Shown here in pieces: positions 1 through 64,000 of a stretch of DNA of 64,000 nt. The notes below the pieces were generated by a model. That model ran no database searches. It was not told where the DNA came from and saw only the letters and a program-made list of their open reading frames with translations. The first letter of the stretch is position 1. Each line of letters opens with the position of its first letter. Made by a program: the position numbers and the translations under genes. This DNA comes from Oscillospiraceae bacterium. GTDB lineage: Bacteria > Bacillota > Clostridia > Oscillospirales > QAMX01. The DNA lies in contig SVLQ01000002.1 of the NCBI GenBank assembly GCA_015067825.1, positions 186,001-250,000 on the forward strand, given 5' to 3'.

Positions 1-104
1 CGGTCGAGCATGATCTTACCGCCGCTGAGCGGCATCGACCAGGCTTCGTCGACCATTTCGCTGAGAATGTTGATCAGTTCATCAATGGTGTGTCTGGCAT
101 CCAT
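1..104 (-). CDS. N-terminus of a small ATPase-like protein (partial)
   Basis: Only the first 35 codons are in the window; the gene continues past its left edge. The ATG at 104 follows an AGGGGG ribosome binding site on the minus strand. The peptide begins MDARHTIDELINILSEM and continues with a short segment ending in KIMLDR. This pattern, and the place right after coaD, matches the short coiled-coil 'ATPase' family commonly found downstream of coaD in Clostridia, whose function is unknown. It is probably cotranscribed with coaD, which ends 45 nt upstream. The assignment rests on little sequence. Confidence 0.6.
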   Translation of the reverse strand, partial: MDARHTIDELINILSEMVDEAWSMPLSGGKIMLD

Positions 105-149
105 CGTGGTATCCCCCTGTTAGATATAATATATTCGGTCCGTTATCAT

Positions 150-626
150 TTACAATGGTTGGCGGGTGTGCAATGCGTCGATGACCGGCTGCGGGAAGTA
201 CGCCGAAACATCCTGTCCGAGCGAGTAGAGGTGCAGCGCGGTGCTGGTGGAAATGTGGGTGTACTCGGGTCGGCAGGGCAGAAAAACCGTTTCCGGCCCG
301 TCGAACGAACGGAGCACGGCGGCAATCGCCGTTTCGTATTCGAAATCGCCGGTGTTGCGCACGCCCTTAACGATCGCGTCGATCTCGTGCGCCTTCGTAT
401 AATCGGTGGTCATGCCGTCGAACGAATCGACCTCGACGTTTGGAATATCACCGAGCGACGCGCGGATCAGATCGCAGCGCTCTTCCAACGAAAAACGCGG
501 CGCCTTCGCAGCGTTTTGGACGACGAGGACGATCACACGGTCAAACATCGTGGCCGCTCTGCGAAACACATCGATATGGCCGGTCGTGACCGGGTCGAAG
601 CTGCCGGGGCAGATGGCGGTCTTCAT
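150..626 (-). CDS. coaD: Phosphopantetheine adenylyltransferase (CoaD)
   Basis: Adenylates 4'-phosphopantetheine to dephospho-CoA, the penultimate step of coenzyme A synthesis in the cytoplasm. The 158 residues are the normal family length. The N-terminal nucleotidyltransferase signature GSFDPVTTGHID includes the T/HxGH catalytic motif, and the C-terminal ISTSTAL segment stands where ISSTxxR/K normally lies, so the usual basic residue there is not obvious. A GGAAAGG ribosome binding site precedes the ATG. The gene sits 27 nt after rsmD, the common rsmD-coaD pairing of Firmicutes, at the distal end of a uvrC-led minus-strand operon. Confidence 0.93.
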   Translation of the reverse strand: MKTAICPGSFDPVTTGHIDVFRRAATMFDRVIVLVVQNAAKAPRFSLEERCDLIRASLGDIPNVEVDSFDGMTTDYTKAHEIDAIVKGVRNTGDFEYETAIAAVLRSFDGPETVFLPCRPEYTHISTSTALHLYSLGQDVSAYFPQPVIDALHTRQPL

Positions 627-653
627 GGCGAAACGATCCTTTCCTTTGGAATC

Positions 654-1232
654 CTACGCGTCGGCCTCCGGTGCAGCGATCGTTTCCGGCTCGCGGCGGT
701 AGAGGTGGAGCGAAGTGATCCCGTACTTGTAGGTGCGCACAAGGCGCATTCTGCCGATCTCAGCCGGCATCGTTTCGCCTTCTTTGCCTTCACATATAAT
801 TATACCATTATCGGCGACAATGTCAAATGTTTCTATGAAATTCAGCACGCGTTTTAAATATCCGGCCATGTACGGCGGATCCATCAGCACGATGTGGAAC
901 GAGCGCTTGGGTGCGCTCTGCAAAAACGCCTTGTAGTCGCTCTGGCGGATTTCGCAGCGGTCGCTCAGACGGGCTGCGGCGGCATTTTCGCGGATGGTTT
1001 TGATGGCGGCGGCGGTGTGGTCGACGAAAACGGCTTTTTTGGCGCCGCGGCTCAGCGCTTCGAGGCCGAGCTGACCGGTGCCGGCGAAGAGATCGAGCAC
1101 GGTGCGGCCTTCGATGTCAAACTGGATGATGCTGAAAAGCGCCTCCTTGACCATGTCGCGGGTGGGGCGCGTCGTTTCGCCGGGAACTTGCTTGAGCTTG
1201 CAGCCTCTGGCGCTGCCGGTGATGATCCGCAT
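654..1232 (-). CDS. rsmD: 16S rRNA (guanine966-N2)-methyltransferase RsmD
   Basis: SAM-dependent methyltransferase that modifies G966 of 16S rRNA during 30S assembly. The 192-residue protein starts RIITGSARGCKL, typical of RsmD, then shows the SAM-binding loop DLFAGTGQLGLEALSRGA and the catalytic motif MDPPY (within VLMDPPYMAGY). Its start lies 3 nt past the uvrC stop, with an AAAGGA ribosome binding site inside the end of uvrC, so the two are translationally close. It is followed by coaD. The family fit is clear throughout. Confidence 0.92.
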   Translation of the reverse strand: MRIITGSARGCKLKQVPGETTRPTRDMVKEALFSIIQFDIEGRTVLDLFAGTGQLGLEALSRGAKKAVFVDHTAAAIKTIRENAAAARLSDRCEIRQSDYKAFLQSAPKRSFHIVLMDPPYMAGYLKRVLNFIETFDIVADNGIIICEGKEGETMPAEIGRMRLVRTYKYGITSLHLYRREPETIAAPEADA

Positions 1233-1235
1233 AGT

Positions 1236-3074
1236 TCAGATCCTTTCTTTGGGTGCCTCGACAGAGCGGGGCTTCGGGTGGAAATAGTCGAAAACGGCTT
1301 TGGCCGTGCCGATGGGAACGACCTCGGCGAGCTCGGCAACGGTAGCTTCGCTGATCTGCCGGAGCGAGCGGAATTTTTTAAGCAGGGCGGCCCGGCGGAT
1401 CTCGCCGACGCCGTGGATGCGGTCGAGCGCGGAGGAGAGCGTTTCGTTTTTGGTGCGCGCATGATTTAAGCGGAGGGCGAAGCGGTGCGCCTCGTCCTGA
1501 ATGGCGGTGATCAGCGAAAAGCAGATCGGCGTGGCCGAAAGGCTGATCTCTTTGCCGTCGGCGTCGACGAGTGCGCGCGTGCGGTGGCGGTCGTCCTTGA
1601 CCATGCCGAACATAGGGACGCTGTGCCCTTCGGCTTCCATCGCTGTCTTGGCAGAGGTGACCTGCCCGAGTCCGCCGTCGATCAAAACGAGATCCGGCAT
1701 GGTTGAGCTCATCGCCTTGGCAAAGCGGCGGCCGATGACCTCGCTCATCGCGTAATAGTCGTCCTGCGTCTTCTTTCCGCGGATCGCGTAGCTGCGGTAG
1801 GCACTTTTGTAGGGCTTGCCGTTGACGAACACGACCATCGAAGCGACGATCGCGGAATCGCCGTTGTTGGAGATGTCGTAGGCTTCGATGCGCTTTGGCG
1901 GCTCGTCAAACCCGATCAGCGATGCGAGCTCGGCGAGTGCGCGGTTGGTCTTGTCCTCGCGGTTGGTCGTGCGCAGAACCTCGGACTTGGCGTTTTGCTC
2001 CGACATATCCAGAAGCTGGCGGTTGAGCCCGCGCTGGGGGATATCGATGTGCACGGATTTGCCGCGCTGTTTGGTGAGCAGGTCGGTGAGGAGCCCGCGG
2101 TCCTCAAAATCAGTCGAGATCAGAATACGGGCGGGAATATCGTCGCTTTGGGCGTAATACTGCGCCAAAAACGAGGCGTAGAGCTCAAGCGTGTCGTTGG
2201 CGGCACCGCTGAGGATCGTGATCTGCTGGCCGGTGATCGCACCGTTGTTGACCGAAAGAACCGAAACGGCCGATTTCAGCTCGCCGATGTAGAGTCCGCA
2301 GGCGTCCAACCTGCCGCGGCTGTCGGTGACGACCTTTTGCTTGCGGCCGAGGATCGAGAGCGCGTGGATGCGGTCGCGGAGCTCGGCGGCTTTTTCAAAC
2401 GCGAGCGCTTCGGCCGCTTCTTCCATTTCGGCGCGGAGTGTGGCTTCCAGCTCGGCGGTCTTGCCGCTTAAGATCATGGCGGCGTTTTTCATCAGTTCGA
2501 GGTAGGTTTCCTGCGATGCTTCCTTGCGGCAGGGACCGTAGCATTGCTTCATCTGATAGTGTAGGCAGGGACGTTCGCGGCCGATATCCCGCGGAAAAAC
2601 GCGCGAGCAAACGGGCAGGCGGAAGGTCGCCTTCAAAGAATCGATCACGCTGTAGGCGAGCTCGCGGCTGAAGTAGGGGCCGAAGTATTCGGCTTTGTCG
2701 GGTTCGATCTTGTTGGCGAGCTCAAATTTGGGGTACGGCTCCGTCAGATCAACGCGAATGAAGCAGCGGCCGGAAGAATCCTTTAATAAGATGTTGTAGC
2801 AGGGCTGGTGCTGCTTGATGAGCGAGCACTCCAAAACGAGCGCCTCGTACTCGCTGGCGGTGACGATGTAGTCGAGCTTGCGCGCATGCGCGACCATGGC
2901 GCGGACCTTCGGGTGCGTGTTGCCGGGATGGAAATATTGGCTGACGCGGTTGCGGAGCACACGTGCCTTCCCGACGTAGATCACACGGCCGTTTTTGTCG
3001 GAATAAAGATAAACGCCGGGCTCTAAAGGCAGAGAATGCGCTTTTTTCTTCAGTTCTTCAAACGCAGAGTCCAT
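1236..3074 (-). CDS. uvrC: UvrABC system protein C
   Basis: Dual-incision endonuclease subunit of nucleotide excision repair. The 612-residue length is normal. In order there is an N-terminal GIY-YIG nuclease domain (GVYLYSDKNGRVIYVGKA, about residues 18-35), a UVR motif for UvrB contact near residues 205-240 (FEKAAELRDRI), the RNase H-like domain with DGGLGQ near residue 470, and a C-terminal helix-hairpin-helix region (LDRIHGVGEIRRAALLKKF). The ATG at 3074 follows GAGAGGTG. It heads the uvrC-rsmD-coaD block; the HPr gene lies 96 nt upstream and may be transcribed with it. Confidence 0.95.
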   Translation of the reverse strand: MDSAFEELKKKAHSLPLEPGVYLYSDKNGRVIYVGKARVLRNRVSQYFHPGNTHPKVRAMVAHARKLDYIVTASEYEALVLECSLIKQHQPCYNILLKDSSGRCFIRVDLTEPYPKFELANKIEPDKAEYFGPYFSRELAYSVIDSLKATFRLPVCSRVFPRDIGRERPCLHYQMKQCYGPCRKEASQETYLELMKNAAMILSGKTAELEATLRAEMEEAAEALAFEKAAELRDRIHALSILGRKQKVVTDSRGRLDACGLYIGELKSAVSVLSVNNGAITGQQITILSGAANDTLELYASFLAQYYAQSDDIPARILISTDFEDRGLLTDLLTKQRGKSVHIDIPQRGLNRQLLDMSEQNAKSEVLRTTNREDKTNRALAELASLIGFDEPPKRIEAYDISNNGDSAIVASMVVFVNGKPYKSAYRSYAIRGKKTQDDYYAMSEVIGRRFAKAMSSTMPDLVLIDGGLGQVTSAKTAMEAEGHSVPMFGMVKDDRHRTRALVDADGKEISLSATPICFSLITAIQDEAHRFALRLNHARTKNETLSSALDRIHGVGEIRRAALLKKFRSLRQISEATVAELAEVVPIGTAKAVFDYFHPKPRSVEAPKERI

Positions 3075-3170
3075 GCACGCACCTCTCCGGGGATGTCAGA
3101 TTCTGTGGAAAGAGATGGGCGGAGCTGTCAAAACCCCGCCCAAACTTGCATATTTCCGATGGTAACTGTC

Positions 3171-3437
3171 TCAGCAGTTGACAAAATTCGACTCAATGAG
3201 TTCGCAGAGACCGTCGATGGCGAGCTGTTCGTCGCTGCCGTCGGCGATCAGGCGGATCGTCGAACCTTTGGTGATGCCGAGCGAGAGGACGCCGAGCAGG
3301 CTCTTGGCGTTGACACGGCGGTCATCGCGCTCGACCCAGATGCCGCAGCGGTATTCGTTGGCTTTCTGAATGAAGAAGGTGGCGGGACGGGCGTGCAGAC
3401 CGACCTGATTGTTCACAACGATATCTTTCGTCAACAT
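3171..3437 (-). CDS. ptsH: Phosphocarrier protein HPr
   Basis: HPr passes phosphate from enzyme I to sugar-specific EIIA proteins of the PTS and, in Firmicutes, signals catabolite repression when phosphorylated on a serine. The 88-residue protein has both regulatory residues: His15 in GLHARPAT and Ser46 in NAKSLLGVLSLG, so it is a true HPr rather than a Crh-type paralogue lacking the histidine. A AAGGAGAACGAATAC spacer precedes the ATG at 3437. A TATAAT -10 lies on the minus strand at 3508-3503 with a weak -35. No enzyme I gene is adjacent. Confidence 0.92.
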   Translation of the reverse strand: MLTKDIVVNNQVGLHARPATFFIQKANEYRCGIWVERDDRRVNAKSLLGVLSLGITKGSTIRLIADGSDEQLAIDGLCELIESNFVNC

Positions 3438-3764
3438 GTATTCGTTCTCCTTATTGAAACCACTTTTTGGGAAATGCGGATATGATTCCTACATTCTAAC
3501 ATATTATAGGATACCCTTTTTTGCCACAAAAGTCAATACAATTCGTGAATTGCAAAAAAAATCAGAAGATTGTACAGAAAATGCGGGTTCGGCGGAGCAG
3601 TTTTGATGGAAATAATCACAAGACTATCTCCGACTGTTCCAATTGCAAAACAATACAGAACAAATGTACTTGATCAAATGGAAGAAATTGGAAGAATCCG
3701 GGGACAAACGCGCGGTGAGCTGCATTTTATGCGAGAAAAAGTGAAACTTTTTTTTCGCTGGTAC
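3438..3764. other. Divergent intergenic region between HPr and mraZ
   Basis: No convincing gene is present. It holds the minus-strand -10 (3503-3508) for HPr and a perfect 14-base palindrome CAATTCGTGAATTG at 3539-3552 just upstream of it, which could be an operator. The part towards mraZ is A-rich and leads into the mraZ promoter. An open frame in 3570-3809 overlaps that promoter and is judged not to be coding. Confidence 0.5.
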
Positions 3765-3793
3765 TTGCAATCGCAGGGGAAATCCAGTATAAT
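3765..3793 (+). promoter_or_regulatory. dcw cluster promoter upstream of mraZ
   Basis: TTGCAA at 3765-3770 and TATAAT at 3788-3793 are separated by exactly 17 nt, a good SigA-type match. The expected start of transcription is about 3800, leaving a leader of about 58 nt before mraZ. Confidence 0.8.
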
Positions 3794-3802
3794 AATAGTA
3801 CG

Positions 3803-3831
3803 ATGGTAGCAAAGTGGAGTTAAAGTGGTAG
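3803..3831 (+). promoter_or_regulatory. MraZ-box direct repeats
   Basis: Two exact AAAGTGG heptamers (3811-3817 and 3822-3828) repeat every 11 nt, preceded by a degenerate copy (ATGGTAG, 3803-3809) on the same period. They sit between the -10 and the mraZ ribosome binding site. MraZ is known to bind such repeats (AAAGTG-type in Mollicutes, TGGG-type in E. coli) to control its own operon, so autoregulation is the natural inference. Confidence 0.65.
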
Positions 3832-3857
3832 TAAATAAGCCGAGTGGAGGTGAGGAC

Positions 3858-4277
3858 ATGCTGATCGGCGGATCGAAACATACGGTAGATGCGAAGGGAC
3901 GCATGTTCTTCCCGGCGCGTTTCAAGGACGAAATGTGGGAAAACATCACCGTTTGCCGCGGCGTTGAAAAATGCCTGATGCTCTACACAGCCGAAGAATG
4001 GCAGCGTTTTGCCCAACACATCAAAGATCAGCCGTTCTCCGTTTCCTCGCAGCTGCAGCGCTACTTCTTCTCGACGGCTGCCGTCTGCAGCGTTGATGCG
4101 CAGGGCAGACTGTTGCTGCCGCAGCAGCTCCGCGAATTTGCCGGCATCCAGAAAGACGTTTGGGTCACCGGCGTGCAGGACCGCGTGGAGATTTGGGACA
4201 TCGACGAATGGAACAAGGCGCAGGCCGCCCTCACCAACGACGATGTCAAGTCGCTGATGGATCGGATCGGCTTCTGA
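3858..4277 (+). CDS. mraZ: Transcriptional regulator MraZ
   Basis: AbrB/SpoVT-fold DNA-binding regulator of the division and cell wall cluster, forming ring oligomers that bind repeats in its own promoter. The 139-residue protein starts MLIGGSKHTVDAKGR; the second half-motif VDAQGRLLLP near residue 78 is the other AbrB-like copy. The ATG at 3858 is chosen over an upstream in-frame GTG because it follows GGAGGTGAG and matches the family N-terminus. rsmH starts 1 nt after its stop, so the two are almost certainly coupled. Confidence 0.93.
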   Translation: MLIGGSKHTVDAKGRMFFPARFKDEMWENITVCRGVEKCLMLYTAEEWQRFAQHIKDQPFSVSSQLQRYFFSTAAVCSVDAQGRLLLPQQLREFAGIQKDVWVTGVQDRVEIWDIDEWNKAQAALTNDDVKSLMDRIGF

Positions 4278-4278
4278 T

Positions 4279-5229
4279 ATGGAACAGACCTTTCATCACG
4301 TCAGTGTGCTCGCCGATGAATGCATCGAAAATCTCGCGATCCGTCCTGACGGGATCTATGTGGACGCGACGATGGGCGGCGGCGGCCATTCCGAACGCAT
4401 CCTCGAACACCTCGGCGAAAATGGCCGCCTGATCGGCATCGACCGCGACCGCGACGCCATTGCTGCCTCGACCAAACGCCTCGCGCGCTTCGGCTCACGA
4501 TTCACGGCGGTGAAATCGAACTTCTCCGATATCGAATCGGCCGTCAGAAGTGTCGGCGTGGAGAAGATCGACGGCGTACTTTTTGACCTCGGTGTTTCTT
4601 CCCATCAGCTCGATACGGCTGATCGCGGATTTTCTTATATGAATGACGCTCCGCTGGATATGCGGATGGATACCGACGGCGGAGCAACGGCTGCCGACCT
4701 GGTGAATTCGATCGATGTGCGCGAGCTCGCCCGCATCCTCGCCGACTACGGCGAAGAGCGCTTTGCCTCCCGCATCGCGCAAACGATCTGTGCGGCCCGC
4801 GAGACCGCTCCGATCGAAACGACCAAACAACTCGCCGACCTGATCGTCTCGGCGATCCCGAAGGCAGCGGCGAAGGCCGAAAAACAGCACCCCGCCAAGC
4901 GCAGCTTCCAGGCGATCCGTATCGCCGTCAACGGCGAACTCGACGCGGCCGAACGCGGGATCCGCGCGGCGGCTTCGCTCTTAAATCCCAACGGCCGCCT
5001 GTGTGTCATCACCTTCCATTCGCTGGAGGACAGGCTCGTCAAACGCCTGTATCAAAGTCTGGCGCAGGGCTGCACCTGCCCGCGTGATTTCCCGGTCTGT
5101 GTCTGCGGCGCAAAACCGATCCTGCGCGTGGTGACCAACAAACCGATCGTTTCCGGCGAAGACGAGCTGGCCGCAAACCCCAGAGCGCGCAGCGCTAAGC
5201 TCCGCGTTGCCGAACGCACACAAAACTAA
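4279..5229 (+). CDS. rsmH: 16S rRNA (cytosine1402-N4)-methyltransferase RsmH
   Basis: Also called MraW; methylates N4 of C1402 in the 30S decoding site using SAM. The 316-residue protein begins HHVSVLADECI, has the SAM-binding segment VDATMGGGGHSERIL, the LFDLGVSSHQLD motif and the C-terminal signature ITFHSLEDRLVKR, all family hallmarks. It is placed directly behind mraZ, the conserved order in nearly all dcw clusters, and 24 nt before the FtsL-like gene. Confidence 0.96.
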   Translation: MEQTFHHVSVLADECIENLAIRPDGIYVDATMGGGGHSERILEHLGENGRLIGIDRDRDAIAASTKRLARFGSRFTAVKSNFSDIESAVRSVGVEKIDGVLFDLGVSSHQLDTADRGFSYMNDAPLDMRMDTDGGATAADLVNSIDVRELARILADYGEERFASRIAQTICAARETAPIETTKQLADLIVSAIPKAAAKAEKQHPAKRSFQAIRIAVNGELDAAERGIRAAASLLNPNGRLCVITFHSLEDRLVKRLYQSLAQGCTCPRDFPVCVCGAKPILRVVTNKPIVSGEDELAANPRARSAKLRVAERTQN

Positions 5230-5253
5230 ACGAACACAAAGGAGGAACGAGGC

Positions 5254-5820
5254 ATGGCAGAAACCAAATTCCGCACCGGTCCGATCTGGGCTGCGGACGA
5301 GCCTGTCTATGAATACGAATACGATCAAAACGCCGTCCGTGTGAACACTGCCGAGCCCGCTCCCGTACAAACACCGGTCACGACCCCGCGTGAACTGCCG
5401 CGCGTTTTGCCCGATGTCCGCCCGGAACGCGCACCCAAGCGGCGCATCAGCTTCCTCTATGTAGCGGTTCTGGTCATCGGCGTCATCCTCTTTGCCAACA
5501 TCATTTCCATGCACGGCGAGCTGACGGCTCTTTCCATCAAAACCCACCAGCTCAAGAGCGAAATCATCGAAATGGAAAAAGAGCAGTCGGCGCTGCAGCT
5601 GGAACTGAACCAGGTCATGAACCAGAACGAAATCGAAGAATACGCGGTTTCCACTCTCGGTATGGTCAAAGCAACCGGAGAAAGCATTTCGTACCTGAAC
5701 TATCAGAACGAAACGGTCTTTGAACTGGCCGAAACGACCGAAAGCTCCGACGGTGTGTTCGAATCGATTCTTGCGGGAATCGAGAACGCCGCGGCGAAGG
5801 TCTGGTCGTTTATCAACTGA
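5254..5820 (+). CDS. ftsL: FtsL-like cell division protein
   Basis: Bitopic divisome protein expected to pair with DivIB and a DivIC-type protein. The 188 residues show a charged cytoplasmic N-terminus of about 67 residues, one membrane span (ISFLYVAVLVIGVILFANII, about 68-87), and an extracytoplasmic coiled coil (about 92-130) rich in Leu and Glu. FtsL sequences diverge quickly, so the call depends mostly on topology and position between rsmH and the PBP. AAAGGAGGAACG precedes the ATG. The long cytoplasmic part is larger than in Bacillus FtsL. Confidence 0.82.
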   Translation: MAETKFRTGPIWAADEPVYEYEYDQNAVRVNTAEPAPVQTPVTTPRELPRVLPDVRPERAPKRRISFLYVAVLVIGVILFANIISMHGELTALSIKTHQLKSEIIEMEKEQSALQLELNQVMNQNEIEEYAVSTLGMVKATGESISYLNYQNETVFELAETTESSDGVFESILAGIENAAAKVWSFIN

Positions 5821-5837
5821 TCCAAACAAATAAAAAA

Positions 5838-5889
5838 CGGCGGAACGGGAGCGGAACGGTCACGGAACTGTTTCCGATGCCGTCCGCCG
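5838..5889 (+). other. Structured intergenic hairpin between ftsL and the PBP gene
   Basis: CGGCGGA (5838-5844) pairs with TCCGCCG (5883-5889), with A/T-rich flanks that extend the stem, and an inner hairpin CGGAA-CTGT-TTCCG (5863-5876). It lies in an otherwise empty 201-nt gap, unusually long for this cluster. It could attenuate or terminate transcription or protect mRNA ends; no clear U tract or promoter follows. Confidence 0.4.
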
Positions 5890-6021
5890 CTTTGCTTATT
5901 TTCGGCGTTTTGCGGTCATAGCGGGCTGCAAAACGCCATACATTGTAACGAAAGCACCGCCAAAAACAGAGAAAAAGCGGCGCGCAACGGGGGGGCAAAC
6001 CTGCGAAACGGGGACCGACCT

Positions 6022-8289
6022 ATGGAAAAGAAACCTTACGACAGACGTCTGTTTTTGCGAACGGTGTTCATCGTCGGCGTCATTCTGCTGATCATTGCAC
6101 CGATCCTCATCTACAATCTCTATAAGCTCCAGATCCGCGATGCCGACACGCTGCAGGCACGGGCCATTGCCCAACAAACGCGCGATATGCTCGTTTCGCC
6201 TGTGCGCGGCGCGATCTACGACCGCAACATGACGCCGCTGGCGCTGAGTGCAACGGTCGAAACGATCGTCATTTCGCCTGCGGAGATCAAAGACGAGGCC
6301 GAGGCCGAATTTACCGCCCGCGGCCTTTCTGAAATTCTCGGAATCGACTACGCAACGATCCTTGCCCGCACAAAAAACAAAGACAGCTACTATGAGATCA
6401 TCGCCCGTAAGGTCGAAAAAGAGGTCTCTGATGCGGTGCGCGAATTCAAAACCGACAACAATCTCAACGGCATCAAGCTGTTTGAGGATACCAAACGCTA
6501 TTATCCTTATTCGAACCTCCTCTCAAGCGTCATTGGCTTCACAAACTACGATAACGTCGGCCAATACGGGCTGGAGATGAAGTACGAAGAAGTGCTCAAG
6601 GGCGTGGTCGGCCGCGTGATCACGGCCAAAGACCGCGAAGGCAATGCGATGCCGTTCTACTTTGAGCAGTATAACGACGCACAGGACGGCATGAACCTCG
6701 TTCTGACGATCGACTACGGCGTGCAGGAGATCTTGGAAAAGCATCTGGAAGTCGCGCTGGCAGAAAACGGCTGCGACGAAGGTGTTGTCGGCATCGTGAT
6801 GAACCCCAACACCGGCGAGATTCTGGCGATGGCGCAAAAAGGCGACTACGACCTCAACAATCCGCGCGAAATCACCGATCAGGATCTGCTGGCCGAAATT
6901 CTGGCCCAGCCGAAGGATGAACAGTCGGCGCTTCTGCTGGAAGCGATGATGGATCAGTGGCGCAACAAAGCGATCCAAGAACCATATGAGCCGGGCAGCG
7001 TTTTTAAGATTATCACGGCGGCAATCGCGCTGGAAGAAAACGTGGCCAACGCCAACTCGACATATTTCTGCAGCGGCACGTGGAAGATCGGCTCGCAGAC
7101 GACCGGTCATTGCTGGAAAATCTACGGTCACAACACGCAGAATTTTGCCAAAGCCCTGCAGAACTCCTGCAACTGCGCGTTTGTTGAGATTGCGCTGGAT
7201 ATCGGCGCGGAGCGGTATTACGATTACTTCAAGGCCTTTGGCCTGACGGAAAAAACCGGCATCGACATGATGGGTGAGGTCGGGGTGATCGAAGGCGTGC
7301 ACTACCACGCCGAGAGCATCTTCACCAACCCGATGTACGGCGGCGATGTTTCCCTTGGCATGTACGGCTTCGGCCAGACCTTTGCCATCACCCCGATCCA
7401 AACGATCTCGGCGGTTTCGGCGGTCGTCAACGGCGGATACCTAATGCAGCCCTACGTGGTTTCGGGCATCGCCGATGAAAACGGCAACATTGTTGAGCAG
7501 TATGCGCCGAAGGTGGTGCGGCAGGTTATCTCCGAGGACACCTCCGACAAAATGCGGGCGATGATCGAATCGGTCGTCTCCGAGGGTACGGGCTCGAACG
7601 CCTACGTCCGCGGTTACCGCGTCGGCGGCAAAACGGGTACGAGTGAAAAACGCGCCAAGTCGATCATCGAAGGCAAGGATTTCTATATCGCATCCTTCCT
7701 CGGCGTCGCCCCGTGCGACGATCCGCAGGTCGCCGTGCTGGTACTCCTCGACGAGCCCACCGGCACGCTCCATCAGGGCGGTCAGATCGCCGCTCCGGTC
7801 GTCGGACGCATTATGAACGACCTGATGCCGTATCTCGGTGTCAAGGCGGCGTATTCCGACGAAGAACTTGCCAAGCTCTCCATCGAAGTGCCGCTGACGG
7901 TCGGCGGCAATGTCAGCTGGGCGGAAAGCGTTGTGAAATCGGCCGGTCTGAACGTCAAGGTCGTCGGCGACGGCGAACGCGTTACGGCGCAGTACCCGGT
8001 CTCGGGTTCGAAAATCCCCAACACGGCCACCGTCATTCTCTACTGCGGCGCCGAACCCGACAAGAGCGAGATCGAGATCCCCGACCTGACCGGCAAGACC
8101 TACGAACAGGCCGTGCGCCTGATCGAGGGCACGGGCTTCTATATGTCCGTCGGCGGTGCGGTCGGCAACGACACCGACGAAGAGCTGACGGTCATGCGCC
8201 AGTATCCGGCTGCCGGCGACGGCGCAACCGCGCGTTACGGCACGGTCATTACGGTGGAATTTTATAAGAAAGACAACACCGGGGAATAA
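6022..8289 (+). CDS. Class B penicillin-binding protein with PASTA domains (SpoVD/PBP2B type)
   Basis: Peptidoglycan transpeptidase for septal (or spore cortex) synthesis, membrane-anchored and working with the FtsW protein encoded downstream. The 755 residues comprise a membrane span near 11-35, a PBP dimerisation domain (about 55-220), and a transpeptidase domain with the active-site motif S326-V-F-K329, S382-C-N384 and K537-T-G539. Two PASTA domains follow (about 615-680 and 685-750), as in SpoVD and PBP2B. Its place between ftsL and murE is the usual one. Whether it serves division or sporulation cannot be told from sequence. Confidence 0.93.
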   Translation: MEKKPYDRRLFLRTVFIVGVILLIIAPILIYNLYKLQIRDADTLQARAIAQQTRDMLVSPVRGAIYDRNMTPLALSATVETIVISPAEIKDEAEAEFTARGLSEILGIDYATILARTKNKDSYYEIIARKVEKEVSDAVREFKTDNNLNGIKLFEDTKRYYPYSNLLSSVIGFTNYDNVGQYGLEMKYEEVLKGVVGRVITAKDREGNAMPFYFEQYNDAQDGMNLVLTIDYGVQEILEKHLEVALAENGCDEGVVGIVMNPNTGEILAMAQKGDYDLNNPREITDQDLLAEILAQPKDEQSALLLEAMMDQWRNKAIQEPYEPGSVFKIITAAIALEENVANANSTYFCSGTWKIGSQTTGHCWKIYGHNTQNFAKALQNSCNCAFVEIALDIGAERYYDYFKAFGLTEKTGIDMMGEVGVIEGVHYHAESIFTNPMYGGDVSLGMYGFGQTFAITPIQTISAVSAVVNGGYLMQPYVVSGIADENGNIVEQYAPKVVRQVISEDTSDKMRAMIESVVSEGTGSNAYVRGYRVGGKTGTSEKRAKSIIEGKDFYIASFLGVAPCDDPQVAVLVLLDEPTGTLHQGGQIAAPVVGRIMNDLMPYLGVKAAYSDEELAKLSIEVPLTVGGNVSWAESVVKSAGLNVKVVGDGERVTAQYPVSGSKIPNTATVILYCGAEPDKSEIEIPDLTGKTYEQAVRLIEGTGFYMSVGGAVGNDTDEELTVMRQYPAAGDGATARYGTVITVEFYKKDNTGE

Positions 8290-8337
8290 TAATCCCCATA
8301 TTAATAACGGAATCCCGTGGAAAACGGAGTGAAAACT

Positions 8338-9804
8338 ATGCGTTTGAAAGAAGTTTTGAACGGCATCGCTCTTTTGAGCGTGCATTGTGATCTGGAAGCG
8401 GAAGTCGCGCACCTGACCATCGACAGCCGCCGTGCGCAAGCCGGCACTTTGTTCTGCGCGGTCTACGGCGCGGAATCGAAGGTCCATGGCGTCCGATACG
8501 CCGCCGGCGCGGTCAAAAACGGCGCGGTCTGTGTGCTGACGGACGTCCCGTGCGACGAATCGCTGCCCTATGTCCTCGTCGAAAACGCCGAGGTCGCCCT
8601 TGCGATCGCGGCGGCGAATCTGAACGGCCGTCCGGCCGAACGCCTGCGCATCATCGGCGTCACCGGCACCAACGGAAAAACGACGACGACCCATCTCGTG
8701 CGCGATATTTTGGCGCATAACGGCAAAAAATGCGGTCTGATCGGCACCAACGAGCTCGTCATCGGCGATACCGTCGTCGAAGACCATCCGGCGTTTACGA
8801 CGACGCCCGAACCGCCTGAACTCCATGCGCTCTTTGCGCAGATGGCCGATGCCGGCTGCGAGTTTGCGATCATGGAGGTTTCGTCGCACGCGCTGGCACT
8901 GAACCGCGTGTACGGCGTGCGGTTTGAGGCTGCGGCGTATACGAATCTCTCGCAGGATCATCTGAACTATCACGAAACGATGGAAGCCTACGCCGAGGCG
9001 AAGTCCCGCCTGTTTGCGCAGACCGATACGGCGATCATTAACCTCGACGACGCCTATGCCGCGCAGATGCAGCAGACGGCGGCGGGCAAGGTCTTGACCT
9101 TCTCGAGAAAGAGCACTCACGCCGATCTGGCGGCCAAAAATATCAAGCTGCACGCCTCGTCGGTCGAATTCGAAGCGCTTGCAGGCGATGGGATCCAACG
9201 CATGAAGCTGGGGATTCCGGGTGCGTTTTCGGTGGAAAATGCGCTGGCGGCGATCGGCATTACGATGTCGGTCGGGCTGGAGCTTGACGAGATCGCCGAA
9301 GGTCTGGCGGCGGCCAAGGGTGTTTTGGGCCGCGCCGAGGTCGTACCTGTCGGCATGGACTACACGGTCATGATCGACTACGCCCATTCGCCCGATTCCC
9401 TCGAAAATATCCTCGCGACCGTGCGTCCGATCACGGAAGGGCGCGTGATCGCGGTGTTTGGCTGCGGCGGCGACCGCGACAAAACCAAGCGCCCGCAGAT
9501 GGGCCGCATCGCCGAATGTCTGGCCGACCACTGCGTCGTCACCAGCGATAACCCGCGTACGGAAGATCCCGCGGCGATCATCGAAGATATCGTGGCGGGT
9601 ATGAAGAAAACGAACCACACCTGCGTCGAAAACCGGCGTGAAGCCATCGGTGCGGCTCTCGATATGGCTCGCCCCGGCGATTTCGTGCTGATTGCTGGCA
9701 AGGGACAGGAAATGTACCAGGAGATCATGGGCGTCAAGTATCCGTTTGACGAGCGCGTGGTCATCCGCGAACATCTTGCGCTGAAAGAAGGCGGCAACGT
9801 ATGA
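8338..9804 (+). CDS. murE: UDP-MurNAc-L-Ala-D-Glu:meso-diaminopimelate ligase MurE
   Basis: Adds the third residue to the peptidoglycan stem peptide in the cytoplasm, using ATP. The 488-residue protein has the Mur ligase ATP loop GVTGTNGKTTTTHL (from about residue 107) and the substrate-selecting motif DNPR at 404-407, which in characterised enzymes marks meso-DAP rather than lysine. The ATG at 8338 is preferred over an upstream GTG (8317) because GGAG lies 8 nt before it. Its stop overlaps the murF start by 4 nt (ATGA), showing translational coupling. Confidence 0.94.
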   Translation: MRLKEVLNGIALLSVHCDLEAEVAHLTIDSRRAQAGTLFCAVYGAESKVHGVRYAAGAVKNGAVCVLTDVPCDESLPYVLVENAEVALAIAAANLNGRPAERLRIIGVTGTNGKTTTTHLVRDILAHNGKKCGLIGTNELVIGDTVVEDHPAFTTTPEPPELHALFAQMADAGCEFAIMEVSSHALALNRVYGVRFEAAAYTNLSQDHLNYHETMEAYAEAKSRLFAQTDTAIINLDDAYAAQMQQTAAGKVLTFSRKSTHADLAAKNIKLHASSVEFEALAGDGIQRMKLGIPGAFSVENALAAIGITMSVGLELDEIAEGLAAAKGVLGRAEVVPVGMDYTVMIDYAHSPDSLENILATVRPITEGRVIAVFGCGGDRDKTKRPQMGRIAECLADHCVVTSDNPRTEDPAAIIEDIVAGMKKTNHTCVENRREAIGAALDMARPGDFVLIAGKGQEMYQEIMGVKYPFDERVVIREHLALKEGGNV

Positions 9805-11174
9805 TCCGACTGTCCGGAGAACAGATCCTCGCACTCTTAAATGCCGAAGAACCCGGTTGGGCGCGCCCTGCGCACGATATGCCCGCGTGGTACGCCGACG
9901 GCGTTTCGACCGACTCGCGTTCGGTGCGCCCGGGCGAGCTGTTTATCCCGCTGACGGGTGAGCGCTTCGACGGTCACGAATACATCGGCATGGCACTGAC
10001 GGCCGGTGCGGCGGGCGTTCTGACGGCGCGTGCCGAGCTGCCGTGTGCGGCGAGCATCTGGGTACCGGATACGCGCCTTGCGCTGCAAAAACTGGCGAGT
10101 GCCTACCGCGCGCAGTTCTCACCGACTGTTATCGGTCTGACCGGCAGCGTCGGCAAAACGACGACCAAAGAGCTGACGGCGGCGGTTTTTAGCGCCCACT
10201 GCCAAACGATGAAAACAAACGGCAACTTCAACAACGATATCGGCGTTCCGCTCACGCTTTTGCGCTTCGATCCGGCCGACGAAGCCGCCGTGATCGAAAT
10301 GGGCATGTCGCACCTGCGCGAGATCGCGCTTCTGACGCGCCTTGCGCGCCCGGATATCGCCGTGATCACCAACGTCGGCACTTCCCACATCGGCAACCTC
10401 GGCTCGCAGGAGAATATCTGCCGGGCCAAGCTGGAAATTCTGGAGGGCCTCGCCGACGGCGGTACGGTCGTTTTGAACGGCGACGATGCTTTCCTGAACC
10501 GCGCGGAGATCCCAGCGAAGTTTAGGGTGCTGAAATTTGCGATCGAAAACGAAGCAGCCGACGTCCGCGCGGAAAATATCTGCGAAAAAGAAGAAGGCAG
10601 CGAATTTTCGATCGTCTGGAACGGAAAATCCTACCCGGCCGCGCTCCAACTCGCCGGCCGCCACCATATCTGCAATGCGCTTGCGGCGTTTGCCGCCGGT
10701 ATCGCCGGCGGTGTCGCGCCCGAAACGGCCGCGGCTGCGCTCGTGACCGTTCTGCCCGAGGGGATGCGCCAGCGCGTGACCGAAAAAGACGGCTGCACCG
10801 TGATCGAAGATTGCTACAACGCCAATCCCGATTCGATGCGCGCGGCACTCAAGGTGCTCTCAGGCTACAAAAATCGCCGCAAAATCGCCTTGCTGGGTGA
10901 TATGCTGGAGCTCGGTGAATTCGCCGCAAGCGCCCATAGAGAGATCGGCGCGGAAGCGGTACGATCGGCCGATATCCTCCTTGCCGTCGGCACCTATGCG
11001 GCGGAATTTGCCGCCGGAGCGCGGGAAAACGGCATGGATCCCAACTGTATTTTTACCCCTGCGCGTGCTAATGCCGCCGAGCTCCTCCGAGAGATCCGCC
11101 GGAGCGGCGACGTGATTCTGGTCAAGGCCAGTCGCGGAATGCGCATGGAAGAGATCGCTGCGGCTGCGTTTTAG
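9801..11174 (+). CDS. murF: UDP-MurNAc-tripeptide:D-Ala-D-Ala ligase MurF
   Basis: Completes the UDP-MurNAc-pentapeptide by attaching D-Ala-D-Ala. The 457 residues contain the N-terminal substrate-binding domain with DSRSVRPGELFIPL, the ATP loop GLTGSVGKTTTKEL (about 112-125), the GNFNNDIGVPLTLL motif characteristic of MurF, and the C-terminal DCYNANPDSM segment. It overlaps murE by 4 nt and precedes mraY by 36 nt, so the three are one transcription unit. Confidence 0.95.
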   Translation: MIRLSGEQILALLNAEEPGWARPAHDMPAWYADGVSTDSRSVRPGELFIPLTGERFDGHEYIGMALTAGAAGVLTARAELPCAASIWVPDTRLALQKLASAYRAQFSPTVIGLTGSVGKTTTKELTAAVFSAHCQTMKTNGNFNNDIGVPLTLLRFDPADEAAVIEMGMSHLREIALLTRLARPDIAVITNVGTSHIGNLGSQENICRAKLEILEGLADGGTVVLNGDDAFLNRAEIPAKFRVLKFAIENEAADVRAENICEKEEGSEFSIVWNGKSYPAALQLAGRHHICNALAAFAAGIAGGVAPETAAAALVTVLPEGMRQRVTEKDGCTVIEDCYNANPDSMRAALKVLSGYKNRRKIALLGDMLELGEFAASAHREIGAEAVRSADILLAVGTYAAEFAAGARENGMDPNCIFTPARANAAELLREIRRSGDVILVKASRGMRMEEIAAAAF

Positions 11175-11210
11175 CCGCGCGCAAACAATGCGAAAGAAGG
11201 GGACAAACAA

Positions 11211-12203
11211 ATGATGGAATATATTTGGGTCGGTGCGGCCTGTGTCGCCGCGTTTGTCATCAGTGTGTTGGTCGGCAAATGGCTGATCCCGGTTTTGCGG
11301 CGGGCAAAGCTCGGCCAGCAGATCAAAGAGATCGGCCCCAACTGGCACATGAGCAAACAGGGTACGCCGGTTATGGGCGGTTTGATGTTTATCGCCGCAA
11401 CCGTGCTTGTTTCGGCCGTGGGAATCTTCGGTTTCTTCGGTGAGACGGCACCAATGCTGTGCGTGCTGTTTTTGGCCGTTTCCTCCGCGCTGATCGGTTT
11501 TCTCGATGACTACGAAAAGCTGACGAAAAAACGCAATCTCGGCCTGACCGGGCTGCAAAAAATCGTGCTGCAGGTCGCCGTGACCGTGATCTTCATCGTG
11601 CTGCTTGAGGTGTTGGAAATCAGTTCGAATACGGTCTATCTGCCGTTTTTTGATCTCACCTTCCACCTGCCCAAGGTGATCTACTACATTGCTGCGACTT
11701 TTGTGGTCCTCGGCACGATCAATGCCGCCAACCTCACCGACGGAGTAGACGGTCTCGCGACGGGCGTGACCATGCCGATCGCCGCGTTCTTCGCCGTTGC
11801 CGCTTTCCTGATGGGCAAGATCGGCCTTTCGCTGATGTCGGCTGCGTTTTTTGGCGCACTCTGCGGCTTCCTTGTCTATAACTTCCATCCGGCTAAGGTC
11901 TTCATGGGCGACACGGGTTCGCTCTTTATCGGCGGCATGGTCACGGGTTTGGCCTTTGTGCTCGATATGCCGCTGATCATCCTCGTTGTCGGCTTGGTCT
12001 ATTTCATCGAGGCGCTTTCGGATATTTTGCAGGTCGGCTACTTCAAACTGACCCACGGCAAGCGTATTTTCAAAATGGCACCGATCCACCACCATTTCGA
12101 GCTGTGTGGCTGGTCGGAAAAGAAGATTTTCTTTGTGTTTTCGGGCGTGACGCTGCTGATGGCAGCCCTCGCGCTCTTCGGTGTACACGGGCTCTGGCAG
12201 TAA
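11211..12203 (+). CDS. mraY: Phospho-MurNAc-pentapeptide transferase MraY
   Basis: Integral membrane enzyme that makes lipid I by moving phospho-MurNAc-pentapeptide to undecaprenyl phosphate. The 330-residue protein is rich in membrane spans and carries the family signatures GTPVMGGLMF, LDDYEKLTKKRNLGL, NLTDGVDGLATG (with catalytic Asp), GDTGSLFIGG and the cytoplasmic HHHFE loop. murD normally follows mraY; here ftsW starts 39 nt later instead. Confidence 0.96.
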   Translation: MMEYIWVGAACVAAFVISVLVGKWLIPVLRRAKLGQQIKEIGPNWHMSKQGTPVMGGLMFIAATVLVSAVGIFGFFGETAPMLCVLFLAVSSALIGFLDDYEKLTKKRNLGLTGLQKIVLQVAVTVIFIVLLEVLEISSNTVYLPFFDLTFHLPKVIYYIAATFVVLGTINAANLTDGVDGLATGVTMPIAAFFAVAAFLMGKIGLSLMSAAFFGALCGFLVYNFHPAKVFMGDTGSLFIGGMVTGLAFVLDMPLIILVVGLVYFIEALSDILQVGYFKLTHGKRIFKMAPIHHHFELCGWSEKKIFFVFSGVTLLMAALALFGVHGLWQ

Positions 12204-12242
12204 ACGCGCCGGAGACCTCCGGACGTTGGGAAAGGCATGGGC

Positions 12243-13619
12243 ATGGATCAGAAAAGACGGACAAGTGCACATCAGGAATATGACAGACTGGCAGTCAGGC
12301 CACGGTCGGCCCGGCGCAGTGATCGGCCGGAGGCCGACCTGCCGCATCCGACCGTTTCGTATGCGTCCCGCGCGCATGAACGTGCGAGTGCGGCGGCCTT
12401 CGACGGTGCCGGTCTGTCGCCGCGCGCTGCCCAGCCTGCCGGAGAAGCCAGAATCGACGAGATTCTGCGCGCCAATCCCCAACGCCCGGTCAAACAGAAA
12501 AAGAAGTTTGCCCCGGTCGATGTCCCGTTTTTTATGCTGGTGTTCGGCCTTCTGTGCTTTGGCCTCGTCATGATGTACTCCGCCAGCTACGCGTGGGCGA
12601 TCGAGGACTACGGCTCGCCACACTACTATATCAGCCGTCAGGCGATCTTTGCGGTGCTGGGGCTGGCGGTCATGATCGTTGCGGCGATCTTCGACTATTC
12701 CCGCCTCAAACACTGGCTGCTCATCGGCTCTTACTTCCTGCTGTGTATGATCCTGCTGGTCATGGTCATTTTCTATGGCCGCACGGCCAACGGCGCCAAG
12801 CGTTGGCTGGAGATTCTCGGCATTACCTTCCAACCATCCGAGTTTGCAAAATTCGCCGTCATCTATATGCTTGCTTGGCTCTATTCAATCGCGGGCAAAC
12901 GCGTCCGTACCTTTAAGTGGGGGATGCTCCCGCTGCTGGGGGTTCTGGCGGCGATCGTTCCGCTGATTATCGTCCAAAAACACATCTCCGCTATTCTTCT
13001 GATCGGTGCAACAGCCGGTATCATGACCTTCCTCGCCGGTGCAAAGCTCTGGCAGATCGGCGGTTTGCTCGGAGTCGGCGGTGGCGGTTTGGTGCTGCTT
13101 GTCGCGTTTTCCGAAAAATTTGCCTACATCACCAACCGCATTGCTGTCTGGCAAGATCCGTTTATCGATCCGCGCGGCCTTGGTTACCAGACGATCCAGT
13201 CGATGTATGCAATCGCCAGCGGTGGTATTTTCGGCCTTGGCCTCGGCCAAAGCCGCCAAAAACAGCTCTATCTCCCCGAAGCGCACAACGACTACGTGTT
13301 TTCTATCGTCTGCGAAGAACTGGGGATGGTCGGTGCGGTGCTGCTTTTGTGCCTCTTTTTGGCGCTGATCGTCCGCGGTTACTGGATCGCGATCCATGCG
13401 ACCGATAAGTTCGGCAGCCTGCTCGTCAGCGGCATCATTACGCAGATTGCGCTGCAGGTGCTGATGAACATCGCCGTTGTCACCAACACAATGCCCGTTA
13501 CCGGTGTTTCGCTGCCGTTTTTCAGCTACGGTGGCACCTCGCTCGTTCTGCTGCTGGCGGAAATGGGCGTCGTTCTCAGCGTTTCCAAGCAAATCCGCAC
13601 CGATCGCGTCTCGAAATAA
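12243..13619 (+). CDS. ftsW: FtsW/SpoVE-type SEDS peptidoglycan glycosyltransferase
   Basis: SEDS-family lipid II polymerase that partners with the class B PBP upstream. The 458-residue protein has a basic cytoplasmic N-terminal extension of about 85 residues and then roughly ten membrane spans, ending with the signature NTMPVTGVSLPFFSYGGTS. The long hydrophilic extension is notable. Two ATGs (12237, 12243) are possible; the second is better spaced from GGAAAGG. It could be the division (FtsW) or sporulation (SpoVE) paralogue; position favours a septal role. Confidence 0.92.
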   Translation: MDQKRRTSAHQEYDRLAVRPRSARRSDRPEADLPHPTVSYASRAHERASAAAFDGAGLSPRAAQPAGEARIDEILRANPQRPVKQKKKFAPVDVPFFMLVFGLLCFGLVMMYSASYAWAIEDYGSPHYYISRQAIFAVLGLAVMIVAAIFDYSRLKHWLLIGSYFLLCMILLVMVIFYGRTANGAKRWLEILGITFQPSEFAKFAVIYMLAWLYSIAGKRVRTFKWGMLPLLGVLAAIVPLIIVQKHISAILLIGATAGIMTFLAGAKLWQIGGLLGVGGGGLVLLVAFSEKFAYITNRIAVWQDPFIDPRGLGYQTIQSMYAIASGGIFGLGLGQSRQKQLYLPEAHNDYVFSIVCEELGMVGAVLLLCLFLALIVRGYWIAIHATDKFGSLLVSGIITQIALQVLMNIAVVTNTMPVTGVSLPFFSYGGTSLVLLLAEMGVVLSVSKQIRTDRVSK

Positions 13620-13652
13620 GCGCCATCACCTCATGTTGCAGGAGGGCAGATC

Positions 13653-14780
13653 ATGAAGATCATGCTTGCGGGCGGCGGTACAGCCGGCCACATCAACCCG
13701 GCGATCGCCATCGCCAAATACATCCGCAAACACCGTCCGTCGGCCGAACTTCTCTTTATCGGCGCCGACAACGGCATGGAAAACAAACTCGTGCCCGAAG
13801 CGGGCTTTGCGCTTAAAACCTTCCCGATGTCGGGTATGATGCGCGGCCTGACGCCCAAGGCCTTTGCCCATAACTTCAAAACCGCGCGCAAAATGTTCGG
13901 CGCGATGAAGGCCGCCGACAAGATCATCGCCGAGTTCGCCCCCGATATCATCATCGGCACCGGCGGCTTTGCCTGTTTCCCGCCGCTCTACCGCGGTGCC
14001 AAGCGCGGTATCCCCACAGTGATCCACGAATCCAACGTGCTCCCGGGCCGCACAAATCGCCTGCTCGCGCGCTACGTCGACAAGGTGCTGCTCGGGTTTG
14101 AAGATGGACGTAGTAATTTCAAGCAGACCGAAAAATTGCAGTTTACCGGCAACCCCTTGCGTGAAGGGATGGTTTTCGACCAAAAAGCCGAGGCCAAAAG
14201 GCTGCTCGGCATCGAAACGCCGCTTGTCTACTCCGCCTACGGTTCGCTGGGCGCACAGGTGATGAACACGCTGACGGCCGAACTGTTTGCGATCGAAGAG
14301 AAAAACGGTGCGACCTTCCGCCATATCCATTCGACCGGCTCGTTCGGTGCGAAGTGGATGCCGCAGAAGGTGGCAGAAATGGGCGTTGACTTGGCGAACA
14401 CACCGCGGATTGATATGCGCGAGTACGTCTACGATGCGCCGATGGTGCTGGCAGCGGCGGATGTGATGATCTGCCGGGCGGGCGCGATGACAATGAGCGA
14501 GATCTGTGCCACCGGTACTCCGGCGATTATTGTGCCTTCGCCCAATGTCGCCGACGACCACCAACGCAAAAATGCCCGCGCTCTCTCCGACCGCGGCGCG
14601 GCGATCTATCTGGAAGAAGAAGGCCTGACGGCTCAGAAACTGTATGATACGATCGCGGAGCTGCTTGCCGACAACGCCAAGCGGGCAGCCATGCGCGAAG
14701 CTGCGCTGGCACTGGCGGTTTTCGATGCCGAAGAGCAGATCTGGCAGTGTGTGCTGGAGCTGACCGGCGAAAAAGCATAG
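13653..14780 (+). CDS. murG: UDP-GlcNAc:lipid I N-acetylglucosaminyltransferase MurG
   Basis: Peripheral membrane GT-B enzyme that converts lipid I to lipid II. The 375 residues begin MKIMLAGGGTAGHINPAIA, the glycine-rich loop of MurG, with the second loop GTGGFACFPPLYRG near residue 98 and the donor-binding segment ICRAGAMTMSEICATGTPAIIVPSP near residue 271. AGGAGGGC precedes the ATG. It follows ftsW by 33 nt, the usual order. Confidence 0.96.
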   Translation: MKIMLAGGGTAGHINPAIAIAKYIRKHRPSAELLFIGADNGMENKLVPEAGFALKTFPMSGMMRGLTPKAFAHNFKTARKMFGAMKAADKIIAEFAPDIIIGTGGFACFPPLYRGAKRGIPTVIHESNVLPGRTNRLLARYVDKVLLGFEDGRSNFKQTEKLQFTGNPLREGMVFDQKAEAKRLLGIETPLVYSAYGSLGAQVMNTLTAELFAIEEKNGATFRHIHSTGSFGAKWMPQKVAEMGVDLANTPRIDMREYVYDAPMVLAAADVMICRAGAMTMSEICATGTPAIIVPSPNVADDHQRKNARALSDRGAAIYLEEEGLTAQKLYDTIAELLADNAKRAAMREAALALAVFDAEEQIWQCVLELTGEKA

Positions 14781-14874
14781 CGAAAAAACGATCCGGAACA
14801 AGTTTGCGCCGAAACCCATAGAATGGAACGCAATGCTTTGAAAAAAGCATGCGGGAAGGCGTGAGGTTTCGGAT

Positions 14875-16140
14875 ATGGATTACATAAAGGTGGAGGGCGG
14901 CCGTGCGCTCACCGGCTCTGTGCGGGTGTACGGTGCCAAAAACAGTGTGCTGCCGATTTTGGCGGCGAGTGTGCTCACGAGTGGCGTGAGCGTGATCGAA
15001 AATTGCCCGCGGCTGAAGGATATCGATGCGATGCTGGCGATTTTGCGGGCACTCGGATGTGAAGTTACGGCTGAGGAGCGGACGATCACCGTTGACAGCA
15101 GTGGGCCAATCGCCGCAGAGATCTCTGCCGAACAGATGTCGGCACTGCGCGCATCGATCGCATTTTTGGGCGCCCTGCTCGCGCGAAACGGCCGGGCAGA
15201 ACTATTTGTGCCGGGTGGGTGCGAGCTCGGTTCGCGGCCGATCGACATTCATCTGTGGGCGCTGATGCGCCTGGGTGCCAAAATCCGGCAGCAGGATGGC
15301 CGCCTGCACGCGACGGTATCGCGCGGTAACGGTTGCGAACTGGTGCTGCCGATCCCGAGCGTGGGCGCAACGGAAAATATCATGCTCTTTGCCACGGCCT
15401 GCGGCGGCGAGACGGTGATCGTCAATGCCGCGCGCGAGCCTGAAATCGTCGATTTGCAGACCTATCTGAATGCGGCCGGTTTCTCCGTTTCCGGTGCCGG
15501 TTCGCCGGTGATCCGCATCGTCGGCGGGCGAAAAACGCAACCAACGCAGGTGGTTCACCGTGTGATTCCCGACCGCATTGCCGCAGCAACGTGGATGTGC
15601 GCGACGGCAAGTGCCGGCGGCGAGGTGATGGTGACGGGGGTCGAACCCGAACCCCTTGCGCTTCTCGGTGAACTGCTGGCGGAAATGGGCTGCGGCGTGC
15701 AGTTTGTGGCCGACGCAGTGACCATACGGCGTGTCGGATCGCTGCAGGCGCCGCGCGCGACTGTCCGCACCGGGCCGTATCCGGGATTTCCCACGGATAT
15801 GCAGCCGTTGCTGATGGTTCCGGCGGTTTTGGCGCATGGACAGACGGTTTTTGAGGAAAATATGTTTGACAGCCGCTACCGGCACGTGCCCGAGCTCAAC
15901 CGCATGGGTGCGGAGATCATGGTCAGCGGGAAGTATGCGCTGTGCGGCGGGATCGAACGCCTGCGCGGTGCGAGTGTTTGTGCGGCCGACCTACGCGGCG
16001 GTGCGGCGCTGGTATGCGCGGCGCTGTGCGCGGAGGGTGAGAGCACGATCCGAAATATTGAATACATCGACCGCGGCTACGAAAGCATCGAAGATTCGCT
16101 GCGCCTGTTGGGTGCGGATGTGCGAAGGGTGCGCGGGTAG
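14875..16140 (+). CDS. murA: UDP-GlcNAc 1-carboxyvinyltransferase MurA
   Basis: First committed enzyme of peptidoglycan synthesis, transferring enolpyruvate from PEP to UDP-GlcNAc. The 421-residue protein has the N-terminal GAKNSVLPILAAS motif (catalytic Lys-Asn) and Cys116 in PGGCELGSRP, the residue alkylated by fosfomycin; its presence predicts sensitivity at the target level. It lies 94 nt after murG, in the place often taken by murA or murB in Clostridia, and a small ATGCTTT/AAAGCAT hairpin occurs in that gap. Confidence 0.95.
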   Translation: MDYIKVEGGRALTGSVRVYGAKNSVLPILAASVLTSGVSVIENCPRLKDIDAMLAILRALGCEVTAEERTITVDSSGPIAAEISAEQMSALRASIAFLGALLARNGRAELFVPGGCELGSRPIDIHLWALMRLGAKIRQQDGRLHATVSRGNGCELVLPIPSVGATENIMLFATACGGETVIVNAAREPEIVDLQTYLNAAGFSVSGAGSPVIRIVGGRKTQPTQVVHRVIPDRIAAATWMCATASAGGEVMVTGVEPEPLALLGELLAEMGCGVQFVADAVTIRRVGSLQAPRATVRTGPYPGFPTDMQPLLMVPAVLAHGQTVFEENMFDSRYRHVPELNRMGAEIMVSGKYALCGGIERLRGASVCAADLRGGAALVCAALCAEGESTIRNIEYIDRGYESIEDSLRLLGADVRRVRG

Positions 16141-16172
16141 CGCGGGATTACGGAATGATACAGAGGAGAACC

Positions 16173-17108
16173 ATGGCGACAGGATACGGCGGACAAGAGA
16201 ATCCCCGCAAAAAGACGGCTGTTCCCCCGGAAAACGGCAGACCGTCTTTTTCGCATGCCCAAAACAATCCGTCAGCCGAAGACCGTGCGCGCAAAAATGC
16301 GCGAATTGCCGAAAAAGCCGCCCGTGAACCCAAGACTGAGCCGACCGCGGGCACGCGTCCGGTTGCCAAAGCGCGCAAACGCGCCCGCGCCCGCAAGACG
16401 TTTGCGCGGTTCTATATTTGCGCGGCGGTCGTTTTGGTCACGCTGGCCATCCTGATGGCTGTAACCGTGTTTTTTACGGTGGAAGTCATCGAGGTCAACG
16501 GGAATCAGCGCTATTCCGCCGAGGAAATCATCGAAAAAACCGGTATCGAATTCGGCGACAATCTCTTGCTGCTCGACAAATTCGAAGCTGTCGACAGTAT
16601 CCGGGAAGCGCTTTTGTTTGTCAGCGATGTGGAGATCCGCCGTTCGCTGCCGAATAAGTTAGTCATCAACGTCACGGAAGTCAAGCTTGCGGTGGCGTTT
16701 GACTGCGGCGAGGATGGCTTCTGGCTGGCTGACACGAATGGGCGTCTTTTGGAACGGGCGGACAAGCGGCCGTCTTACTCCGCCAGAATCAGCGGCATCG
16801 AACTGAAAAATCCGGTGCTCGGCAGCATTTTTACCGCCACTGAAAGCGAAAAACAGCAGCCGTTGGAGCTCCTGATCGCCGAACTGGCCGCAACCGGGTG
16901 CATCGAAGGTGCTTCCGACATCCGCATTGAAAAGATCTACGACATCCGCATGACCTACAAAGGCCGTTACGAGATCGTTTTCGGCCGCAGCGATCAGATC
17001 GCTGGTGCGCTTGCAAAGCTCGATTTGGTTGTGGAAGAGCTGGAGCGGGAGGGGATCTACAGCGGAGAGATCGATTTTTCCGACGGCGGGGTGCGCGTGA
17101 TCGGCTGA
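16173..17108 (+). CDS. divIB: Cell division protein DivIB/FtsQ
   Basis: Bitopic divisome scaffold. The 311 residues show a long basic, Ala/Arg/Lys-rich cytoplasmic region (about 1-78), one membrane span (FYICAAVVLVTLAILMAVTVFF, about 79-100), and right after it the POTRA domain (VEVIEVNGNQRYSAEEII) and the beta domain. The ATG at 16173 follows AGAGGAGAACC and is preferred over an ATG 18 nt upstream. It stands between murA and ftsZ, the usual order. Confidence 0.9.
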   Translation: MATGYGGQENPRKKTAVPPENGRPSFSHAQNNPSAEDRARKNARIAEKAAREPKTEPTAGTRPVAKARKRARARKTFARFYICAAVVLVTLAILMAVTVFFTVEVIEVNGNQRYSAEEIIEKTGIEFGDNLLLLDKFEAVDSIREALLFVSDVEIRRSLPNKLVINVTEVKLAVAFDCGEDGFWLADTNGRLLERADKRPSYSARISGIELKNPVLGSIFTATESEKQQPLELLIAELAATGCIEGASDIRIEKIYDIRMTYKGRYEIVFGRSDQIAGALAKLDLVVEELEREGIYSGEIDFSDGGVRVIG

Positions 17109-17165
17109 TGGAAAAAATCGGCAGAAAAAAATTGCGGAAACCGACAAAAAAGTGCGACAATAATA

Positions 17166-17194
17166 TTGTAATTTCGACGAAATTGGTGTACAAT
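17166..17194 (+). promoter_or_regulatory. Promoter upstream of the ftsZ pair
   Basis: TTGTAA (17166-17171) and TACAAT (17189-17194) are spaced by 17 nt in an AT-rich 157-nt gap, giving the two ftsZ genes a local promoter besides cluster read-through. Further TATAAT-like sequences overlap just downstream (ATATATAATG), so the exact start point is uncertain. Confidence 0.6.
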
Positions 17195-17265
17195 ATATAA
17201 TGTATATAAAATAGCTATGCTATCTTCATATCAATACAGTCATCATGACGCGGGAGGAAAATAAA

Positions 17266-18372
17266 ATGCCTGTGAGAAACGACTTCAATGACGATTCGAT
17301 CGTCAATATCAAAGTAATCGGTGTCGGTGGCGGCGGCAACAACGCCATCAACCGTATGATCGCCAGCAAACTGCAGGGTGTCGAATTTATCTCGATCAAC
17401 ACCGATAAGCAGCAGCTGCTGAAGGCGACCGGCAACGTGCTGCAGGTCGGCGAACGCATCACGCGCGGCCAGGGCTGCGGCGCCAACCCCGAAAAGGGCA
17501 AAAAAGCCGTCGAAGAAAACAAAGACGACATCATCAAGCTGATCGGCGACGCCGATATGGTCTTCATCACTGCCGGTATGGGCGGCGGTACGGGTACGGG
17601 TGGTGCGCCGGTCGTGGCCGAAATCGCCCGCGAACTGGGCATCCTGACGGTCGGTATCGTCACCAAACCGTTCAAATTCGAAGGCAAGCGCCGCATGGAT
17701 CAGGCCGAGATCGGTATCGAAACGCTCCGCAACGTCGTCGACTCGCTGGTCGTGATCCCCAACGAACGCCTGAAGTACGTCACCGATCAGAAGATCACTT
17801 TCCTGAACGCGTTCGACATCGCCGACGACGTTCTGCGTCAGGCCGTCCAGAGCATTTCCGACCTGATCAAGATGCAGGGGCTGGTCAACCTCGACTTCGC
17901 CGACGTCAGCGCCATCATGCGCGATGCTGGTTACGCGCACATGGGTGTCGGCCGTGCCAACGGCAAGGACAAGGCCAACGAAGCCGCCCGTATGGCGATC
18001 CAGAGCCCGCTGCTCGAAAGCTCGATCAACGGTGCCAAGCGCATCCTCATCAACTTCATCGGCTCGATCGACATTGCGCTCGACGAGATCGAAACGGCTG
18101 CCTCCATCGTCGAAGAAGCCGCACATCCGGAAGCCAACATCATCTTTGGTGCCGCCATCGACGATACGCTCGATGACGAAATCAAGGTCACGATCATCGC
18201 CACCGGTTTCGATTCCGAAGGCCCGAACCTCCTCGAAACCAAAAAGCCGGCCGAAAAGAAGACCGACGATCTCGACGTGATGCAGGTCGCGCAGGCCGCG
18301 GCGCCCAAGGCTGCCCCGGTCGCCGAAGACGATCCCTACGGCGATATCATGGCGATCTTCAACAAAAAGTAA
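17266..18372 (+). CDS. ftsZ: Cell division protein FtsZ (first copy)
   Basis: Tubulin-like GTPase that forms the Z ring. The 368-residue protein has the tubulin signature GMGGGTGTGGAPV, a canonical T7 (GTPase-activating) loop N208-L-D210-F-A-D213, and a short C-terminal tail ending DDPYGDIMAIFNKK, which resembles the clostridial membrane-tether-binding peptide. The ATG at 17266 follows GGGAGG; an upstream in-frame ATG overlaps that site and is less likely. A second, different ftsZ follows 47 nt downstream. This copy keeps all catalytic residues and is probably the main divisome FtsZ. Confidence 0.96.
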   Translation: MPVRNDFNDDSIVNIKVIGVGGGGNNAINRMIASKLQGVEFISINTDKQQLLKATGNVLQVGERITRGQGCGANPEKGKKAVEENKDDIIKLIGDADMVFITAGMGGGTGTGGAPVVAEIARELGILTVGIVTKPFKFEGKRRMDQAEIGIETLRNVVDSLVVIPNERLKYVTDQKITFLNAFDIADDVLRQAVQSISDLIKMQGLVNLDFADVSAIMRDAGYAHMGVGRANGKDKANEAARMAIQSPLLESSINGAKRILINFIGSIDIALDEIETAASIVEEAAHPEANIIFGAAIDDTLDDEIKVTIIATGFDSEGPNLLETKKPAEKKTDDLDVMQVAQAAAPKAAPVAEDDPYGDIMAIFNKK

Positions 18373-18419
18373 TATCGACGAACAGAACCTACATAAAATA
18401 AAGAGCGGGAGGAAACAAT

Positions 18420-19523
18420 ATGGAGTTGCGCTATGACGACGGTGGCTACAACGTCACGAAAATCAAGGTCATTGGCATAGGCGGCGGCGGTAACAACACG
18501 ATCGACCGCATGGTGGAGGCGAATCTGCAGGGAGCGGAGTTCATCGCAATGAACACGGATATCCAGCAGCTCAATCGCTCCAAGGCGCCTGTCAAGCTCC
18601 AGTTGGGTGCCCGCGCAACTTTGGGCCGCGGCTGCGGTGCGAAGCCTGAAAAGGGCCGCAAGTCTGCCGAGGAAAACAAAGAAGAGATCGTTGCCCTGCT
18701 GGAAGGCACCGACATGGTGTTCATCACGGCCGGTATGGGCGGCGGTACGGGTACCGGCGGTGCGCCGGTCGTGGCCGAGATCGCCCGCAGCATGGGTATC
18801 CTCACCGTCGGTGTGGCCACGCGCCCGTTCAAGTTCGAAGGTGCGCAGCGCGCCAAACAGGCGGAAGCCGGTCTGGAAGAGCTGCATAAGTATGTCGACG
18901 CGCTCGTCGTCATCCCCAACGAACGTCTGAAATATGTCACCGACCAGAAGATCACCTTCTTAAACGCGTTTGCCTACGCCGACGACGTTTTAAAGCAGGC
19001 GATCACCAGCATCTATGAACTGATCACGATGGAAGGCCTCATCAGCCTCGACTTCGCCGACGTGCAAACCGTTATGGCCGACAGTGGCTACGCCCACATG
19101 GGTGTCGGCAGAGCTGCCGGCCGCGAAAAAGCGCACGAAGCGGCGCGTATGGCGATCGAAAGCCCGCTGCTCGAAACCTCGATCCGCGGCGCCAAGGGCG
19201 TTATCATCAACATCATTGGTTCGCCGGATCTCGAACTCGACGAAGTCGACGAAGCGGCCAGCTTGGTCCGTGAAAACGCCGACCCCGAAGCAACGATCAT
19301 TTTCGGTGCGGCCATCGATCCGGAACTCAACGACGAAATGCGAATCACCATCATCGCCACCGGCTTTGAAGATGATTCGCCCAATATGCTCAGCTCCGAG
19401 AAAAAAGCACCTGCCGCTCGTCCGGCCGCCCCTGTGCAGCCGCCGAAACCGGTGGAGAAAAAGGAATCCAGCGATTTCAATAGCGATATTGATGCTCTCA
19501 TCAATATGTTCAAAGGTCTCTAA
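18420..19523 (+). CDS. ftsZ: FtsZ paralogue (second copy)
   Basis: A complete second FtsZ of 367 residues directly behind the first. It has the same signature GMGGGTGTGGAPV and long shared blocks such as VVIPNERLKYVTDQKITFLNAF, but differs across the rest. The T7 loop reads S209-L-D211-F-A-D214, with Ser in place of the usual first Asn, which may alter GTP turnover or partner preference. The tail after about residue 316 is Pro/Ala-rich and ends DIDALINMFKGL, another tether-like peptide. GGGAGG precedes the ATG. It may modulate or copolymerise with the first FtsZ. Confidence 0.93.
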   Translation: MELRYDDGGYNVTKIKVIGIGGGGNNTIDRMVEANLQGAEFIAMNTDIQQLNRSKAPVKLQLGARATLGRGCGAKPEKGRKSAEENKEEIVALLEGTDMVFITAGMGGGTGTGGAPVVAEIARSMGILTVGVATRPFKFEGAQRAKQAEAGLEELHKYVDALVVIPNERLKYVTDQKITFLNAFAYADDVLKQAITSIYELITMEGLISLDFADVQTVMADSGYAHMGVGRAAGREKAHEAARMAIESPLLETSIRGAKGVIINIIGSPDLELDEVDEAASLVRENADPEATIIFGAAIDPELNDEMRITIIATGFEDDSPNMLSSEKKAPAARPAAPVQPPKPVEKKESSDFNSDIDALINMFKGL

Positions 19524-19553
19524 GATCTGAAACTATCAAGGAGGAACACCGAA

Positions 19554-19937
19554 ATGTCTGAAAAGAATGCTCTCGAACAGGTCATGAACACCATGGATCT
19601 CACCTCGCAGTACATCCCCGAAGACATCGCCGAAGGCAAGCTGATGTCGATCCTCTCCTACCTCTGGATCCTCTTCTTCCTGCCGCTGGTGGTTTGCCCG
19701 GGTTCCAAGTTCGGCCGCTTCCACGCCAACCAGGCGCTGGTGCTCTTCATCGTCGGCATCGTGTTCGGCGTTGTCGGTTCCGTCGTCGGCATCCTCGGTA
19801 TCTCGATCGTCACCTGGATCGTCAGCACCGTTCTGGGTCTCGTTGACCTGGCGCTCGTCATCCTCGGTATCTACCATGCCGCGACCGGAAAAGCCAAAGA
19901 GCTCCCGCTGATCGGCAAAATCCGCATCATCAAGTAA
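19554..19937 (+). CDS. Small membrane protein, Tic20/DUF4870-like
   Basis: A 127-residue protein with about three membrane segments (about 45-60, 63-84, 86-110) and the recognisable loop GSKFGRFHANQALVLFI, which resembles the FHANQ/FHaqQ motif of DUF4870 or Tic20-like proteins. The function of that family in bacteria is unknown. A strong AAGGAGGAACACC site precedes the ATG, 30 nt after ftsZ2, so it is probably cotranscribed with the ftsZ pair. A role in division is possible only by context. Confidence 0.7.
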   Translation: MSEKNALEQVMNTMDLTSQYIPEDIAEGKLMSILSYLWILFFLPLVVCPGSKFGRFHANQALVLFIVGIVFGVVGSVVGILGISIVTWIVSTVLGLVDLALVILGIYHAATGKAKELPLIGKIRIIK

Positions 19938-19961
19938 TTCCGCACCTACATCCGAAAGCGC

Positions 19962-19991
19962 CAAGACCGCAACCGACGGGTTGCGGTCTTG
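19962..19991 (+). terminator. Strong hairpin after the ftsZ operon
   Basis: A perfect 13-bp stem CAAGACCGCAACC / GGTTGCGGTCTTG with loop GACG. There is no U tract after it, so it may act as an mRNA 3' end or pausing structure rather than a full intrinsic terminator. Confidence 0.6.
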
Positions 19992-20029
19992 CTATGAAAA
20001 ATCGAACAACACAGACAGGAGTAACAACC

Positions 20030-20512
20030 ATGCAGAAAGCAATCATCGAGATGGAAAACGGCAAAAAGATGGAGCTCGAGCTCTATCCCGAACATGCGCC
20101 CCTGACCGTCGAAAACTTTGTCAAGCTCGCAAACGAAGGCTTCTATAACGGCCTGATCTTCCATCGCGTCATCTACGGCTTCATGATTCAGGGCGGCGAC
20201 CCGACCGGCACCGGCATGGGCGGCCCGGGCTACCAGATCAAAGGCGAATTTGCCGCCAACGGCGTCAAAAACACGCTCAAGCACACCCGCGGCGTGATCT
20301 CCATGGCGCGCTCCGCGCGTCCCGACTCCGCCGGTTCGCAGTTCTTCATTATGCACAAAGATGCACCGCACCTTGACGGCCAGTACGCCGCCTTCGGCAA
20401 GCTGACTGCCGGCGAAGATACGCTCGACGAGATCGCCGAAGTCGATACCGACTACTCCGACCGTCCGCTCGACGAACAGAAGATCAAAACGGTCACGATC
20501 GTCGAAGCGTAA
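20030..20512 (+). CDS. Peptidyl-prolyl cis-trans isomerase, cyclophilin type
   Basis: Cytoplasmic proline isomerase assisting protein folding. The 160-residue protein has the cyclophilin core: ELYPEHAPLTVENFVKLANEGFYNGLIFHRVI, IQGGDPTGTGMGGPGY, the active-site region ISMARSARPDSAGSQFFI and the final GEDTLDEIA segment. No signal peptide is present. The ATG at 20030 follows ACAGGAGTAACAACC; an in-frame ATG 36 nt upstream has no ribosome binding site and falls just past the preceding hairpin. It appears monocistronic. Confidence 0.93.
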   Translation: MQKAIIEMENGKKMELELYPEHAPLTVENFVKLANEGFYNGLIFHRVIYGFMIQGGDPTGTGMGGPGYQIKGEFAANGVKNTLKHTRGVISMARSARPDSAGSQFFIMHKDAPHLDGQYAAFGKLTAGEDTLDEIAEVDTDYSDRPLDEQKIKTVTIVEA

Positions 20513-20544
20513 ACTTTGTCGACGGAAAACCCCGGTTTCCCCTC

Positions 20545-20599
20545 TTTACAAACCGCGCCAAATATTGTATAATATAAAAGCTGTTCCGCAGCTTTTATA
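20545..20599 (+). promoter_or_regulatory. tRNA-Arg promoter with overlapping inverted repeat
   Basis: TTTACA (20545-20550) and TATAAT (20568-20573) with a 17-nt spacer form a near-consensus promoter for the tRNA. An 11-bp perfect inverted repeat TATAAAAGCTG / CAGCTTTTATA (20573-20583 and 20589-20599) starts on the last base of the -10 and fills the start region; it could also serve as a weak terminator for the cyclophilin gene. Confidence 0.8.
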
Positions 20600-20600
20600 C

Positions 20601-20677
20601 GCGCCCGTAGCTCAGCTGGATAGAGCGTTGGACTCCGACTCCAAAGGCCGCAGATTCGAATTCTGTCGGGCGTACCA
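20601..20677 (+). tRNA. tRNA-Arg (anticodon CCG)
   Basis: A full cloverleaf folds: acceptor stem GCGCCCG with CGGGCGT (one G-U pair), D arm GCTC/GAGC, anticodon stem TTGGA/TCCAA around loop CTCCGAC giving anticodon CCG for CGG codons, and T arm GCAGA/TCTGT around TTCGAAT. The 3' CCA is encoded. A strong promoter precedes it and an intrinsic terminator follows within 4 nt. The accessory island begins immediately downstream. Confidence 0.95.
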
Positions 20678-20680
20678 CGA

Positions 20681-20717
20681 AAAAAGCATCTTTGCCAAGT
20701 GCAAAGATGCTTTTTTT
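20681..20717 (+). terminator. Intrinsic terminator after tRNA-Arg
   Basis: Stem AAAAAGCATCTTTGC / GCAAAGATGCTTTTT (15 bp, loop CAAGT) followed by a run of T. Being A-led and T-tailed it can also stop the minus-strand lipoprotein transcript that arrives from the right. Confidence 0.92.
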
Positions 20718-20790
20718 ATAGCAATAACAATCGATTTCGACGGCTTAAAAGACAAACGGTCTGTGCGGTGGTTGTCGTATTTACTGTATT

Positions 20791-21429
20791 TTATGATTCG
20801 AAGCTTTCTAAGAGTTCTGCGGGAAAGAGTTCGGCGTAAAATGTGATGTAACTGCCGGTGGAACCGATGAAACAGCTGAACGACAGTGAAACGCCATCCC
20901 CGTTTTCCATATTCTCCCGCCATAGGAAGGAGACCTGGTCATCGCTGTCGAACTCCGAAAACTCATCGACGGGGACGGTTTCCAAACTGAACAGTGAATC
21001 TGTGATGCGGATTTGATCCGCCGGATATGCGGCGATAATCACCTCGCAGAACGATTGCACAGATGCAAAGTTTGCTTTCTGCGAACCGTAGCTGAACGTG
21101 ACTTCGATCATGCGGCTTCCGCTGTCGGAAACATGCGTCGAAAGATGGGCATCCGCAGCGAAAAGACGGAGGTCTTTGTTGAAGTGGTCGTTTGCCGCAA
21201 ACCATTGTGGATTTTCTTGAAGCGAGTGGGCGACATCCAGCGAAAACATTGCGGGATTGGCGATGTCATCCATATGTGTCTCAGCATAGGCGGCAAATAA
21301 GGCTTCAAAGGTACGGTACGGTTCCGTGCGACTGGTGTCGATTTCACGTTTGCTGCCGCAAGCGGCAAGAGAAAGCGTTGTGGTGAGTGCAAGGATAAGT
21401 GCGGCGAAGCGAGATAAGAAACGTTTCAT
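20791..21429 (-). CDS. Predicted lipoprotein of unknown function
   Basis: A 212-residue exported protein with an N-terminal signal (KR, hydrophobic core) and lipobox LAAC, giving lipidated Cys24. The mature part has mixed polar sequence with no domain I recognise. AAAGGA precedes the ATG at 21429. It starts 50 nt after the S24-type repressor on the same strand, so the pair may be cotranscribed from the repressor promoter. A link to the toxin locus (surface partner or immunity) is possible by position only. Confidence 0.7.
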   Translation of the reverse strand: MKRFLSRFAALILALTTTLSLAACGSKREIDTSRTEPYRTFEALFAAYAETHMDDIANPAMFSLDVAHSLQENPQWFAANDHFNKDLRLFAADAHLSTHVSDSGSRMIEVTFSYGSQKANFASVQSFCEVIIAAYPADQIRITDSLFSLETVPVDEFSEFDSDDQVSFLWRENMENGDGVSLSFSCFIGSTGSYITFYAELFPAELLESFES

Positions 21430-21479
21430 GCTGTACGATCCTTTCTGTTCTGTATGGATTTGTTATGTGTTCTCAAGTA

Positions 21480-22136
21480 TTATCGAACAACGCTTAAAAA
21501 TGCCACGGCTTTGCCTAAAATGCGGATGCGCGAGAGGTCGTTACCTTCGTAGTTGAGCGGGGGATAGAGCGGGTTTTCGGCGCGCAGCTCGATGCGGTTC
21601 TGATATTTGTAGACGCGCTTTAAGGTCGCGTCCTCGCCGATCAAGACGGCCGCGATCTCACCGTTGTCGACGTCGGGCTGCTCATGGATCAGCACGATGT
21701 CGCCGTCGAAGATGCGGGCGTTGATCATGGAATCGCCCTTGCACTTGAGGCAGAAGTCGGCGGGAATGTTTTCGGGGATTTGCAGGTATTCTTCGATGTT
21801 TTCCGCGGCCAGAATCGGCGTGCCGCAGGCGATCGAACCGACCAACGGCAGCGGACGCACCCGCGGCAGCGGCAGAATATTTGCGGGCAGGGAATGATCC
21901 TTTTCTTTGAGTGCGGCGGCGACCGTGCCCTCCGTCATACCGATGATCACGGCGGGATCGATCCGCAAAATCTCCGCCAACGCTGCGATGCGGCTTTGGC
22001 GGATGTTTGCGATGTCGCCGGATTCCCACCGCGAGACCGTGGCCTCACTTACGCCGACGTATGTGGCGATATCGCTTTGGTTCAAACCGAGTTCCTTGCG
22101 CCGGGCCTTCAAATAACCGTTCTGATGCCTGTCCAT
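21480..22136 (-). CDS. XRE-family repressor with S24/LexA-type autoprotease domain
   Basis: CI/LexA-like repressor of 218 residues. The N-terminal HTH (LGLNQSDIATYVGVSEATVSRWESG, about 16-40) is followed by an S24 peptidase domain with the self-cleavage bond in IACGTP, the nucleophile Ser in KGDSMINARIFDGD and the general-base Lys in ATLKRVY. Such proteins cleave themselves when RecA is activated, releasing their targets. The ATG at 22136 is used, though GAGGAG is very close to it; a GTG at 22160 with better spacing is possible. It is divergent from the toxin operon, which it most likely controls. Confidence 0.88.
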   Translation of the reverse strand: MDRHQNGYLKARRKELGLNQSDIATYVGVSEATVSRWESGDIANIRQSRIAALAEILRIDPAVIIGMTEGTVAAALKEKDHSLPANILPLPRVRPLPLVGSIACGTPILAAENIEEYLQIPENIPADFCLKCKGDSMINARIFDGDIVLIHEQPDVDNGEIAAVLIGEDATLKRVYKYQNRIELRAENPLYPPLNYEGNDLSRIRILGKAVAFLSVVR

Positions 22137-22186
22137 ACTCCTCACCACGCCCAAACACACCCATTGGACGCTCCTTTTTTCAGAAT

Positions 22187-22244
22187 ATACGGTCACTGTC
22201 CGTATGTTTGTCTGTATTATATCATATCGCGCAGAAAAAATCAA
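22187..22244 (-). promoter_or_regulatory. Repressor promoter with 19-bp palindromic operator
   Basis: On the minus strand TTGATT (22244-22239), a 17-nt spacer and TATAAT (22221-22216) form the promoter. Just downstream, near the start site, lies the 19-base palindrome ATACGGTCACTGTCCGTAT (22187-22205). Its place suggests autorepression by the S24-type repressor. Confidence 0.72.
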
Positions 22245-22381
22245 TACGCAAACGCAAGAAAAACTTACGAAAATGCATTGACAACAGAACAAATGTATGG
22301 TATAATACACACCAAAACGGAATGCCCGCCGGAGAGAGCGGGCAAAAAATAACAGCCAAACTTACGTAAATGCAAGAAAAA
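22245..22381 (+). promoter_or_regulatory. Toxin operon promoter with three operator-like direct repeats
   Basis: TTGACA (22278-22283), 17 nt, TATAAT (22301-22306) form a consensus promoter. Three copies of TACGNAAAYGCA occur at 22245, 22266 and 22363: the first two lie upstream of and into the -35, the third about 50 nt into the transcript next to the ribosome binding site. Two of the three continue as AGAAAAA. A GCCCGC/GCGGGC hairpin (22324-22343) sits in the leader. Repeats placed like this fit a cooperative repressor. Confidence 0.7.
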
Positions 22382-22392
22382 GGAGGAGATCT

Positions 22393-22854
22393 ATGACGCA
22401 ATATCGGTGCGGAGTTTGTGGGACGGAGAGCGAGGCGGTGGCGCGTTACCGGGAAGATTTCGGCGAAGAGCGCACGTGCTGCCCACGGTGCTATGCGCCG
22501 GCAGGGGAATCGGCGGGACGGTGTGCGGTTTGCGGTGCGGTATTGGCAGACACGGCGGAGGTTTGCGCGGCTTGTGCGGAGGAATTCTGCCGCGAGCATT
22601 GGCAGGCGGCGGCAGATTGGCTGAAAACGCACGATGGGTGCTTGGGCTGGTTTTCGTGGGCGGATTTTGTGCTCGGCGAGGTGTACGGCATTGCGGACTG
22701 CCGCGATGAGGCACTTCTGTTGGCGGCGTTGGCACCGGAATCCGAATGCGAGACGCTCGCCGGACGGCCGATGGCCGATCTGTTGTGGGCGTATATCAGC
22801 GCCGATGCCGACAGTTTTGGCGCGTTTACCGCGTGGATGGGAGCGTGTTTATGA
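22393..22854 (+). CDS. Double zinc-ribbon protein of unknown function
   Basis: A 153-residue protein with two predicted zinc-binding modules: Cys6, Cys9, Cys29 or Cys30, Cys33, then Cys44, Cys47, Cys58, Cys61. The remaining C-terminal part (about 66-153) is acidic and Trp/Ala-rich (WLKTHDGCLGWFSWADF) and I do not recognise it. AGGAGGAG precedes the ATG. It is the first gene of the toxin operon and its stop overlaps the next start (ATGA). It may bind nucleic acid or act as an adaptor; there is no direct evidence. Confidence 0.65.
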   Translation: MTQYRCGVCGTESEAVARYREDFGEERTCCPRCYAPAGESAGRCAVCGAVLADTAEVCAACAEEFCREHWQAAADWLKTHDGCLGWFSWADFVLGEVYGIADCRDEALLLAALAPESECETLAGRPMADLLWAYISADADSFGAFTAWMGACL

Positions 22855-23258
22855 GAAAAACGAGATGCTCGCGTGAGGCGCGTGAACAGGCTGAGGCGGC
22901 CGTGCGCACGTATCCGCTGAAGCAGGCGGCTCTGGAACGCCTGCGGGAAAACCTGACCCGTCTGCGCCAAGCCCAAGCGGAGCTTGCCGACCGCGCCGCC
23001 GCCGATCAGCTTGCCCGGCTCGATCGGGCGTGTGCGAAGCTGGAGGTCGAGATCGGCCTCTGCGAAGCCGAACTCCATACGTTCGACGGCGCACTCGCGC
23101 TGCTCGACGACGAAGAGCGGCTGGTCGTCGAACGGATGCTGATCGCGCCGATCCGTGATGCGGCCGGCGAGCTTTCCGAGGAGCTTTGCGTCGAGATCGC
23201 CACAGTCTACCGCCGTCGTCAAAGCGCACTGGAAAAAATCGCGGCATACCTGCCGTGA
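22851..23258 (+). CDS. ArpU/sigma-like phage-type transcriptional regulator
   Basis: A 135-residue helical protein. The first two thirds form an Ala/Leu/Arg coiled coil, and the end (LDDEERLVVERML ... TVYRRRQSALEKIAAYL) resembles the sigma-70 region 4-like HTH of ArpU and related phage late regulators, where T-V-Y-R begins the recognition helix. The ATG overlaps the upstream stop by 4 nt, indicating coupling. Such regulators usually drive prophage late genes, so it hints that the toxin operon derives from, or is timed like, a phage module. Confidence 0.6.
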   Translation: MRKTRCSREAREQAEAAVRTYPLKQAALERLRENLTRLRQAQAELADRAAADQLARLDRACAKLEVEIGLCEAELHTFDGALALLDDEERLVVERMLIAPIRDAAGELSEELCVEIATVYRRRQSALEKIAAYLP

Positions 23259-23285
23259 AAGAAAAAACAGAGAAAGAGGGATTAT

Positions 23286-25604
23286 TTGAACAAAAACCTG
23301 AACCCGACGCGAACGTTTCGCGTCACTCGCGCCGAAGCCGCCGAGATCCTTAGCAGGCAGAGCGGGGAATCGCGCAGACTGCGCGAAGAGGAAGAACGCA
23401 AACGCAGAGAAGAGGAAGAGAGAAAGCGCAGAGAGGAGGAAGAGCGCAAACGCAGAGCGGCGGAAGCGCAGGCGCGTGCGGCGAGGCTTTCGGAATCGCG
23501 GCCGCTTGCTCTGCCGAATACACTCAAAACCGCACAACCCGGCCCCCTTGCCGATCGCCGCACGGCCCAACCGCAGCCAAACCATCCAGCGCCGTCGCCG
23601 CGCGTGCAGTTGCCGCAGGTTCCGCGCGTCGATGGCAGCCGTATTCCAAGGCCAGACACCGCGCTGCCGGGGCTGCTGCGGAAACCGGATGACCTGTTCT
23701 CTATCGCCCAACAGGTCGGTTCCGAACTTTTCGCAGCCGAAAACGCAGGGCGAATTGCCGTGGCGAACGAGGTGAAAGCATTTACGAGCTCTTCGGAACT
23801 CGAAGCGTTTTTAAACGAACGTTTCCGCGATAATTATTCTGCCGATGCCGTGCATTTTCGCAGTCTTGGCGGCAAGATCGCCAATCAAACCGCAACACCT
23901 GCGGAGCAAAAAGAGTACGAACTGCTGCATTATCAGTATGCGTACGGGTTAGAGTCTTTGCAGACGCTGCGCGAAACCGAAGCAAAGCAGCAACTGCAGG
24001 ATCAAACCGCCCAATTTGCGGCAACGAGAGAGCTCGGCAACGTCGAAGTACGGGCGGAAACCGGACGGCAGGTTGATGAAAACCCGTTGAACGACGGCTT
24101 TTTCGCGCGCGCCGTATCGGGAACCTCCAGCCGCGTCCGCCACTATGCGACGGATGAAGAAAAACAGTTGATCGATCTGCACTACAACGCTTCTGTCGAA
24201 AACGGCGACGCCTATGTCGAGTGGCTCGATAAAAACTTCCTGAAAGAGCGCAGCCGAAAAGCCGTCGCAGAAGCCATTATCAAATTCACGGAGTACATAC
24301 CGCTCCTTGGGCCAGTTCCCACGCGTTATTTGGTTTCGGCAATTTCGTCGGTGGAGGCTCTCGTCTACGACATCTATAATTTGGGCGCCGGTGTTTTCGG
24401 CTACGATTCGGAGACAGGCTACCTTGAGGAAACGTACAGGCAAATGCTTGCGAATTCCGATAGTTGGCTGGACGAAAAGATTTTGCGATGGACGCACGAC
24501 TATACTGCCGACGTGACGCTGGCACTTGCCACGCTGGGTCACTCTCCTTATTTTTCTGCGGTTGTAGAAACACTGGGTGGTATGGGCAATGCGTGGCAGA
24601 CTGCGAAAAGCGCTGGCTACAGCGATGGCGAAGCCGGGGCGTACTCGTTAGCGATAGGCACGATGACGCTGGCGGTGGACGTGGCGCTTGACGCACCGAC
24701 GCCGAAGATCGAAGCCAATCTTCTCGACGCGGTTGATCTGATCAAAACAACACCTCGAGCGCAAAATGCGTTTCGGATTTTGGATGAGCTGATGGCAGAT
24801 TTCACAGGGTCGCAGCGCCAACGCTTCTATATCGACGCGTTTTCGCCGGTTCTTGCCGAGATCGCCCAGCACGGCCCCGACGCCCACCAGTTTTGGACGC
24901 CGGAGATCCTCGGCGAGTCGCTTCTGCAGCAGCTGGAGCAGCGAACGCTGCAGTTGGCGATCGAAGAAAAAGGTCTGCCGAGCGTACGGGCGGCGCTGAA
25001 CGGTACAAATGTGCTGCCGGGAGTTGACAAACTGCTTGGAAATGGTATAATAGAATCGAACAGTCGTTTTGTTTTGCACGACGGAACAATTCTGACGCTG
25101 GCAAACCTTATGCAAATGGAATCCCAACTTTTGCCGGTGGGTTGGGAAATGCAGCGAAATAATTACCCGATCCATATGATCACAGGTGTAGTCACCAAAA
25201 ACGGTATTTCCGGTGCGCATAACCAACAGGCGTTTGAGCAGACGATCATAGACTACGGCGGAACGCCGACAGAGTGCATTCTCAGTCGAAAAGAACACCC
25301 ATTTATGGCAGGAATTTACGAGATACAATACCAATTGCCCAAAAAAGGGAGCAACAAAGGCGTCTCGTGGATTATTCCCGGAGAATACCGGATTGTCGAT
25401 ACACCGAAGACGGTCTATGATCCCAAAATCTACACAGACGAAGAAATTTTACATTGGGGATTGGAAGCAATGTCGGAAGGAATTTCGGCGGGAAGAATAA
25501 ACGGAAGAAAAATTATTGGTTATGCGAGGAATGGTTTAATGTATTGGGGCTGGATCAGTAAAGAGACAGGAAAAATTACGAATTTCCACCCTGTTTTAGA
25601 GTAA
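23286..25604 (+). CDS. Polymorphic toxin with C-terminal EndoU RNase domain
   Basis: 772 residues from a TTG start behind AAAGAGGG. Layout: a Glu/Arg single-helix segment (about 33-70, three exact REEEERKR octads), a Pro-rich linker (about 80-130), a helical region (about 135-330), a hydrophobic segment (about 335-375), another helical region, then a bacterial EndoU-type domain (about 625-772). Likely catalytic residues are His645 (SGAHNQ), His671 (KEHPF) and Lys708 (PKTVYDP); the end ITNFHPVLE is also typical. EndoU toxins cleave tRNA or other RNA in rival cells. No signal peptide, LXG, WXG or Rhs feature is seen, so delivery is unknown. The immunity gene follows 19 nt later. Confidence 0.8.
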   Translation: MNKNLNPTRTFRVTRAEAAEILSRQSGESRRLREEEERKRREEEERKRREEEERKRRAAEAQARAARLSESRPLALPNTLKTAQPGPLADRRTAQPQPNHPAPSPRVQLPQVPRVDGSRIPRPDTALPGLLRKPDDLFSIAQQVGSELFAAENAGRIAVANEVKAFTSSSELEAFLNERFRDNYSADAVHFRSLGGKIANQTATPAEQKEYELLHYQYAYGLESLQTLRETEAKQQLQDQTAQFAATRELGNVEVRAETGRQVDENPLNDGFFARAVSGTSSRVRHYATDEEKQLIDLHYNASVENGDAYVEWLDKNFLKERSRKAVAEAIIKFTEYIPLLGPVPTRYLVSAISSVEALVYDIYNLGAGVFGYDSETGYLEETYRQMLANSDSWLDEKILRWTHDYTADVTLALATLGHSPYFSAVVETLGGMGNAWQTAKSAGYSDGEAGAYSLAIGTMTLAVDVALDAPTPKIEANLLDAVDLIKTTPRAQNAFRILDELMADFTGSQRQRFYIDAFSPVLAEIAQHGPDAHQFWTPEILGESLLQQLEQRTLQLAIEEKGLPSVRAALNGTNVLPGVDKLLGNGIIESNSRFVLHDGTILTLANLMQMESQLLPVGWEMQRNNYPIHMITGVVTKNGISGAHNQQAFEQTIIDYGGTPTECILSRKEHPFMAGIYEIQYQLPKKGSNKGVSWIIPGEYRIVDTPKTVYDPKIYTDEEILHWGLEAMSEGISAGRINGRKIIGYARNGLMYWGWISKETGKITNFHPVLE
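23382..23453 (+). repeat. Three 24-nt coding repeats (REEEERKR octads)
   Basis: Codons 33-56 of the toxin gene are three tandem octads of REEEERKR. The DNA copies differ at synonymous sites, so the amino acid pattern is under selection. The i to i+4 charge pairs predict a stiff single alpha helix. Confidence 0.85.
25024..25051 (+). promoter_or_regulatory. Promoter-like sequence inside the toxin gene
   Basis: TTGACA (25024-25029) and TATAAT (25046-25051) with a 16-nt spacer and TGG before the -10, placed within codons for VDKLLGNGII shortly upstream of the EndoU domain. The same 16-nt-spaced layout precedes both orphan cassettes. It could supply constitutive transcription of the immunity gene. 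Confidence 0.5.
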
Positions 25605-25623
25605 AAGGAGGATATTTTTTAGT

Positions 25624-26007
25624 ATGAAACGATACCGCTATAATGAAAATGAAGATGTCGAGTTGATGGTCTATCAATTTTTTGAGTCTGCTGTTGGTAG
25701 AAATCATTGGTTTCCGAGATTATTACCCAATGATAAGCGGATTGGTTGCGTTGGTGTGAGCGACTTTCAACGTTGCAGTTTCCCTGGATTTTATGACGAA
25801 GATGAACCGGAGTATTTTGGGAAAACAGGAGTGGCGCTCTTTATTGATTATCCGGCAGCGGATGCCGATTGCATGATCTTTCTGACCAACGAGGAGTATT
25901 TAACCGAAGTCGCGAAGTGGTCGAAAACATATCTGAAGAAAGCGCCCGAGGATGGCGAAATAGTTGCCGAACTTTTGGAAAAACTAAAAGAGAAATTTGG
26001 GCTCTGA
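25624..26007 (+). CDS. Immunity protein for the EndoU toxin
   Basis: A 127-residue acidic, soluble protein right after the toxin (19-nt gap, AAAGGAGGAT site). It ends EIVAELLEKLKEKFGL and contains EPEYFGKTGVALFIDYPAADADCMIFLTNEEY, both closely matched in the two downstream genes at 26339 and 27070. Size, charge, position and duplication behind EndoU fragments identify it as a CdiI-like antidote that should bind the EndoU domain. Base composition is clearly lower in GC than in the housekeeping genes, suggesting transfer. Confidence 0.8.
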   Translation: MKRYRYNENEDVELMVYQFFESAVGRNHWFPRLLPNDKRIGCVGVSDFQRCSFPGFYDEDEPEYFGKTGVALFIDYPAADADCMIFLTNEEYLTEVAKWSKTYLKKAPEDGEIVAELLEKLKEKFGL

Positions 26008-26022
26008 TCCGAGCCAGCGCAC

Positions 26023-26059
26023 AAACCCCGCCTGTTCCAAGCGGAACAGGCGGGGTTTT
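26023..26059 (+). terminator. Terminator 1 of the toxin-immunity array
   Basis: A 16-bp stem AAACCCCGCCTGTTCC / GGAACAGGCGGGGTTT with loop AAGC, ending in TTTT. The same stem recurs after both other immunity genes. Confidence 0.92.
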
Positions 26060-26071
26060 GTATGAAAAAAG

Positions 26072-26099
26072 TTGACGTCGGGGTGAGAAATGGTATAAT
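26072..26099 (+). promoter_or_regulatory. Cassette promoter for the second immunity gene
   Basis: TTGACG (26072-26077), 16 nt, TATAAT (26094-26099) with TGG just before the -10. It lies directly behind terminator 1, so the next immunity gene has its own promoter and a leader of about 230 nt made of the decayed EndoU fragment. Confidence 0.75.
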
Positions 26100-26101
26100 A
26101 A

Positions 26102-26326
26102 AGGTGTATTTTTGCCAAAGAACCGAAGACCGTCTACGATCCAAAGATCTATGCAGACGAAGAAATTCAGCATTGGGGCTGGGAAGCGATGGCAGAAGGG
26201 ATCTCAGCGGGGAGAATCAGTGGAAAATATATTGTAGGAAAGGCAAGAAACGGATTAGAGTTTGTGGGCCATATTGATATAACGAACAATATAATTACAA
26301 ATTTTTATCCGATAGTAAAAGAATAA
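26102..26326 (+). pseudogene. Orphan EndoU C-terminal fragment, cassette 2
   Basis: The frame opens after a TAA and reads EPKTVYDPKIYADEEIQHW and on to a final ITNFYPIVKE, matching the last 67 or so residues of the intact EndoU toxin. The catalytic lysine motif remains but the part with both catalytic histidines is missing, and no start codon or ribosome binding site is in frame at its head. It should be non-toxic and probably untranslated. It ends 12 nt before the second immunity gene. Confidence 0.85.
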
Positions 26327-26338
26327 AGGTGAACAAAA

Positions 26339-26737
26339 GTGGATAAAAAAAGAAGATATTTGGATTACAGAAAAGATGAAGCAACTGAACGGATGAATTC
26401 ATTGCGTTGGTTATGTATTAATTATATGCCGTCACGCTTTCTCCGGGGGTTACGTGAATTTGCGGAGGAAGGTAGTGGGATTGGATTGAGTGACTATGAA
26501 CGATTTTTATTTCCGTGTAACATTCTTCCGTGGGAACCGGAGTATTTTGGGAACCAAGGAGTACTTTTGCAATTGGACGACCCTATGGGAAAAGACGATT
26601 GCGCAATTCTTCTGACTAATAAAGAGTTTTACGAAGAGATCAGTCTGTGGTCGGAAGAATATGTGACCTTGCATCCCGAAGATGCCGAGGCTGTGACCGA
26701 ACTATTGGAGAAGCTGCGGGAAAGATTTGGACTGTAA
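26339..26737 (+). CDS. Orphan EndoU immunity protein, second copy
   Basis: A 132-residue acidic protein from a GTG start behind AAAGGTG. The end AVTELLEKLRERFGL and the centre EPEYFGNQGVLLQLDDP align with the first immunity protein, while the N-terminal half (KKRRYLDYRKDEATERM) is closer to the third. The frame is intact although its toxin fragment is broken, so immunity seems to be retained, perhaps against sister cells with a different EndoU variant. GC content is low compared with core genes. Confidence 0.78.
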   Translation: MDKKRRYLDYRKDEATERMNSLRWLCINYMPSRFLRGLREFAEEGSGIGLSDYERFLFPCNILPWEPEYFGNQGVLLQLDDPMGKDDCAILLTNKEFYEEISLWSEEYVTLHPEDAEAVTELLEKLRERFGL

Positions 26738-26752
26738 TCGCTGAAGAGTAAA

Positions 26753-26790
26753 AAAACCCCGCCTGTTCCAAACGGAACAGGCGGGGTTTT
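26753..26790 (+). terminator. Terminator 2 of the toxin-immunity array
   Basis: Same GC-rich stem as terminator 1, extended to AAAACCCCGCCTGTTCC / GGAACAGGCGGGGTTTT with loop AAAC, preceded by an A run and ending in TTTT. Confidence 0.92.
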
Positions 26791-26940
26791 GTATGAAAAA
26801 AAGTTGACGTCGGGGTGAGAAATGGTATAATAAAGGTGTATTTTTGCCAAAGAACCGAAGACCACCTACGATCCAAAACTCTACGCAGACGAAGAGATTC
26901 AGCATTGGGGCTGGGAAGCGATGGCAGAAGGGATCTCAGC
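26754..26940 (+). repeat. Cassette repeat, copy B
   Basis: Second copy of the terminator-promoter-EndoU block found at 26023-26208. The junction joining the promoter to the PKTxYDP codons is the same in both copies, so the deletion of the catalytic part came before, or was copied by, the duplication. Confidence 0.88.
26804..26831 (+). promoter_or_regulatory. Cassette promoter for the third immunity gene
   Basis: TTGACG (26804-26809), 16 nt, TATAAT (26826-26831), identical to the promoter of cassette 2, again immediately behind a terminator. Confidence 0.75.
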
Positions 26941-27058
26941 AGGACGAATATATGGTCGATGTATTATTGGCTATGCCTCGAATAACTTGAAATTTGTGGG
27001 CTATATTGACGCGAAAAGTGGGAAGATATCCAATTTCTATCCGACTTTGCAGGAATAA
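26834..27058 (+). pseudogene. Orphan EndoU C-terminal fragment, cassette 3
   Basis: Reads EPKTTYDPKLYADEEIQHW and on to ISNFYPTLQE, matching the C-terminal part of the intact EndoU domain and the cassette 2 fragment. Both catalytic histidines are absent and no start is in frame at its head. The C-terminal stretch differs between fragments (for example GKYIVGKARN versus GRCIIGYASN), so they came from distinct toxin variants or have since diverged. Confidence 0.85.
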
Positions 27059-27069
27059 GGGAGAGAGTG

Positions 27070-27471
27070 ATGGAAAGCAATAGAAAATATTTGGATTATG
27101 GAAAAGATTTGGCAGCAAGAGAGTTATTGGATCAAGTTTATTGGCTGTGCATTCATCACTTGGGACGTTGGTTTTTACATGCACTGCATGAACATGCAGA
27201 TGAAAACAGCGGTATTGGTTTTGGTGACTTTGAATGTTGTCTTTTTCCACGGAATGTTTTGCCGGAAGAACCGGAATACTTTGGTGATTCTGGTGTATTA
27301 TTTTTGTTTGATGCACCGGCAGCTGAAGAAGATTCTGCGATTTATTTAACTAACGAGGAGTTCTATTCCGAAATGTGCAAACAATCGGAAAAATATGTGG
27401 GCTTATACCCTGAGGATGCCGAAGAGGTCGCTGAGCTTTTGGAAAAACTGAAAGAGAAGTTTGGGCTCTGA
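27070..27471 (+). CDS. Orphan EndoU immunity protein, third copy
   Basis: A 133-residue acidic protein; the ATG at 27070 (a GTG at 27067 is possible) follows GGGAGAGAG, 11 nt after the orphan fragment. It shares RKYLDYGKD with copy 2 and ends EVAELLEKLKEKFGL like copy 1. Conserved centre: EPEYFGDSGVLFLFDAP. Intact frame and own promoter suggest it is expressed. Confidence 0.78.
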   Translation: MESNRKYLDYGKDLAARELLDQVYWLCIHHLGRWFLHALHEHADENSGIGFGDFECCLFPRNVLPEEPEYFGDSGVLFLFDAPAAEEDSAIYLTNEEFYSEMCKQSEKYVGLYPEDAEEVAELLEKLKEKFGL

Positions 27472-27486
27472 TCCGAGCCGTCGCAC

Positions 27487-27523
27487 AAACCCCGCCTGTT
27501 CCAAACGGAACAGGCGGGGTTTT
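27487..27523 (+). terminator. Terminator 3, end of the toxin-immunity array
   Basis: Third copy of the AAACCCCGCCTGTTCC stem with loop AAAC. No promoter block follows; the convergent HTH gene ends 17 nt away, so this marks the right end of the array and may serve both strands. Confidence 0.9.
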
Positions 27524-27539
27524 ACCGTCGATATTGGAG

Positions 27540-28502
27540 TTAGCTGCGGAAAATGCGCCCGGCGGTGGCGTCGCCTTCGATCGTTTCGCAGGTGATATCG
27601 CCGCCGGCTTCGGCGTTGCCGCCGATCTCGTCGCAGTTGATATTGCCTTTTGCACAGGCGCTGCCGCCGACCGAATCGCAGACGACGTCGCCTTCGGCTG
27701 AAACGTTCCCGCCGACTGAATCGCAGCGGAGGCTGCCGTGGGAGACGAGGTCGCCTTCGATCACGTCGCAGCTGACGCTGCCGGTTGAGGTGACGTCGCC
27801 CTCAATGGTGTCGCAGTTGATGCGCCCGGAGGAAGTGACGTCGCCGTCGATGGAGTCGCAGGTGATGTCGGCGGCGACGACGTTACCGTCGATATCGTCG
27901 CAGGTGATACTGCCGCCGGCTGAAGCATCGCCGTCGATGTCGTCGCAAGTGATATTGCCGCCGGCTTCGGCGTTGCCGTCGACGTTTTCACAGGTGATGC
28001 TGCCGCCGGCGGTAACGCTGCCCAGCACGTTGCTGCAGGTGACGTCCTGCTCCGAGCGGAGGTCGCCGCGCACCGTCCCGTGGATCACGCAGCTGCCGAA
28101 GACCTCGACCTGAAGGGGATGGTCGGCGGCCAAGGATTTTTGCGCGGCCTCGAACTCCAATGCGATCGGCTGCTCTTGGCGCGGGCATTGCGACGCGATC
28201 GGTCGGTTGCCCAAAAACTGCACCACGCGCAGCACGCCGTCGTCGGCAAAATCCGCAACGGGTGCGCCGAGGATCGGGGCGGGTTCGTTCGGTGCGGTGC
28301 TGCCGAAAAACAGCGAGTCGATCGAAACGCCGAAAAAGGCTGCGATCTGCGGCAACATGAGGGTATCCGGCATGGCAGCACCGGTCTCCCATTTGGAGAC
28401 GGCCTGGGTCGAGATATCAAGCGCGTCGCCGAGCTCTTTTTGACTGAGCTCGCGGGACGTGCGCAGGGTACGAATCGTTTCGCCGATCGGATAGTCGTTC
28501 AT
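27540..28502 (-). CDS. HTH regulator fused to a cysteine-ladder repeat solenoid
   Basis: 320 residues. An XRE-type HTH (about 6-60, SQKELGDALDISTQAVSKWETG) and a linker (about 61-145) precede eleven-plus tandem 15-residue repeats (146-320) of the form GDxxxxGxIxCDxIe. A cysteine recurs at position 11 of almost every repeat, so a beta-solenoid would carry a line of about eleven cysteines on one face. There is no signal peptide, so these are cytoplasmic thiols. I do not know a function; metal or redox sensing, or a bactofilin-like polymer, are options. AGGAGAAC precedes the ATG. Confidence 0.82.
   Translation of the reverse strand: MNDYPIGETIRTLRTSRELSQKELGDALDISTQAVSKWETGAAMPDTLMLPQIAAFFGVSIDSLFFGSTAPNEPAPILGAPVADFADDGVLRVVQFLGNRPIASQCPRQEQPIALEFEAAQKSLAADHPLQVEVFGSCVIHGTVRGDLRSEQDVTCSNVLGSVTAGGSITCENVDGNAEAGGNITCDDIDGDASAGGSITCDDIDGNVVAADITCDSIDGDVTSSGRINCDTIEGDVTSTGSVSCDVIEGDLVSHGSLRCDSVGGNVSAEGDVVCDSVGGSACAKGNINCDEIGGNAEAGGDITCETIEGDATAGRIFRS
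27543..28067 (-). repeat. Tandem 45-nt coding repeats (15-residue Cys repeats)
   Basis: Codons 146 to the end of the HTH-solenoid gene are a run of about 11.7 units of 15 codons, one unit being a codon short. The protein pattern (Gly at 1, hydrophobic at 3 and 9, Cys at 11, Asp at 12) is kept while codons vary, arguing for an old, selected repeat. Confidence 0.9.
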
Positions 28503-28532
28503 CGTGTTTGTTCTCCTTTTTGTCGTACCTTG

Positions 28533-28574
28533 ATTGTAGCATAGAACCGTCCGAAAAACAAGCGAAGCTTGTTT
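28533..28574 (-). promoter_or_regulatory. Promoter of the HTH-solenoid gene with palindromic operator
   Basis: Minus-strand TTGTTT (28561-28556), 17 nt and TACAAT (28538-28533). The perfect inverted repeat AAACAAGC-GAA-GCTTGTTT (28556-28574) covers the -35, where an HTH protein could repress its own gene. Confidence 0.62.
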
Positions 28575-28732
28575 GAATCCGACACTTTCTTATCAACTAA
28601 TGGTTGATTGTTTGCTTTTGCGCCGAAAAACTTGGCAGAAAATTGGAGAGATATGGCAGGTTTTTATATACCAAATGAACGGCCTGTTGTAGTATAATGA
28701 ACGTGAGTTCAAGAGAAAGCGGGAGATCGTGT

Positions 28733-29629
28733 ATGATGTATCCGATGACGGAAGAACCGTTGGCTTTTATGGAACCGATCCTGCGCAAACCGTTCGTGTT
28801 TAACGACCTAAAGGTCACGGTCGTCAATGCGATCTGGCTGTACCACCCCTCAAATTGGGAAACCGAAGAACACACCCACCCGTATTATGAATTCACGTTT
28901 TTGGTGGAGGGCGCTTTTGCCACAAAAATCGGCGGACAGGTACATCAGACCGCTGCGGGGCAGGCGTCGCTGGTGCGGCCGTTCTGCCGGCACAGCAATG
29001 CCAAACTGCCGTCGACGGCCTGCGACCGCGGCTTTTGTCTGCGGTTTGCGCTGGAAAAAGTGGCGGCGGACGGTGCCGAAACGGCATTCCCAATCAGCGA
29101 TGACGTGACGGCGCAGATCGATGCGCTTTGCGGTGCGGCGATCCCGTTTGCGGGCGATGCCTTTCTGGCAAAATTGGTGGATGCTGATCTGTTTACGCTG
29201 CAGATGCTCGTCGTCAACTTTTTGCTGGAGCTGGTGGATCTGCGGTCGCCGGAAACCGGACGAGAACCGACTGTCGATCCGTTGTCGTCCAAGGAGCGGG
29301 CACTCGCCGAAGAAGCGGTTTTTTACCTCGGAACGCTCGGCAACGAAACTCCGGACGTGCGGGAAATGGCGAAGGCGCTGTACGTCAGCTACCGCCAACT
29401 GTCGCGCGTGTTCAAAAAAGCGTACGGAAAAGGGATCATACAGTATCACAACGATCTGCGGATGCAGTATGCCGCAAAGCTGCTTTGTGAGTCGGACGCG
29501 TCGATCCGGGAGCTTGCCGAACGGCTCGGATTCGAGAATGAGAGCTATTTTTACGTCCGGTTTCAAAAAACGATGGGAGTCTCTCCGGGAACTTACCGTC
29601 GGCAAAAACGCCAAGGCGGAGGAATATAA
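28733..29629 (+). CDS. AraC-family transcriptional regulator
   Basis: 298-residue regulator with an N-terminal cupin-like sensing domain (EEHTHPYYEFTFLVEG, about 42-57) and a C-terminal double HTH (about 200-290: VREMAKALYVSYRQLSRVFKKAYG and IRELAERLGFENESYFYVRFQK). This architecture usually senses a sugar or related ligand. A TATAAT lies at 28693-28698, so a possible ATG at 28697 would sit in the promoter; the ATG at 28733 follows GGGAG and is used. Its target is unknown; the alpha-galactosidase and symporter genes lie nearby. Confidence 0.88.
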   Translation: MMYPMTEEPLAFMEPILRKPFVFNDLKVTVVNAIWLYHPSNWETEEHTHPYYEFTFLVEGAFATKIGGQVHQTAAGQASLVRPFCRHSNAKLPSTACDRGFCLRFALEKVAADGAETAFPISDDVTAQIDALCGAAIPFAGDAFLAKLVDADLFTLQMLVVNFLLELVDLRSPETGREPTVDPLSSKERALAEEAVFYLGTLGNETPDVREMAKALYVSYRQLSRVFKKAYGKGIIQYHNDLRMQYAAKLLCESDASIRELAERLGFENESYFYVRFQKTMGVSPGTYRRQKRQGGGI

Positions 29630-29644
29630 TTGAAGAATAAACGG

Positions 29645-29686
29645 AAGTTCGCTGCTTTTTCAAACCGAAAAAACAGCGAACTTTTA
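29645..29686 (+). terminator. Terminator after the AraC gene
   Basis: Stem AAGTTCGCTG / CAGCGAACTT, one mismatch, then TTTTTC / GAAAAA around loop AAACC, followed by TTATTAA. Confidence 0.85.
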
Positions 29687-29736
29687 TTAAGTTAGTGTAT
29701 GAAAGTTGCGAAAATTGTTAGGTGGGGTATTAAAAC

Positions 29737-29765
29737 TTGACAGAATTGACGAATTTCGGTATAAT
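29737..29765 (+). promoter_or_regulatory. Promoter of the acyltransferase gene
   Basis: Consensus TTGACA (29737-29742), 17 nt, TATAAT (29760-29765), about 35 nt before the ATG. Confidence 0.85.
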
Positions 29766-29799
29766 ATATAAGTTAATGAATATATATACGGAGATTTGA

Positions 29800-30927
29800 A
29801 TGCGCATAAAATATCGGTTCTTTTATCGTCTGCTGCGTCCGCTCGTGCGGCTGTTTCTGTGGCTGAAGTTTGGTTATCGGACAGAGGTTGCAAAAAAACT
29901 GCCGAAAAACTATCTGGTACTTGCCAACCACGTGACGGACTGGGATCCGCTGTTTGTGGCGGCGGGATTCCGGCGGCAGATGTTTTTTGTGGCCAGCGAG
30001 CATATTTCGCGCTGGAAAAACGCCTATCGCTTTCTGAAATTTGTCTTTGCGCCGATTTTGCGCAAAAAAGGGACGGTCGCATCTTCCACCGTGGTCGAGA
30101 TCCTGCGCAAGCTGCGCGGGGGAGAAAACGTCTGCATTTTTGCCGAGGGTGCGCGCTCGTGGGACGGCGTGACCGGGCCGATCCTGCCGTCAACAGCCAA
30201 GCTCGTGCAGAGCGCGAAGTGCGGCCTTGTGACCTACCGCATCGTCGGCGGATACTTCGTCAGCCCCAACTGGAGCGAGAAAAATCTGCGCCGCGGGCCG
30301 ATCCGCGGGGCGGTCGCGGGGGTCTACTCGGCCGAAAAAATCGCCGCCATGCCGTTGGAGGAACTGCAGGCGCTGATCGAACGCGATCTCTACGAAGATG
30401 CCTATGCCCGTCAATTGGCCGATCCCAAGCGCTATCGCTGCAAGCGGCCGGCCGAGCAGCTGGAGAATCTGCTGTTTATCTGCCCGCAGTGCGGCGCACA
30501 GGATACGATCTCTTCGCGCGGCGATATGGTTTCCTGCTCGGCGTGCGGTCTGCAGTTTACCTGCGATGAATACGGGATGCTCCATGGGATTGATTACACG
30601 ACCGTGAAGGAACTGGCGGCGTGGCAACGCGGTGCGGTCGAAGCCGGTGCGGAAAACGGACTGGTTTGCCGGGCAGATGGAGTTCGTCTCGTGCGTGTGA
30701 CGAAAGACGGTGAAGAGCTTGTGGCAGAGGATATGGCGGTGATGGATGCCCGGACGCTTGCCTGCGGCGAATGGTCGGTGCCGCTCGCCGAGATCACCGA
30801 TCTGGCGATGCACGGCCGGAGAGCCGTCGTATTTTCGGTGAAGAAAGAATATTTTGAACTGTTGGTCGCCCCCGGGGCGAATGCGCTGAAATTCCACCTG
30901 CTGTACCAAAGTCTGCTGCGCAAGTAA
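29800..30927 (+). CDS. PlsC-like acyltransferase with C-terminal zinc ribbon
   Basis: Membrane-associated acyltransferase of the 1-acylglycerol-3-phosphate acyltransferase superfamily, making phosphatidic acid or a related lipid. The 375 residues show the catalytic NHVTDWDP (His44, Asp49) and the substrate motif E116-G-A-R119. After about residue 220 comes an extra domain with a zinc ribbon (CPQCG ... CSACG) and a beta-rich tail, not part of standard PlsC (about 240 residues). The extension might sense or tether. It may be followed in transcription by the symporter gene 54 nt downstream. Confidence 0.82.
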   Translation: MRIKYRFFYRLLRPLVRLFLWLKFGYRTEVAKKLPKNYLVLANHVTDWDPLFVAAGFRRQMFFVASEHISRWKNAYRFLKFVFAPILRKKGTVASSTVVEILRKLRGGENVCIFAEGARSWDGVTGPILPSTAKLVQSAKCGLVTYRIVGGYFVSPNWSEKNLRRGPIRGAVAGVYSAEKIAAMPLEELQALIERDLYEDAYARQLADPKRYRCKRPAEQLENLLFICPQCGAQDTISSRGDMVSCSACGLQFTCDEYGMLHGIDYTTVKELAAWQRGAVEAGAENGLVCRADGVRLVRVTKDGEELVAEDMAVMDARTLACGEWSVPLAEITDLAMHGRRAVVFSVKKEYFELLVAPGANALKFHLLYQSLLRK

Positions 30928-30981
30928 GCGCGGCATTGACGGGATTGGCTGAGGGTGAAGAGAAAAAGGAGTGATGGCTGT

Positions 30982-32409
30982 ATGGATTGGGATTTTACCA
31001 TGGCAAACTATGACGCCGTTTGGGGATTTGTTGTGCAGCTTGGGTTGCTGCTGTTGTTTTTGATGTTGGGTAATATTTTGCGCCGTGTGATTCCGCTGTT
31101 TCGGAAATGCCTGATCCCTTCCGCTCTTTTAGGAGGCAGTGTGCTCCTGCTCGTATCGGTCATTTGCAAGCAGTTTGATTTTACTTTGGTGAATAACCGG
31201 CTGATGCAGGTGATCACTTACCACTGTCTGGCCATCGGATTTGCCGCGATGACGCTGAAAACGGAAAAAAGCACGCACAAAACCAGCCGTGCACAGGTTG
31301 TTGAATTCGGTGCGCTGCAAGGCGGCACGTATATGCTGCAGGCGTTTGTCGGGCTGGCGATCACGCTGGTGCTGTTCCTGCTGACCCGCTACGGCGATCA
31401 CGTGATCTCCTATATCTGCGGTCTGATCCTGCCGCTGGCCTACGGACAGGGCCCGGGCAACGCCTTGAGCTGGGATATCAATTTCACCAACACCTCTGCA
31501 GCGCAGTTTGCGGGCAACGGCAGCTTCGGCTTGTCGCTCGCGTCGATCGGATTTGTGGTTGCCTCGGTCTTTGGTGTTTTGTACATTAACCTTCATAAAA
31601 AGCGCGGGACGCTTTTCGTCCGCAATGCCGCACCCTCCGGCGAAATCGTCGACCAGGCCAACCCCAACGGCGACGAGATCCCGGACAGCGAATCCGTGGA
31701 TAAGTTCACGCTGCAGGCCGGATTTGTCGCGCTTGCGTACGCGCTTTCGTTTGGCTTTATGGTTTTTCTGGGAAAACTGTCCGCCTTTACCAACAGCATC
31801 GCGTGGGGCTTTAATTTCCTGTGGGCGTCTTTGGCGGCGATGCTGATCAAGTTTGTCGTCAAGATGCTCCGCAAAGGAAAGCTGATGCACCGGGAATACA
31901 TCAATAACTATCAAATGGACAGAATTTCCGGCTTTTCCTTCGACCTGATGATCGTTGCGGGTGTTGCGGCCATCGAGATCAACGACATCAAAAACTATAT
32001 CCTGCCCATCGTGCTCCTTAGCTTCGTGGGAATGGTGGTTACTTACGCGTATATCCGCTTGGTGGCCAAAGAATGCTTTAAGGGATTTGAACACGAGTTT
32101 TTCCTGATGAGCTTCGGGACCATGACGGGAACGGCGTCCAACGGCATGATCTTGATGAAAGAGATCGATCCCGGTCTGCGTACGCCCACCTCCAGCCTGT
32201 ATATCCTCTCCAACTTCCCCGCCATGGTGATGATCGCCCCGCTACTATTCCTTCTGAACTTTGCCGGGCAGTCTTTGACCAATGCCGTGATTGCCTGCGC
32301 GATCTTCTGCTTGCTGTGGCTTGTGTATACGGTATTTCTGTTCCGCAGAAAGATTTTCAAAAAACGCTATCAAAATATTCCGGAAACCGTCTGGAAGGAT
32401 CAACCGTAA
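30982..32409 (+). CDS. GltS-like sodium/glutamate symporter family protein
   Basis: A 475-residue integral membrane protein with about 10-12 spans. The segment LPLAYGQGPGNA near residue 151 matches the GltS family signature, and a second inverted half (GTMTGTASNGMILMKEIDPG, near 385) is consistent with its internal symmetry. Expected role is sodium-coupled uptake of glutamate or a similar acid; specificity is not proven. The ATG at 30982 follows AAAAAGGAG. A bidirectional terminator follows directly. Confidence 0.83.
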   Translation: MDWDFTMANYDAVWGFVVQLGLLLLFLMLGNILRRVIPLFRKCLIPSALLGGSVLLLVSVICKQFDFTLVNNRLMQVITYHCLAIGFAAMTLKTEKSTHKTSRAQVVEFGALQGGTYMLQAFVGLAITLVLFLLTRYGDHVISYICGLILPLAYGQGPGNALSWDINFTNTSAAQFAGNGSFGLSLASIGFVVASVFGVLYINLHKKRGTLFVRNAAPSGEIVDQANPNGDEIPDSESVDKFTLQAGFVALAYALSFGFMVFLGKLSAFTNSIAWGFNFLWASLAAMLIKFVVKMLRKGKLMHREYINNYQMDRISGFSFDLMIVAGVAAIEINDIKNYILPIVLLSFVGMVVTYAYIRLVAKECFKGFEHEFFLMSFGTMTGTASNGMILMKEIDPGLRTPTSSLYILSNFPAMVMIAPLLFLLNFAGQSLTNAVIACAIFCLLWLVYTVFLFRRKIFKKRYQNIPETVWKDQP

Positions 32410-32412
32410 CTG

Positions 32413-32451
32413 AAAAATACCCGACCACGATTTGCGTGGTCGGGTATTTTT
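32413..32451 (+). terminator. Bidirectional terminator between symporter and alpha-galactosidase
   Basis: Perfect 17-bp stem AAAAATACCCGACCACG / CGTGGTCGGGTATTTTT with loop ATTTG. A-led and T-tailed, it serves both converging genes and touches the last codon of the alpha-galactosidase. Confidence 0.93.
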
Positions 32452-34474
32452 AGTTGTGATCGACCGGATGGAAAAACCACATCGCGCCGCTGCGGGGGGC
32501 GAGATAAAAGTGGATGCCGTTTTCCAAAATGCGTTCGCCGGCAGCGAGCATTTGCTCGCCGGTCTCGGGGTTGGCGAAGGCGTAGGTTCGGTTGGGATCG
32601 AGGAAGGTGAGGGTCAATGTTTTCCGGAAGTCCTCGTTTTTGGCGTTGCGGATCACGTGCACGAAGCCGCTGTCGGTTTTCGGATCGTGGAACGCGTATG
32701 CGCACCAATCGCGGATCGAACGGTTCAGCGTGGTGAGCGGGTAGTAGTCGGCCGAGAGCATATATTCCGCCGCCGGACGCCAGACGTTTTGGGCGAACGT
32801 GCGGATGCGGCTGAAGGTTTCCACATCGGAATCACAGAGGCAGCTGCAGTGGACGGCGGTGCCGAGTCCGTTGTGCAGCGCGTAGTTGTCGATCCCGCGC
32901 GGATCGAGCTGCCATTGCAGATATTCACCGTTTTCCTCCTGATAGATCTCGGAGAACGCGCGGAAATAGGGGATCCACATGTGCAGCGCGCCATAGAATG
33001 CCTGCTTGACCGGTGGGTTGCCGTAACCATAGTCGGTTGGGTGGAGCGGGATGGAGCGGCGCATCGTTTCCAGGTCGTTGCGGCGGCCGCCGGACGCGCA
33101 GGAGTCGATGACCAGGCCGGGATTGCGCGTGAGCAGTGCATCCCAATAGGCGAGGTATCCCTGCACGTGGTGGTTTTCGGTCATGCCGAGCCGATCTTCT
33201 TCGTCGGCCTGCAGCCAGTATTCGAGCGGCTCAAAGTTGAAGTCCTGTCGGTAGATTCCGATGTGTCCGTCTTTGATCAGTGCGTCGACGTGTTCGGTCA
33301 GCCATGCGAGGCACTCGGGATCGCCGAGGTTCAAAAGACCGAGGTCACTCTGACAGCGCGTGCCGTCAATGTCTTCTTCCTTATATAATATAAAACGCTC
33401 GGGCAGATCGGGCGAACGGTAGTCGAGCTTGATGCGCTCCGGTTCAAACCAGAGCAGAAACTTGATGCCGTGCTCTTCACATTTTTTGCCCACCGGACCG
33501 AGCCCGTTGGGGAATCGTTCGGGGTCGGGGCGCCAGTCGCCGGTGCGCCACCAACGGCGCACGCCTTCCTCGTCCTTGCACGGATACCAGCCGGCGTCGA
33601 GCCACCAAATGTCGGGCTGAAACCCGCGGGCCATAAAGCGGTCGATCGCTTCGATCTGGTTTTGCTCGGTGGCGTGGGTGAATTCCTCGTCGCCTGCCGG
33701 ATGACACATATTTATCATCGGCGGAAGCGCCGTCCCGCCGCTGCGCGGCAGGATGTGGGCGAGGTACCACCTGCGCCAAAGGTTGACTGCGCGCGCCTCG
33801 CCGCCTTCGAAAGCCATCACGGTGATGCGCGGTGCACGGTAGACCTCGCCGGGCTGCAGGCGAAGTGCCGTATATTGCTGCTTGGCGGCAAAACGGAATC
33901 CGCTTTCGGCGGCGGAGAATTCGACCTGCCACTGGCCGGGCCAGCCGATCGCCAGGTTGTAGCCACCGTCTTTGCCCAAAACGCGGAAGTAGGGGAATGC
34001 CTGGTCGCAGGGACGCCCGCCGTGCGGCGCGATCACCTCGGTGTTGTCGCCCAAAGCTTGTTTGCTCTGGCGGTAGCCGTCGGCGGAATAGTAATCGCCG
34101 TTATTGGTGTAAAGAACCGGAGCGTCGGCGGGCAGCGCGACGTCGGCGGCGTAAATATCGGTGAGGAGCGGACTTTTTTTGGATGAAAGGTTGCGGATTG
34201 TGACAAGATATTCGTAAACGGGAAAATCGAGGTATTCCGTCGCCTCTACGGTTATCTGCAGACCGTCGGCGATCATGCCGACCGTTTGCGTGCGGATCAT
34301 GGTTGCATCGGGACGGTCGGTCGTCTGAACGGGTGCGGAGACGAACGCACGGACGGTGTGTCCGTCAACGTTCAGCGAAAACGGGCAGACGCCGTTTGAA
34401 GCTTGTAAAGCGGCAACTGTGGCGGAAAGTTTTTTCATATCGCCGCGCGTGGTGCGGTTGCGGTCGGGATACAA
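32450..34474 (-). CDS. Alpha-galactosidase, glycoside hydrolase family 36
   Basis: Retaining exo-glycosidase removing terminal alpha-galactose. About 674 residues with an N-terminal beta-sandwich and a central barrel with DIWWLDAGWY, WFEPERI, the nucleophile Asp in YRQDFNF and the acid/base region DSCASGGRRNDLETMRRS. Lack of a signal peptide implies action on imported oligosaccharides. The likely start is a TTG at 34474, 8 nt after AAGGAG; a GTG at 34483 overlaps that site, and an ATG at 34438 lacks one. Confidence 0.9.
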   Translation of the reverse strand: MYPDRNRTTRGDMKKLSATVAALQASNGVCPFSLNVDGHTVRAFVSAPVQTTDRPDATMIRTQTVGMIADGLQITVEATEYLDFPVYEYLVTIRNLSSKKSPLLTDIYAADVALPADAPVLYTNNGDYYSADGYRQSKQALGDNTEVIAPHGGRPCDQAFPYFRVLGKDGGYNLAIGWPGQWQVEFSAAESGFRFAAKQQYTALRLQPGEVYRAPRITVMAFEGGEARAVNLWRRWYLAHILPRSGGTALPPMINMCHPAGDEEFTHATEQNQIEAIDRFMARGFQPDIWWLDAGWYPCKDEEGVRRWWRTGDWRPDPERFPNGLGPVGKKCEEHGIKFLLWFEPERIKLDYRSPDLPERFILYKEEDIDGTRCQSDLGLLNLGDPECLAWLTEHVDALIKDGHIGIYRQDFNFEPLEYWLQADEEDRLGMTENHHVQGYLAYWDALLTRNPGLVIDSCASGGRRNDLETMRRSIPLHPTDYGYGNPPVKQAFYGALHMWIPYFRAFSEIYQEENGEYLQWQLDPRGIDNYALHNGLGTAVHCSCLCDSDVETFSRIRTFAQNVWRPAAEYMLSADYYPLTTLNRSIRDWCAYAFHDPKTDSGFVHVIRNAKNEDFRKTLTLTFLDPNRTYAFANPETGEQMLAAGERILENGIHFYLAPRSGAMWFFHPVDHN

Positions 34475-34513
34475 AGCGATCACTCCTTCGTTTTACACAT
34501 CGGGTATGGGATG

Positions 34514-34542
34514 AGTGTACCACAGCTGCGGGGGATTTGCAA
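34514..34542 (-). promoter_or_regulatory. Promoter of the alpha-galactosidase gene
   Basis: Minus-strand TTGCAA (34542-34537), 17 nt, TACACT (34519-34514), the latter preceded by TGG. A plain SigA-like promoter with no obvious operator. Confidence 0.65.
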
Positions 34543-34643
34543 GATGTTTTTGTGCAAACGGACGAAGAATTGCCCGGTTAGACGAAACAAACTTACCAAA
34601 ATGGCCTCGAGAGAAAGAATTTGGAATTTTTTTGGCAAAAACC

Positions 34644-34672
34644 TTGACTTTTTGGAAAGTGCGTGATATAAT
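34644..34672 (+). promoter_or_regulatory. str operon promoter
   Basis: TTGACT (34644-34649), 17 nt, TATAAT (34667-34672), upstream of rpsL. Confidence 0.85.
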
Positions 34673-34715
34673 TATAAGCACTGATGTTTAATTTAAATGG
34701 GATAGGAGGTGCAAT

Positions 34716-35138
34716 ATGCCTACATTTAATCAGCTCGTCAGAAAAGGTCGCGAAGCCGCGGTTTATAAGTCCACTGCTCCGGCTCTTCAGGTTGGTTACA
34801 ACTCGCTGCATCAGAAACAGACCAGCAAGTCTTCTCCCCAGAAGCGCGGTGTCTGCACGGTCGTTACCACCAGAACCCCGAAGAAGCCGAACTCTGCTCT
34901 CCGTAAGGTCGCTCGTGTCCGCCTGACCAACGGTCTGGAAGTTACTTCTTACATCCCCGGTATCGGTCATAACCTGCAGGAACACTCCGTCGTTATGATC
35001 CGTGGCGGCCGTGTTAAGGACCTTCCTGGTGTCCGTTACCACATCATCCGCGGTATCCTCGATACGCAGGGTATGGCCAACCGCAAGCAGGGTCGTTCCA
35101 AGTACGGCGCAAAGCGTCCGAAGGCTTCCAAGAAGTAA
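34716..35138 (+). CDS. rpsL: 30S ribosomal protein S12
   Basis: Decoding-centre protein of the small subunit. 140 residues with the invariant [15 protein letters not shown] and [10 protein letters not shown]...[13 protein letters not shown] blocks. The lysines linked to streptomycin resistance when mutated are wild type. [11 protein letters not shown] has Val where most bacteria have Arg after CT. AGGAGGTG precedes the ATG. It heads the str operon with rpsG and fusA; the gap to rpsG is 209 nt, longer than usual. Confidence 0.97.
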
Positions 35139-35347
35139 GAACGAACCGCAACCCGAATCAAGATTTTGATTCCCCAACACGCCCGGCAGCAGATTTCAGG
35201 GCCGCGGCGTAGCTTTGCAGGGGTTTGAACATAGATAAAAGCAGTTGCTTTTTGGGATGTTCGCAGACTGCAAGGCGCTTTACGGGGGCGGAAACGCCTT
35301 CGAGTACCTGTGAAATCATTTTATTCTTAATGAAGGAGGGAAGATTT
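35139..35347 (+). promoter_or_regulatory. Structured S12-S7 intercistronic region
   Basis: 209 nt without a convincing gene. It contains GAATCAA-GATT-TTGATTC (35155-35172) and further short stems (AAGCA/TGCTT, GGCG/CGCC). In E. coli S7 binds the S12-S7 spacer to repress its own translation, so a leader of that kind is possible, but no conserved fold could be checked. Confidence 0.35.
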
Positions 35348-35818
35348 GTGCCTAGAAGAGGAAATGTCCCGAAGCGGGAAGTTCTTGCTGACCCGCTGTA
35401 CAATTCTAAAGTCGTCACAAAGCTCATTAACGGTGTGATGTATGACGGCAAGAAGGGTGTTGCCCAGCAGATCGTTTACGATGCTTTTGCTCTGGTCGAA
35501 GAAAAGGCCGGCAAACCGGCGCTTGAAGTTTTCCAGGCTGCTCTGGAAAATATCATGCCTGTTCTCGAAGTCAAGGCTCGTCGTCTCGGTGGTGCGACCT
35601 ACCAGGTTCCGATCGAAGTTCGTCCGGAACGCCGCAATACGCTCGGTATCCGTTGGCTCGTTACCTTCTCGCGCAACCGCAGCGAAAGAACGATGGCCCA
35701 GCGTCTCGCCGGCGAAATCATCGACGCGTCGAACAACACCGGTAACGCTGTCAAGCGCCGTGAAGACACCCACAAGATGGCCGAAGCCAACAAGGCGTTC
35801 GCGCACTACCGCTGGTAA
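35348..35818 (+). CDS. rpsG: 30S ribosomal protein S7
   Basis: Primary 16S rRNA-binding protein that starts assembly of the 30S head. The 156 residues from the GTG at 35348 match the family length and N-terminus ([15 protein letters not shown]), with [16 protein letters not shown] and the C-terminal [29 protein letters not shown] precedes the GTG. A longer frame upstream adds 41 non-homologous residues and is rejected. Confidence 0.96.
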
Positions 35819-35854
35819 TTTTTTACCGTTTTATAACAACTTAAGGAGCAATCT

Positions 35855-37939
35855 ATGCCAAGGCAATTTCCTTTGGAGTTAACTAGAAATATTGGTATCA
35901 TGGCGCATATCGACGCCGGTAAAACGACGACTTCCGAGCGTATTCTGTTCTACACGGGCAGAAACCACAAGCTCGGCGAGACGCACGAAGGCACGGCGAC
36001 GATGGACTGGATGGAGCAGGAGCAGGAGAGAGGTATTACCATTACCTCCGCGGCGACAACATGTCAGTGGCTTGGTCACCGAATCAACATCATCGACACA
36101 CCGGGGCACGTTGACTTCACTGTCGAAGTCGAGCGTTCTCTGAGGGTTTTGGACGGCGCTGTTACTGTTTTCTGTGCGAAAGGCGGCGTGGAACCCCAAT
36201 CGGAGACGGTCTGGCATCAGGCGGATAAGTACGGTGTTCCGCGCATGGCGTATGTCAACAAAATGGACATCACCGGCGCAAACTTCTTCCGCGTTCTCGA
36301 AATGATGAAAGAACGCCTGAAGTGTAATGCCGTCCCGATCCAGCTGCCGATCGGCAGCGAGGATACGTTCTGCGGTATCATCGACCTCGTCAAGATGAAG
36401 GCTTACTATTATCTCGACGATAAGGGTCAGAACGTCGAAGAACGCGAGATTCCGGCAGATATGGCGGATCTCGCGGAAGAATATCACGGCAGTCTTCTCG
36501 AAGCGGTCTCCGACTTTGACGACGAGATCATGGAGAAGTACCTGGAGGGCGAAGAAATCGCCGAAGACCAGGTTCGTGATGCGATCCGCAAAGCGACCAT
36601 CGCGGTCAAAATGATCCCGGTCGTCTGCGGTACTTCTTATAAGAATAAGGGTGTCCAGAAGCTTCTGGATGCGATCATCGCGTACATGCCCTCGCCGCTG
36701 GATGTTCCGGCGATCAAGGGTATCGATCCGGAAACGGATGAAGAAGTCACCAGCCCGTCTGATGACACCGCGCCGTTTGCCGCGCTCGCGTTCAAGATCG
36801 CGACCGACCCGTTCGTCGGTAAGCTCTGCTTCTTCCGCGTCTACTCCGGTCAGATCAACACCGGTTCTGCCGTCTATAACTCCACCAAAAAGACTCGCGA
36901 GCGTTTGGGCCGCATCCTGCAGATGCACGCCAACCACCGCGAGGATATCGAAACCGTTTACGCGGGCGACATCGCCGCTGCCGTCGGTCTGAAAAATACC
37001 ACGACGGGCGATACGCTCTGCGATGAAAAGCATCAGGTCATCCTCGAATCCATGGAATTCCCGGAACCGGTTATCCGCGTGGCCATCGAGCCCAAGACGA
37101 AGGCCGGCCAGGAAAAAATGGGTATCGCGCTGGCGAAGCTGGCCGAAGAGGATCCGACCTTCCGCACTTACACCGACCAGGAAACCGGTCAGACCATCAT
37201 CGCCGGTATGGGCGAACTGCACCTCGAGATCATCGTGGACAGATTGCTTAGGGAGTTCAAGGTCGAAGCCAACATCGGTAAGCCGCAGGTTGCGTACAAA
37301 GAGACGATCCGCAAGGAAGCGATCTCCGATATGCGCTATGCGCGTCAGTCCGGTGGTAAGGGTCAGTTCGGTCACGTCAAGATCAAGATCGAACCGAACG
37401 AATCCGGTAAGGGCTACGAGTTTGTCGATAACATCACCGGCGGCGCGATCCCGAAGGAATATATCCCCGCTGTCAACGAGGGTATCAAGGGCGCGATGGA
37501 ATCCGGTATTCTCGCCGGCTACAACACGGTCGACATCATTGTCACCCTGTTCGACGGTTCGTTCCACGAAGTCGACTCTTCGGAAATGGCGTTCAAGATT
37601 GCCGGTTCTATGGCGTTCAAGGATGCTGCGGCGAAGGCCAGCCCGGTCCTTCTCGAGCCGATCATGAAGGTCTCCGTTATGGTTGCCGATGAATACATGG
37701 GCGACGTTATCGGCGATCTGAACTCGCGTCGTGCTCAGATCCAGGGCTTTATCGACCGCGCCGGTATCAAGCAGATCGATGCGTTCGTTCCGCTGTCCGA
37801 AATGTTCGGTTATGCGACCTCGCTGCGTTCGCGCACGCAGGGCCGCGGCAACTACTCGATGGAGCCGAGCCACTACGTTGAAGTGCCGAAATCCATCCAG
37901 GAAAAGCTCATCGCAGGCCGCGGTGAACGTCATTCCTAA
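35855..37939 (+). CDS. fusA: Elongation factor G
   Basis: Ribosomal translocase GTPase. 694 residues with G1 AHIDAGKTT, switch [13 protein letters not shown]3 DTPGHVDF and G4 NKMD, followed by domains II-V ending in the EF-G C-terminus ([23 protein letters not shown]). AAGGAGC precedes the ATG 36 nt after rpsG. Standard str operon placement; codon use is that of a highly expressed gene. Confidence 0.97.
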
Positions 37940-37967
37940 AAAAATCTGAGAAAAAATCAGAAAACTA

Positions 37968-37996
37968 TTGCAAATTTCTTTGTAATGGTGTAGAAT
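37968..37996 (+). promoter_or_regulatory. Promoter of tuf
   Basis: TTGCAA (37968-37973), 17 nt, TAGAAT (37991-37996) in the 94-nt fusA-tuf gap, giving tuf its own promoter besides operon read-through. Confidence 0.68.
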
Positions 37997-38033
37997 ACTA
38001 TTATTGAATCTCTAACATGAGGAGGATATTACA

Positions 38034-39242
38034 ATGGCAAAGGCTAAATTTGAAAGATCCAAACCGCACGTTAATATCGGTACCATTGGCCACGTCGACC
38101 ATGGTAAGACCACGCTGACCGCCGCGATCACCAAGGTTCTGTCCCTGCAGGATGCGAGCTTCGCTCAGTTCTCTGCTTACGACCAGATCGATAAGGCTCC
38201 GGAAGAAAAAGCTCGTGGTATCACGATCAACACCGCCCACGTCGAATATCAGACCGTGAATCGTCACTACGCTCACGTCGACTGCCCGGGCCACGCCGAC
38301 TACATCAAGAACATGATCACCGGCGCTGCTCAGATGGACGGCGCGATCCTCGTTATCGCCGCCACCGACGGTGTTATGGCTCAGACCTACGAACACATCC
38401 TGCTCGCTCGTCAGGTTGGTGTTCCGGCCATCTGCGTCTTCATGAACAAGTGCGACGCCGTTGACGACCCCGAACTGCTTGAACTCGTCGAAATGGAAAT
38501 CCGTGACGCCCTGTCCAAGTACGAATTCCCGGGCGATGACATTCCGATCATCCAGGGTTCCGCCCTTGTCGCTCTTGAATGCGAATCCACCGACGTCAAC
38601 GATCCGGCTTACGCCCCGATCCTTGAACTCATGAACAACGTCGACTCCTACATCCCGACCCCGGCCCGTAAGGCTGACCTGCCGTTCCTGATGCCGGTCG
38701 AAGACGTCATGACCATCACCGGTCGTGGTACCGTTGCTACGGGTAGAGTTGAACGCGGCCAGCTGAAGCTCTCCGAAGAAGTCGAAATCGTCGGCCTCAA
38801 GGAAGAATCCAAGAAGACCGTCGTTACCGGTATCGAAATGTTCCGCAAGCTCCTCGACTACGCTGAAGCCGGCGACAACATCGGTACGCTGCTCCGCGGT
38901 GTTCAGAGAAACGAAATCGAACGCGGCCAGGTTCTTGCGAAGCCCGGCTCCATCAAACCGGTCACGAAGTTTGAAGGCCAGGTCTACGTTCTGACCAAGG
39001 AAGAAGGCGGCCGTCATACGCCGTTCCTCTCCAACTACCGTCCGCAGTTCTACTTCCGCACCACCGACGTTACCGGCGTTATCACCCTGCCGGAAGGCGT
39101 TGAAATGTGCATGCCGGGCGACCACGTCACGATGAAGATCGAACTCATTAAGCCGATCGCCATCGAAGAAGGTCTCCGTTTCGCTATCCGTGAAGGCGGC
39201 AGAACCGTTGGTTCGGGCGCTGTTACCGCGGTCATCGAATAA
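38034..39242 (+). CDS. tuf: Elongation factor Tu
   Basis: Delivers aminoacyl-tRNA to the ribosome as a GTP complex. 402 residues with [29 protein letters not shown] and NKCD. The normally near-invariant stretch DGPMPQTREHILL reads [13 protein letters not shown], with changes at residues 114, 116 and 119; the kirromycin-contact Gln of ARQVGVP is kept. AGGAGGATATTACA precedes the ATG. An intrinsic terminator follows. Confidence 0.97.
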
Positions 39243-39255
39243 TTAGGCTTTTTTG

Positions 39256-39292
39256 CAGAGGAGACGGGATTTCCCGTCTCCTCTGTTTTTTT
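39256..39292 (+). terminator. Terminator after tuf
   Basis: 13-bp stem CAGAGGAGACGGG / CCCGTCTCCTCTG, loop ATTT, then TTTTTTT: a strong intrinsic terminator. Confidence 0.95.
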
Positions 39293-39337
39293 AATCAAAG
39301 GTTTGTGGCCGACCATTTTATGCGAGGGGGTATCCGT

Positions 39338-39955
39338 GTGGAAACCAAAGGAATTTGCTATATCGTCGGTGCCGGTGAATGTAAGAAACTTGATTTTTCG
39401 AGGGCAGAGAATGATTTTGTGATCGCTGCCGACGGAGGACTGTGTTATCTGAAGGAAGCCGGGATCACCCCGGACCTGCTCCTCGGCGATTTCGATTCGC
39501 TCGGGTATCACCCGGAAGGTGCGCTGATCTACCCGAAGGAAAAAGACGAAACCGACACGTTTCTCGCGCTCCGGTACGCGGTCGCCAACGGTTATCGGCA
39601 TGTCCGCGTGTACGGCGGTTTGGGTGGTCGGCTGGATCATACGCTCGCCAACGTGCAGATGCTCGTGTGGGCTGCGCGGCGCGGACTGGACGTCTGCTTG
39701 TGCGGCAGCGCGGTAACGCTGCGTGCAGTCACTGACGGGGAAATTGGTTTTCCGGCAGAAATGCGTGGCGGGATCTCGGTATTCTGCATGGACGAACACG
39801 CCGAAGGCATTGACTTGCTCGGCCTGAAATATACGCTGGAAAACGGAGAGCTGACCAACGAATTCCCCTTGGGCGTCAGCAATGAATTCGTCGGTGCGCC
39901 GAGCACGGTACGGGTGCGTAAGGGTACGCTGCTGATCGTAACCGATGAGAAATAA
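39338..39955 (+). CDS. thiN: Thiamine diphosphokinase
   Basis: Makes thiamine diphosphate from thiamine and ATP. 205 residues with the family motifs AADGG, LLLGDFDS, KDETDT, GGLGGRLDHTLAN and the C-terminal SNEFVG. The GTG at 39338 is chosen because GAGGGGG lies 8 nt before it; an in-frame GTG at 39305 adds 11 residues without a site. No TPP riboswitch is seen between the tuf terminator and this gene. Confidence 0.9.
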   Translation: METKGICYIVGAGECKKLDFSRAENDFVIAADGGLCYLKEAGITPDLLLGDFDSLGYHPEGALIYPKEKDETDTFLALRYAVANGYRHVRVYGGLGGRLDHTLANVQMLVWAARRGLDVCLCGSAVTLRAVTDGEIGFPAEMRGGISVFCMDEHAEGIDLLGLKYTLENGELTNEFPLGVSNEFVGAPSTVRVRKGTLLIVTDEK

Positions 39956-39968
39956 GATCGAAAAATAT

Positions 39969-40005
39969 AGCTGTTGGCCGAAATACCTCGGTCGACAGCT
40001 TTTTT
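39969..40005 (+). terminator. Terminator after thiN
   Basis: 13-bp stem AGCTGTTGGCCGA / TCGGTCGACAGCT (two G-U pairs), loop AATACC, then TTTTT. Confidence 0.9.
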
Positions 40006-40057
40006 CTTTGCAACTTTCGTGCAGTAAAACTTTTTTGCGGAAGAGGAAATCTTTGTC

Positions 40058-40086
40058 TTGCGGGTTGGGGCAGTTTATGGTATGAT
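40058..40086 (+). promoter_or_regulatory. Promoter of the fucosidase operon
   Basis: TTGCGG (40058-40063), 17 nt, TATGAT (40081-40086) with TATGG before the -10. No clear operator was found nearby. Confidence 0.65.
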
Positions 40087-40157
40087 ATAGATACCTCTAA
40101 ATTGCAACGGCAACGCACCGTTTGCATCGTGAAAACGCCTCGAAGGAGTATTGGACT

Positions 40158-41531
40158 ATGAGCGAAATGAACCTCAAACAGTTTTTAAAAAATGCCGCTA
40201 ACGTGCGCCCCTCCGCGCGTCAACTTGCATGGTTCGACCGCGAATTCTATGCATTTGCCCACTTTGGCGTCAACTCTGTTACGGGCAGAGAATGGGGCCT
40301 CGGCAATGAAGATCCGGCGATCTTCAACCCTTCTGAGCTCGATTGCGATGAATGGGTCGAGGCGGTCAAATCGGCCGGTATGCGCGGTATTATCCTGACC
40401 GCCAAGCACCACGACGGTTTCTGCCTGTGGCCGTCGAAATATACCGAGCACTGCGTCAAAAACAGCCCGTTCCGCAACGGCAAAGGCGACGTCGTCAAAG
40501 AACTGTCCGAAGCTTGCGCGCGCGGCGGGATCGGCATGGGCCTGTACCTCTCGCCGTGGGATCGGAATTCCAAACTCTACGGCACGGATGCCTATAACGA
40601 TTACTACTGTGCGCAACTGACCGAACTGATGACCAACTACGGCGAGATCATGGAGGTCTGGTTTGACGGGGCTTGCGGCGAAGGCCCCAACGGCAAAAAA
40701 CAGGTCTACGATTTCGACCGCTACATCGAGATTATCCGCCGTTACCAGCCCAACGCGGTCATTTTCAACGATTTTGGCCCCGATATCCGTTGGTGTGGCA
40801 ACGAAGCGGGCAGGGGGCGCCCTGAAGAATGGGCGGTCGTTCCGCACGAGCTCTGCAAGCGCGGCACCGTGCCGCAGACCGAAGGTGCGATGCTTGCGGG
40901 CGATCTTTCCTATCTGATCAACTCCGACGAAGCGGTTGGCAACCTGAATCAGATCCTCTATTCCAAGGGGCTCGTTTTCTGCGGTTCGGAAATCGATACC
41001 TCAATCCGCGACGGCTGGTTCCATCACCCGGAAGAAGAACCGCATTCGCTGGAGCATTTGATGAAGGTCTACCTCAATTCGGTCGGCCACAACTCCTGCC
41101 TGAATCTCAACATCCCGCCGATGGCCAACGGCCGCTTTGACCCGCGTGACATTGCCCGACTGAAAGAATTTGGCGCCGAGCTGAAAAAACAGTTCGGTGA
41201 ACCGATCGCAACCGTGGAATTCCCGCAGCCGGTTAAGACACTCAGCGATACCCAAACGTCCTACCGCATTGAATTGCCGAAGGATCGCGGCAACAAACCG
41301 GGTAAGTGGATCTGCCTCGAAGAAGACATCCGCTTTGGCCAACGCGTCGACAGCTTCTGCGTCTATAGCGTCAAGGATGGCGTGCGGATGCCGCACAGCT
41401 GTACCTGCGGCCGTACGATCGGTCACAAGCAAATTTGCGAATGCGATGACTGGGAAGAACGCGATTCGTTTGAGATCGTGATCACCGCTGCGCGTGACGC
41501 GGCACAAATGAAGCGTATCACCGTTTATTAA
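40158..41531 (+). CDS. Alpha-L-fucosidase, glycoside hydrolase family 29
   Basis: Retaining enzyme releasing L-fucose from glycans. 457 residues; the catalytic barrel shows FAHFGVNSVTGREWG, the substrate-binding ILTAKHHDGFCLWPS and the nucleophile Asp170 in EVWFDGACGEG. The C-terminal part (about 365-457) looks like a beta-sandwich. No signal peptide, so it is cytoplasmic. GAAGGAGT precedes the ATG at 40158. It heads an operon with the GH38 and PHP genes (31-nt and 11-nt gaps). Confidence 0.92.
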   Translation: MSEMNLKQFLKNAANVRPSARQLAWFDREFYAFAHFGVNSVTGREWGLGNEDPAIFNPSELDCDEWVEAVKSAGMRGIILTAKHHDGFCLWPSKYTEHCVKNSPFRNGKGDVVKELSEACARGGIGMGLYLSPWDRNSKLYGTDAYNDYYCAQLTELMTNYGEIMEVWFDGACGEGPNGKKQVYDFDRYIEIIRRYQPNAVIFNDFGPDIRWCGNEAGRGRPEEWAVVPHELCKRGTVPQTEGAMLAGDLSYLINSDEAVGNLNQILYSKGLVFCGSEIDTSIRDGWFHHPEEEPHSLEHLMKVYLNSVGHNSCLNLNIPPMANGRFDPRDIARLKEFGAELKKQFGEPIATVEFPQPVKTLSDTQTSYRIELPKDRGNKPGKWICLEEDIRFGQRVDSFCVYSVKDGVRMPHSCTCGRTIGHKQICECDDWEERDSFEIVITAARDAAQMKRITVY

Positions 41532-41562
41532 ACGTTATTGGATAAAATAGGAGGATTACGCA

Positions 41563-44500
41563 ATGGCAAAGCTTTATGAAGAAAGAATCGCCGGCGATAT
41601 CGCCTGTGTTGCGTTTGAAGATCTGGAAAAAGCTGCAACAGCGGGCCGCCCTGAAGCCTTCCGCAATATGGACTTTATGGTCACGGGACCGTTTGTCGTG
41701 CACACGGAAGGTGCGTTTGAAACCGAATATCTCTATGAACGCGATAAGATCCTTGCAATCGACTATCTTGAAGACTTTGGCGGCGAAACAAACGTCGCGC
41801 CGTTTCTCGGTCTGCGCGGCGAAAACCGCTACCTCGGCTGTGACTCTGCCGTTTGGACAAAAGGCGTGCACAAGTGGAACGTCCTGCGGTTTGACCCGGA
41901 CGACGGCGACTCTGCCTGCGACGAAGCGCTCTACATGACCGAACAGCGCAACTGCATCTTCTATGCCGCGTTCTACGTCCGCTGCGAAGGCAAAAAGCGT
42001 GCGGTCCTTTGCTGGGAAGATTCGGGCAGCCGTATTTTCCTCAACGGCCGCATGATCGCTGATGAGCCGTTTGGCCGTGTGAAAGGTGTGACCAACATGG
42101 GCCATGCCGTTCCGGTGGAATTTGACGACGGCATGAACCTGATCCTCTTCAAACTGCGCCCGGGCTACATCTGCGACTGTGTTGACCTGTCGCTGGTGCA
42201 TTGCTCGATCTATCCGGTTGCATCCGAGTGTGACGGTTTTGCAGTTACCTATCCGGCAAAAACTGCCGTGTTCAAAGAAACCGACGACGGCGATAAACAG
42301 ATCTTCCCCTGCTTTGCCGCGGCTTTTGCCGATATCGATGCGGCGGAAGTGACGATCGACGGCCGTCAGACGGTCGCGCTGGGCGCGATGCAGGCGGGTG
42401 GGTGCAAGCTCGTGCGCGCAGAGGCTCCGGCGGTCGGCCATGCAGTCGACGTTCCGGTTGCGGTCAAGGCCGACGGATCGGAGTCTGCGGGCAGCTTCCA
42501 CGTGCTCACCGGTCTGCTGCCGGCGATGAACGGCGAAGCGCTGGTGATGACGAGCTTCCACTTCGACACGACCTACCATCAGGAACAGCGCGTCTACGCG
42601 ATGGGCGCGATCTATATCACGCGTGAGATCCTCAAAGAAATGCGCCGCGACCGTAACTTCAAGGCGATCATCTCCGAGATTGACTATCTCCACCCCTATT
42701 ACAGTCTCTATCCCGAAGACCGCGAATTCTTGAAGCAGATGTTCATCGACGGCAACGCCGAAGCTGACTGCTTCTATAACCAGCCGAACGAAATGACATC
42801 GTCCGGCGAAGGTATCGTCAGAAACCTCGTTTACGGCCAGCTCTACCACCGCGACGTTTTGGGTCGCATCTGTGACGTCTACAGCCCCGGCGACGTGTTC
42901 GGCCACTTCAATCAGATGTCGCAGCTATCGGCCAAGGGTGGATGCGGCGGCGTTTCCTGGGGCAAGCATATTTTCGGCTTTTGGCCCTCGTTCCGCCACG
43001 TTTCACCCGACGGCACTTCGCTCAATCATCGCCGCGGCGGTGTCGGTTTGGGCGATGCGATCGCGTGGGATCTCTCGTTCAGCGAGCACGCCGGCCATGC
43101 GATGGCCAACGTCCCCGGTTTCCCGGTCGACGGCGACCTTTCGTGGATGGCGGAGACCACGCCGAAAGCGCGGTTTGCCGTTCCGAGCGAGCTGCGCGCC
43201 GCGACCGACCGCGACGAAGCGCGGTTTGCCGCCGAAGGTAAGCGTTCGCCGTTTGAGGCGACCAGCCGCGATATGTCGCTCTACCATGCCGGCGTTTCGC
43301 TCACGCGTACCGATTTCAAGCAGGCGAACCGCCTCGCCGAAAACCTGCTGATCACCGCCGAAAAGCTTGCGGTCATTGCCGCATTGAACGGTGCGGAATA
43401 CCCCGAACGCGCGCTCGATAAGGCGTGGCGACAGGTCCTCTGCGGCCAGCACCACGACTCGATCACCGGCACGAACAACGAGGTTTCGTTCGTCGACCTG
43501 ATGATCGAATACCGCGAAGCGGTCGAGCTTGCCGCCGATATCTGCGACCGCGCGAGCAAGTATATTGCCGAACATGTCTGCACCGATGCAGGCAAGCGCG
43601 CCGTCGTCCTCTTTAACCCGCATACGTGGGATCGCGCCGAACACACCGCGCTGACCGTGAAAAACGACCATCCGCTGGGCGGTCTGCGTGCAGTCGATGC
43701 TGCCGGCGAGCCGGTGCGCGTGGAGGTCACGGCCGAACGCGCCGTCGACGGCGGTTATGAGGCCGATCTGCTCCTTTATACGACGGTGCCGGCCTGCGGT
43801 TACGCCGTTTGCTACCTCGAAGAACTGCCCAAGCTGGCGCTTGCGCTGCCGAAGACCGACGGAGAAACCGTTATCGAAAACGAATTTTACAAGATCGTGG
43901 TCGATCCGAACCAAGGCGGCGGCATCGTCTCGCTTTTCGACAAGGAAAACGGCCGCGAACTGATCAATGCGGCGGGCGACGGCCCGGCCAACCGCTTGGT
44001 CGCGCTCAAAGAAACGCACGACCGCATGGAGACCCAGCACGAATTCTATACCACCGGCCATAAGCTCCTTTCGAACTGGGAAGAAGCGAACGTGCAGCGC
44101 ACGGTCGGTGCGGAATTTGCCAAGCTGACGATCCGCTACGATCTCGGCAACGTCGTCCACGTCACGCAGGAGATCACGCTGAAGGCGGGCGACCGCCGCA
44201 TCGACTTCCAGACCCGTCTGGATGACTACCGCGACGAAGACGATCTCTTGACCCTGACCTTCCCGGTCAAGATCAAAGGCGCCAAGCCGATCTTCGACGA
44301 CCGCTTTGCGCCGCAGGTGCGCAACGCTTCGCGCCGCGCCCTTTCCTTCCGCACCCACCAAATGTGCATGGCGTCGCAGTGCGCGGTCTACGCCGCCAAC
44401 CAGTGGCTGGACTACGGCCCGAGCGTGACGCTGGCGCTGACCGACGGCGATACTCAGGGTTCGCTCCAACTCGGCATGACGCAGATCATCCGCGCCAACG

Positions 44501-46317
44501 ACCGGGAACTGATGGACATCGCCGATACGCTGCTGATGGCACTGACAAAAAAGGCGATCCCGGTCACGCCGTTCCCTGACGTCAAACAGTCCTGCCGCGG
44601 TTCGCAGATCATCCACTTTAACGAGGATCTCACCTCCGAGACCCGCTTTGTGCTCTCCGTCGACGGCGTGGAGAACCGCTACGAAGCCGCTCTGGCCGAA
44701 CGCTATCCCGAGGCGTTCGCGCGGCTGAACACCGCCGAAGGTGTTGCGGTTGCCTATTTCGCCGATACCGACAACGATTGGCAGAAGCCGATCGACGTCA
44801 TTCTGGTCAAGGCACCGTCGTATGCGGCGCTGAGCGCATGGGTAGAAGGTATTGCCACCGACCTTGCAACCGGCCGTAAGCTCGCGGCGAATGCCGTCCT
44901 TGCCGACGAACTCGGCGAGACCGACGACTACGGCGTGGCTCTGATCAACACCGGCAACATCGCCTGCAGTGTTGAAAAGGGCGATATGCTCAACCTGATG
45001 CTCTTCCACACGGCGGAATTCTACGGCAACATCGGCAACACCAACTGCGGATCCAAGCTCGTGCCGGAGAAAAAATCGCATATCTTTACCTATTCGCTTC
45101 TGCCGCACGCCGGCAGCTACCGCGAAGCGCAGCTCTATCGCCGCGCTCTCGAGAAAAACGATCCGCTCTTTGCGGTCGCCGACGTCAAACCGGCGGCCGA
45201 CGCCGCAATGCCCGCATCTTTCAGCCTCTTAAAGACCGAAAACGACGTCATCGTCACGGCGATCAAAGCCGGCGGCTACCCGATGGCTTCGATGCAGGGC
45301 AAGATCGGCTCACTGGCCGAACGCGGCATTGCCGTCCGCTTCTATGAAGAGAACGGCCTCTCCGGTGCCGCTGCGCTGAAGCTCGGCTTTGCGGCCGAGG
45401 CTGCCGAGACCGCAAATCTGCTCGAAGAAGACCGTAAGCCCGCTGCCCTCGTCGACGGCGTGGTCACGGTTCCGGTCACCCCGCATACGATCGAGACGGT
45501 TCTTCTGAAACCGACCGACGTCAAAGTCGGCAGCGCACAGATCGGTGCGACCCGCGAGATCGCCGAACCGACCTACGTCCGCTCGTGGGAACACGATCTG
45601 GGCACGATGCCGATGGGCTACCTCGCGCTGTGCGCGGTCATCAGCCGCAATCCCAAAAAGATCGACGATACGCACTTTGCCGTTGACGTTTCCGTCGCCA
45701 ATAACCACACCGATATCTCCGCTTCCGGTGTCGCCAAGCTCATTCTGCCAGCCGGCTGGACGGCCGACCGCACCGAGATCGCCTATGACATTGCTTCCGG
45801 CGGATGCGCCGTTACTACCGTGACGATCGCGAAGCCTTCTGCCGATGCCAAGGGCATTATTCGTTTGGAATCCGAGCATCTCGGCCAGCGCTTTGAGGAC
45901 ATCTTCGAGGTTGGCTACCATAACCCGGCGCTGAACGTGGAACTCTCGGGCAACGAGATCCGCGTGACCGTGATCAACGACACCGACGAAATGCTGCGCG
46001 GCGAGCTCGGTATGGCAACGCCGATCGAAACTTGGGGCAGCATGGGCGGCAAAAACCCGTTCGGCGCGGCCGAAATCAAGCCGTACCAGCAGGCGGTCGT
46101 GGTCGAAGCGCATTCCCGCCGCACCTACACCTATACCTGCGCGGGCGATACCTCGCTGTCGTACTGGGCGGTGGCCAAGCTGATGGTCAACGGCCGCATC
46201 TACTTTGGCGGTGTGTCGCATCGTCCGATCCAACCGCACGTTTTGTGGGCACATGAATTTATCAATGAGCTGTACGCCGACGGCGGATCGCTCCGAAAAC
46301 TCAACGCGCTCAAGTAA
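41563..46317 (+). CDS. Very large GH38-type alpha-mannosidase
   Basis: Zinc-dependent retaining alpha-mannosidase family. 1584 residues, far above the usual 800-1050. An N-terminal region of about 330 residues contains a PA14/sandwich-like part (CWEDSGSRIFLNG). The GH38 domain starts near 325: metal-binding His333-x-Asp335 (SFHFDTTYH), nucleophile Asp444 (SPGDVFGHFNQ) and His631-Asp632 (QHHDSITGT). The canonical HxHxD-W start is altered. Beta-sandwich domains fill the rest, with about 500 extra residues at the C-terminus. No signal peptide. Cytoplasmic trimming of mannosides is likely; the substrate is uncertain. Confidence 0.85.
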   Translation: MAKLYEERIAGDIACVAFEDLEKAATAGRPEAFRNMDFMVTGPFVVHTEGAFETEYLYERDKILAIDYLEDFGGETNVAPFLGLRGENRYLGCDSAVWTKGVHKWNVLRFDPDDGDSACDEALYMTEQRNCIFYAAFYVRCEGKKRAVLCWEDSGSRIFLNGRMIADEPFGRVKGVTNMGHAVPVEFDDGMNLILFKLRPGYICDCVDLSLVHCSIYPVASECDGFAVTYPAKTAVFKETDDGDKQIFPCFAAAFADIDAAEVTIDGRQTVALGAMQAGGCKLVRAEAPAVGHAVDVPVAVKADGSESAGSFHVLTGLLPAMNGEALVMTSFHFDTTYHQEQRVYAMGAIYITREILKEMRRDRNFKAIISEIDYLHPYYSLYPEDREFLKQMFIDGNAEADCFYNQPNEMTSSGEGIVRNLVYGQLYHRDVLGRICDVYSPGDVFGHFNQMSQLSAKGGCGGVSWGKHIFGFWPSFRHVSPDGTSLNHRRGGVGLGDAIAWDLSFSEHAGHAMANVPGFPVDGDLSWMAETTPKARFAVPSELRAATDRDEARFAAEGKRSPFEATSRDMSLYHAGVSLTRTDFKQANRLAENLLITAEKLAVIAALNGAEYPERALDKAWRQVLCGQHHDSITGTNNEVSFVDLMIEYREAVELAADICDRASKYIAEHVCTDAGKRAVVLFNPHTWDRAEHTALTVKNDHPLGGLRAVDAAGEPVRVEVTAERAVDGGYEADLLLYTTVPACGYAVCYLEELPKLALALPKTDGETVIENEFYKIVVDPNQGGGIVSLFDKENGRELINAAGDGPANRLVALKETHDRMETQHEFYTTGHKLLSNWEEANVQRTVGAEFAKLTIRYDLGNVVHVTQEITLKAGDRRIDFQTRLDDYRDEDDLLTLTFPVKIKGAKPIFDDRFAPQVRNASRRALSFRTHQMCMASQCAVYAANQWLDYGPSVTLALTDGDTQGSLQLGMTQIIRANDRELMDIADTLLMALTKKAIPVTPFPDVKQSCRGSQIIHFNEDLTSETRFVLSVDGVENRYEAALAERYPEAFARLNTAEGVAVAYFADTDNDWQKPIDVILVKAPSYAALSAWVEGIATDLATGRKLAANAVLADELGETDDYGVALINTGNIACSVEKGDMLNLMLFHTAEFYGNIGNTNCGSKLVPEKKSHIFTYSLLPHAGSYREAQLYRRALEKNDPLFAVADVKPAADAAMPASFSLLKTENDVIVTAIKAGGYPMASMQGKIGSLAERGIAVRFYEENGLSGAAALKLGFAAEAAETANLLEEDRKPAALVDGVVTVPVTPHTIETVLLKPTDVKVGSAQIGATREIAEPTYVRSWEHDLGTMPMGYLALCAVISRNPKKIDDTHFAVDVSVANNHTDISASGVAKLILPAGWTADRTEIAYDIASGGCAVTTVTIAKPSADAKGIIRLESEHLGQRFEDIFEVGYHNPALNVELSGNEIRVTVINDTDEMLRGELGMATPIETWGSMGGKNPFGAAEIKPYQQAVVVEAHSRRTYTYTCAGDTSLSYWAVAKLMVNGRIYFGGVSHRPIQPHVLWAHEFINELYADGGSLRKLNALK

Positions 46318-46328
46318 GGAGGCCTTTT

Positions 46329-47078
46329 ATGTACGTGCATGAACCCTGCTACGATCTCGCCGAGCTTGCACGGCAGAATTTGCATATCCATACGACGTAT
46401 TCCGGTTGTGCTAAACCCGAAATGCTGCTGCCGGCGATTATCGAAACCGCCGAGGCGGCTGGGCTCGTCGAGATCGCGCTGACGAACCATCAGAACTACG
46501 ACAATCCCGACGAAATGTGCATGGAATGGCTGGCGACGTTGCGCAAAGAAGCGGCGGAAATCGATACGCGCCTGAAGATTCGCTTTGGTTTCGAGTTTTC
46601 CTGCTATGGAATCGACAAGACCTTAGAAGGCGACGAACTGCGCGGCATGGTCGACTATCGGCTCTACGCCTGCAACCACTACCACGTTTCCAACTGGGAG
46701 CACCCGGAAGACCGTTCGCCCCGCGGCTACGCCAAACACGCGCTCGAGGTCGTCGGTTCGCTGCTGCGATCCAAAAAGGCCGACTGCGTCGCCCATCCGT
46801 TGATCGCGCACTATATCTTCAAGGACGAGCGCCGTCAGCAGGTCACGGCGGCGATTACCGATAACGAGCTCGGTGAGCTGCTGGAACTGGCGACGAAGGT
46901 GGAGACCGCGTTTGAACTCAACGCCGGTCACTTCGTCGGCGATCCGGCGTTTTCCCGCCGCATGTGGGGACTGGGCAAAGAGATCGGTACCTGCTTCAAC
47001 GTCGGTACGGATGCCCACCGCCTGGTCAATATCCCGACCGCCGATTTCGTCGAACGGGCAAAAGAAATTATAAAGTAA
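46329..47078 (+). CDS. PHP-domain metal-dependent phosphoesterase
   Basis: 249-residue PHP-fold protein with the metal-binding pair His19-x-His21 (NLHIHTTYSG), followed by further metal ligands in LTNHQNYD, GFEFSCYG and the C-terminal NVGTDAH. Such enzymes cleave phosphomonoesters or cyclic phosphates. It starts 11 nt after the GH38 stop behind AAGGAGG, so it belongs to the fucosidase-mannosidase operon, which suggests a phosphorylated sugar substrate. It is too short for a polymerase-linked PHP. Confidence 0.82.
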   Translation: MYVHEPCYDLAELARQNLHIHTTYSGCAKPEMLLPAIIETAEAAGLVEIALTNHQNYDNPDEMCMEWLATLRKEAAEIDTRLKIRFGFEFSCYGIDKTLEGDELRGMVDYRLYACNHYHVSNWEHPEDRSPRGYAKHALEVVGSLLRSKKADCVAHPLIAHYIFKDERRQQVTAAITDNELGELLELATKVETAFELNAGHFVGDPAFSRRMWGLGKEIGTCFNVGTDAHRLVNIPTADFVERAKEIIK

Positions 47079-47080
47079 CA

Positions 47081-47119
47081 AAAAAATGTCCTGTATCGAA
47101 AAGATACAGGACATTTTTT
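47081..47119 (+). terminator. Bidirectional terminator between PHP and GT2 genes
   Basis: 17-bp stem AAAAAATGTCCTGTATC / GATACAGGACATTTTTT with loop GAAAA; serves both converging genes. Confidence 0.94.
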
Positions 47120-47128
47120 TACAAAAAA

Positions 47129-48196
47129 TCAAGCTTTGACAGCTTTTGCTTCGGGATGTTTTGCTTTGATGAACGCGGTGGAAAAATGGCGGCTGATGAA
47201 GGAGATCGCCCATGCCATCCATCTGTTCCAGAAAACGCTTTCCGTGCGGAAAATGCGGACGACCGTGTTCATCACGAAGCCGCGCGGCAGGTAGCGGGCA
47301 ACGGCTGCGCGCACCTGATCGTTGGTGAGGATCGCTTTGAGTGTGGCTTTTTTCTCCTTGCGCGAGTACGGACAGGAGGGAAGGAAGAGATTTGTCTCGC
47401 AGGAGAGAATGCTCTTTAAGTACATGTAGTTGATCTCCTGCAGCGAATCGCTGTCGGTGATCGCGTAATCGTCGATGAAGGCGCGGATCGAACGGTCGAA
47501 GAGATTGCAGACCTCAAATTTTTTGTCGTAGAACTTGGAGACGAGGCTTTCCTTCGAGCGGATAAAATAGTTATAGAGGCAGAGGTCGGAAATGTGGATC
47601 GTTTCACAGCGCGGCAGCAGATCGAAAACAAACAGACGATCCTCGCCGTAGCGGTAGTCGGCAAACCGGCAGCCGCTTTTCTGCAAGAATTCAGCGCGGT
47701 AGGCTTTGTTCCAAACTTGGTTTAAGAGGTTACTTTGGTAGAGCGGGCCGAAATGTGCCGAGAGATCGGCTTTTCCGGCAAGATAAGTGTCGGGATAGGT
47801 GTAGAGGAAGTTGGTTCCGCCACTGACGTTGATGATGCGGAAGCCGAAGATCAGCATGTCGCAAGGGTGCTCGTTGAGCTTTTGGGCGATTTGGCTGAGT
47901 GCACCTTCGACAAGGGTGTCATCGCTGTCGAGGAAGAGGATGTAACGGCCGGCTGCCGCAGCGATCCCGGTGTTGCGGGCGACGGCCGGACCGGCATTTT
48001 TCTGTGAGATCAGGCGGATGCGGGCGTCGCGGCGGCAATAGCCTTCAAGGAGGTCGCGCGTGCCGTCGGTCGAGCCGTCGTCGACCAAAATCAGCTCAAA
48101 ATCGGCAAAATCCTGTGTCAGAACGCCTTGCAGCGTTGCATCGATCAAATCAACCACGTTGTAAACCGGAACGATGATGCTCAGCGTCGGCTGCAT
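47129..48196 (-). CDS. Family 2 glycosyltransferase
   Basis: 355-residue GT-A enzyme using a nucleotide sugar. The N-terminal LSIIVPVYNVVDLIDATLQG, ILVDDGSTDGT, NAGPAVARNTGI and the metal-binding FLDSDD are typical. After the catalytic core (about 1-230) is a helical, basic C-terminal tail of the kind seen in enzymes of cell wall or capsule glycan assembly. No membrane span is evident. AAGGAGGGGACAG precedes the ATG. It stands alone behind its own promoter. Confidence 0.9.
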   Translation of the reverse strand: MQPTLSIIVPVYNVVDLIDATLQGVLTQDFADFELILVDDGSTDGTRDLLEGYCRRDARIRLISQKNAGPAVARNTGIAAAAGRYILFLDSDDTLVEGALSQIAQKLNEHPCDMLIFGFRIINVSGGTNFLYTYPDTYLAGKADLSAHFGPLYQSNLLNQVWNKAYRAEFLQKSGCRFADYRYGEDRLFVFDLLPRCETIHISDLCLYNYFIRSKESLVSKFYDKKFEVCNLFDRSIRAFIDDYAITDSDSLQEINYMYLKSILSCETNLFLPSCPYSRKEKKATLKAILTNDQVRAAVARYLPRGFVMNTVVRIFRTESVFWNRWMAWAISFISRHFSTAFIKAKHPEAKAVKA

Positions 48197-48234
48197 TCTG
48201 TCCCCTCCTTGCCCGAAAATCTCATACTGCTTTT

Positions 48235-48263
48235 ATTATAGCACAGAATCACGGCAGATACAA
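48235..48263 (-). promoter_or_regulatory. Promoter of the GT2 gene
   Basis: Minus-strand TTGTAT (48263-48258), 17 nt, TATAAT (48240-48235). Confidence 0.75.
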
Positions 48264-48275
48264 TGCCGATTTGCA

Positions 48276-48314
48276 AAATAACCGCCGCCACTTGCAAAAA
48301 AAGCGGCGGCGGTT
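48276..48314 (-). terminator. Terminator after the glutaminase-like gene
   Basis: On the minus strand the stem AACCGCCGCC / GGCGGCGGTT encloses a T-rich loop and is followed by ATTTTG. It lies just past the stop of the 48326-50221 gene. Confidence 0.8.
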
Positions 48315-48325
48315 GTCTGCTTTAC

Positions 48326-50221
48326 TTAGCGCTGCGGCATCAGCAGCTTGATGAAGATACCGCCCTGAACGGTGCGGTTCTGGAAGCCGCGCCAAAGTGC
48401 GGTCGAGGTGAAGTACCAGTCAGTCATCGGACGGCGGTCGGGCGTTTCGTTGTAGGAATCCCACAGCGGTTTGATGAGTGCCTGGAAATCCTCTGCCGTT
48501 TCGGCCTGCGACGCACACCAAACGAGCCAGTCGGATTTCGTGTAGTCCGAACGGTTGTCGAGCGGCAGACCGTAACGGTTCTGGCGAACCTTGTAGGAGG
48601 CGATCTCAGAGGCCATGACGGACGGATCGAAGAGCCCAAAGCCGAAGATCTTGTCCCAGACCATGTTGTATTTCATGCTGAAGGTACCCGGCTGATCAAA
48701 TGCCAGCTTATACGAGCCGTCGCCGTTGGCAGCCATCGGCACCCACTGTGCGGCCATATCCTTGGCAGCCTGCGTATAAACGGCGGCTTCGGCATCCTTG
48801 CCGAGCGCGGTGAGCAGGCGGCCGAAGCAGGCGAGCGCACAGATCGCTTTCAGCGAGAGGTTGCAGTTGTGGGCGAGGTGGCCGGCGAAGTCGTCGGTGC
48901 AGAGCTGGTTTTCGGGGTCGACGCCCTTTTCGACGAGATATTCGGCCCAACCGGTCAGCGCTTGCAAATTTTCAGCCGCAAAGGTAAAATCGTTGCTGTA
49001 GTAACCTGCGGCGTAAGCGCAGATGAGCATATTGCCGCATTCTTCGATCGGCATCTGGTATTCGGGGTCGCGGTTGCCGCCGTAGACCTGACCATTGACG
49101 AGCGGATAGGTGCCGACGTCGTGCGGGGCGAAATCGTGCATCCAAATGTCGGTGGCGGCATAGCGGAAGACGGGACGCAGCATCGCATTGACCAGCTCGG
49201 GCGCATAGAGCAGGAAGAGCGGGATCGACGGATAGGTGACGTCGACGGTGGCGGCGCAACCGTTGGAGAAGCACTCCTTGGAAACAAAGATCGCCTTGCC
49301 GTCTTTATCGGCACAGAGCTTGTGGGCGGCGATCGCCTGACGGTAGGCGAGGATCGTCAGCTCAACGTATTCTTCGCCGCCAGCCGCAAGGCATTTCTCG
49401 CGCAGTTCAGCGGCAAATTGGTCGCATTTGGCGAGAATCTCGTCGTATTCGGCAAAGGCGCGGGCAAGGATCTCTTCAAAGCTCTCACCCGTCGTTCGCC
49501 AATAGGCGTCGATCGGTTCGCCGAAATATTCGAGCGAATGGATATCGTCGTAGGCGAGGGCGAAAAGCACTCTGCCGCCGCAGGTGAGCGGCGCGATGAC
49601 CGAGATAGAATGCGTGGCGGTCTCAAATCCGTCAAGCGGACAGACCATCGCCGCGGCGTCTTCGTTATCGGTGGCGAGCCACATCCATCCCCAGTCGATG
49701 CGCAGATCGTCGCCGCTGCGGTTCAGCGGTTTCTGTTCGGTGTTGCCCATCTTCGCGGCGACCAGACCGTCGAGATCGGCGATCTCGGCCTCGGTATCGT
49801 GCTGTTCGGGGCGGTCGAGGCAGAGTTCGTCAAATGCCTCGATCTTCACGGCGATCTCGTGCTCTTTGCCGTCGTTTGCGGCGGCAGAGATCTCCAGGTA
49901 GGAGACCGGGCGCGAGAGCAGCTTGAAATCGTCGAGCAGAAGCGGCGAGGTGAATTTCAGCGTTAAGGTCACTTCGTCGCAGGCGTAAACGTAAGTAGTG
50001 GTGAGGTAATCGAATTCAAAACCGACCTGCTTCATCGATTCGCCGTCGGGGCAGCCCATAAAGCGGTAGGTTTTGCCGTCAACGATGGCCTGGCCGCAAA
50101 GACGGTTTTTGGCACCGGTCCAGTGGCGCGTGTGGCGGCCGACGAGGGTATCCGCCATGCTCCAAATCGAAAAATAGGGGTCGATCGTAACCAGCGGCGT
50201 GGCGGGGGGACGCATTTTCAT
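48326..50221 (-). CDS. Glutaminase-A-like (DUF4965/DUF1793) protein
   Basis: 631 residues of the family that includes fungal glutaminase GtaA and many bacterial proteins of unknown role encoded among glycoside hydrolases. The start PPATPLVTIDPYFSIWSMADTL and WTGAKNRL are typical, and the C-terminal half forms an (alpha/alpha) barrel (TDDFAGHLAHNCNLSLKAI, DWYFTSTALWRGFQNRTVQGG). Fungal members are secreted, but this one has no signal peptide. The true substrate may be a sugar or amide. AAAGGATGACC precedes the ATG. Confidence 0.82.
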   Translation of the reverse strand: MKMRPPATPLVTIDPYFSIWSMADTLVGRHTRHWTGAKNRLCGQAIVDGKTYRFMGCPDGESMKQVGFEFDYLTTTYVYACDEVTLTLKFTSPLLLDDFKLLSRPVSYLEISAAANDGKEHEIAVKIEAFDELCLDRPEQHDTEAEIADLDGLVAAKMGNTEQKPLNRSGDDLRIDWGWMWLATDNEDAAAMVCPLDGFETATHSISVIAPLTCGGRVLFALAYDDIHSLEYFGEPIDAYWRTTGESFEEILARAFAEYDEILAKCDQFAAELREKCLAAGGEEYVELTILAYRQAIAAHKLCADKDGKAIFVSKECFSNGCAATVDVTYPSIPLFLLYAPELVNAMLRPVFRYAATDIWMHDFAPHDVGTYPLVNGQVYGGNRDPEYQMPIEECGNMLICAYAAGYYSNDFTFAAENLQALTGWAEYLVEKGVDPENQLCTDDFAGHLAHNCNLSLKAICALACFGRLLTALGKDAEAAVYTQAAKDMAAQWVPMAANGDGSYKLAFDQPGTFSMKYNMVWDKIFGFGLFDPSVMASEIASYKVRQNRYGLPLDNRSDYTKSDWLVWCASQAETAEDFQALIKPLWDSYNETPDRRPMTDWYFTSTALWRGFQNRTVQGGIFIKLLMPQR

Positions 50222-50280
50222 GGTTGGTCATCCTTTCTTTGCATATCAAAACCGGAAGATCCGATCACATTGTCGGTATT

Positions 50281-50309
50281 ATTATACCATGATTTTCGGC
50301 GGGAATCAA
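50281..50309 (-). promoter_or_regulatory. Promoter of the glutaminase-like gene
   Basis: Minus-strand TTGATT (50309-50304), 17 nt, TATAAT (50286-50281) preceded by TGG. Confidence 0.78.
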
Positions 50310-50356
50310 CGGGCGGCGGAGTTGGAACCGACGTGAAGTGCGGAATTTGAAAAAAC

Positions 50357-50385
50357 TTGACAAATAGTATAAAAACTGTTAGTAT
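50357..50385 (+). promoter_or_regulatory. Promoter of the orphan membrane protein gene
   Basis: TTGACA (50357-50362), 17 nt, TAGTAT (50380-50385). Confidence 0.65.
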
Positions 50386-50423
50386 AGAAGTGAGAAGAAA
50401 CCAACAAGACAGGAGGAATGACC

Positions 50424-51194
50424 ATGAAGATTTCGCTTTGGTGGAAAAGCTTGTCCGCCCGACAAAAACATCTGCTCATTTTGCGTGCGGCTGCAGCGGT
50501 GCTGCTGGGATGTGCCCTCTTTTTTGGCGCAAACAGCGCGTGGGAGGAAGCGGCGAACGACCGCACGCGCCTGTGTGGTGTGCTGCTGCTTGCGCTGATT
50601 TCGGCCGTTCCGCTGATCTTTGGCCGGTACGTCTATACGATCGTCACGTTGGCGGCATTGGGGATCGGTGTGATCGAAACACGATCCTTTCTTGCCGTCG
50701 CTTCGCCGTATGCCGAAACCGTGCGCGAAACACAGGCGATCGTCATCTATGCGGTCACGTTGGGGGCGGCAATCGGTGCGGTTGTAGAAATTTTGCTTGC
50801 CCGGCGGCAAAAAGGGAATTGGCGAGCGGTCTTTTCCAATCAACTAGTGCAGGCGGGGCTCGCGTTTCTCGCAATGCTGATCGCTCTGAACGTGCCGCTC
50901 TATGAGACCGGCTATTGGCCGGGCGAGCGGGTACTTTTGCTTTCTCTGCTGGCGGCCGCGCCGTTTCTCGTGCGGTTCTACGCCGCGGCTGCGGCGTATT
51001 TCCTGACATACGCGCTGGCCGGGCAGATGGGGAATCTGGTGACGTTCCTTGGCGGCGGTCTCGGCCCGCAGGCAGGACCGTACGGCACGCACAACGGTGC
51101 AATGCTCCAAGCAGTCCCTGTGCTGATCGCCGTGGCAGTCGGCGCGGCGATCGATCTGATAATTCTTTCCCGAAAACGCAAACAAACGAAATAA
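50424..51194 (+). CDS. Multi-pass membrane protein of unknown function
   Basis: 256 residues with about seven hydrophobic segments; an amphipathic basic N-terminus (WWKSLSARQKHL) leads into the first span near 22-38 and the chain ends in a basic tail (SRKRKQTK). A glycine-rich loop GGGLGPQAGPYGTHNGAML precedes the last span. I recognise no family. The ATG at 50424 follows AGGAGGAATGACC; an ATG at 50418 is too close to that site. It stands alone between terminators. Confidence 0.75.
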   Translation: MKISLWWKSLSARQKHLLILRAAAAVLLGCALFFGANSAWEEAANDRTRLCGVLLLALISAVPLIFGRYVYTIVTLAALGIGVIETRSFLAVASPYAETVRETQAIVIYAVTLGAAIGAVVEILLARRQKGNWRAVFSNQLVQAGLAFLAMLIALNVPLYETGYWPGERVLLLSLLAAAPFLVRFYAAAAAYFLTYALAGQMGNLVTFLGGGLGPQAGPYGTHNGAMLQAVPVLIAVAVGAAIDLIILSRKRKQTK

Positions 51195-51197
51195 AGC

Positions 51198-51231
51198 CAA
51201 AGGCGGAACAGCATTTGCTGTTCCGCCTTTG
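51198..51231 (+). terminator. Convergent hairpin between the membrane protein gene and clpC
   Basis: 15-bp stem CAAAGGCGGAACAGC / GCTGTTCCGCCTTTG with loop ATTT. No long U tract on either side, but it sits between converging genes. Confidence 0.75.
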
Positions 51232-51259
51232 ACCGTATATTGGAAAGAAAAGAGGGTGG

Positions 51260-53716
51260 CTACTGGATGCGGAAGGCGATCTCGTCGTTTTCGACCGTGG
51301 CGGTCACGCTCTTGCCCGCGGCAACCGAGCCATCGAGCAGTTTTTCCGAGAGCGGGTCTTCCAGTTTTGCGCGGATCGTGCGGCGCAGCGGGCGCGCACC
51401 GTAGATGGGGTCGAATCCGGCCTTGGCCACGAGTGCGACTGCGTCGTCGTCCCAAGTAAAGGTCACGCCGAGCTCCTCCAGCTTTTTGGCGAGTCCGGCC
51501 ATCATATTGACGGCGATCGCGCGGATATCTTCCTCGCTGAGCTTGGAGAAAACGATGATGTCGTCCACGCGGTTGATAAATTCCGGACGGAAGGTGCGCT
51601 TGAGTTCTTCCAAAACGACCCCCTTCACGTCGGTCTCCTTCTCGCTGGCAGCCTTGAAGCCAAGGCTCTTGGTCTGGTGCGTGATGTTGGCCGCGCCGAC
51701 GTTGGAGGTCATGACGATGATGGCGTTTTTAAAGCTCACGCGCCGTCCCTGTCCGTCGGTCAGAATTCCGTCCTCCATGATCTGCAGCAGGATGTTGAAG
51801 ACGTCGGGATGCGCCTTTTCGATCTCGTCGAAGAGGATGACGCTGTAAGGCTTGCGGCGCACCTTTTCAGTGAGCTGGCCGCCTTCTTCATATCCAACGT
51901 AGCCCGGCGGCGAACCGACCATGCGGCTGACCGTGTGCTTTTCCATGTATTCGGACATGTCAAAGCGCAGCATCGCGTTTTCGTCGCCGAAAAGACTCTC
52001 AGCGAGGGCCTTGCAGAGCTCGGTCTTGCCGACGCCCGTGGGGCCGAGGAAGATGAAGGTGCCGAGCGGGCGCTTGGGATCCTTGAGCCCGGCGCGGCCG
52101 CGGCGGATCGCCTTGGAGACGGCGGTGACCGCTTCGTCCTGGCCAATGACACGTGCATGCAGCGTTGATTCCATGTTTAACAGCCGCTCGCTTTCGGTCT
52201 CGGTCAGACGGCGCACGGGGATTCCTGTCCACGCGGCGATGATCTCGGCGATGTCGTCGGCGGAGATCGCATCGGCGTGGCCGGTCGATGTGCTCTGCCA
52301 ATTGGTGCGTTTTTCTTCGAGTTCCTGCTTTTTGCGGTTTTCTTCGTCGCGCAGCGATGCCGCTTTCTCAAAATCCTGCGCGCGCACGGCCTCTTCCTTC
52401 TCCACCGAGATCTGTGCGATCTCGTCCTCCAACTGTTTGAGTTCGGGCGGCGGTGTCAGCGTGGTCAGACGGGCTTTGGCAGCAGCCTCGTCGATCAGGT
52501 CGATCGCTTTGTCCGGGAGGAAACGGTCGTTGATATAACGCGACGACATCTTTACCGCCGCTTCGATCGCCTCGTCGGTGATCTTGATCTTGTGGTGCGC
52601 TTCGTAGCGGTCGCGCAGCCCCTTGAGGATCTGGATGCTGTCGGCTTCATTCGGCTCGCCGACCTGAACGGGCTGGAAGCGGCGTTCGAGTGCGGCGTCT
52701 TTTTCGATGTGCTTTTTGTATTCGTCGAGCGTGGTTGCGCCGATCACCTGCAGCTCGCCGCGGGCGAGTGCGGGCTTTAAGATGTTGGCCGCGTCGATCG
52801 CGCCTTCGGCACCGCCGGCGCCGATCAGCGTGTGCAGCTCGTCGATGAAGAGGATGATGTCGCCGGCGGCTTTGACCTCGTCGATGATGTTGCGGATGCG
52901 CTCTTCAAATTCGCCGCGGTACTTTGTGCCGGCGATGAGCCCGGCGAGGTCGAGCGTGTAGATTTTTTTCGATTTCAGGTTTTCGGGGATGTCGCCGAGC
53001 ACGATCTTCTGTGCCAGGCCTTCCACGACAGCGGTTTTGCCCACACCGGGCTCACCGATTAATACCGGGTTATTTTTGGTGCGGCGCGAGAGGATCTGGA
53101 TCACGCGGCTGATCTCTTCGCCGCGGCCGATGACCGGATCAAGATTGGAATCCGAGGCCATCGCGTTTAAGTTGCGGGCGTATTCGGCGAGTAACTTCGG
53201 TTCGCCGCCGTTTTTGGCTTTGGGTGTCGTGCCGGGCTGCCCGGAGTGCTGCGGTGCGGCTTCCGCGCCGTTGTCGTCGGCACCTTCGCCGATCGCCTGC
53301 AGAATGCGCTCGACGAGCTTCCGAAGGTCGCCGCACAGCGCGTAGAGGATGCGCACGCCGACGTTTTCGTTCTCGCGGATGATCGCAAGGAGCAGGTGCT
53401 CGGTGCCGATGTAGCTGTGGCGCAGGCGCACGGCTTCATCGGAGGCGTAGTTTAGGATCAGCTTGGAGCGCGGCGTCAGATCCTGCGGCTTAGCACCGCT
53501 CGTGCCGAAACCGACGAGCTGCCGGATCTGCTCGGTGACGTCGTCGGCGTTGACGCCGAATTCGGTCAGAACGCGCGCGGCAACGCCTTCACTTTCGCGG
53601 ATGAGCCCCAAAAGCAGATGCTCGCTGCCGATATAATTGTGTCCCATTTCCACCGCCGCCGCGTAGGCGAGGGTGATCGCTTTGTTGGCGCGCTGGGTAA
53701 ATCTTTTATCCGTCAT
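51260..53716 (-). CDS. clpC: ATP-dependent protease ATPase subunit ClpC
   Basis: AAA+ unfoldase feeding ClpP and working with McsB as arginine-phosphate reader. 818 residues: N-terminal repeat domain ([21 protein letters not shown]), first ATPase domain with Walker A GEPGVGKT, a middle domain with a UVR-like helix ([12 protein letters not shown]), second ATPase domain with GPTGVGKTE. It ends near [23 protein letters not shown] precedes the ATG. Last gene of the ctsR-mcsA-mcsB-clpC operon, 75 nt after mcsB. Confidence 0.96.
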
Positions 53717-53791
53717 AGTTGGGTTCCTCGTTTCTCCGCCGCGTTTTTCTTCGGTTCATCCGACTGCGGCGGTGGTCGGATGGAGAGGAGA

Positions 53792-54832
53792 TCAGCCGAG
53801 ACGCTTTCTGAGGAGGGCGGCGCGGGTTTCGTCGCGCTCCTGTGCGCCGGCGGAGATCGCAGCGTTTAAGCAGAGCGTGGCGGGCTGGATCTCGCTGATG
53901 AGGGAGTTGATCGTTTCGATGTCGCCGTCGAGGAGCTTGAGCGAGATGCCTAAGCGCTCGTCGCTCAAAAGCCCCATCGCTTCGTCGGCGGAGATCAGCC
54001 GTGCCGACGAAAGAAGGGCGTGTGCGCGGCAGACCTTGTCTTCCATGCGGAGACGGTCGGCGTCCAGAAGCGCCTTGCGGGCGGCGCGTTCTTCGGCGAT
54101 GATCTGCGTAACGGTTTCGTTCAGGTTGTCGCAGAGCTCTTTTTCGGTGTAGCCGAGGGTGATGCGGTTGGAGATCTGGTAGAGATCGCCTGCCTCCCGG
54201 CTGCCTTCGCCGTAGTAGCCGCGGATCGCAAGTCCCAAGCGGCCGGCGGCGTTCATCAGCGCCTTCAGGCGGCCGTTGGCGGCGAGTGCGGGCAGATGGA
54301 GCATGACCGAAACGCGCAGGCCAGTGCCGAGGTTCGTCGGGCAATGCGTCAGGTAGCCGAGTGTTTCGTCAAAGGCGTACTGCGCGCCATGGGAGGTGAG
54401 CCCCTCGTCAATCAACGTGTCGATGCGCACGGCGCATTCCAAACATTCGTTGATGCAGAGCCCGCTGCCGATCACCTGCAGACGCAGGTGGTCTTCTTCA
54501 TTGATCATCACGGCGATCCCCTCGTCTTCCGAGAGGCAGAGCGCGCGCGGAAGCGTGCTTTTGGCGAATTCCGGCGAGATCAGATGCCGTTCGACCAGGC
54601 TGACGCGCTCGGCGTCCGACATCGAGGACGATTTTTTCAGCGTGAACACGTTCTGGGTGACGGGATTTTCCAAAAGCTGCGACGAGCAAAGGCTGACGAC
54701 CTTTTCGGCGTCTTCGGCGCTCTGGCGGCTGCCGAAGGGAATGTTGGCGACGTTGCGCGCAAGGCGAATCCGCGTGCTGACAGCGATGTCGGCGTCGGAA
54801 CCGTGAATTTCAAACCAGTTTTTCTGTTCCAT
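53792..54832 (-). CDS. mcsB: Protein arginine kinase McsB
   Basis: Phosphagen-kinase fold enzyme that phosphorylates arginines, marking proteins for ClpCP and inactivating CtsR. 346 residues: VSTRIRLARNVANIPF at the N-terminus, NEEDHLRLQ in the active site, and RDETRA near the C-terminus, which is the RDXXRA phospho-arginine pocket used for allosteric control. The ATG at 54832 follows AGGAGAAGACAC. It lies 20 nt after mcsA, its activator. Confidence 0.95.
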   Translation of the reverse strand: MEQKNWFEIHGSDADIAVSTRIRLARNVANIPFGSRQSAEDAEKVVSLCSSQLLENPVTQNVFTLKKSSSMSDAERVSLVERHLISPEFAKSTLPRALCLSEDEGIAVMINEEDHLRLQVIGSGLCINECLECAVRIDTLIDEGLTSHGAQYAFDETLGYLTHCPTNLGTGLRVSVMLHLPALAANGRLKALMNAAGRLGLAIRGYYGEGSREAGDLYQISNRITLGYTEKELCDNLNETVTQIIAEERAARKALLDADRLRMEDKVCRAHALLSSARLISADEAMGLLSDERLGISLKLLDGDIETINSLISEIQPATLCLNAAISAGAQERDETRAALLRKRLG

Positions 54833-54852
54833 GTGTCTTCTCCTCTCGCGCA

Positions 54853-55347
54853 TTATTCCTGGGTTTTGGGCTTTAGGGCGTTGATCTGGTCGCGGAGCTC
54901 GGCGGCCTTTTCAAACTGCTCGGTACGGATGGCCTCGGCGAGGTCTTTCTTCAGCGCTTCCAGCTTTGCTTCGATCGGATCGGCCTCCGGCTCCGGTTTC
55001 TTGGCCGAAAGGGGGACGCGACCTCTGTGCGAGACGTGGCCGTGCAGCTTGGTAATGTAGGGGCGGAACATCTGCGCGAAGGTTTTGTAGCACTCCGAGC
55101 AGCCGGCGTAGGCGGATTTAGCGATCTCGGCCGAGGTCGCGCCGCAAACGCTGCAAACGCGGCGGGCAGGTTCGGTGCGGCCGCGCAGCACGCTGGAGAA
55201 GAGCGAGGGGAAGCCGCCGAAATCGCTGCCGGCTGGGGCGGCGGAGGCTGCGCACACGGGGCAGAGGTGCAGCTCGGTCATCTGACCGTTGATGATCTGT
55301 TTATAGTGATAGGTGGCGGTGTTTTTCTTACAGTTTTCGCAAAGCAT
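54853..55347 (-). CDS. mcsA: McsA, activator of McsB
   Basis: Zinc-binding adaptor that activates the McsB kinase. 164 residues with several CxxC pairs (CENC, CPVC, CSVC, CSEC) forming zinc sites and a C-terminal UVR motif (FEKAAELRDQINALK). The ATG at 55347 matches the family start MLCENCKKNTAT; a longer frame adds an unrelated 46 residues. Middle gene of the ctsR operon, 25 nt after ctsR. Confidence 0.94.
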   Translation of the reverse strand: MLCENCKKNTATYHYKQIINGQMTELHLCPVCAASAAPAGSDFGGFPSLFSSVLRGRTEPARRVCSVCGATSAEIAKSAYAGCSECYKTFAQMFRPYITKLHGHVSHRGRVPLSAKKPEPEADPIEAKLEALKKDLAEAIRTEQFEKAAELRDQINALKPKTQE

Positions 55348-55372
55348 AGTTTCTCTCACCTTTCCGGAATGA

Positions 55373-55834
55373 TTATCCCAAATTTTGTGCACAGACGAGC
55401 AGGCATTGCTTGAAAATCGAGGCGCGAAGGCCGTCTTTTGCTTCGCGCGGGACGGCGTGCAGGGCGGCTTCGGAGATCGCCGCATGGATGATCGCAGCCG
55501 TGCGGAGGTCGATCACGCCGTCGGAGGTCAGGTTTTTCAGAAATGCCGTGGCGGTCTGGCTGTCGATGGAAGTACCGATGGCGTTGATGACGTGCATCAT
55601 CAGCAAAACGCGGTCCATCGAGACGCGCGTAATACGGATGTAGCCGCCGCCGCCGCGCCGACTGTCGACGGTGTAACCGTGTTCGGGCGTGAAACGCGTT
55701 GTTAAAACGTAGTTGATCTGGCTGGGCACGCAGTTGAAGTGCTCGGCAAGCTCGCTGCGCGAAAGCTGTACGCTGCCTTTTCTCCGTTCCAGCTCTTCTT
55801 CAATATGTCGGGCAATCAGGTCGCTGATGCGCAT
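55373..55834 (-). CDS. ctsR: Class III heat-shock repressor CtsR
   Basis: Repressor of clp genes; heat or McsB activity relieves it. 153 residues: RISDLIARHIEEEL at the start, the winged HTH (LSRSELAEHFNCVPSQINYVL) and the glycine-rich wing RRGGGGYIRI that works as the thermosensor. The ATG at 55834 has GGAGG 9 nt upstream; an ATG at 55843 directly abuts that site. Operators of CtsR type lie in its promoter, so it is autoregulated. Confidence 0.95.
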   Translation of the reverse strand: MRISDLIARHIEEELERRKGSVQLSRSELAEHFNCVPSQINYVLTTRFTPEHGYTVDSRRGGGGYIRITRVSMDRVLLMMHVINAIGTSIDSQTATAFLKNLTSDGVIDLRTAAIIHAAISEAALHAVPREAKDGLRASIFKQCLLVCAQNLG

Positions 55835-55856
55835 AACGTGCATCCTCCAATCTGTC

Positions 55857-55910
55857 TTTGACTTTCTTTGACCTTGACTATATTATACGCGAACCTCCCA
55901 AAGTTTGCAA
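55857..55910 (-). promoter_or_regulatory. ctsR operon promoter with CtsR operator
   Basis: Minus-strand TTGCAA (55910-55905), 17 nt, TATAAT (55887-55882). Right downstream is the heptad pair GGTCAAA-GAA-AGTCAAA (55873-55857), a close match to the known CtsR operator. Confidence 0.92.
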
Positions 55911-56310
55911 TTTTTGCTTTCGACGAATTTGACCAATTCTGACCTATCAGAAAAAGAGAAACAAAAATATCTCCCTCTTTTAAAGGGATTCTTTGTTTTT
56001 CTCTGTTTTACTCTGAATTTCAGTTTTTTGACCAAAGTCTGATGTTCCCTCAAATGTCTGACGTTTGGGGGAGCGGAGTGGGTGCGGCAGGGAATGCGGC
56101 GAGAGCATATCGTCCGAAGGACAGAAATCTGACAGCGGGGAAGTGGATTTTGTCTGCATGAGATCCTTTCATTTGTTTGCTATAAAATGTTTTTCAAAAT
56201 GATAGCGGAGTGCTTGTCAAAATGCCGATTCTTCCTGCTATTCTTTGCAGATTGGCGGTAATATATACAAAAAGATTTACAAACAACGCGATTTTATGCG
56301 AAGTTGCCAG
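55911..56310. other. Intergenic region with extra CtsR-like half-sites
   Basis: No gene seen. Minus-strand GGTCAGA-ATT-GGTCAAA (55944-55928) is a second CtsR-type 7-3-7 site upstream of the promoter, and a weaker one occurs at 56027-56043. A long imperfect hairpin (about 55955-56004; arms AGAGAAACAAA and TTTGTTTTTCTCT) lies between them. The part 56060-56300 shows nothing clear. Confidence 0.5.
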
Positions 56311-56338
56311 TTGATTTTTTGCGAAAACATGGTAAAAT
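56311..56338 (+). promoter_or_regulatory. Ferredoxin promoter
   Basis: TTGATT (56311-56316), 16 nt, TAAAAT (56333-56338) with TGG before the -10. Confidence 0.7.
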
Positions 56339-56371
56339 ATAGGTATCACTTTTGAATGGAGGACTCTACCC

Positions 56372-56542
56372 ATGGCATATGTTATTGGTGAAGACTGCAT
56401 CTCCTGCGGCGCTTGCGAAGCGGAATGCCCGGTTTCGGCCATCAAAGCCGGCGATGACAAATATGTGATCGACGCGGAAGCTTGCGTGGATTGCGGCGCT
56501 TGCGCCGGTGTCTGCCCGGTCGATGCTCCGAAGCAGAACTAA
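56372..56542 (+). CDS. 2[4Fe-4S] ferredoxin
   Basis: A 56-residue clostridial-type ferredoxin. Two cluster motifs, CISCGACEAECP and CVDCGACAGVCP, are placed symmetrically around YVIDAEA, so two [4Fe-4S] clusters should be bound. It is the low-potential electron carrier of anaerobic metabolism (pyruvate:ferredoxin oxidoreductase, hydrogenase and others). GGAGG lies 11 nt before the ATG; its own promoter and a hairpin after it suggest a monocistronic, well expressed gene. Confidence 0.96.
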   Translation: MAYVIGEDCISCGACEAECPVSAIKAGDDKYVIDAEACVDCGACAGVCPVDAPKQN

Positions 56543-56563
56543 TTGAAAAATGCGGTAATTGAT

Positions 56564-56588
56564 GGGGCAGGCGGCAACGCTCTGCCCC
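56564..56588 (+). terminator. Hairpin after the ferredoxin gene
   Basis: GGGGCAG / CTGCCCC (56564-56570 and 56582-56588) with extra inner pairing, followed after 10 nt by TATTTTTG. Probably a terminator or partial terminator; it argues against a coding start of the next gene upstream of it. Confidence 0.6.
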
Positions 56589-56617
56589 GTCTCCGTATTT
56601 TTGTGGGAGTGAATGCG

Positions 56618-57343
56618 TTGCCCAACGATTTTTTCGTGGCGTTAGCCCATGATCTCAACTATTTCAGCGCCGACGGCCTGCAGCCCGTGACGACCGACAG
56701 CGTGCTTTTGGCGGCGTTTGCGGCCGAAAAGCTCGACCAAAAACGGCGCGTGGTCTGCGATTTATTTGCCGGAAGCGGACTTTTGTCGCTTTTGGCGGCG
56801 AGGCGCTCGCCGAGAATTGCGTTGACGGGGATCGATATCGACGAAAATGCCTGCCGCTTGTACCGGAAAAACGCCGCCGAAAACGGACTGACCGAGCGGA
56901 TGACGGCTATTTGCCGCGATGCTGCCGCGCTAAAAGGGCAGGGGCTAGACGGACGCTTTGATGCGGTGATCGCCAATCCGCCGTACTTTTCGGTCGGACG
57001 CGGCGCAGCTTCGCCCGATCCCACTCGGCAGACGGTTCGCCAAGGGTGTTCGCTCGAAATGATGGCCGATGCTGCCGCTTTGCTTTTAAAAAACGGCGGA
57101 ACGCTTTTTCTCTGCTATCCCGCCGAGCGCATGGCGGAGCTCATCTGTGCGCTATCTGCCCGTGGCCTGATCCCCAAGCGCCTGCGCATGGTCGCCCATA
57201 CGGCCGAAAAACGCCCGGCGATCGTCCTGTTGGAAGCGGTCAAGGGGGCGGCGCACGGGCTGATCTGCGAGAAACCGCTGATTCAATACGAGAAAAACGG
57301 TGACATGACGGCCGACTGCGCCGCCATGTACGCTTTGCCATAA
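56618..57343 (+). CDS. TrmN6-like tRNA/N6-adenine methyltransferase
   Basis: SAM-dependent methyltransferase similar to the enzyme that methylates A37 of tRNA-Val. About 241 residues with PVTTDSVLLAAF, the SAM loop VCDLFAGSGLLSLL, DIDENACRLY and the catalytic IANPPYF. The TTG at 56618, 8 nt behind GGGAG, is the likely start; a frame open to 56543 would run through the preceding hairpin. It is often paired with rsmI in Firmicutes, as here (234 nt apart). Confidence 0.85.
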   Translation: MPNDFFVALAHDLNYFSADGLQPVTTDSVLLAAFAAEKLDQKRRVVCDLFAGSGLLSLLAARRSPRIALTGIDIDENACRLYRKNAAENGLTERMTAICRDAAALKGQGLDGRFDAVIANPPYFSVGRGAASPDPTRQTVRQGCSLEMMADAAALLLKNGGTLFLCYPAERMAELICALSARGLIPKRLRMVAHTAEKRPAIVLLEAVKGAAHGLICEKPLIQYEKNGDMTADCAAMYALP

Positions 57344-57577
57344 TAATTGATTGGAAAAGATGACGACTGCAATTCGTAAGCCGCCATCCAATCCGTTTTT
57401 TCGGTGGCTTTGCCGCCGGAAAAACACCGCCAAAGCGATCGCCACGCGCAGAAAGGAGCAGACGAAATCTCCGATTTTGTCTGCGGTGATAAGCGCGTGA
57501 AAATCCGCCGCAGCGGGTCCGGTTTGGAAACGCAGTTTCCAAGCCGACGAAATCGAATAAGGAGGATTTGCTGACCG

Positions 57578-58408
57578 ATGTCTTGTTTATACGTTGTGCC
57601 GACGCCGATCGGCAATCTCGGCGATATCACCGTGCGCGCGTTGGAAACGCTGAAAACGGTCGATTTCATCGCCGCAGAAGATACGCGCGTGACCCAAAAA
57701 CTGCTCACGCATTTTGAAATTGCCAAACCGCTGGTCAGCTGCTACGAGCACAACGAGCGGATGCGCAGCGCCGAGATCATTGCCCGTATCGCCGGGGGCG
57801 AAAGCTGCGCGCTCGTGACCGATGCCGGAACGCCGGCTGTCAGCGATCCCGGTGAGCTGTTGGTCGCGGCCTGTCTGGATGCCGGTGTGCGCGTTGTGCC
57901 ACTGCCGGGTGCGTGCGCGGCGATCTGTGCGCTGTCGGCGTGCGGCCTGCCGACCGGACGCTTCTGCTTTGAGGGATTCCTTTCGGTCAACAAACGCGAC
58001 CGCCGCGACCGTCTGGCCTCGCTGAAAAACGAGCAGCGGACGATGATCTTCTACGAAGCGCCGCACAAGCTCTCCTATACGCTCAAGGATCTCTATGCGG
58101 CGTTTGGCGACCGCCGCATCACGCTTTGCCGCGAGCTGACGAAGATCTACGAGGAATTCGTGCGCACGACGCTTGCGGAGGCGGTCGAGCGCTACTGCAC
58201 GCCCGATGCCAAAATCAAGGGCGAATTCGTCCTTATTCTTGAGGGGGCGGCCGAAGAAGAAATCGAAGCGGAGGTGGCGTCGCTGGATCTGACGCAGGAT
58301 ATCCGTTCGGTCGTACGCGACGCGAAAAAAGCGGGGATCTCCCGCAACGAAGCCTACCGCGCCGCATTGGAAGAAAAACGCAAAAAACAGGCGAAAGCCG
58401 AAGAATAA
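57578..58408 (+). CDS. rsmI: 16S rRNA (cytidine1402-2'-O)-methyltransferase RsmI
   Basis: Tetrapyrrole-methylase-fold enzyme adding the ribose methyl at C1402, the same base modified by RsmH. 276 residues with LYVVPTPIGNLGDITVRAL, AAEDTRVTQKLL, VTDAGTPAVSDPGELLV and the middle FYEAPHKL. GGAGGATTTGCTGACCG precedes the ATG. It is followed by a transaldolase 41 nt later. Confidence 0.95.
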   Translation: MSCLYVVPTPIGNLGDITVRALETLKTVDFIAAEDTRVTQKLLTHFEIAKPLVSCYEHNERMRSAEIIARIAGGESCALVTDAGTPAVSDPGELLVAACLDAGVRVVPLPGACAAICALSACGLPTGRFCFEGFLSVNKRDRRDRLASLKNEQRTMIFYEAPHKLSYTLKDLYAAFGDRRITLCRELTKIYEEFVRTTLAEAVERYCTPDAKIKGEFVLILEGAAEEEIEAEVASLDLTQDIRSVVRDAKKAGISRNEAYRAALEEKRKKQAKAEE

Positions 58409-58449
58409 AACGCAAATAATGCGCAAGAACAAAGGAAAGAGAGACCAAA

Positions 58450-59136
58450 ATGCAATACATCGTAGACAGTGCACATCTGGAAGAGATCCGCGAATGCGTG
58501 GAGTTTTACCCATTGGACGGCGTGACGACCAACCCGACGATCATCTCCAAAGAACATTCCGATTTCGTCAAGCTGATCAAAGAGATCCGCGCGATCATTG
58601 GCGCCGAACGGATGCTGCACATCCAGACGACCGCAACCACGAGCGAAGCGATCGTCAAAGAAGCGGTCGCGCTGATGGAAGCCGTCGGCGGCGATTTCTA
58701 TATCAAAGTGCCGATCTCGCCGGAAGGCCTGAAGGCGACGATGGCGCTCAAACGCATGGGCATCAAAGTCACCGAAACGGCGATCTTCACGCCGCAGCAG
58801 GCGCTGATCGCGGCGAAAGCCGGCGCATCCTACATCGCGCCGTACGTCAACCGCCTCGACAACATCGTCTCCGACGGTGTCCACGTCGTTTCCGAGATCG
58901 TCGAAATGTTCAAACGCTATGACATCGACTGCAAGGTCTTGGCGGCGAGCTTCAAAAACACCGAGCAGATCCATAAAATTGCCATGGTCGGTGCCCACGC
59001 CGTGACGATCTCGCCCGATCTGTTCAAAAAACTGACCTACCATCCGCTCACGCTCTACGCGATCGACGATTTCCAGAAAGACTGGGAGAGCGTTTACGGC
59101 GACGAGACCGTGCTCGACCTGCTGGAAGAAAAGTAA
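58450..59136 (+). CDS. Transaldolase / fructose-6-phosphate aldolase family protein
   Basis: TalC/FSA-type small aldolase. 228 residues with DGVTTNPTIISK at the N-terminus, the Schiff-base Lys86 in FYIKVPIS, and the SYIAPYVNRLDN and LAASFKN segments. It interconverts sugar phosphates (dihydroxyacetone unit transfer, or cleavage of fructose 6-phosphate) in non-oxidative pentose phosphate metabolism; which activity cannot be decided. GGAAAGAGAG precedes the ATG. Confidence 0.9.
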   Translation: MQYIVDSAHLEEIRECVEFYPLDGVTTNPTIISKEHSDFVKLIKEIRAIIGAERMLHIQTTATTSEAIVKEAVALMEAVGGDFYIKVPISPEGLKATMALKRMGIKVTETAIFTPQQALIAAKAGASYIAPYVNRLDNIVSDGVHVVSEIVEMFKRYDIDCKVLAASFKNTEQIHKIAMVGAHAVTISPDLFKKLTYHPLTLYAIDDFQKDWESVYGDETVLDLLEEK

Positions 59137-59150
59137 AAGGAAGTTAAGCT

Positions 59151-59648
59151 ATGGAAGTGACCGTTCGCGCCTACCGTCCCGAAGACCTGTCCGCGATGGC
59201 GGCAATCTGGAACGTCGTGGTCGCCGACGGCGAAGCGTTCCCGCAACTGGATCTGTTAACGCCGGAAACAGCGGCAACGTTTTTCGCCGCGCAGGATCAT
59301 ACCGCCGTGGCGGAACTCGATGGCCGCGTGCTCGGGCTCTACATTCTGCATCCGAACAACATCGGCCGCTGCGGTCACATCGCTAACGCGAGCTACGCCG
59401 TCGACAAAACGGTGCGTGGCTTGGGTGTCGGCCGGGCGCTGGTTGCCGATTCGCTCCGGAAGGCGAGAGCACTCGGTTTCCGCCGGATGCAGTTTAACGC
59501 CGTGGTCGCAACGAATGTGTCCGCACTCTATCTCTACGAGTCGCTCGGATTCGTGCGGCTGGGGACGATCCCCGGCGGATTCCGTATGGATGACCGCTAC
59601 GAGGATATCGTGCTCTTTTATCATACTTTGGAAGATCTCGACGAATAA
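59151..59648 (+). CDS. GNAT family N-acetyltransferase
   Basis: 165-residue acetyl-CoA-dependent acetyltransferase with the pyrophosphate-binding motif RGLGVGRALVADSLRKARALG (about 86-106) and the usual beta-strand NAVVATNVSALYLYESLGF after it. Substrate unknown. It begins 14 nt after the transaldolase stop, so they share a transcript, ended by a strong hairpin. Confidence 0.88.
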   Translation: MEVTVRAYRPEDLSAMAAIWNVVVADGEAFPQLDLLTPETAATFFAAQDHTAVAELDGRVLGLYILHPNNIGRCGHIANASYAVDKTVRGLGVGRALVADSLRKARALGFRRMQFNAVVATNVSALYLYESLGFVRLGTIPGGFRMDDRYEDIVLFYHTLEDLDE

Positions 59649-59652
59649 AACG

Positions 59653-59679
59653 GGCACAGCAGAGAAACTCTGCTGTGCC
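59653..59679 (+). terminator. Terminator after the GNAT gene
   Basis: 12-bp stem GGCACAGCAGAG / CTCTGCTGTGCC with loop AAA, followed by TTGCTTT. Confidence 0.88.
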
Positions 59680-59720
59680 TTGCTTTACCACAAAAACAGC
59701 GCACGGAAGGTGATGACACA

Positions 59721-60323
59721 ATGAAAAAAGAGAAAAAACCATGGAATCATAATTACGCCTATCACAAGTGGATCGCCAAAACCATCGGCGACCGCAAACG
59801 CATCCTCGACGTCGGATGCGGCGACGGAACACTTGCGCGGTTATTCGGTACGGCGGATCATTCCGTGCTCGGGATCGATCCGTCGGCGTCGGCGATCGAA
59901 AGGGCGAATGCACAGAATACTTGCGATAACGTGTCGTTTGTGCAGGCGGCTTTTGAATCGTACGATTTCGGCGGCCAAACGTTCGACGCCGTCATCTTTG
60001 TCGCCTCTCTTCACCACATGGATATGACGGAGGCTCTTACCAAAGCGAAAACGTTACTGGAAGAAAACGGCGTACTGATCGTGGTCGGACTGGCCAAGCC
60101 CTCGAGCTTGCGTGATCGGTTCGTGGAAGCGGCAAGGGTTGTGCCGAGCTGGATCCTTTCCACCGCGAAAAAGAACGTGACCTCGGAGGAACTGGAGATC
60201 GACGTGTCGTATGAGTTTCCGCCGATGGACGAGGTTCGCCATATTTGCGGCGAGCTTTTGCCCGGATATGAGATCCGGTATGGGCTGCACTACCGGTATT
60301 TGCTGACGTGGGAAAAGAAATAG
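59721..60323 (+). CDS. Class I SAM-dependent methyltransferase
   Basis: 200 residues with the SAM loop ILDVGCGDGTLARL, acidic GIDPSASAI, and VIFVASLHHMDM. It resembles small-molecule or lipid methyltransferases; substrate unknown. The charged start KKEKKPWNHNYAYHKW is typical of a cytosolic subfamily in Firmicutes. GGAAGGTGATGACACA precedes the ATG. Flanked by terminators, so monocistronic. Confidence 0.86.
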   Translation: MKKEKKPWNHNYAYHKWIAKTIGDRKRILDVGCGDGTLARLFGTADHSVLGIDPSASAIERANAQNTCDNVSFVQAAFESYDFGGQTFDAVIFVASLHHMDMTEALTKAKTLLEENGVLIVVGLAKPSSLRDRFVEAARVVPSWILSTAKKNVTSEELEIDVSYEFPPMDEVRHICGELLPGYEIRYGLHYRYLLTWEKK

Positions 60324-60347
60324 GCGAAAACGTGCTGGTTTTCGCAT

Positions 60348-60386
60348 AAAAAATGCTGTTTGCGATTGGGCAAACAGCATTTTTTT
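60348..60386 (+). terminator. Bidirectional terminator, methyltransferase and ABC operon
   Basis: 16-bp stem AAAAAATGCTGTTTGC / GCAAACAGCATTTTTT with loop GATTGG; serves both converging transcripts. A second small hairpin GCGAAAAC / GTTTTCGC (60324-60345) lies just before it. Confidence 0.93.
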
Positions 60387-60391
60387 GTTTT

Positions 60392-61189
60392 TTACTTCGA
60401 CAGCATGACCTTGTCGCTCGTCATTTGGCTGCCGCTGGAGGCTTCGAACATCTGCAAAAGCTGCTCGATCGTCAGCTTTTTCTTTTCTTCGCCCTTTACG
60501 TCGACCACGATGCGGCCTTCGTGCATCATGATCAGGCGGTTGCCGACGCGGATCGCATCGGCCATGTTGTGCGTGATCATAATGGTCATCAGATTGTCCT
60601 TTGCGACGATCTCCTCGGTGATATCGAGCACTTTTTTAGCGGTTTTGGGGTCCAGCGCTGCCGTATGCTCGTCCAAAAGCAGCAGCTTCGGCTTCTTGAG
60701 CGTTGCCATCAGCAGCGTGAGCGCCTGGCGCTGACCGCCGGAAAGCAGGCCGACCTTGGCCGTCAACCGATCTTCCAGGCCGAGGCCGAGGATCTTCAAA
60801 AGCTCTTTGTATTCTTTCCGCTCTTTGGCGGTGATCCCCGGACGCAGGCCGCGGAAGGCGCCTCTGCGGGCAGCTAAGGCGAGGTTTTCTTCGATCTGCA
60901 TATCCGCCGCCGTACCCGTCATCGGATCCTGGAACACGCGGCCGAGATGTTTTGCGCGTTTGTGCTCGGAGAGATGCGTTACGTCCTCACCGTCGATGAT
61001 GATGCTGCCGCAATCCACCGGGTAAACACCGGCGATCATGTTCAGCATCGTCGATTTACCGGCGCCGTTGCCGCCGATGACCGTGACGAAATCGCCCTCG
61101 TCGAGGTGAAGATTGATACCGTTCAGCGCCTTTTTTTCGTTGATCGTACCGGGATTAAACGTTTTTTCTACGTTGATGATGTCAAGCAT
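60392..61189 (-). CDS. ABC transporter ATPase (Trp/Tyr-type, TrpYZ family)
   Basis: 265-residue ATP-binding subunit: Walker A GGNGAGKST, signature LLSGGQRQAL, Walker B LLLLDEHTAAL (with His after Glu, usual in this subgroup), and H-loop MITHNM. Last gene of a substrate-binding protein, permease, ATPase operon; it overlaps the permease by 8 nt. The set resembles tryptophan/tyrosine ABC importers of Firmicutes. Confidence 0.9.
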   Translation of the reverse strand: MLDIINVEKTFNPGTINEKKALNGINLHLDEGDFVTVIGGNGAGKSTMLNMIAGVYPVDCGSIIIDGEDVTHLSEHKRAKHLGRVFQDPMTGTAADMQIEENLALAARRGAFRGLRPGITAKERKEYKELLKILGLGLEDRLTAKVGLLSGGQRQALTLLMATLKKPKLLLLDEHTAALDPKTAKKVLDITEEIVAKDNLMTIMITHNMADAIRVGNRLIMMHEGRIVVDVKGEEKKKLTIEQLLQMFEASSGSQMTSDKVMLSK

Positions 61190-62114
61190 TGGTTTTCCCG
61201 CCTTTCGGTTTTCTCATGTGCTTTTCTGCGTGCTGTCTTTTCCAGTGCGGAATCGCGAGGAAGATCGCAACGATTGCCGCAGACAGAAGCTTCAAGAGGT
61301 TTGCATCGAATCCGAGCGTGATAACCGTTTGGATGACGATGTAGTAAATGATCGAGCCGAAGGCGACGGCCAGAAGGCGAAGGGCAAAATTCTTGAAGAT
61401 CTTGCCAAACAGAGCCTCGCCGATGATGACGGCGGCCAAACCGATAACGATCGCGCCCTGTCCCATCTTGACGTCGGCAAACCCCTGGTACTGCGCGAGG
61501 AACGCGCCCGAGAAAGCGACCAGACCGTTGGAAAGCATGATGCCGAGCACCTTGTTGCGGTTGGTGTTAATGCCCTGCGCACGGCTCATGTTCTGGTTGA
61601 TGCCCGTTGCGCGGATGGAACAACCCATTTCCGTGCCGAAGAACCAGTAGAGAATGGCGATCAGGACGATCAGAACGACGCCGACCGTGACGATCGGGTT
61701 GCGGAACGCGAGATCCTTGACCCAACGCAGCGAAACGAGCAGGTCGGTCTGGTTGACGTTGATAGACTGGTTGGCTTTGCCCATGATCTTCAGGTTGATG
61801 GAGTAGAGCGAAAGCTGGGTCAAAATGCCGGCGAGGATCGGCGGGATCCCCATGTGGGTGTGCAGCAGACCGGTGATCGCACCGGCGAGCAGACCGGCGA
61901 TAAACGCCATCAGCATTGCCAGCCAAAGATTCCAGCCGTTTAAGATCAGAATGACCGCGACCGCACCGCCCGTGGCGAAGGAACCGTCCACGGTCAGGTC
62001 GGCAACGTCAAGAATGCGGTAGGTTACGTATACGCCGATGGCCATAATGCCCCAAATGAGCCCTTGCGATATCGAGCCGGGAATGGCACTTAACAGTTGT
62101 TCCAAAATTTCCAT
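61182..62114 (-). CDS. ABC transporter permease (Trp/Tyr-type)
   Basis: 310-residue integral membrane permease of the branched-chain/BMP-like type with about eight to nine spans and segments GIMAIGVYVTYRILDVADLTVDGSFATGG and TGLLHTHMGIPPILAGIL. The start ATG at 62114 is 6 nt behind AAAAGGTGAATG; an ATG at 62123 overlaps the site. It ends within the ATPase start, indicating coupling. Confidence 0.9.
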   Translation of the reverse strand: MEILEQLLSAIPGSISQGLIWGIMAIGVYVTYRILDVADLTVDGSFATGGAVAVILILNGWNLWLAMLMAFIAGLLAGAITGLLHTHMGIPPILAGILTQLSLYSINLKIMGKANQSINVNQTDLLVSLRWVKDLAFRNPIVTVGVVLIVLIAILYWFFGTEMGCSIRATGINQNMSRAQGINTNRNKVLGIMLSNGLVAFSGAFLAQYQGFADVKMGQGAIVIGLAAVIIGEALFGKIFKNFALRLLAVAFGSIIYYIVIQTVITLGFDANLLKLLSAAIVAIFLAIPHWKRQHAEKHMRKPKGGKTNA

Positions 62115-62142
62115 TTCATTCACCTTTTACACGTAGATGGAG

Positions 62143-62177
62143 CAAAGCCGGAGGAAAAATCTTTCGCTCCGGCTTTG
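62143..62177 (-). promoter_or_regulatory. Intercistronic hairpin between binding protein and permease
   Basis: CAAAGCCGGAG / CTCCGGCTTTG stem (11 bp) without a U tract. It may protect or partly terminate the transcript so that more binding protein is made than permease, as in many ABC operons. Confidence 0.6.
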
Positions 62178-62191
62178 TCTCTATGCAATTT

Positions 62192-63163
62192 TTAGTTTTC
62201 CTCAATGGCCACGTAGCCTTCAAGCGGCGTGATGCCCAGCGCAGTGCAGATTCTCTGGTTGAACTTCGGGGTTTGGGTCTCGGCGTAACCGATCGCCATG
62301 GTGGAGACGTCGGCTTCGCCCGTCAGGATCTTGGCGGCCATCTTGCCGGTGGCGTAGCCGAGATCGTAGTAGCTGATCGAGAGGGTCGCAACGCCGCAGC
62401 CCTTGCAGATGCCTTCTTCACCGGCGATGACCGGAATATTCTTGGGGCCGCAGATGTTATCGATGATGCCGGTGTTTTCGGCGACGGTGTTATCGGTGGG
62501 GACGTAGATGACGTCGCTGTTGTCGGCAGCCGTCGTGCAGATCTGGGCGAGGTCGTTGGAGTCGGTGAACGGATAAAGAGTAGCGGTGAGGCCCTTCATC
62601 TCAAGCTCGGCCTTCACAACGTCCACCTGATACTGGCTGTTGGCTTCCTTCGAGCAGTAGATCAAGCCGACGTTCTTCGCATCCGGGAACCATTCGGTGA
62701 TCATCGCAGCCTGCTTATCCAGCGGAGCGAGGTCGGAGGTACCGGAGATGTTGCCGCCAACCGTGCCGTTGAAGTCTTTGAGACCGAGCGCAACACCGTA
62801 TTCGGTAACGGAGGTGCCGAGGATCGGGATGTCGCCCGTTGCAGCCGCCGCAGCCTGGAGAGCGGGGGTGGCATTGGCCATGATCAGGTCGACCTTGTTG
62901 GAAACAAACTGGTTGGCGATGGTCGAGCAGGTATTGGCGTCGTTCTGTGCGTTCTGGTAATCAAAGCTGACAGCATCGGCACCGAGTGCATCGATGAGCG
63001 CCTGCTGGAAACCTTGTGTTGCGGCGTCGAGAGCGGGATGTTCCACGAGCTGAACGATACCGACTTTGTATGTTCCGTCCGAACTGCCGCCGGAACAGGC
63101 GGTCAGCGCGAAGCAACTGAGGCAAAGGGTGAGGGCCAACAAAAGTGAGACGGTCTTTTTCAT
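62192..63163 (-). CDS. ABC transporter substrate-binding lipoprotein (Trp/Tyr-type)
   Basis: 323-residue lipoprotein, lipobox LTAC with Cys23, followed by a Gly/Ser linker and the PF04392-like fold (VGIVQLVEHPALDAATQGFQQAL, DLIMANATPALQAAAAATGDIPIL, TDNTVAENTG, AGEEGICKGCGVATLSISYYDLG). The family binds aromatic amino acids. The ATG at 63163 follows CAAGGAGAATTCTT; a longer frame lacks a signal peptide. First gene of the operon. Confidence 0.92.
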   Translation of the reverse strand: MKKTVSLLLALTLCLSCFALTACSGGSSDGTYKVGIVQLVEHPALDAATQGFQQALIDALGADAVSFDYQNAQNDANTCSTIANQFVSNKVDLIMANATPALQAAAAATGDIPILGTSVTEYGVALGLKDFNGTVGGNISGTSDLAPLDKQAAMITEWFPDAKNVGLIYCSKEANSQYQVDVVKAELEMKGLTATLYPFTDSNDLAQICTTAADNSDVIYVPTDNTVAENTGIIDNICGPKNIPVIAGEEGICKGCGVATLSISYYDLGYATGKMAAKILTGEADVSTMAIGYAETQTPKFNQRICTALGITPLEGYVAIEEN

Positions 63164-63226
63164 AAGAATTCTCCTTGGATTGAAATAATGAACTGCGGAA
63201 TTTCTCTCTGAATCTTCCATGCGCAT

Positions 63227-63255
63227 ATTATATACCAGTTATAAGCATTGGTCAA
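63227..63255 (-). promoter_or_regulatory. Promoter of the ABC operon
   Basis: Minus-strand TTGACC (63255-63250), 17 nt, TATAAT (63232-63227). No T-box leader is seen in the short leader. Confidence 0.8.
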
Positions 63256-63275
63256 GCGAATGGTTTTGATTGATG

Positions 63276-63294
63276 CCATCGAAATTTTCGATGG
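63276..63294. promoter_or_regulatory. LysR-type palindromic operator
   Basis: CCATCGAAATTTTCGATGG is a 9-1-9 perfect palindrome between the two divergent promoters. A half site TTTCGATG recurs at 63363-63370 just before the LysR ribosome binding site. The layout is that of a LysR regulator controlling itself and the neighbour operon. Confidence 0.7.
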
Positions 63295-63300
63295 ATACGC

Positions 63301-63329
63301 TTGTTTTTTTCGCGCCGTTATTATATAAT
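63301..63329 (+). promoter_or_regulatory. Promoter of the LysR gene
   Basis: TTGTTT (63301-63306), 17 nt, TATAAT (63324-63329). Confidence 0.7.
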
Positions 63330-63384
63330 AAAAACGGCGATCCGCATGGGCGATCACCGTAATTTCGATGCCGGAGGTTATGGG

Positions 63385-64000
63385 ATGGAACTCAAAAACC
63401 TGATCACCTTTATCCACGTTGCGGAACTTGGCAGCTTTACAAAAGCGGCCGATCAGCTTGGCTATTCGCAGTCGACGATTTCCTTTCAGATCAAGCAGTT
63501 GGAGGAAGAGCTCGGCTGCCTGCTGTTTGAACGGATCAACCATACCATCACGCTCACCGAGCGGGGACGCGATCTCGTTTCCTACGCGCATCAGGTGCGC
63601 GCGCTGACCGACGATTTTAAGGAAACGCTGATGCAGGAAGATCTGGTCGGCCACATCCATATCGTCGCGCCCGACTCGGTCTGCGAGGAAATGATCTCGG
63701 CGCACTACTCCGATTTCCACAGGCAGTATCCGTCGATCTTCATCCGGTTCTCCACCGGCGATACCGGCGATATGCTGCGTATGATCGACCATAACGAAGC
63801 CGACGTGATCATAACGCTCGACCAACGCTTATACAACAAGGATTACGTGATCGCCAAAGAAGAACCGCTGCCCATGCATTTTGTAGCGTCGGCGAAATCA
63901 AAATACGCCGGCCGCAAAGGGCTTTCGATCGAGGATATCATCGACGAGCCGTTTGTTCTGACCGAGTACGGCCAGGGCTATCGCCGCGTGTTCGACAAAG
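63385..64000 (+). CDS. LysR-family transcriptional regulator (partial)
   Basis: 205 codons of a LysR regulator cut by the right window edge. The N-terminal HTH (FIHVAELGSFTKAADQLGYSQSTISFQIKQLEEELGCLLFER) is canonical, followed by the start of the effector-binding domain (LVGHIHIVAPDSVCEEMI ... GDTGDMLRMIDHNEADVIITL). ATG at 63385 follows GGAGG. It is divergent from the ABC operon with a palindrome between them, so it probably senses the transported amino acid or a derivative. Confidence 0.93.
   Translation, partial: MELKNLITFIHVAELGSFTKAADQLGYSQSTISFQIKQLEEELGCLLFERINHTITLTERGRDLVSYAHQVRALTDDFKETLMQEDLVGHIHIVAPDSVCEEMISAHYSDFHRQYPSIFIRFSTGDTGDMLRMIDHNEADVIITLDQRLYNKDYVIAKEEPLPMHFVASAKSKYAGRKGLSIEDIIDEPFVLTEYGQGYRRVFDK

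Follow-up and report, generated by a model that had tools for sequence, protein, structure and literature searches.

The bactofilin core comprises about 110 amino acids, with unstructured ends (PMC12448750), and in PSP-type systems a SHOCT-like domain is frequently, though not universally, found N-terminal to the Toastrack domain (PMC11237479). In Clostridium acetobutylicum, the Cap0037/Cap0036 pair consists of a self-regulated HTH regulator and, beside it, a protein with relatives among certain members of the bactofilin family (PMC5050335), while the fucoidan lyase FdlA harbors stacked cysteines inside a beta-helix, to which a stabilising role has been assigned (PMC9410043). The protein described here, encoded in an Oscillospiraceae genome within a window of 64,000 nucleotides (the whole stretch of DNA that was analysed), joins an HTH domain to a cysteine-rich beta-solenoid. 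No regulator of this design was found described in the literature searched, in agreement with the first-pass annotation, which knew of no characterised example. The gene and the domains of its product are located as follows:

27540–28502, minus strand: coding sequence, 320 amino acids with an ATG start; XRE HTH, linker domain and 15-residue Cys beta-solenoid
28302–28502, minus strand: HTH_3/XRE DNA-binding domain, residues 1–67, with recognition helix ...STQAVSKWE..., from Pfam and fold matches
28098–28247, minus strand: linker/N-cap domain 'DDGVLRVVQFLGNRP...', residues 86–135, from the member alignment and a linker-only search
27543–28097, minus strand: predicted right-handed beta-solenoid, residues 136–320, eleven 15-residue Cys coils, from repeat analysis and AlphaFold2

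Residues 10–63 match the Pfam HTH_3 profile at 48.9 bits (cut-off 23), the Foldseek matches of the domain are P22 c2 and other XRE repressors, and a PDB sequence search with the window protein returned HTH relatives only. The eleven repeats start at residue 154, follow the consensus I-x-C-[D/E]-x-[I/V]-x-G-[N/D]-[V/A]-x-[A/S]-x-G-x, and carry in-register cysteines at residues 156, 171, 186, 201, 215, 230, 245, 260, 275, 290 and 305, that is, with a spacing of 15 and once of 14; an additional cysteine, C283, lies off register. Nine Cys pairs are exactly 15 residues apart, as compared with at most five in 100,000 shuffles, and self-identity peaks at a lag of 15 (71 matches, versus about 4–24 for most other lags). 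The roughly eleven Cys repeats that the first-pass annotation had assigned to this HTH protein are thus borne out, in an open reading frame that is exact; we note that position 11 of its repeat is position 3 in the register used here. The 45/90 bp DNA repeats that underlie the array are only 75–81% alike, which argues against a recent duplication of DNA as the origin of the array. The opposite strand holds an open frame of 186 amino acids over the solenoid (27553–28113, plus strand), which probably arises incidentally from the GC-rich repeats.

Structure prediction, one of the checks proposed at first pass, gave a beta-solenoid: AlphaFold2, run with 18 family members, yielded a mean pLDDT of 86.6 overall and about 98 across the repeats, and the linker and solenoid modelled alone reached 93.0. 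Together with the HTH_3 match, this model bears out the proposed fusion, in which a DNA-binding domain is followed by a beta-solenoid and each coil contributes one Cys. Each modelled coil has a strand at positions 1–6 and another at positions 10–12. The best low-rmsd match of the model is the Marinomonas antifreeze protein 3p4g, a right-handed beta-helix (Z 16.9, 2.8 Å over 200 residues), and superposition on left-handed hexapeptide helices gave about 9 Å; the solenoid was therefore taken as right-handed. In Foldseek, HTH matches dominate for the full window protein, and E values below 0.001 were not reached with the solenoid alone. The structure matches listed include neither a Toastrack nor a bactofilin chain, an absence that does not speak for another fold.

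The window gene is solitary: on one side a CdiI_4 immunity gene converges with it, and on the other an AraC-type gene is transcribed divergently. The sequences that flank it are the following:

27490–27519, no strand: inverted repeat CCCCGCCTGTTCC-AAAC-GGAACAGGCGGGG, read from the sequence as a probable bidirectional terminator between the convergent genes
28513–28517, minus strand: ribosome binding site AGGAG, read from the sequence
28533–28561, minus strand: predicted promoter, -35 TTGTTT (28556–28561), 17 bp, extended -10 TACAAT (28533–28538)
28592–28608, no strand: candidate operator palindrome ATCAACTAATGGTTGAT (WTCAACYNNNRGTTGAW), from upstream-region comparison and motif scans

A further, stricter consensus scan reported neither the inverted repeat nor the predicted promoter. 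On the far side of the probable terminator lies a polymorphic-toxin locus (23286–27471), in which a 772-amino-acid protein with a C-terminal EndoU nuclease (PF14436) is followed by an expanded immunity array of three tandem CdiI_4 paralogues (25624–26007, 26339–26737 and 27067–27471).

The palindrome TCAAC-N5-GTTGA (or TCCAAC...GTTGGA) was found upstream of 35 of 40 HTH-solenoid genes, against a Markov-shuffle expectation of 0.07 on average and 2 at most in 200, although many of these loci are related, so that such counts are not independent. The copy at 28592–28608 is the sole one in the window, even allowing one mismatch; the 2.7 Mb host genome holds two exact sites, one of them at the window gene, and 13 of 18 related genomes carry one or two (0 for the reversed control). 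Taking predicted promoters throughout, the distance from palindrome centre to -10 is 51–54 in 23 of the 35 loci, 61–63 in six (62 in the window) and 73 in two, a helical-phase concentration (R=0.75) that none of 20,000 random draws attained. Placing the transcription start of these predicted promoters some 12 bp beyond the first base of the -10 puts the palindrome centre near -64, -74 or -85, in steps of about one helical turn. Class-I activators such as CRP have upstream, helically phased sites of this geometry. The spacing thus resembles class-I activation and makes it more likely that the protein activates its own gene, position alone being no proof of activation. Literature searches on the operator sequence returned nothing relevant.

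The second exact copy in the host genome (G000:C14:251432-251448; L136:4433-4449) lies 1.4 kb past the right end of the window. In a layout that matches that of the window gene, it precedes a TTTACA-17-TATAAT promoter, with the -10 at +55, and then genes for a DUF6199 lipoprotein and a small membrane protein, an operon that the window protein probably also regulates, judging from this site. The core CAAC-N5-GTTG also occurs upstream of six of 25 other XRE genes of the host (0.14 expected), with a predicted -10 at 51–54 or 63 for five of the six. An eye count places it at six of the eight XRE paralogues with QAVSKWE (L004, L006, L007, L148, L150 and L155) and at none of the rest. In a related genome, G291, the second copy is located just upstream of a gene that joins an XRE HTH of this type to a methyltransferase domain (L137:3776-4744, minus strand). 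An operator exclusive to solenoid proteins is thereby ruled out, since paralogues of this HTH class share its core; this points to a class of autoregulated XRE proteins that differ in their effector domains, the Cys solenoid being one such module, and suggests a general autoregulation layout. Further second copies at L138 (pyruvate kinase-like), L139 and L140 lie inside coding genes and were treated as chance.

We therefore favor, with a probability of about 0.6, an XRE protein that regulates, and probably activates, its own gene, with a bactofilin/Toastrack-like rod as scaffold or sensor domain and with structural cysteines. The fold, the register, the family-wide conservation and the operator motif were established computationally; from them we infer that the cysteines are buried, in which direction the gene is regulated and what the rod does. 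Two HTH domains together would bind TCAAC-N5-GTTGA at a constant helical face, about 64 to 75 bp ahead of the transcription start of their own gene, which the bound protein would regulate and more likely activate. The C-terminal half would form a right-handed solenoid of 15-residue coils, in which a Cys-x-x-Ile/Val corner generates a buried, structural Cys ladder, and the resulting rigid rod could serve as a scaffold for oligomerisation or partner binding, setting HTH activity.

Relatives were gathered with the whole protein, the solenoid (a query with three residue changes near its start and unaltered repeats), the linker alone, and a pattern search in named genomes. No relative emerged from a contig scan that used the window protein alone as query; the productive scan employed an alignment of four C-terminal halves. 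Of 295 genomes sampled from the order, 40 matched the linker profile, the host itself among them, as did only 3 non-self genomes of a phylum sample of 398. A search for the repeat profile had been suggested at first pass, and the relatives recovered here are indeed recurrent. Those with names include members of Oscillospiraceae and Lachnospiraceae, Ruminiclostridium bins, Herbinix, Anaerocolumna, Clostridium sp. KNHs205 and one Treponema bin. Judging from these matches, the HTH-Cys-solenoid design is not unique to the window and represents a recurrent, uncharacterised family. The head of most relatives is an HTH; in L141 it is a bactofilin-like segment with a SHOCT-like domain, and L011, L016, L032 and L035 carry a SHOCT-like PF22746 head. 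The linker/N-cap domain is common to HTH-headed and SHOCT-headed relatives. TCAAC-N5-GTTGA was absent from the nine SHOCT-headed relatives examined; one SHOCT-headed locus, L095, has the palindrome GCAAC-N5-GTTGC. The DDGKLR linker and the Cys solenoid also occur together with a FapA-like segment and a long coiled coil, in a 632-amino-acid protein (L056:168-2063).

The exchange of the HTH for a SHOCT-like domain in relatives (29.1 bits in L035, cut-off 27) would fit a Toastrack-type envelope-stress element, in which the rod would serve as a signalling platform beneath the membrane, coupled to transcription by the HTH. The lipoprotein gene behind the second operator of the host is in keeping with such a role, as are six loci (L044, L045, L046, L047, L053 and L061) in which the gene immediately upstream, in the same orientation, encodes a PF04018 undecaprenyl-phosphate translocase. 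However, these six loci are syntenic and their HTH-solenoid gene retains its own operator (in L044 the operator overlaps the end of the translocase gene), DUF4097 matches one of 18 members and not the window protein, and no PSP genes were seen nearby. We consider this explanation the less likely one. No partner gene is conserved across the order, the HTH-solenoid gene being mostly an orphan among relatives; linkages to PF04018 and to topoisomerase IV, each confined to a single group, were rejected as functional proof.

A bactofilin-like polymer, with solenoids stacked end-to-end and the HTH anchoring filaments to DNA, or filament mass controlling expression, is somewhat less likely still. In its favor, the bactofilin profile PF04519 scores 26.4 bits on the window protein, just below its gathering score of 27.9, with E<=0.01 in five of 18 members; the solenoid reaches nearly to the C-terminus without a cap domain, and a third, degenerate half-site-like sequence lies between palindrome and promoter in about 20 of the 35 loci. 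Nevertheless, wide coating of DNA is unlikely with one or two exact sites in each genome, and the linker and solenoid also occur under a SHOCT-like head without any HTH.

The structural role of the cysteines, as held in the preferred reading, depends on where they point. In the model, Cys lies two residues past the conserved core Ile/Val of position 1, within one strand (I1-x-C3-x-x-I6); it shares a side with Ile1 and therefore should face the core. A profile of 143 repeats, in which positions 1, 6, 8, 10 and 12 were restricted by the repeat-finding motif and the others were free, showed that free position 3 is Ala/Val/Ile/Leu/Met/Phe/Cys in 90% of cases and charged or amide in 3%, versus 44–71% charged or amide at free positions 2, 4, 5, 7, 9 and 11. 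Strand parity and this substitution pattern suggest that the Cys row is most likely buried inside the rod. The surface row of exposed thiols envisaged in the first-pass annotation, which had itself named a core location as evidence against that proposal, is thus not supported. Its other proviso concerned free replacement of Cys in homologues, and here the result is the reverse: position 3 is Cys in 123 of 143 repeats, a figure inflated by sampling with Cys-rich queries, and Val/Ile goes with a longer coil. Among all members, 249 of 255 Cys units have 15-residue coils and 13 of 14 Val/Ile units have 16-residue coils. Coils in which Val/Ile stands in for Cys are thus longer by one residue (16 against 15), and we read this as a rule of packing at a tight corner of the structure and not as a sign of ligand binding.

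The near-invariance of Cys does exceed what strict packing would need, since Ala and Ser are tolerated in 15-mers (7 and 6 cases), and this counts against a purely structural reading. Cys is kept far beyond other small residues (249 of 284 15-mer units), and the SHOCT-headed relatives L016 and L035 have a second Cys row at position 12, both of which would suit a metal or redox sensor whose thiol row binds soft metals or oxidises, changing the solenoid and DNA binding. We regard such a sensor as improbable: the cysteines are predicted to face the core, they are absent or moved in the HTH-fused L013, L012 and L094, where linker and solenoid are kept, the Val/Ile switch with coil length is a signature of packing, and the neighbours of relatives are not conserved and include no recurring metal or redox genes. 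That the buried ladder is itself functional, with a thiol column that loads soft metal or oxidises, stiffens or opens the rod and switches the HTH, appears similarly improbable.

The window protein represents an undescribed, recurrent clostridial family in which one Cys-ladder solenoid is combined with interchangeable heads (HTH, SHOCT-like, or bactofilin-like plus SHOCT-like). Its conserved operator, short and set at a constant helical phase ahead of the gene, offers a handle for direct tests of the regulon, of whether control is positive or negative, and of what the rod does; the pairing of Cys with 15-residue and Val with 16-residue coils could offer a simple design rule for narrow beta-solenoids.

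In its HTH fold, profile and short palindromic candidate operator, the window protein is similar to XRE/HTH_3 one-component regulators of the P22 c2, 434, SinR and RstR type. It differs from them in that its effector half is a Cys beta-solenoid, and in that its candidate operator is located upstream of the -35 in helical phase, and not on the promoter. Bactofilin (PF04519), to which the profile match is weak, is a cytoplasmic right-handed beta-helix of short coils, as the window protein is predicted to be, whereas the window protein has 15-residue Cys coils and an HTH fusion. Toastrack (DUF4097) has the right-handed beta-helix that is predicted here, and some relatives have its SHOCT-like head; the window protein, in contrast, has regular Cys repeats, and an HTH in place of the SHOCT-like domain. 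Cap0037/Cap0036 are two separate genes, and their likeness to the window protein is one of description. FdlA, an enzyme with five Cys and no HTH, resembles the window protein in the stacking of cysteines inside a beta-helix, a likeness that need not imply kinship.
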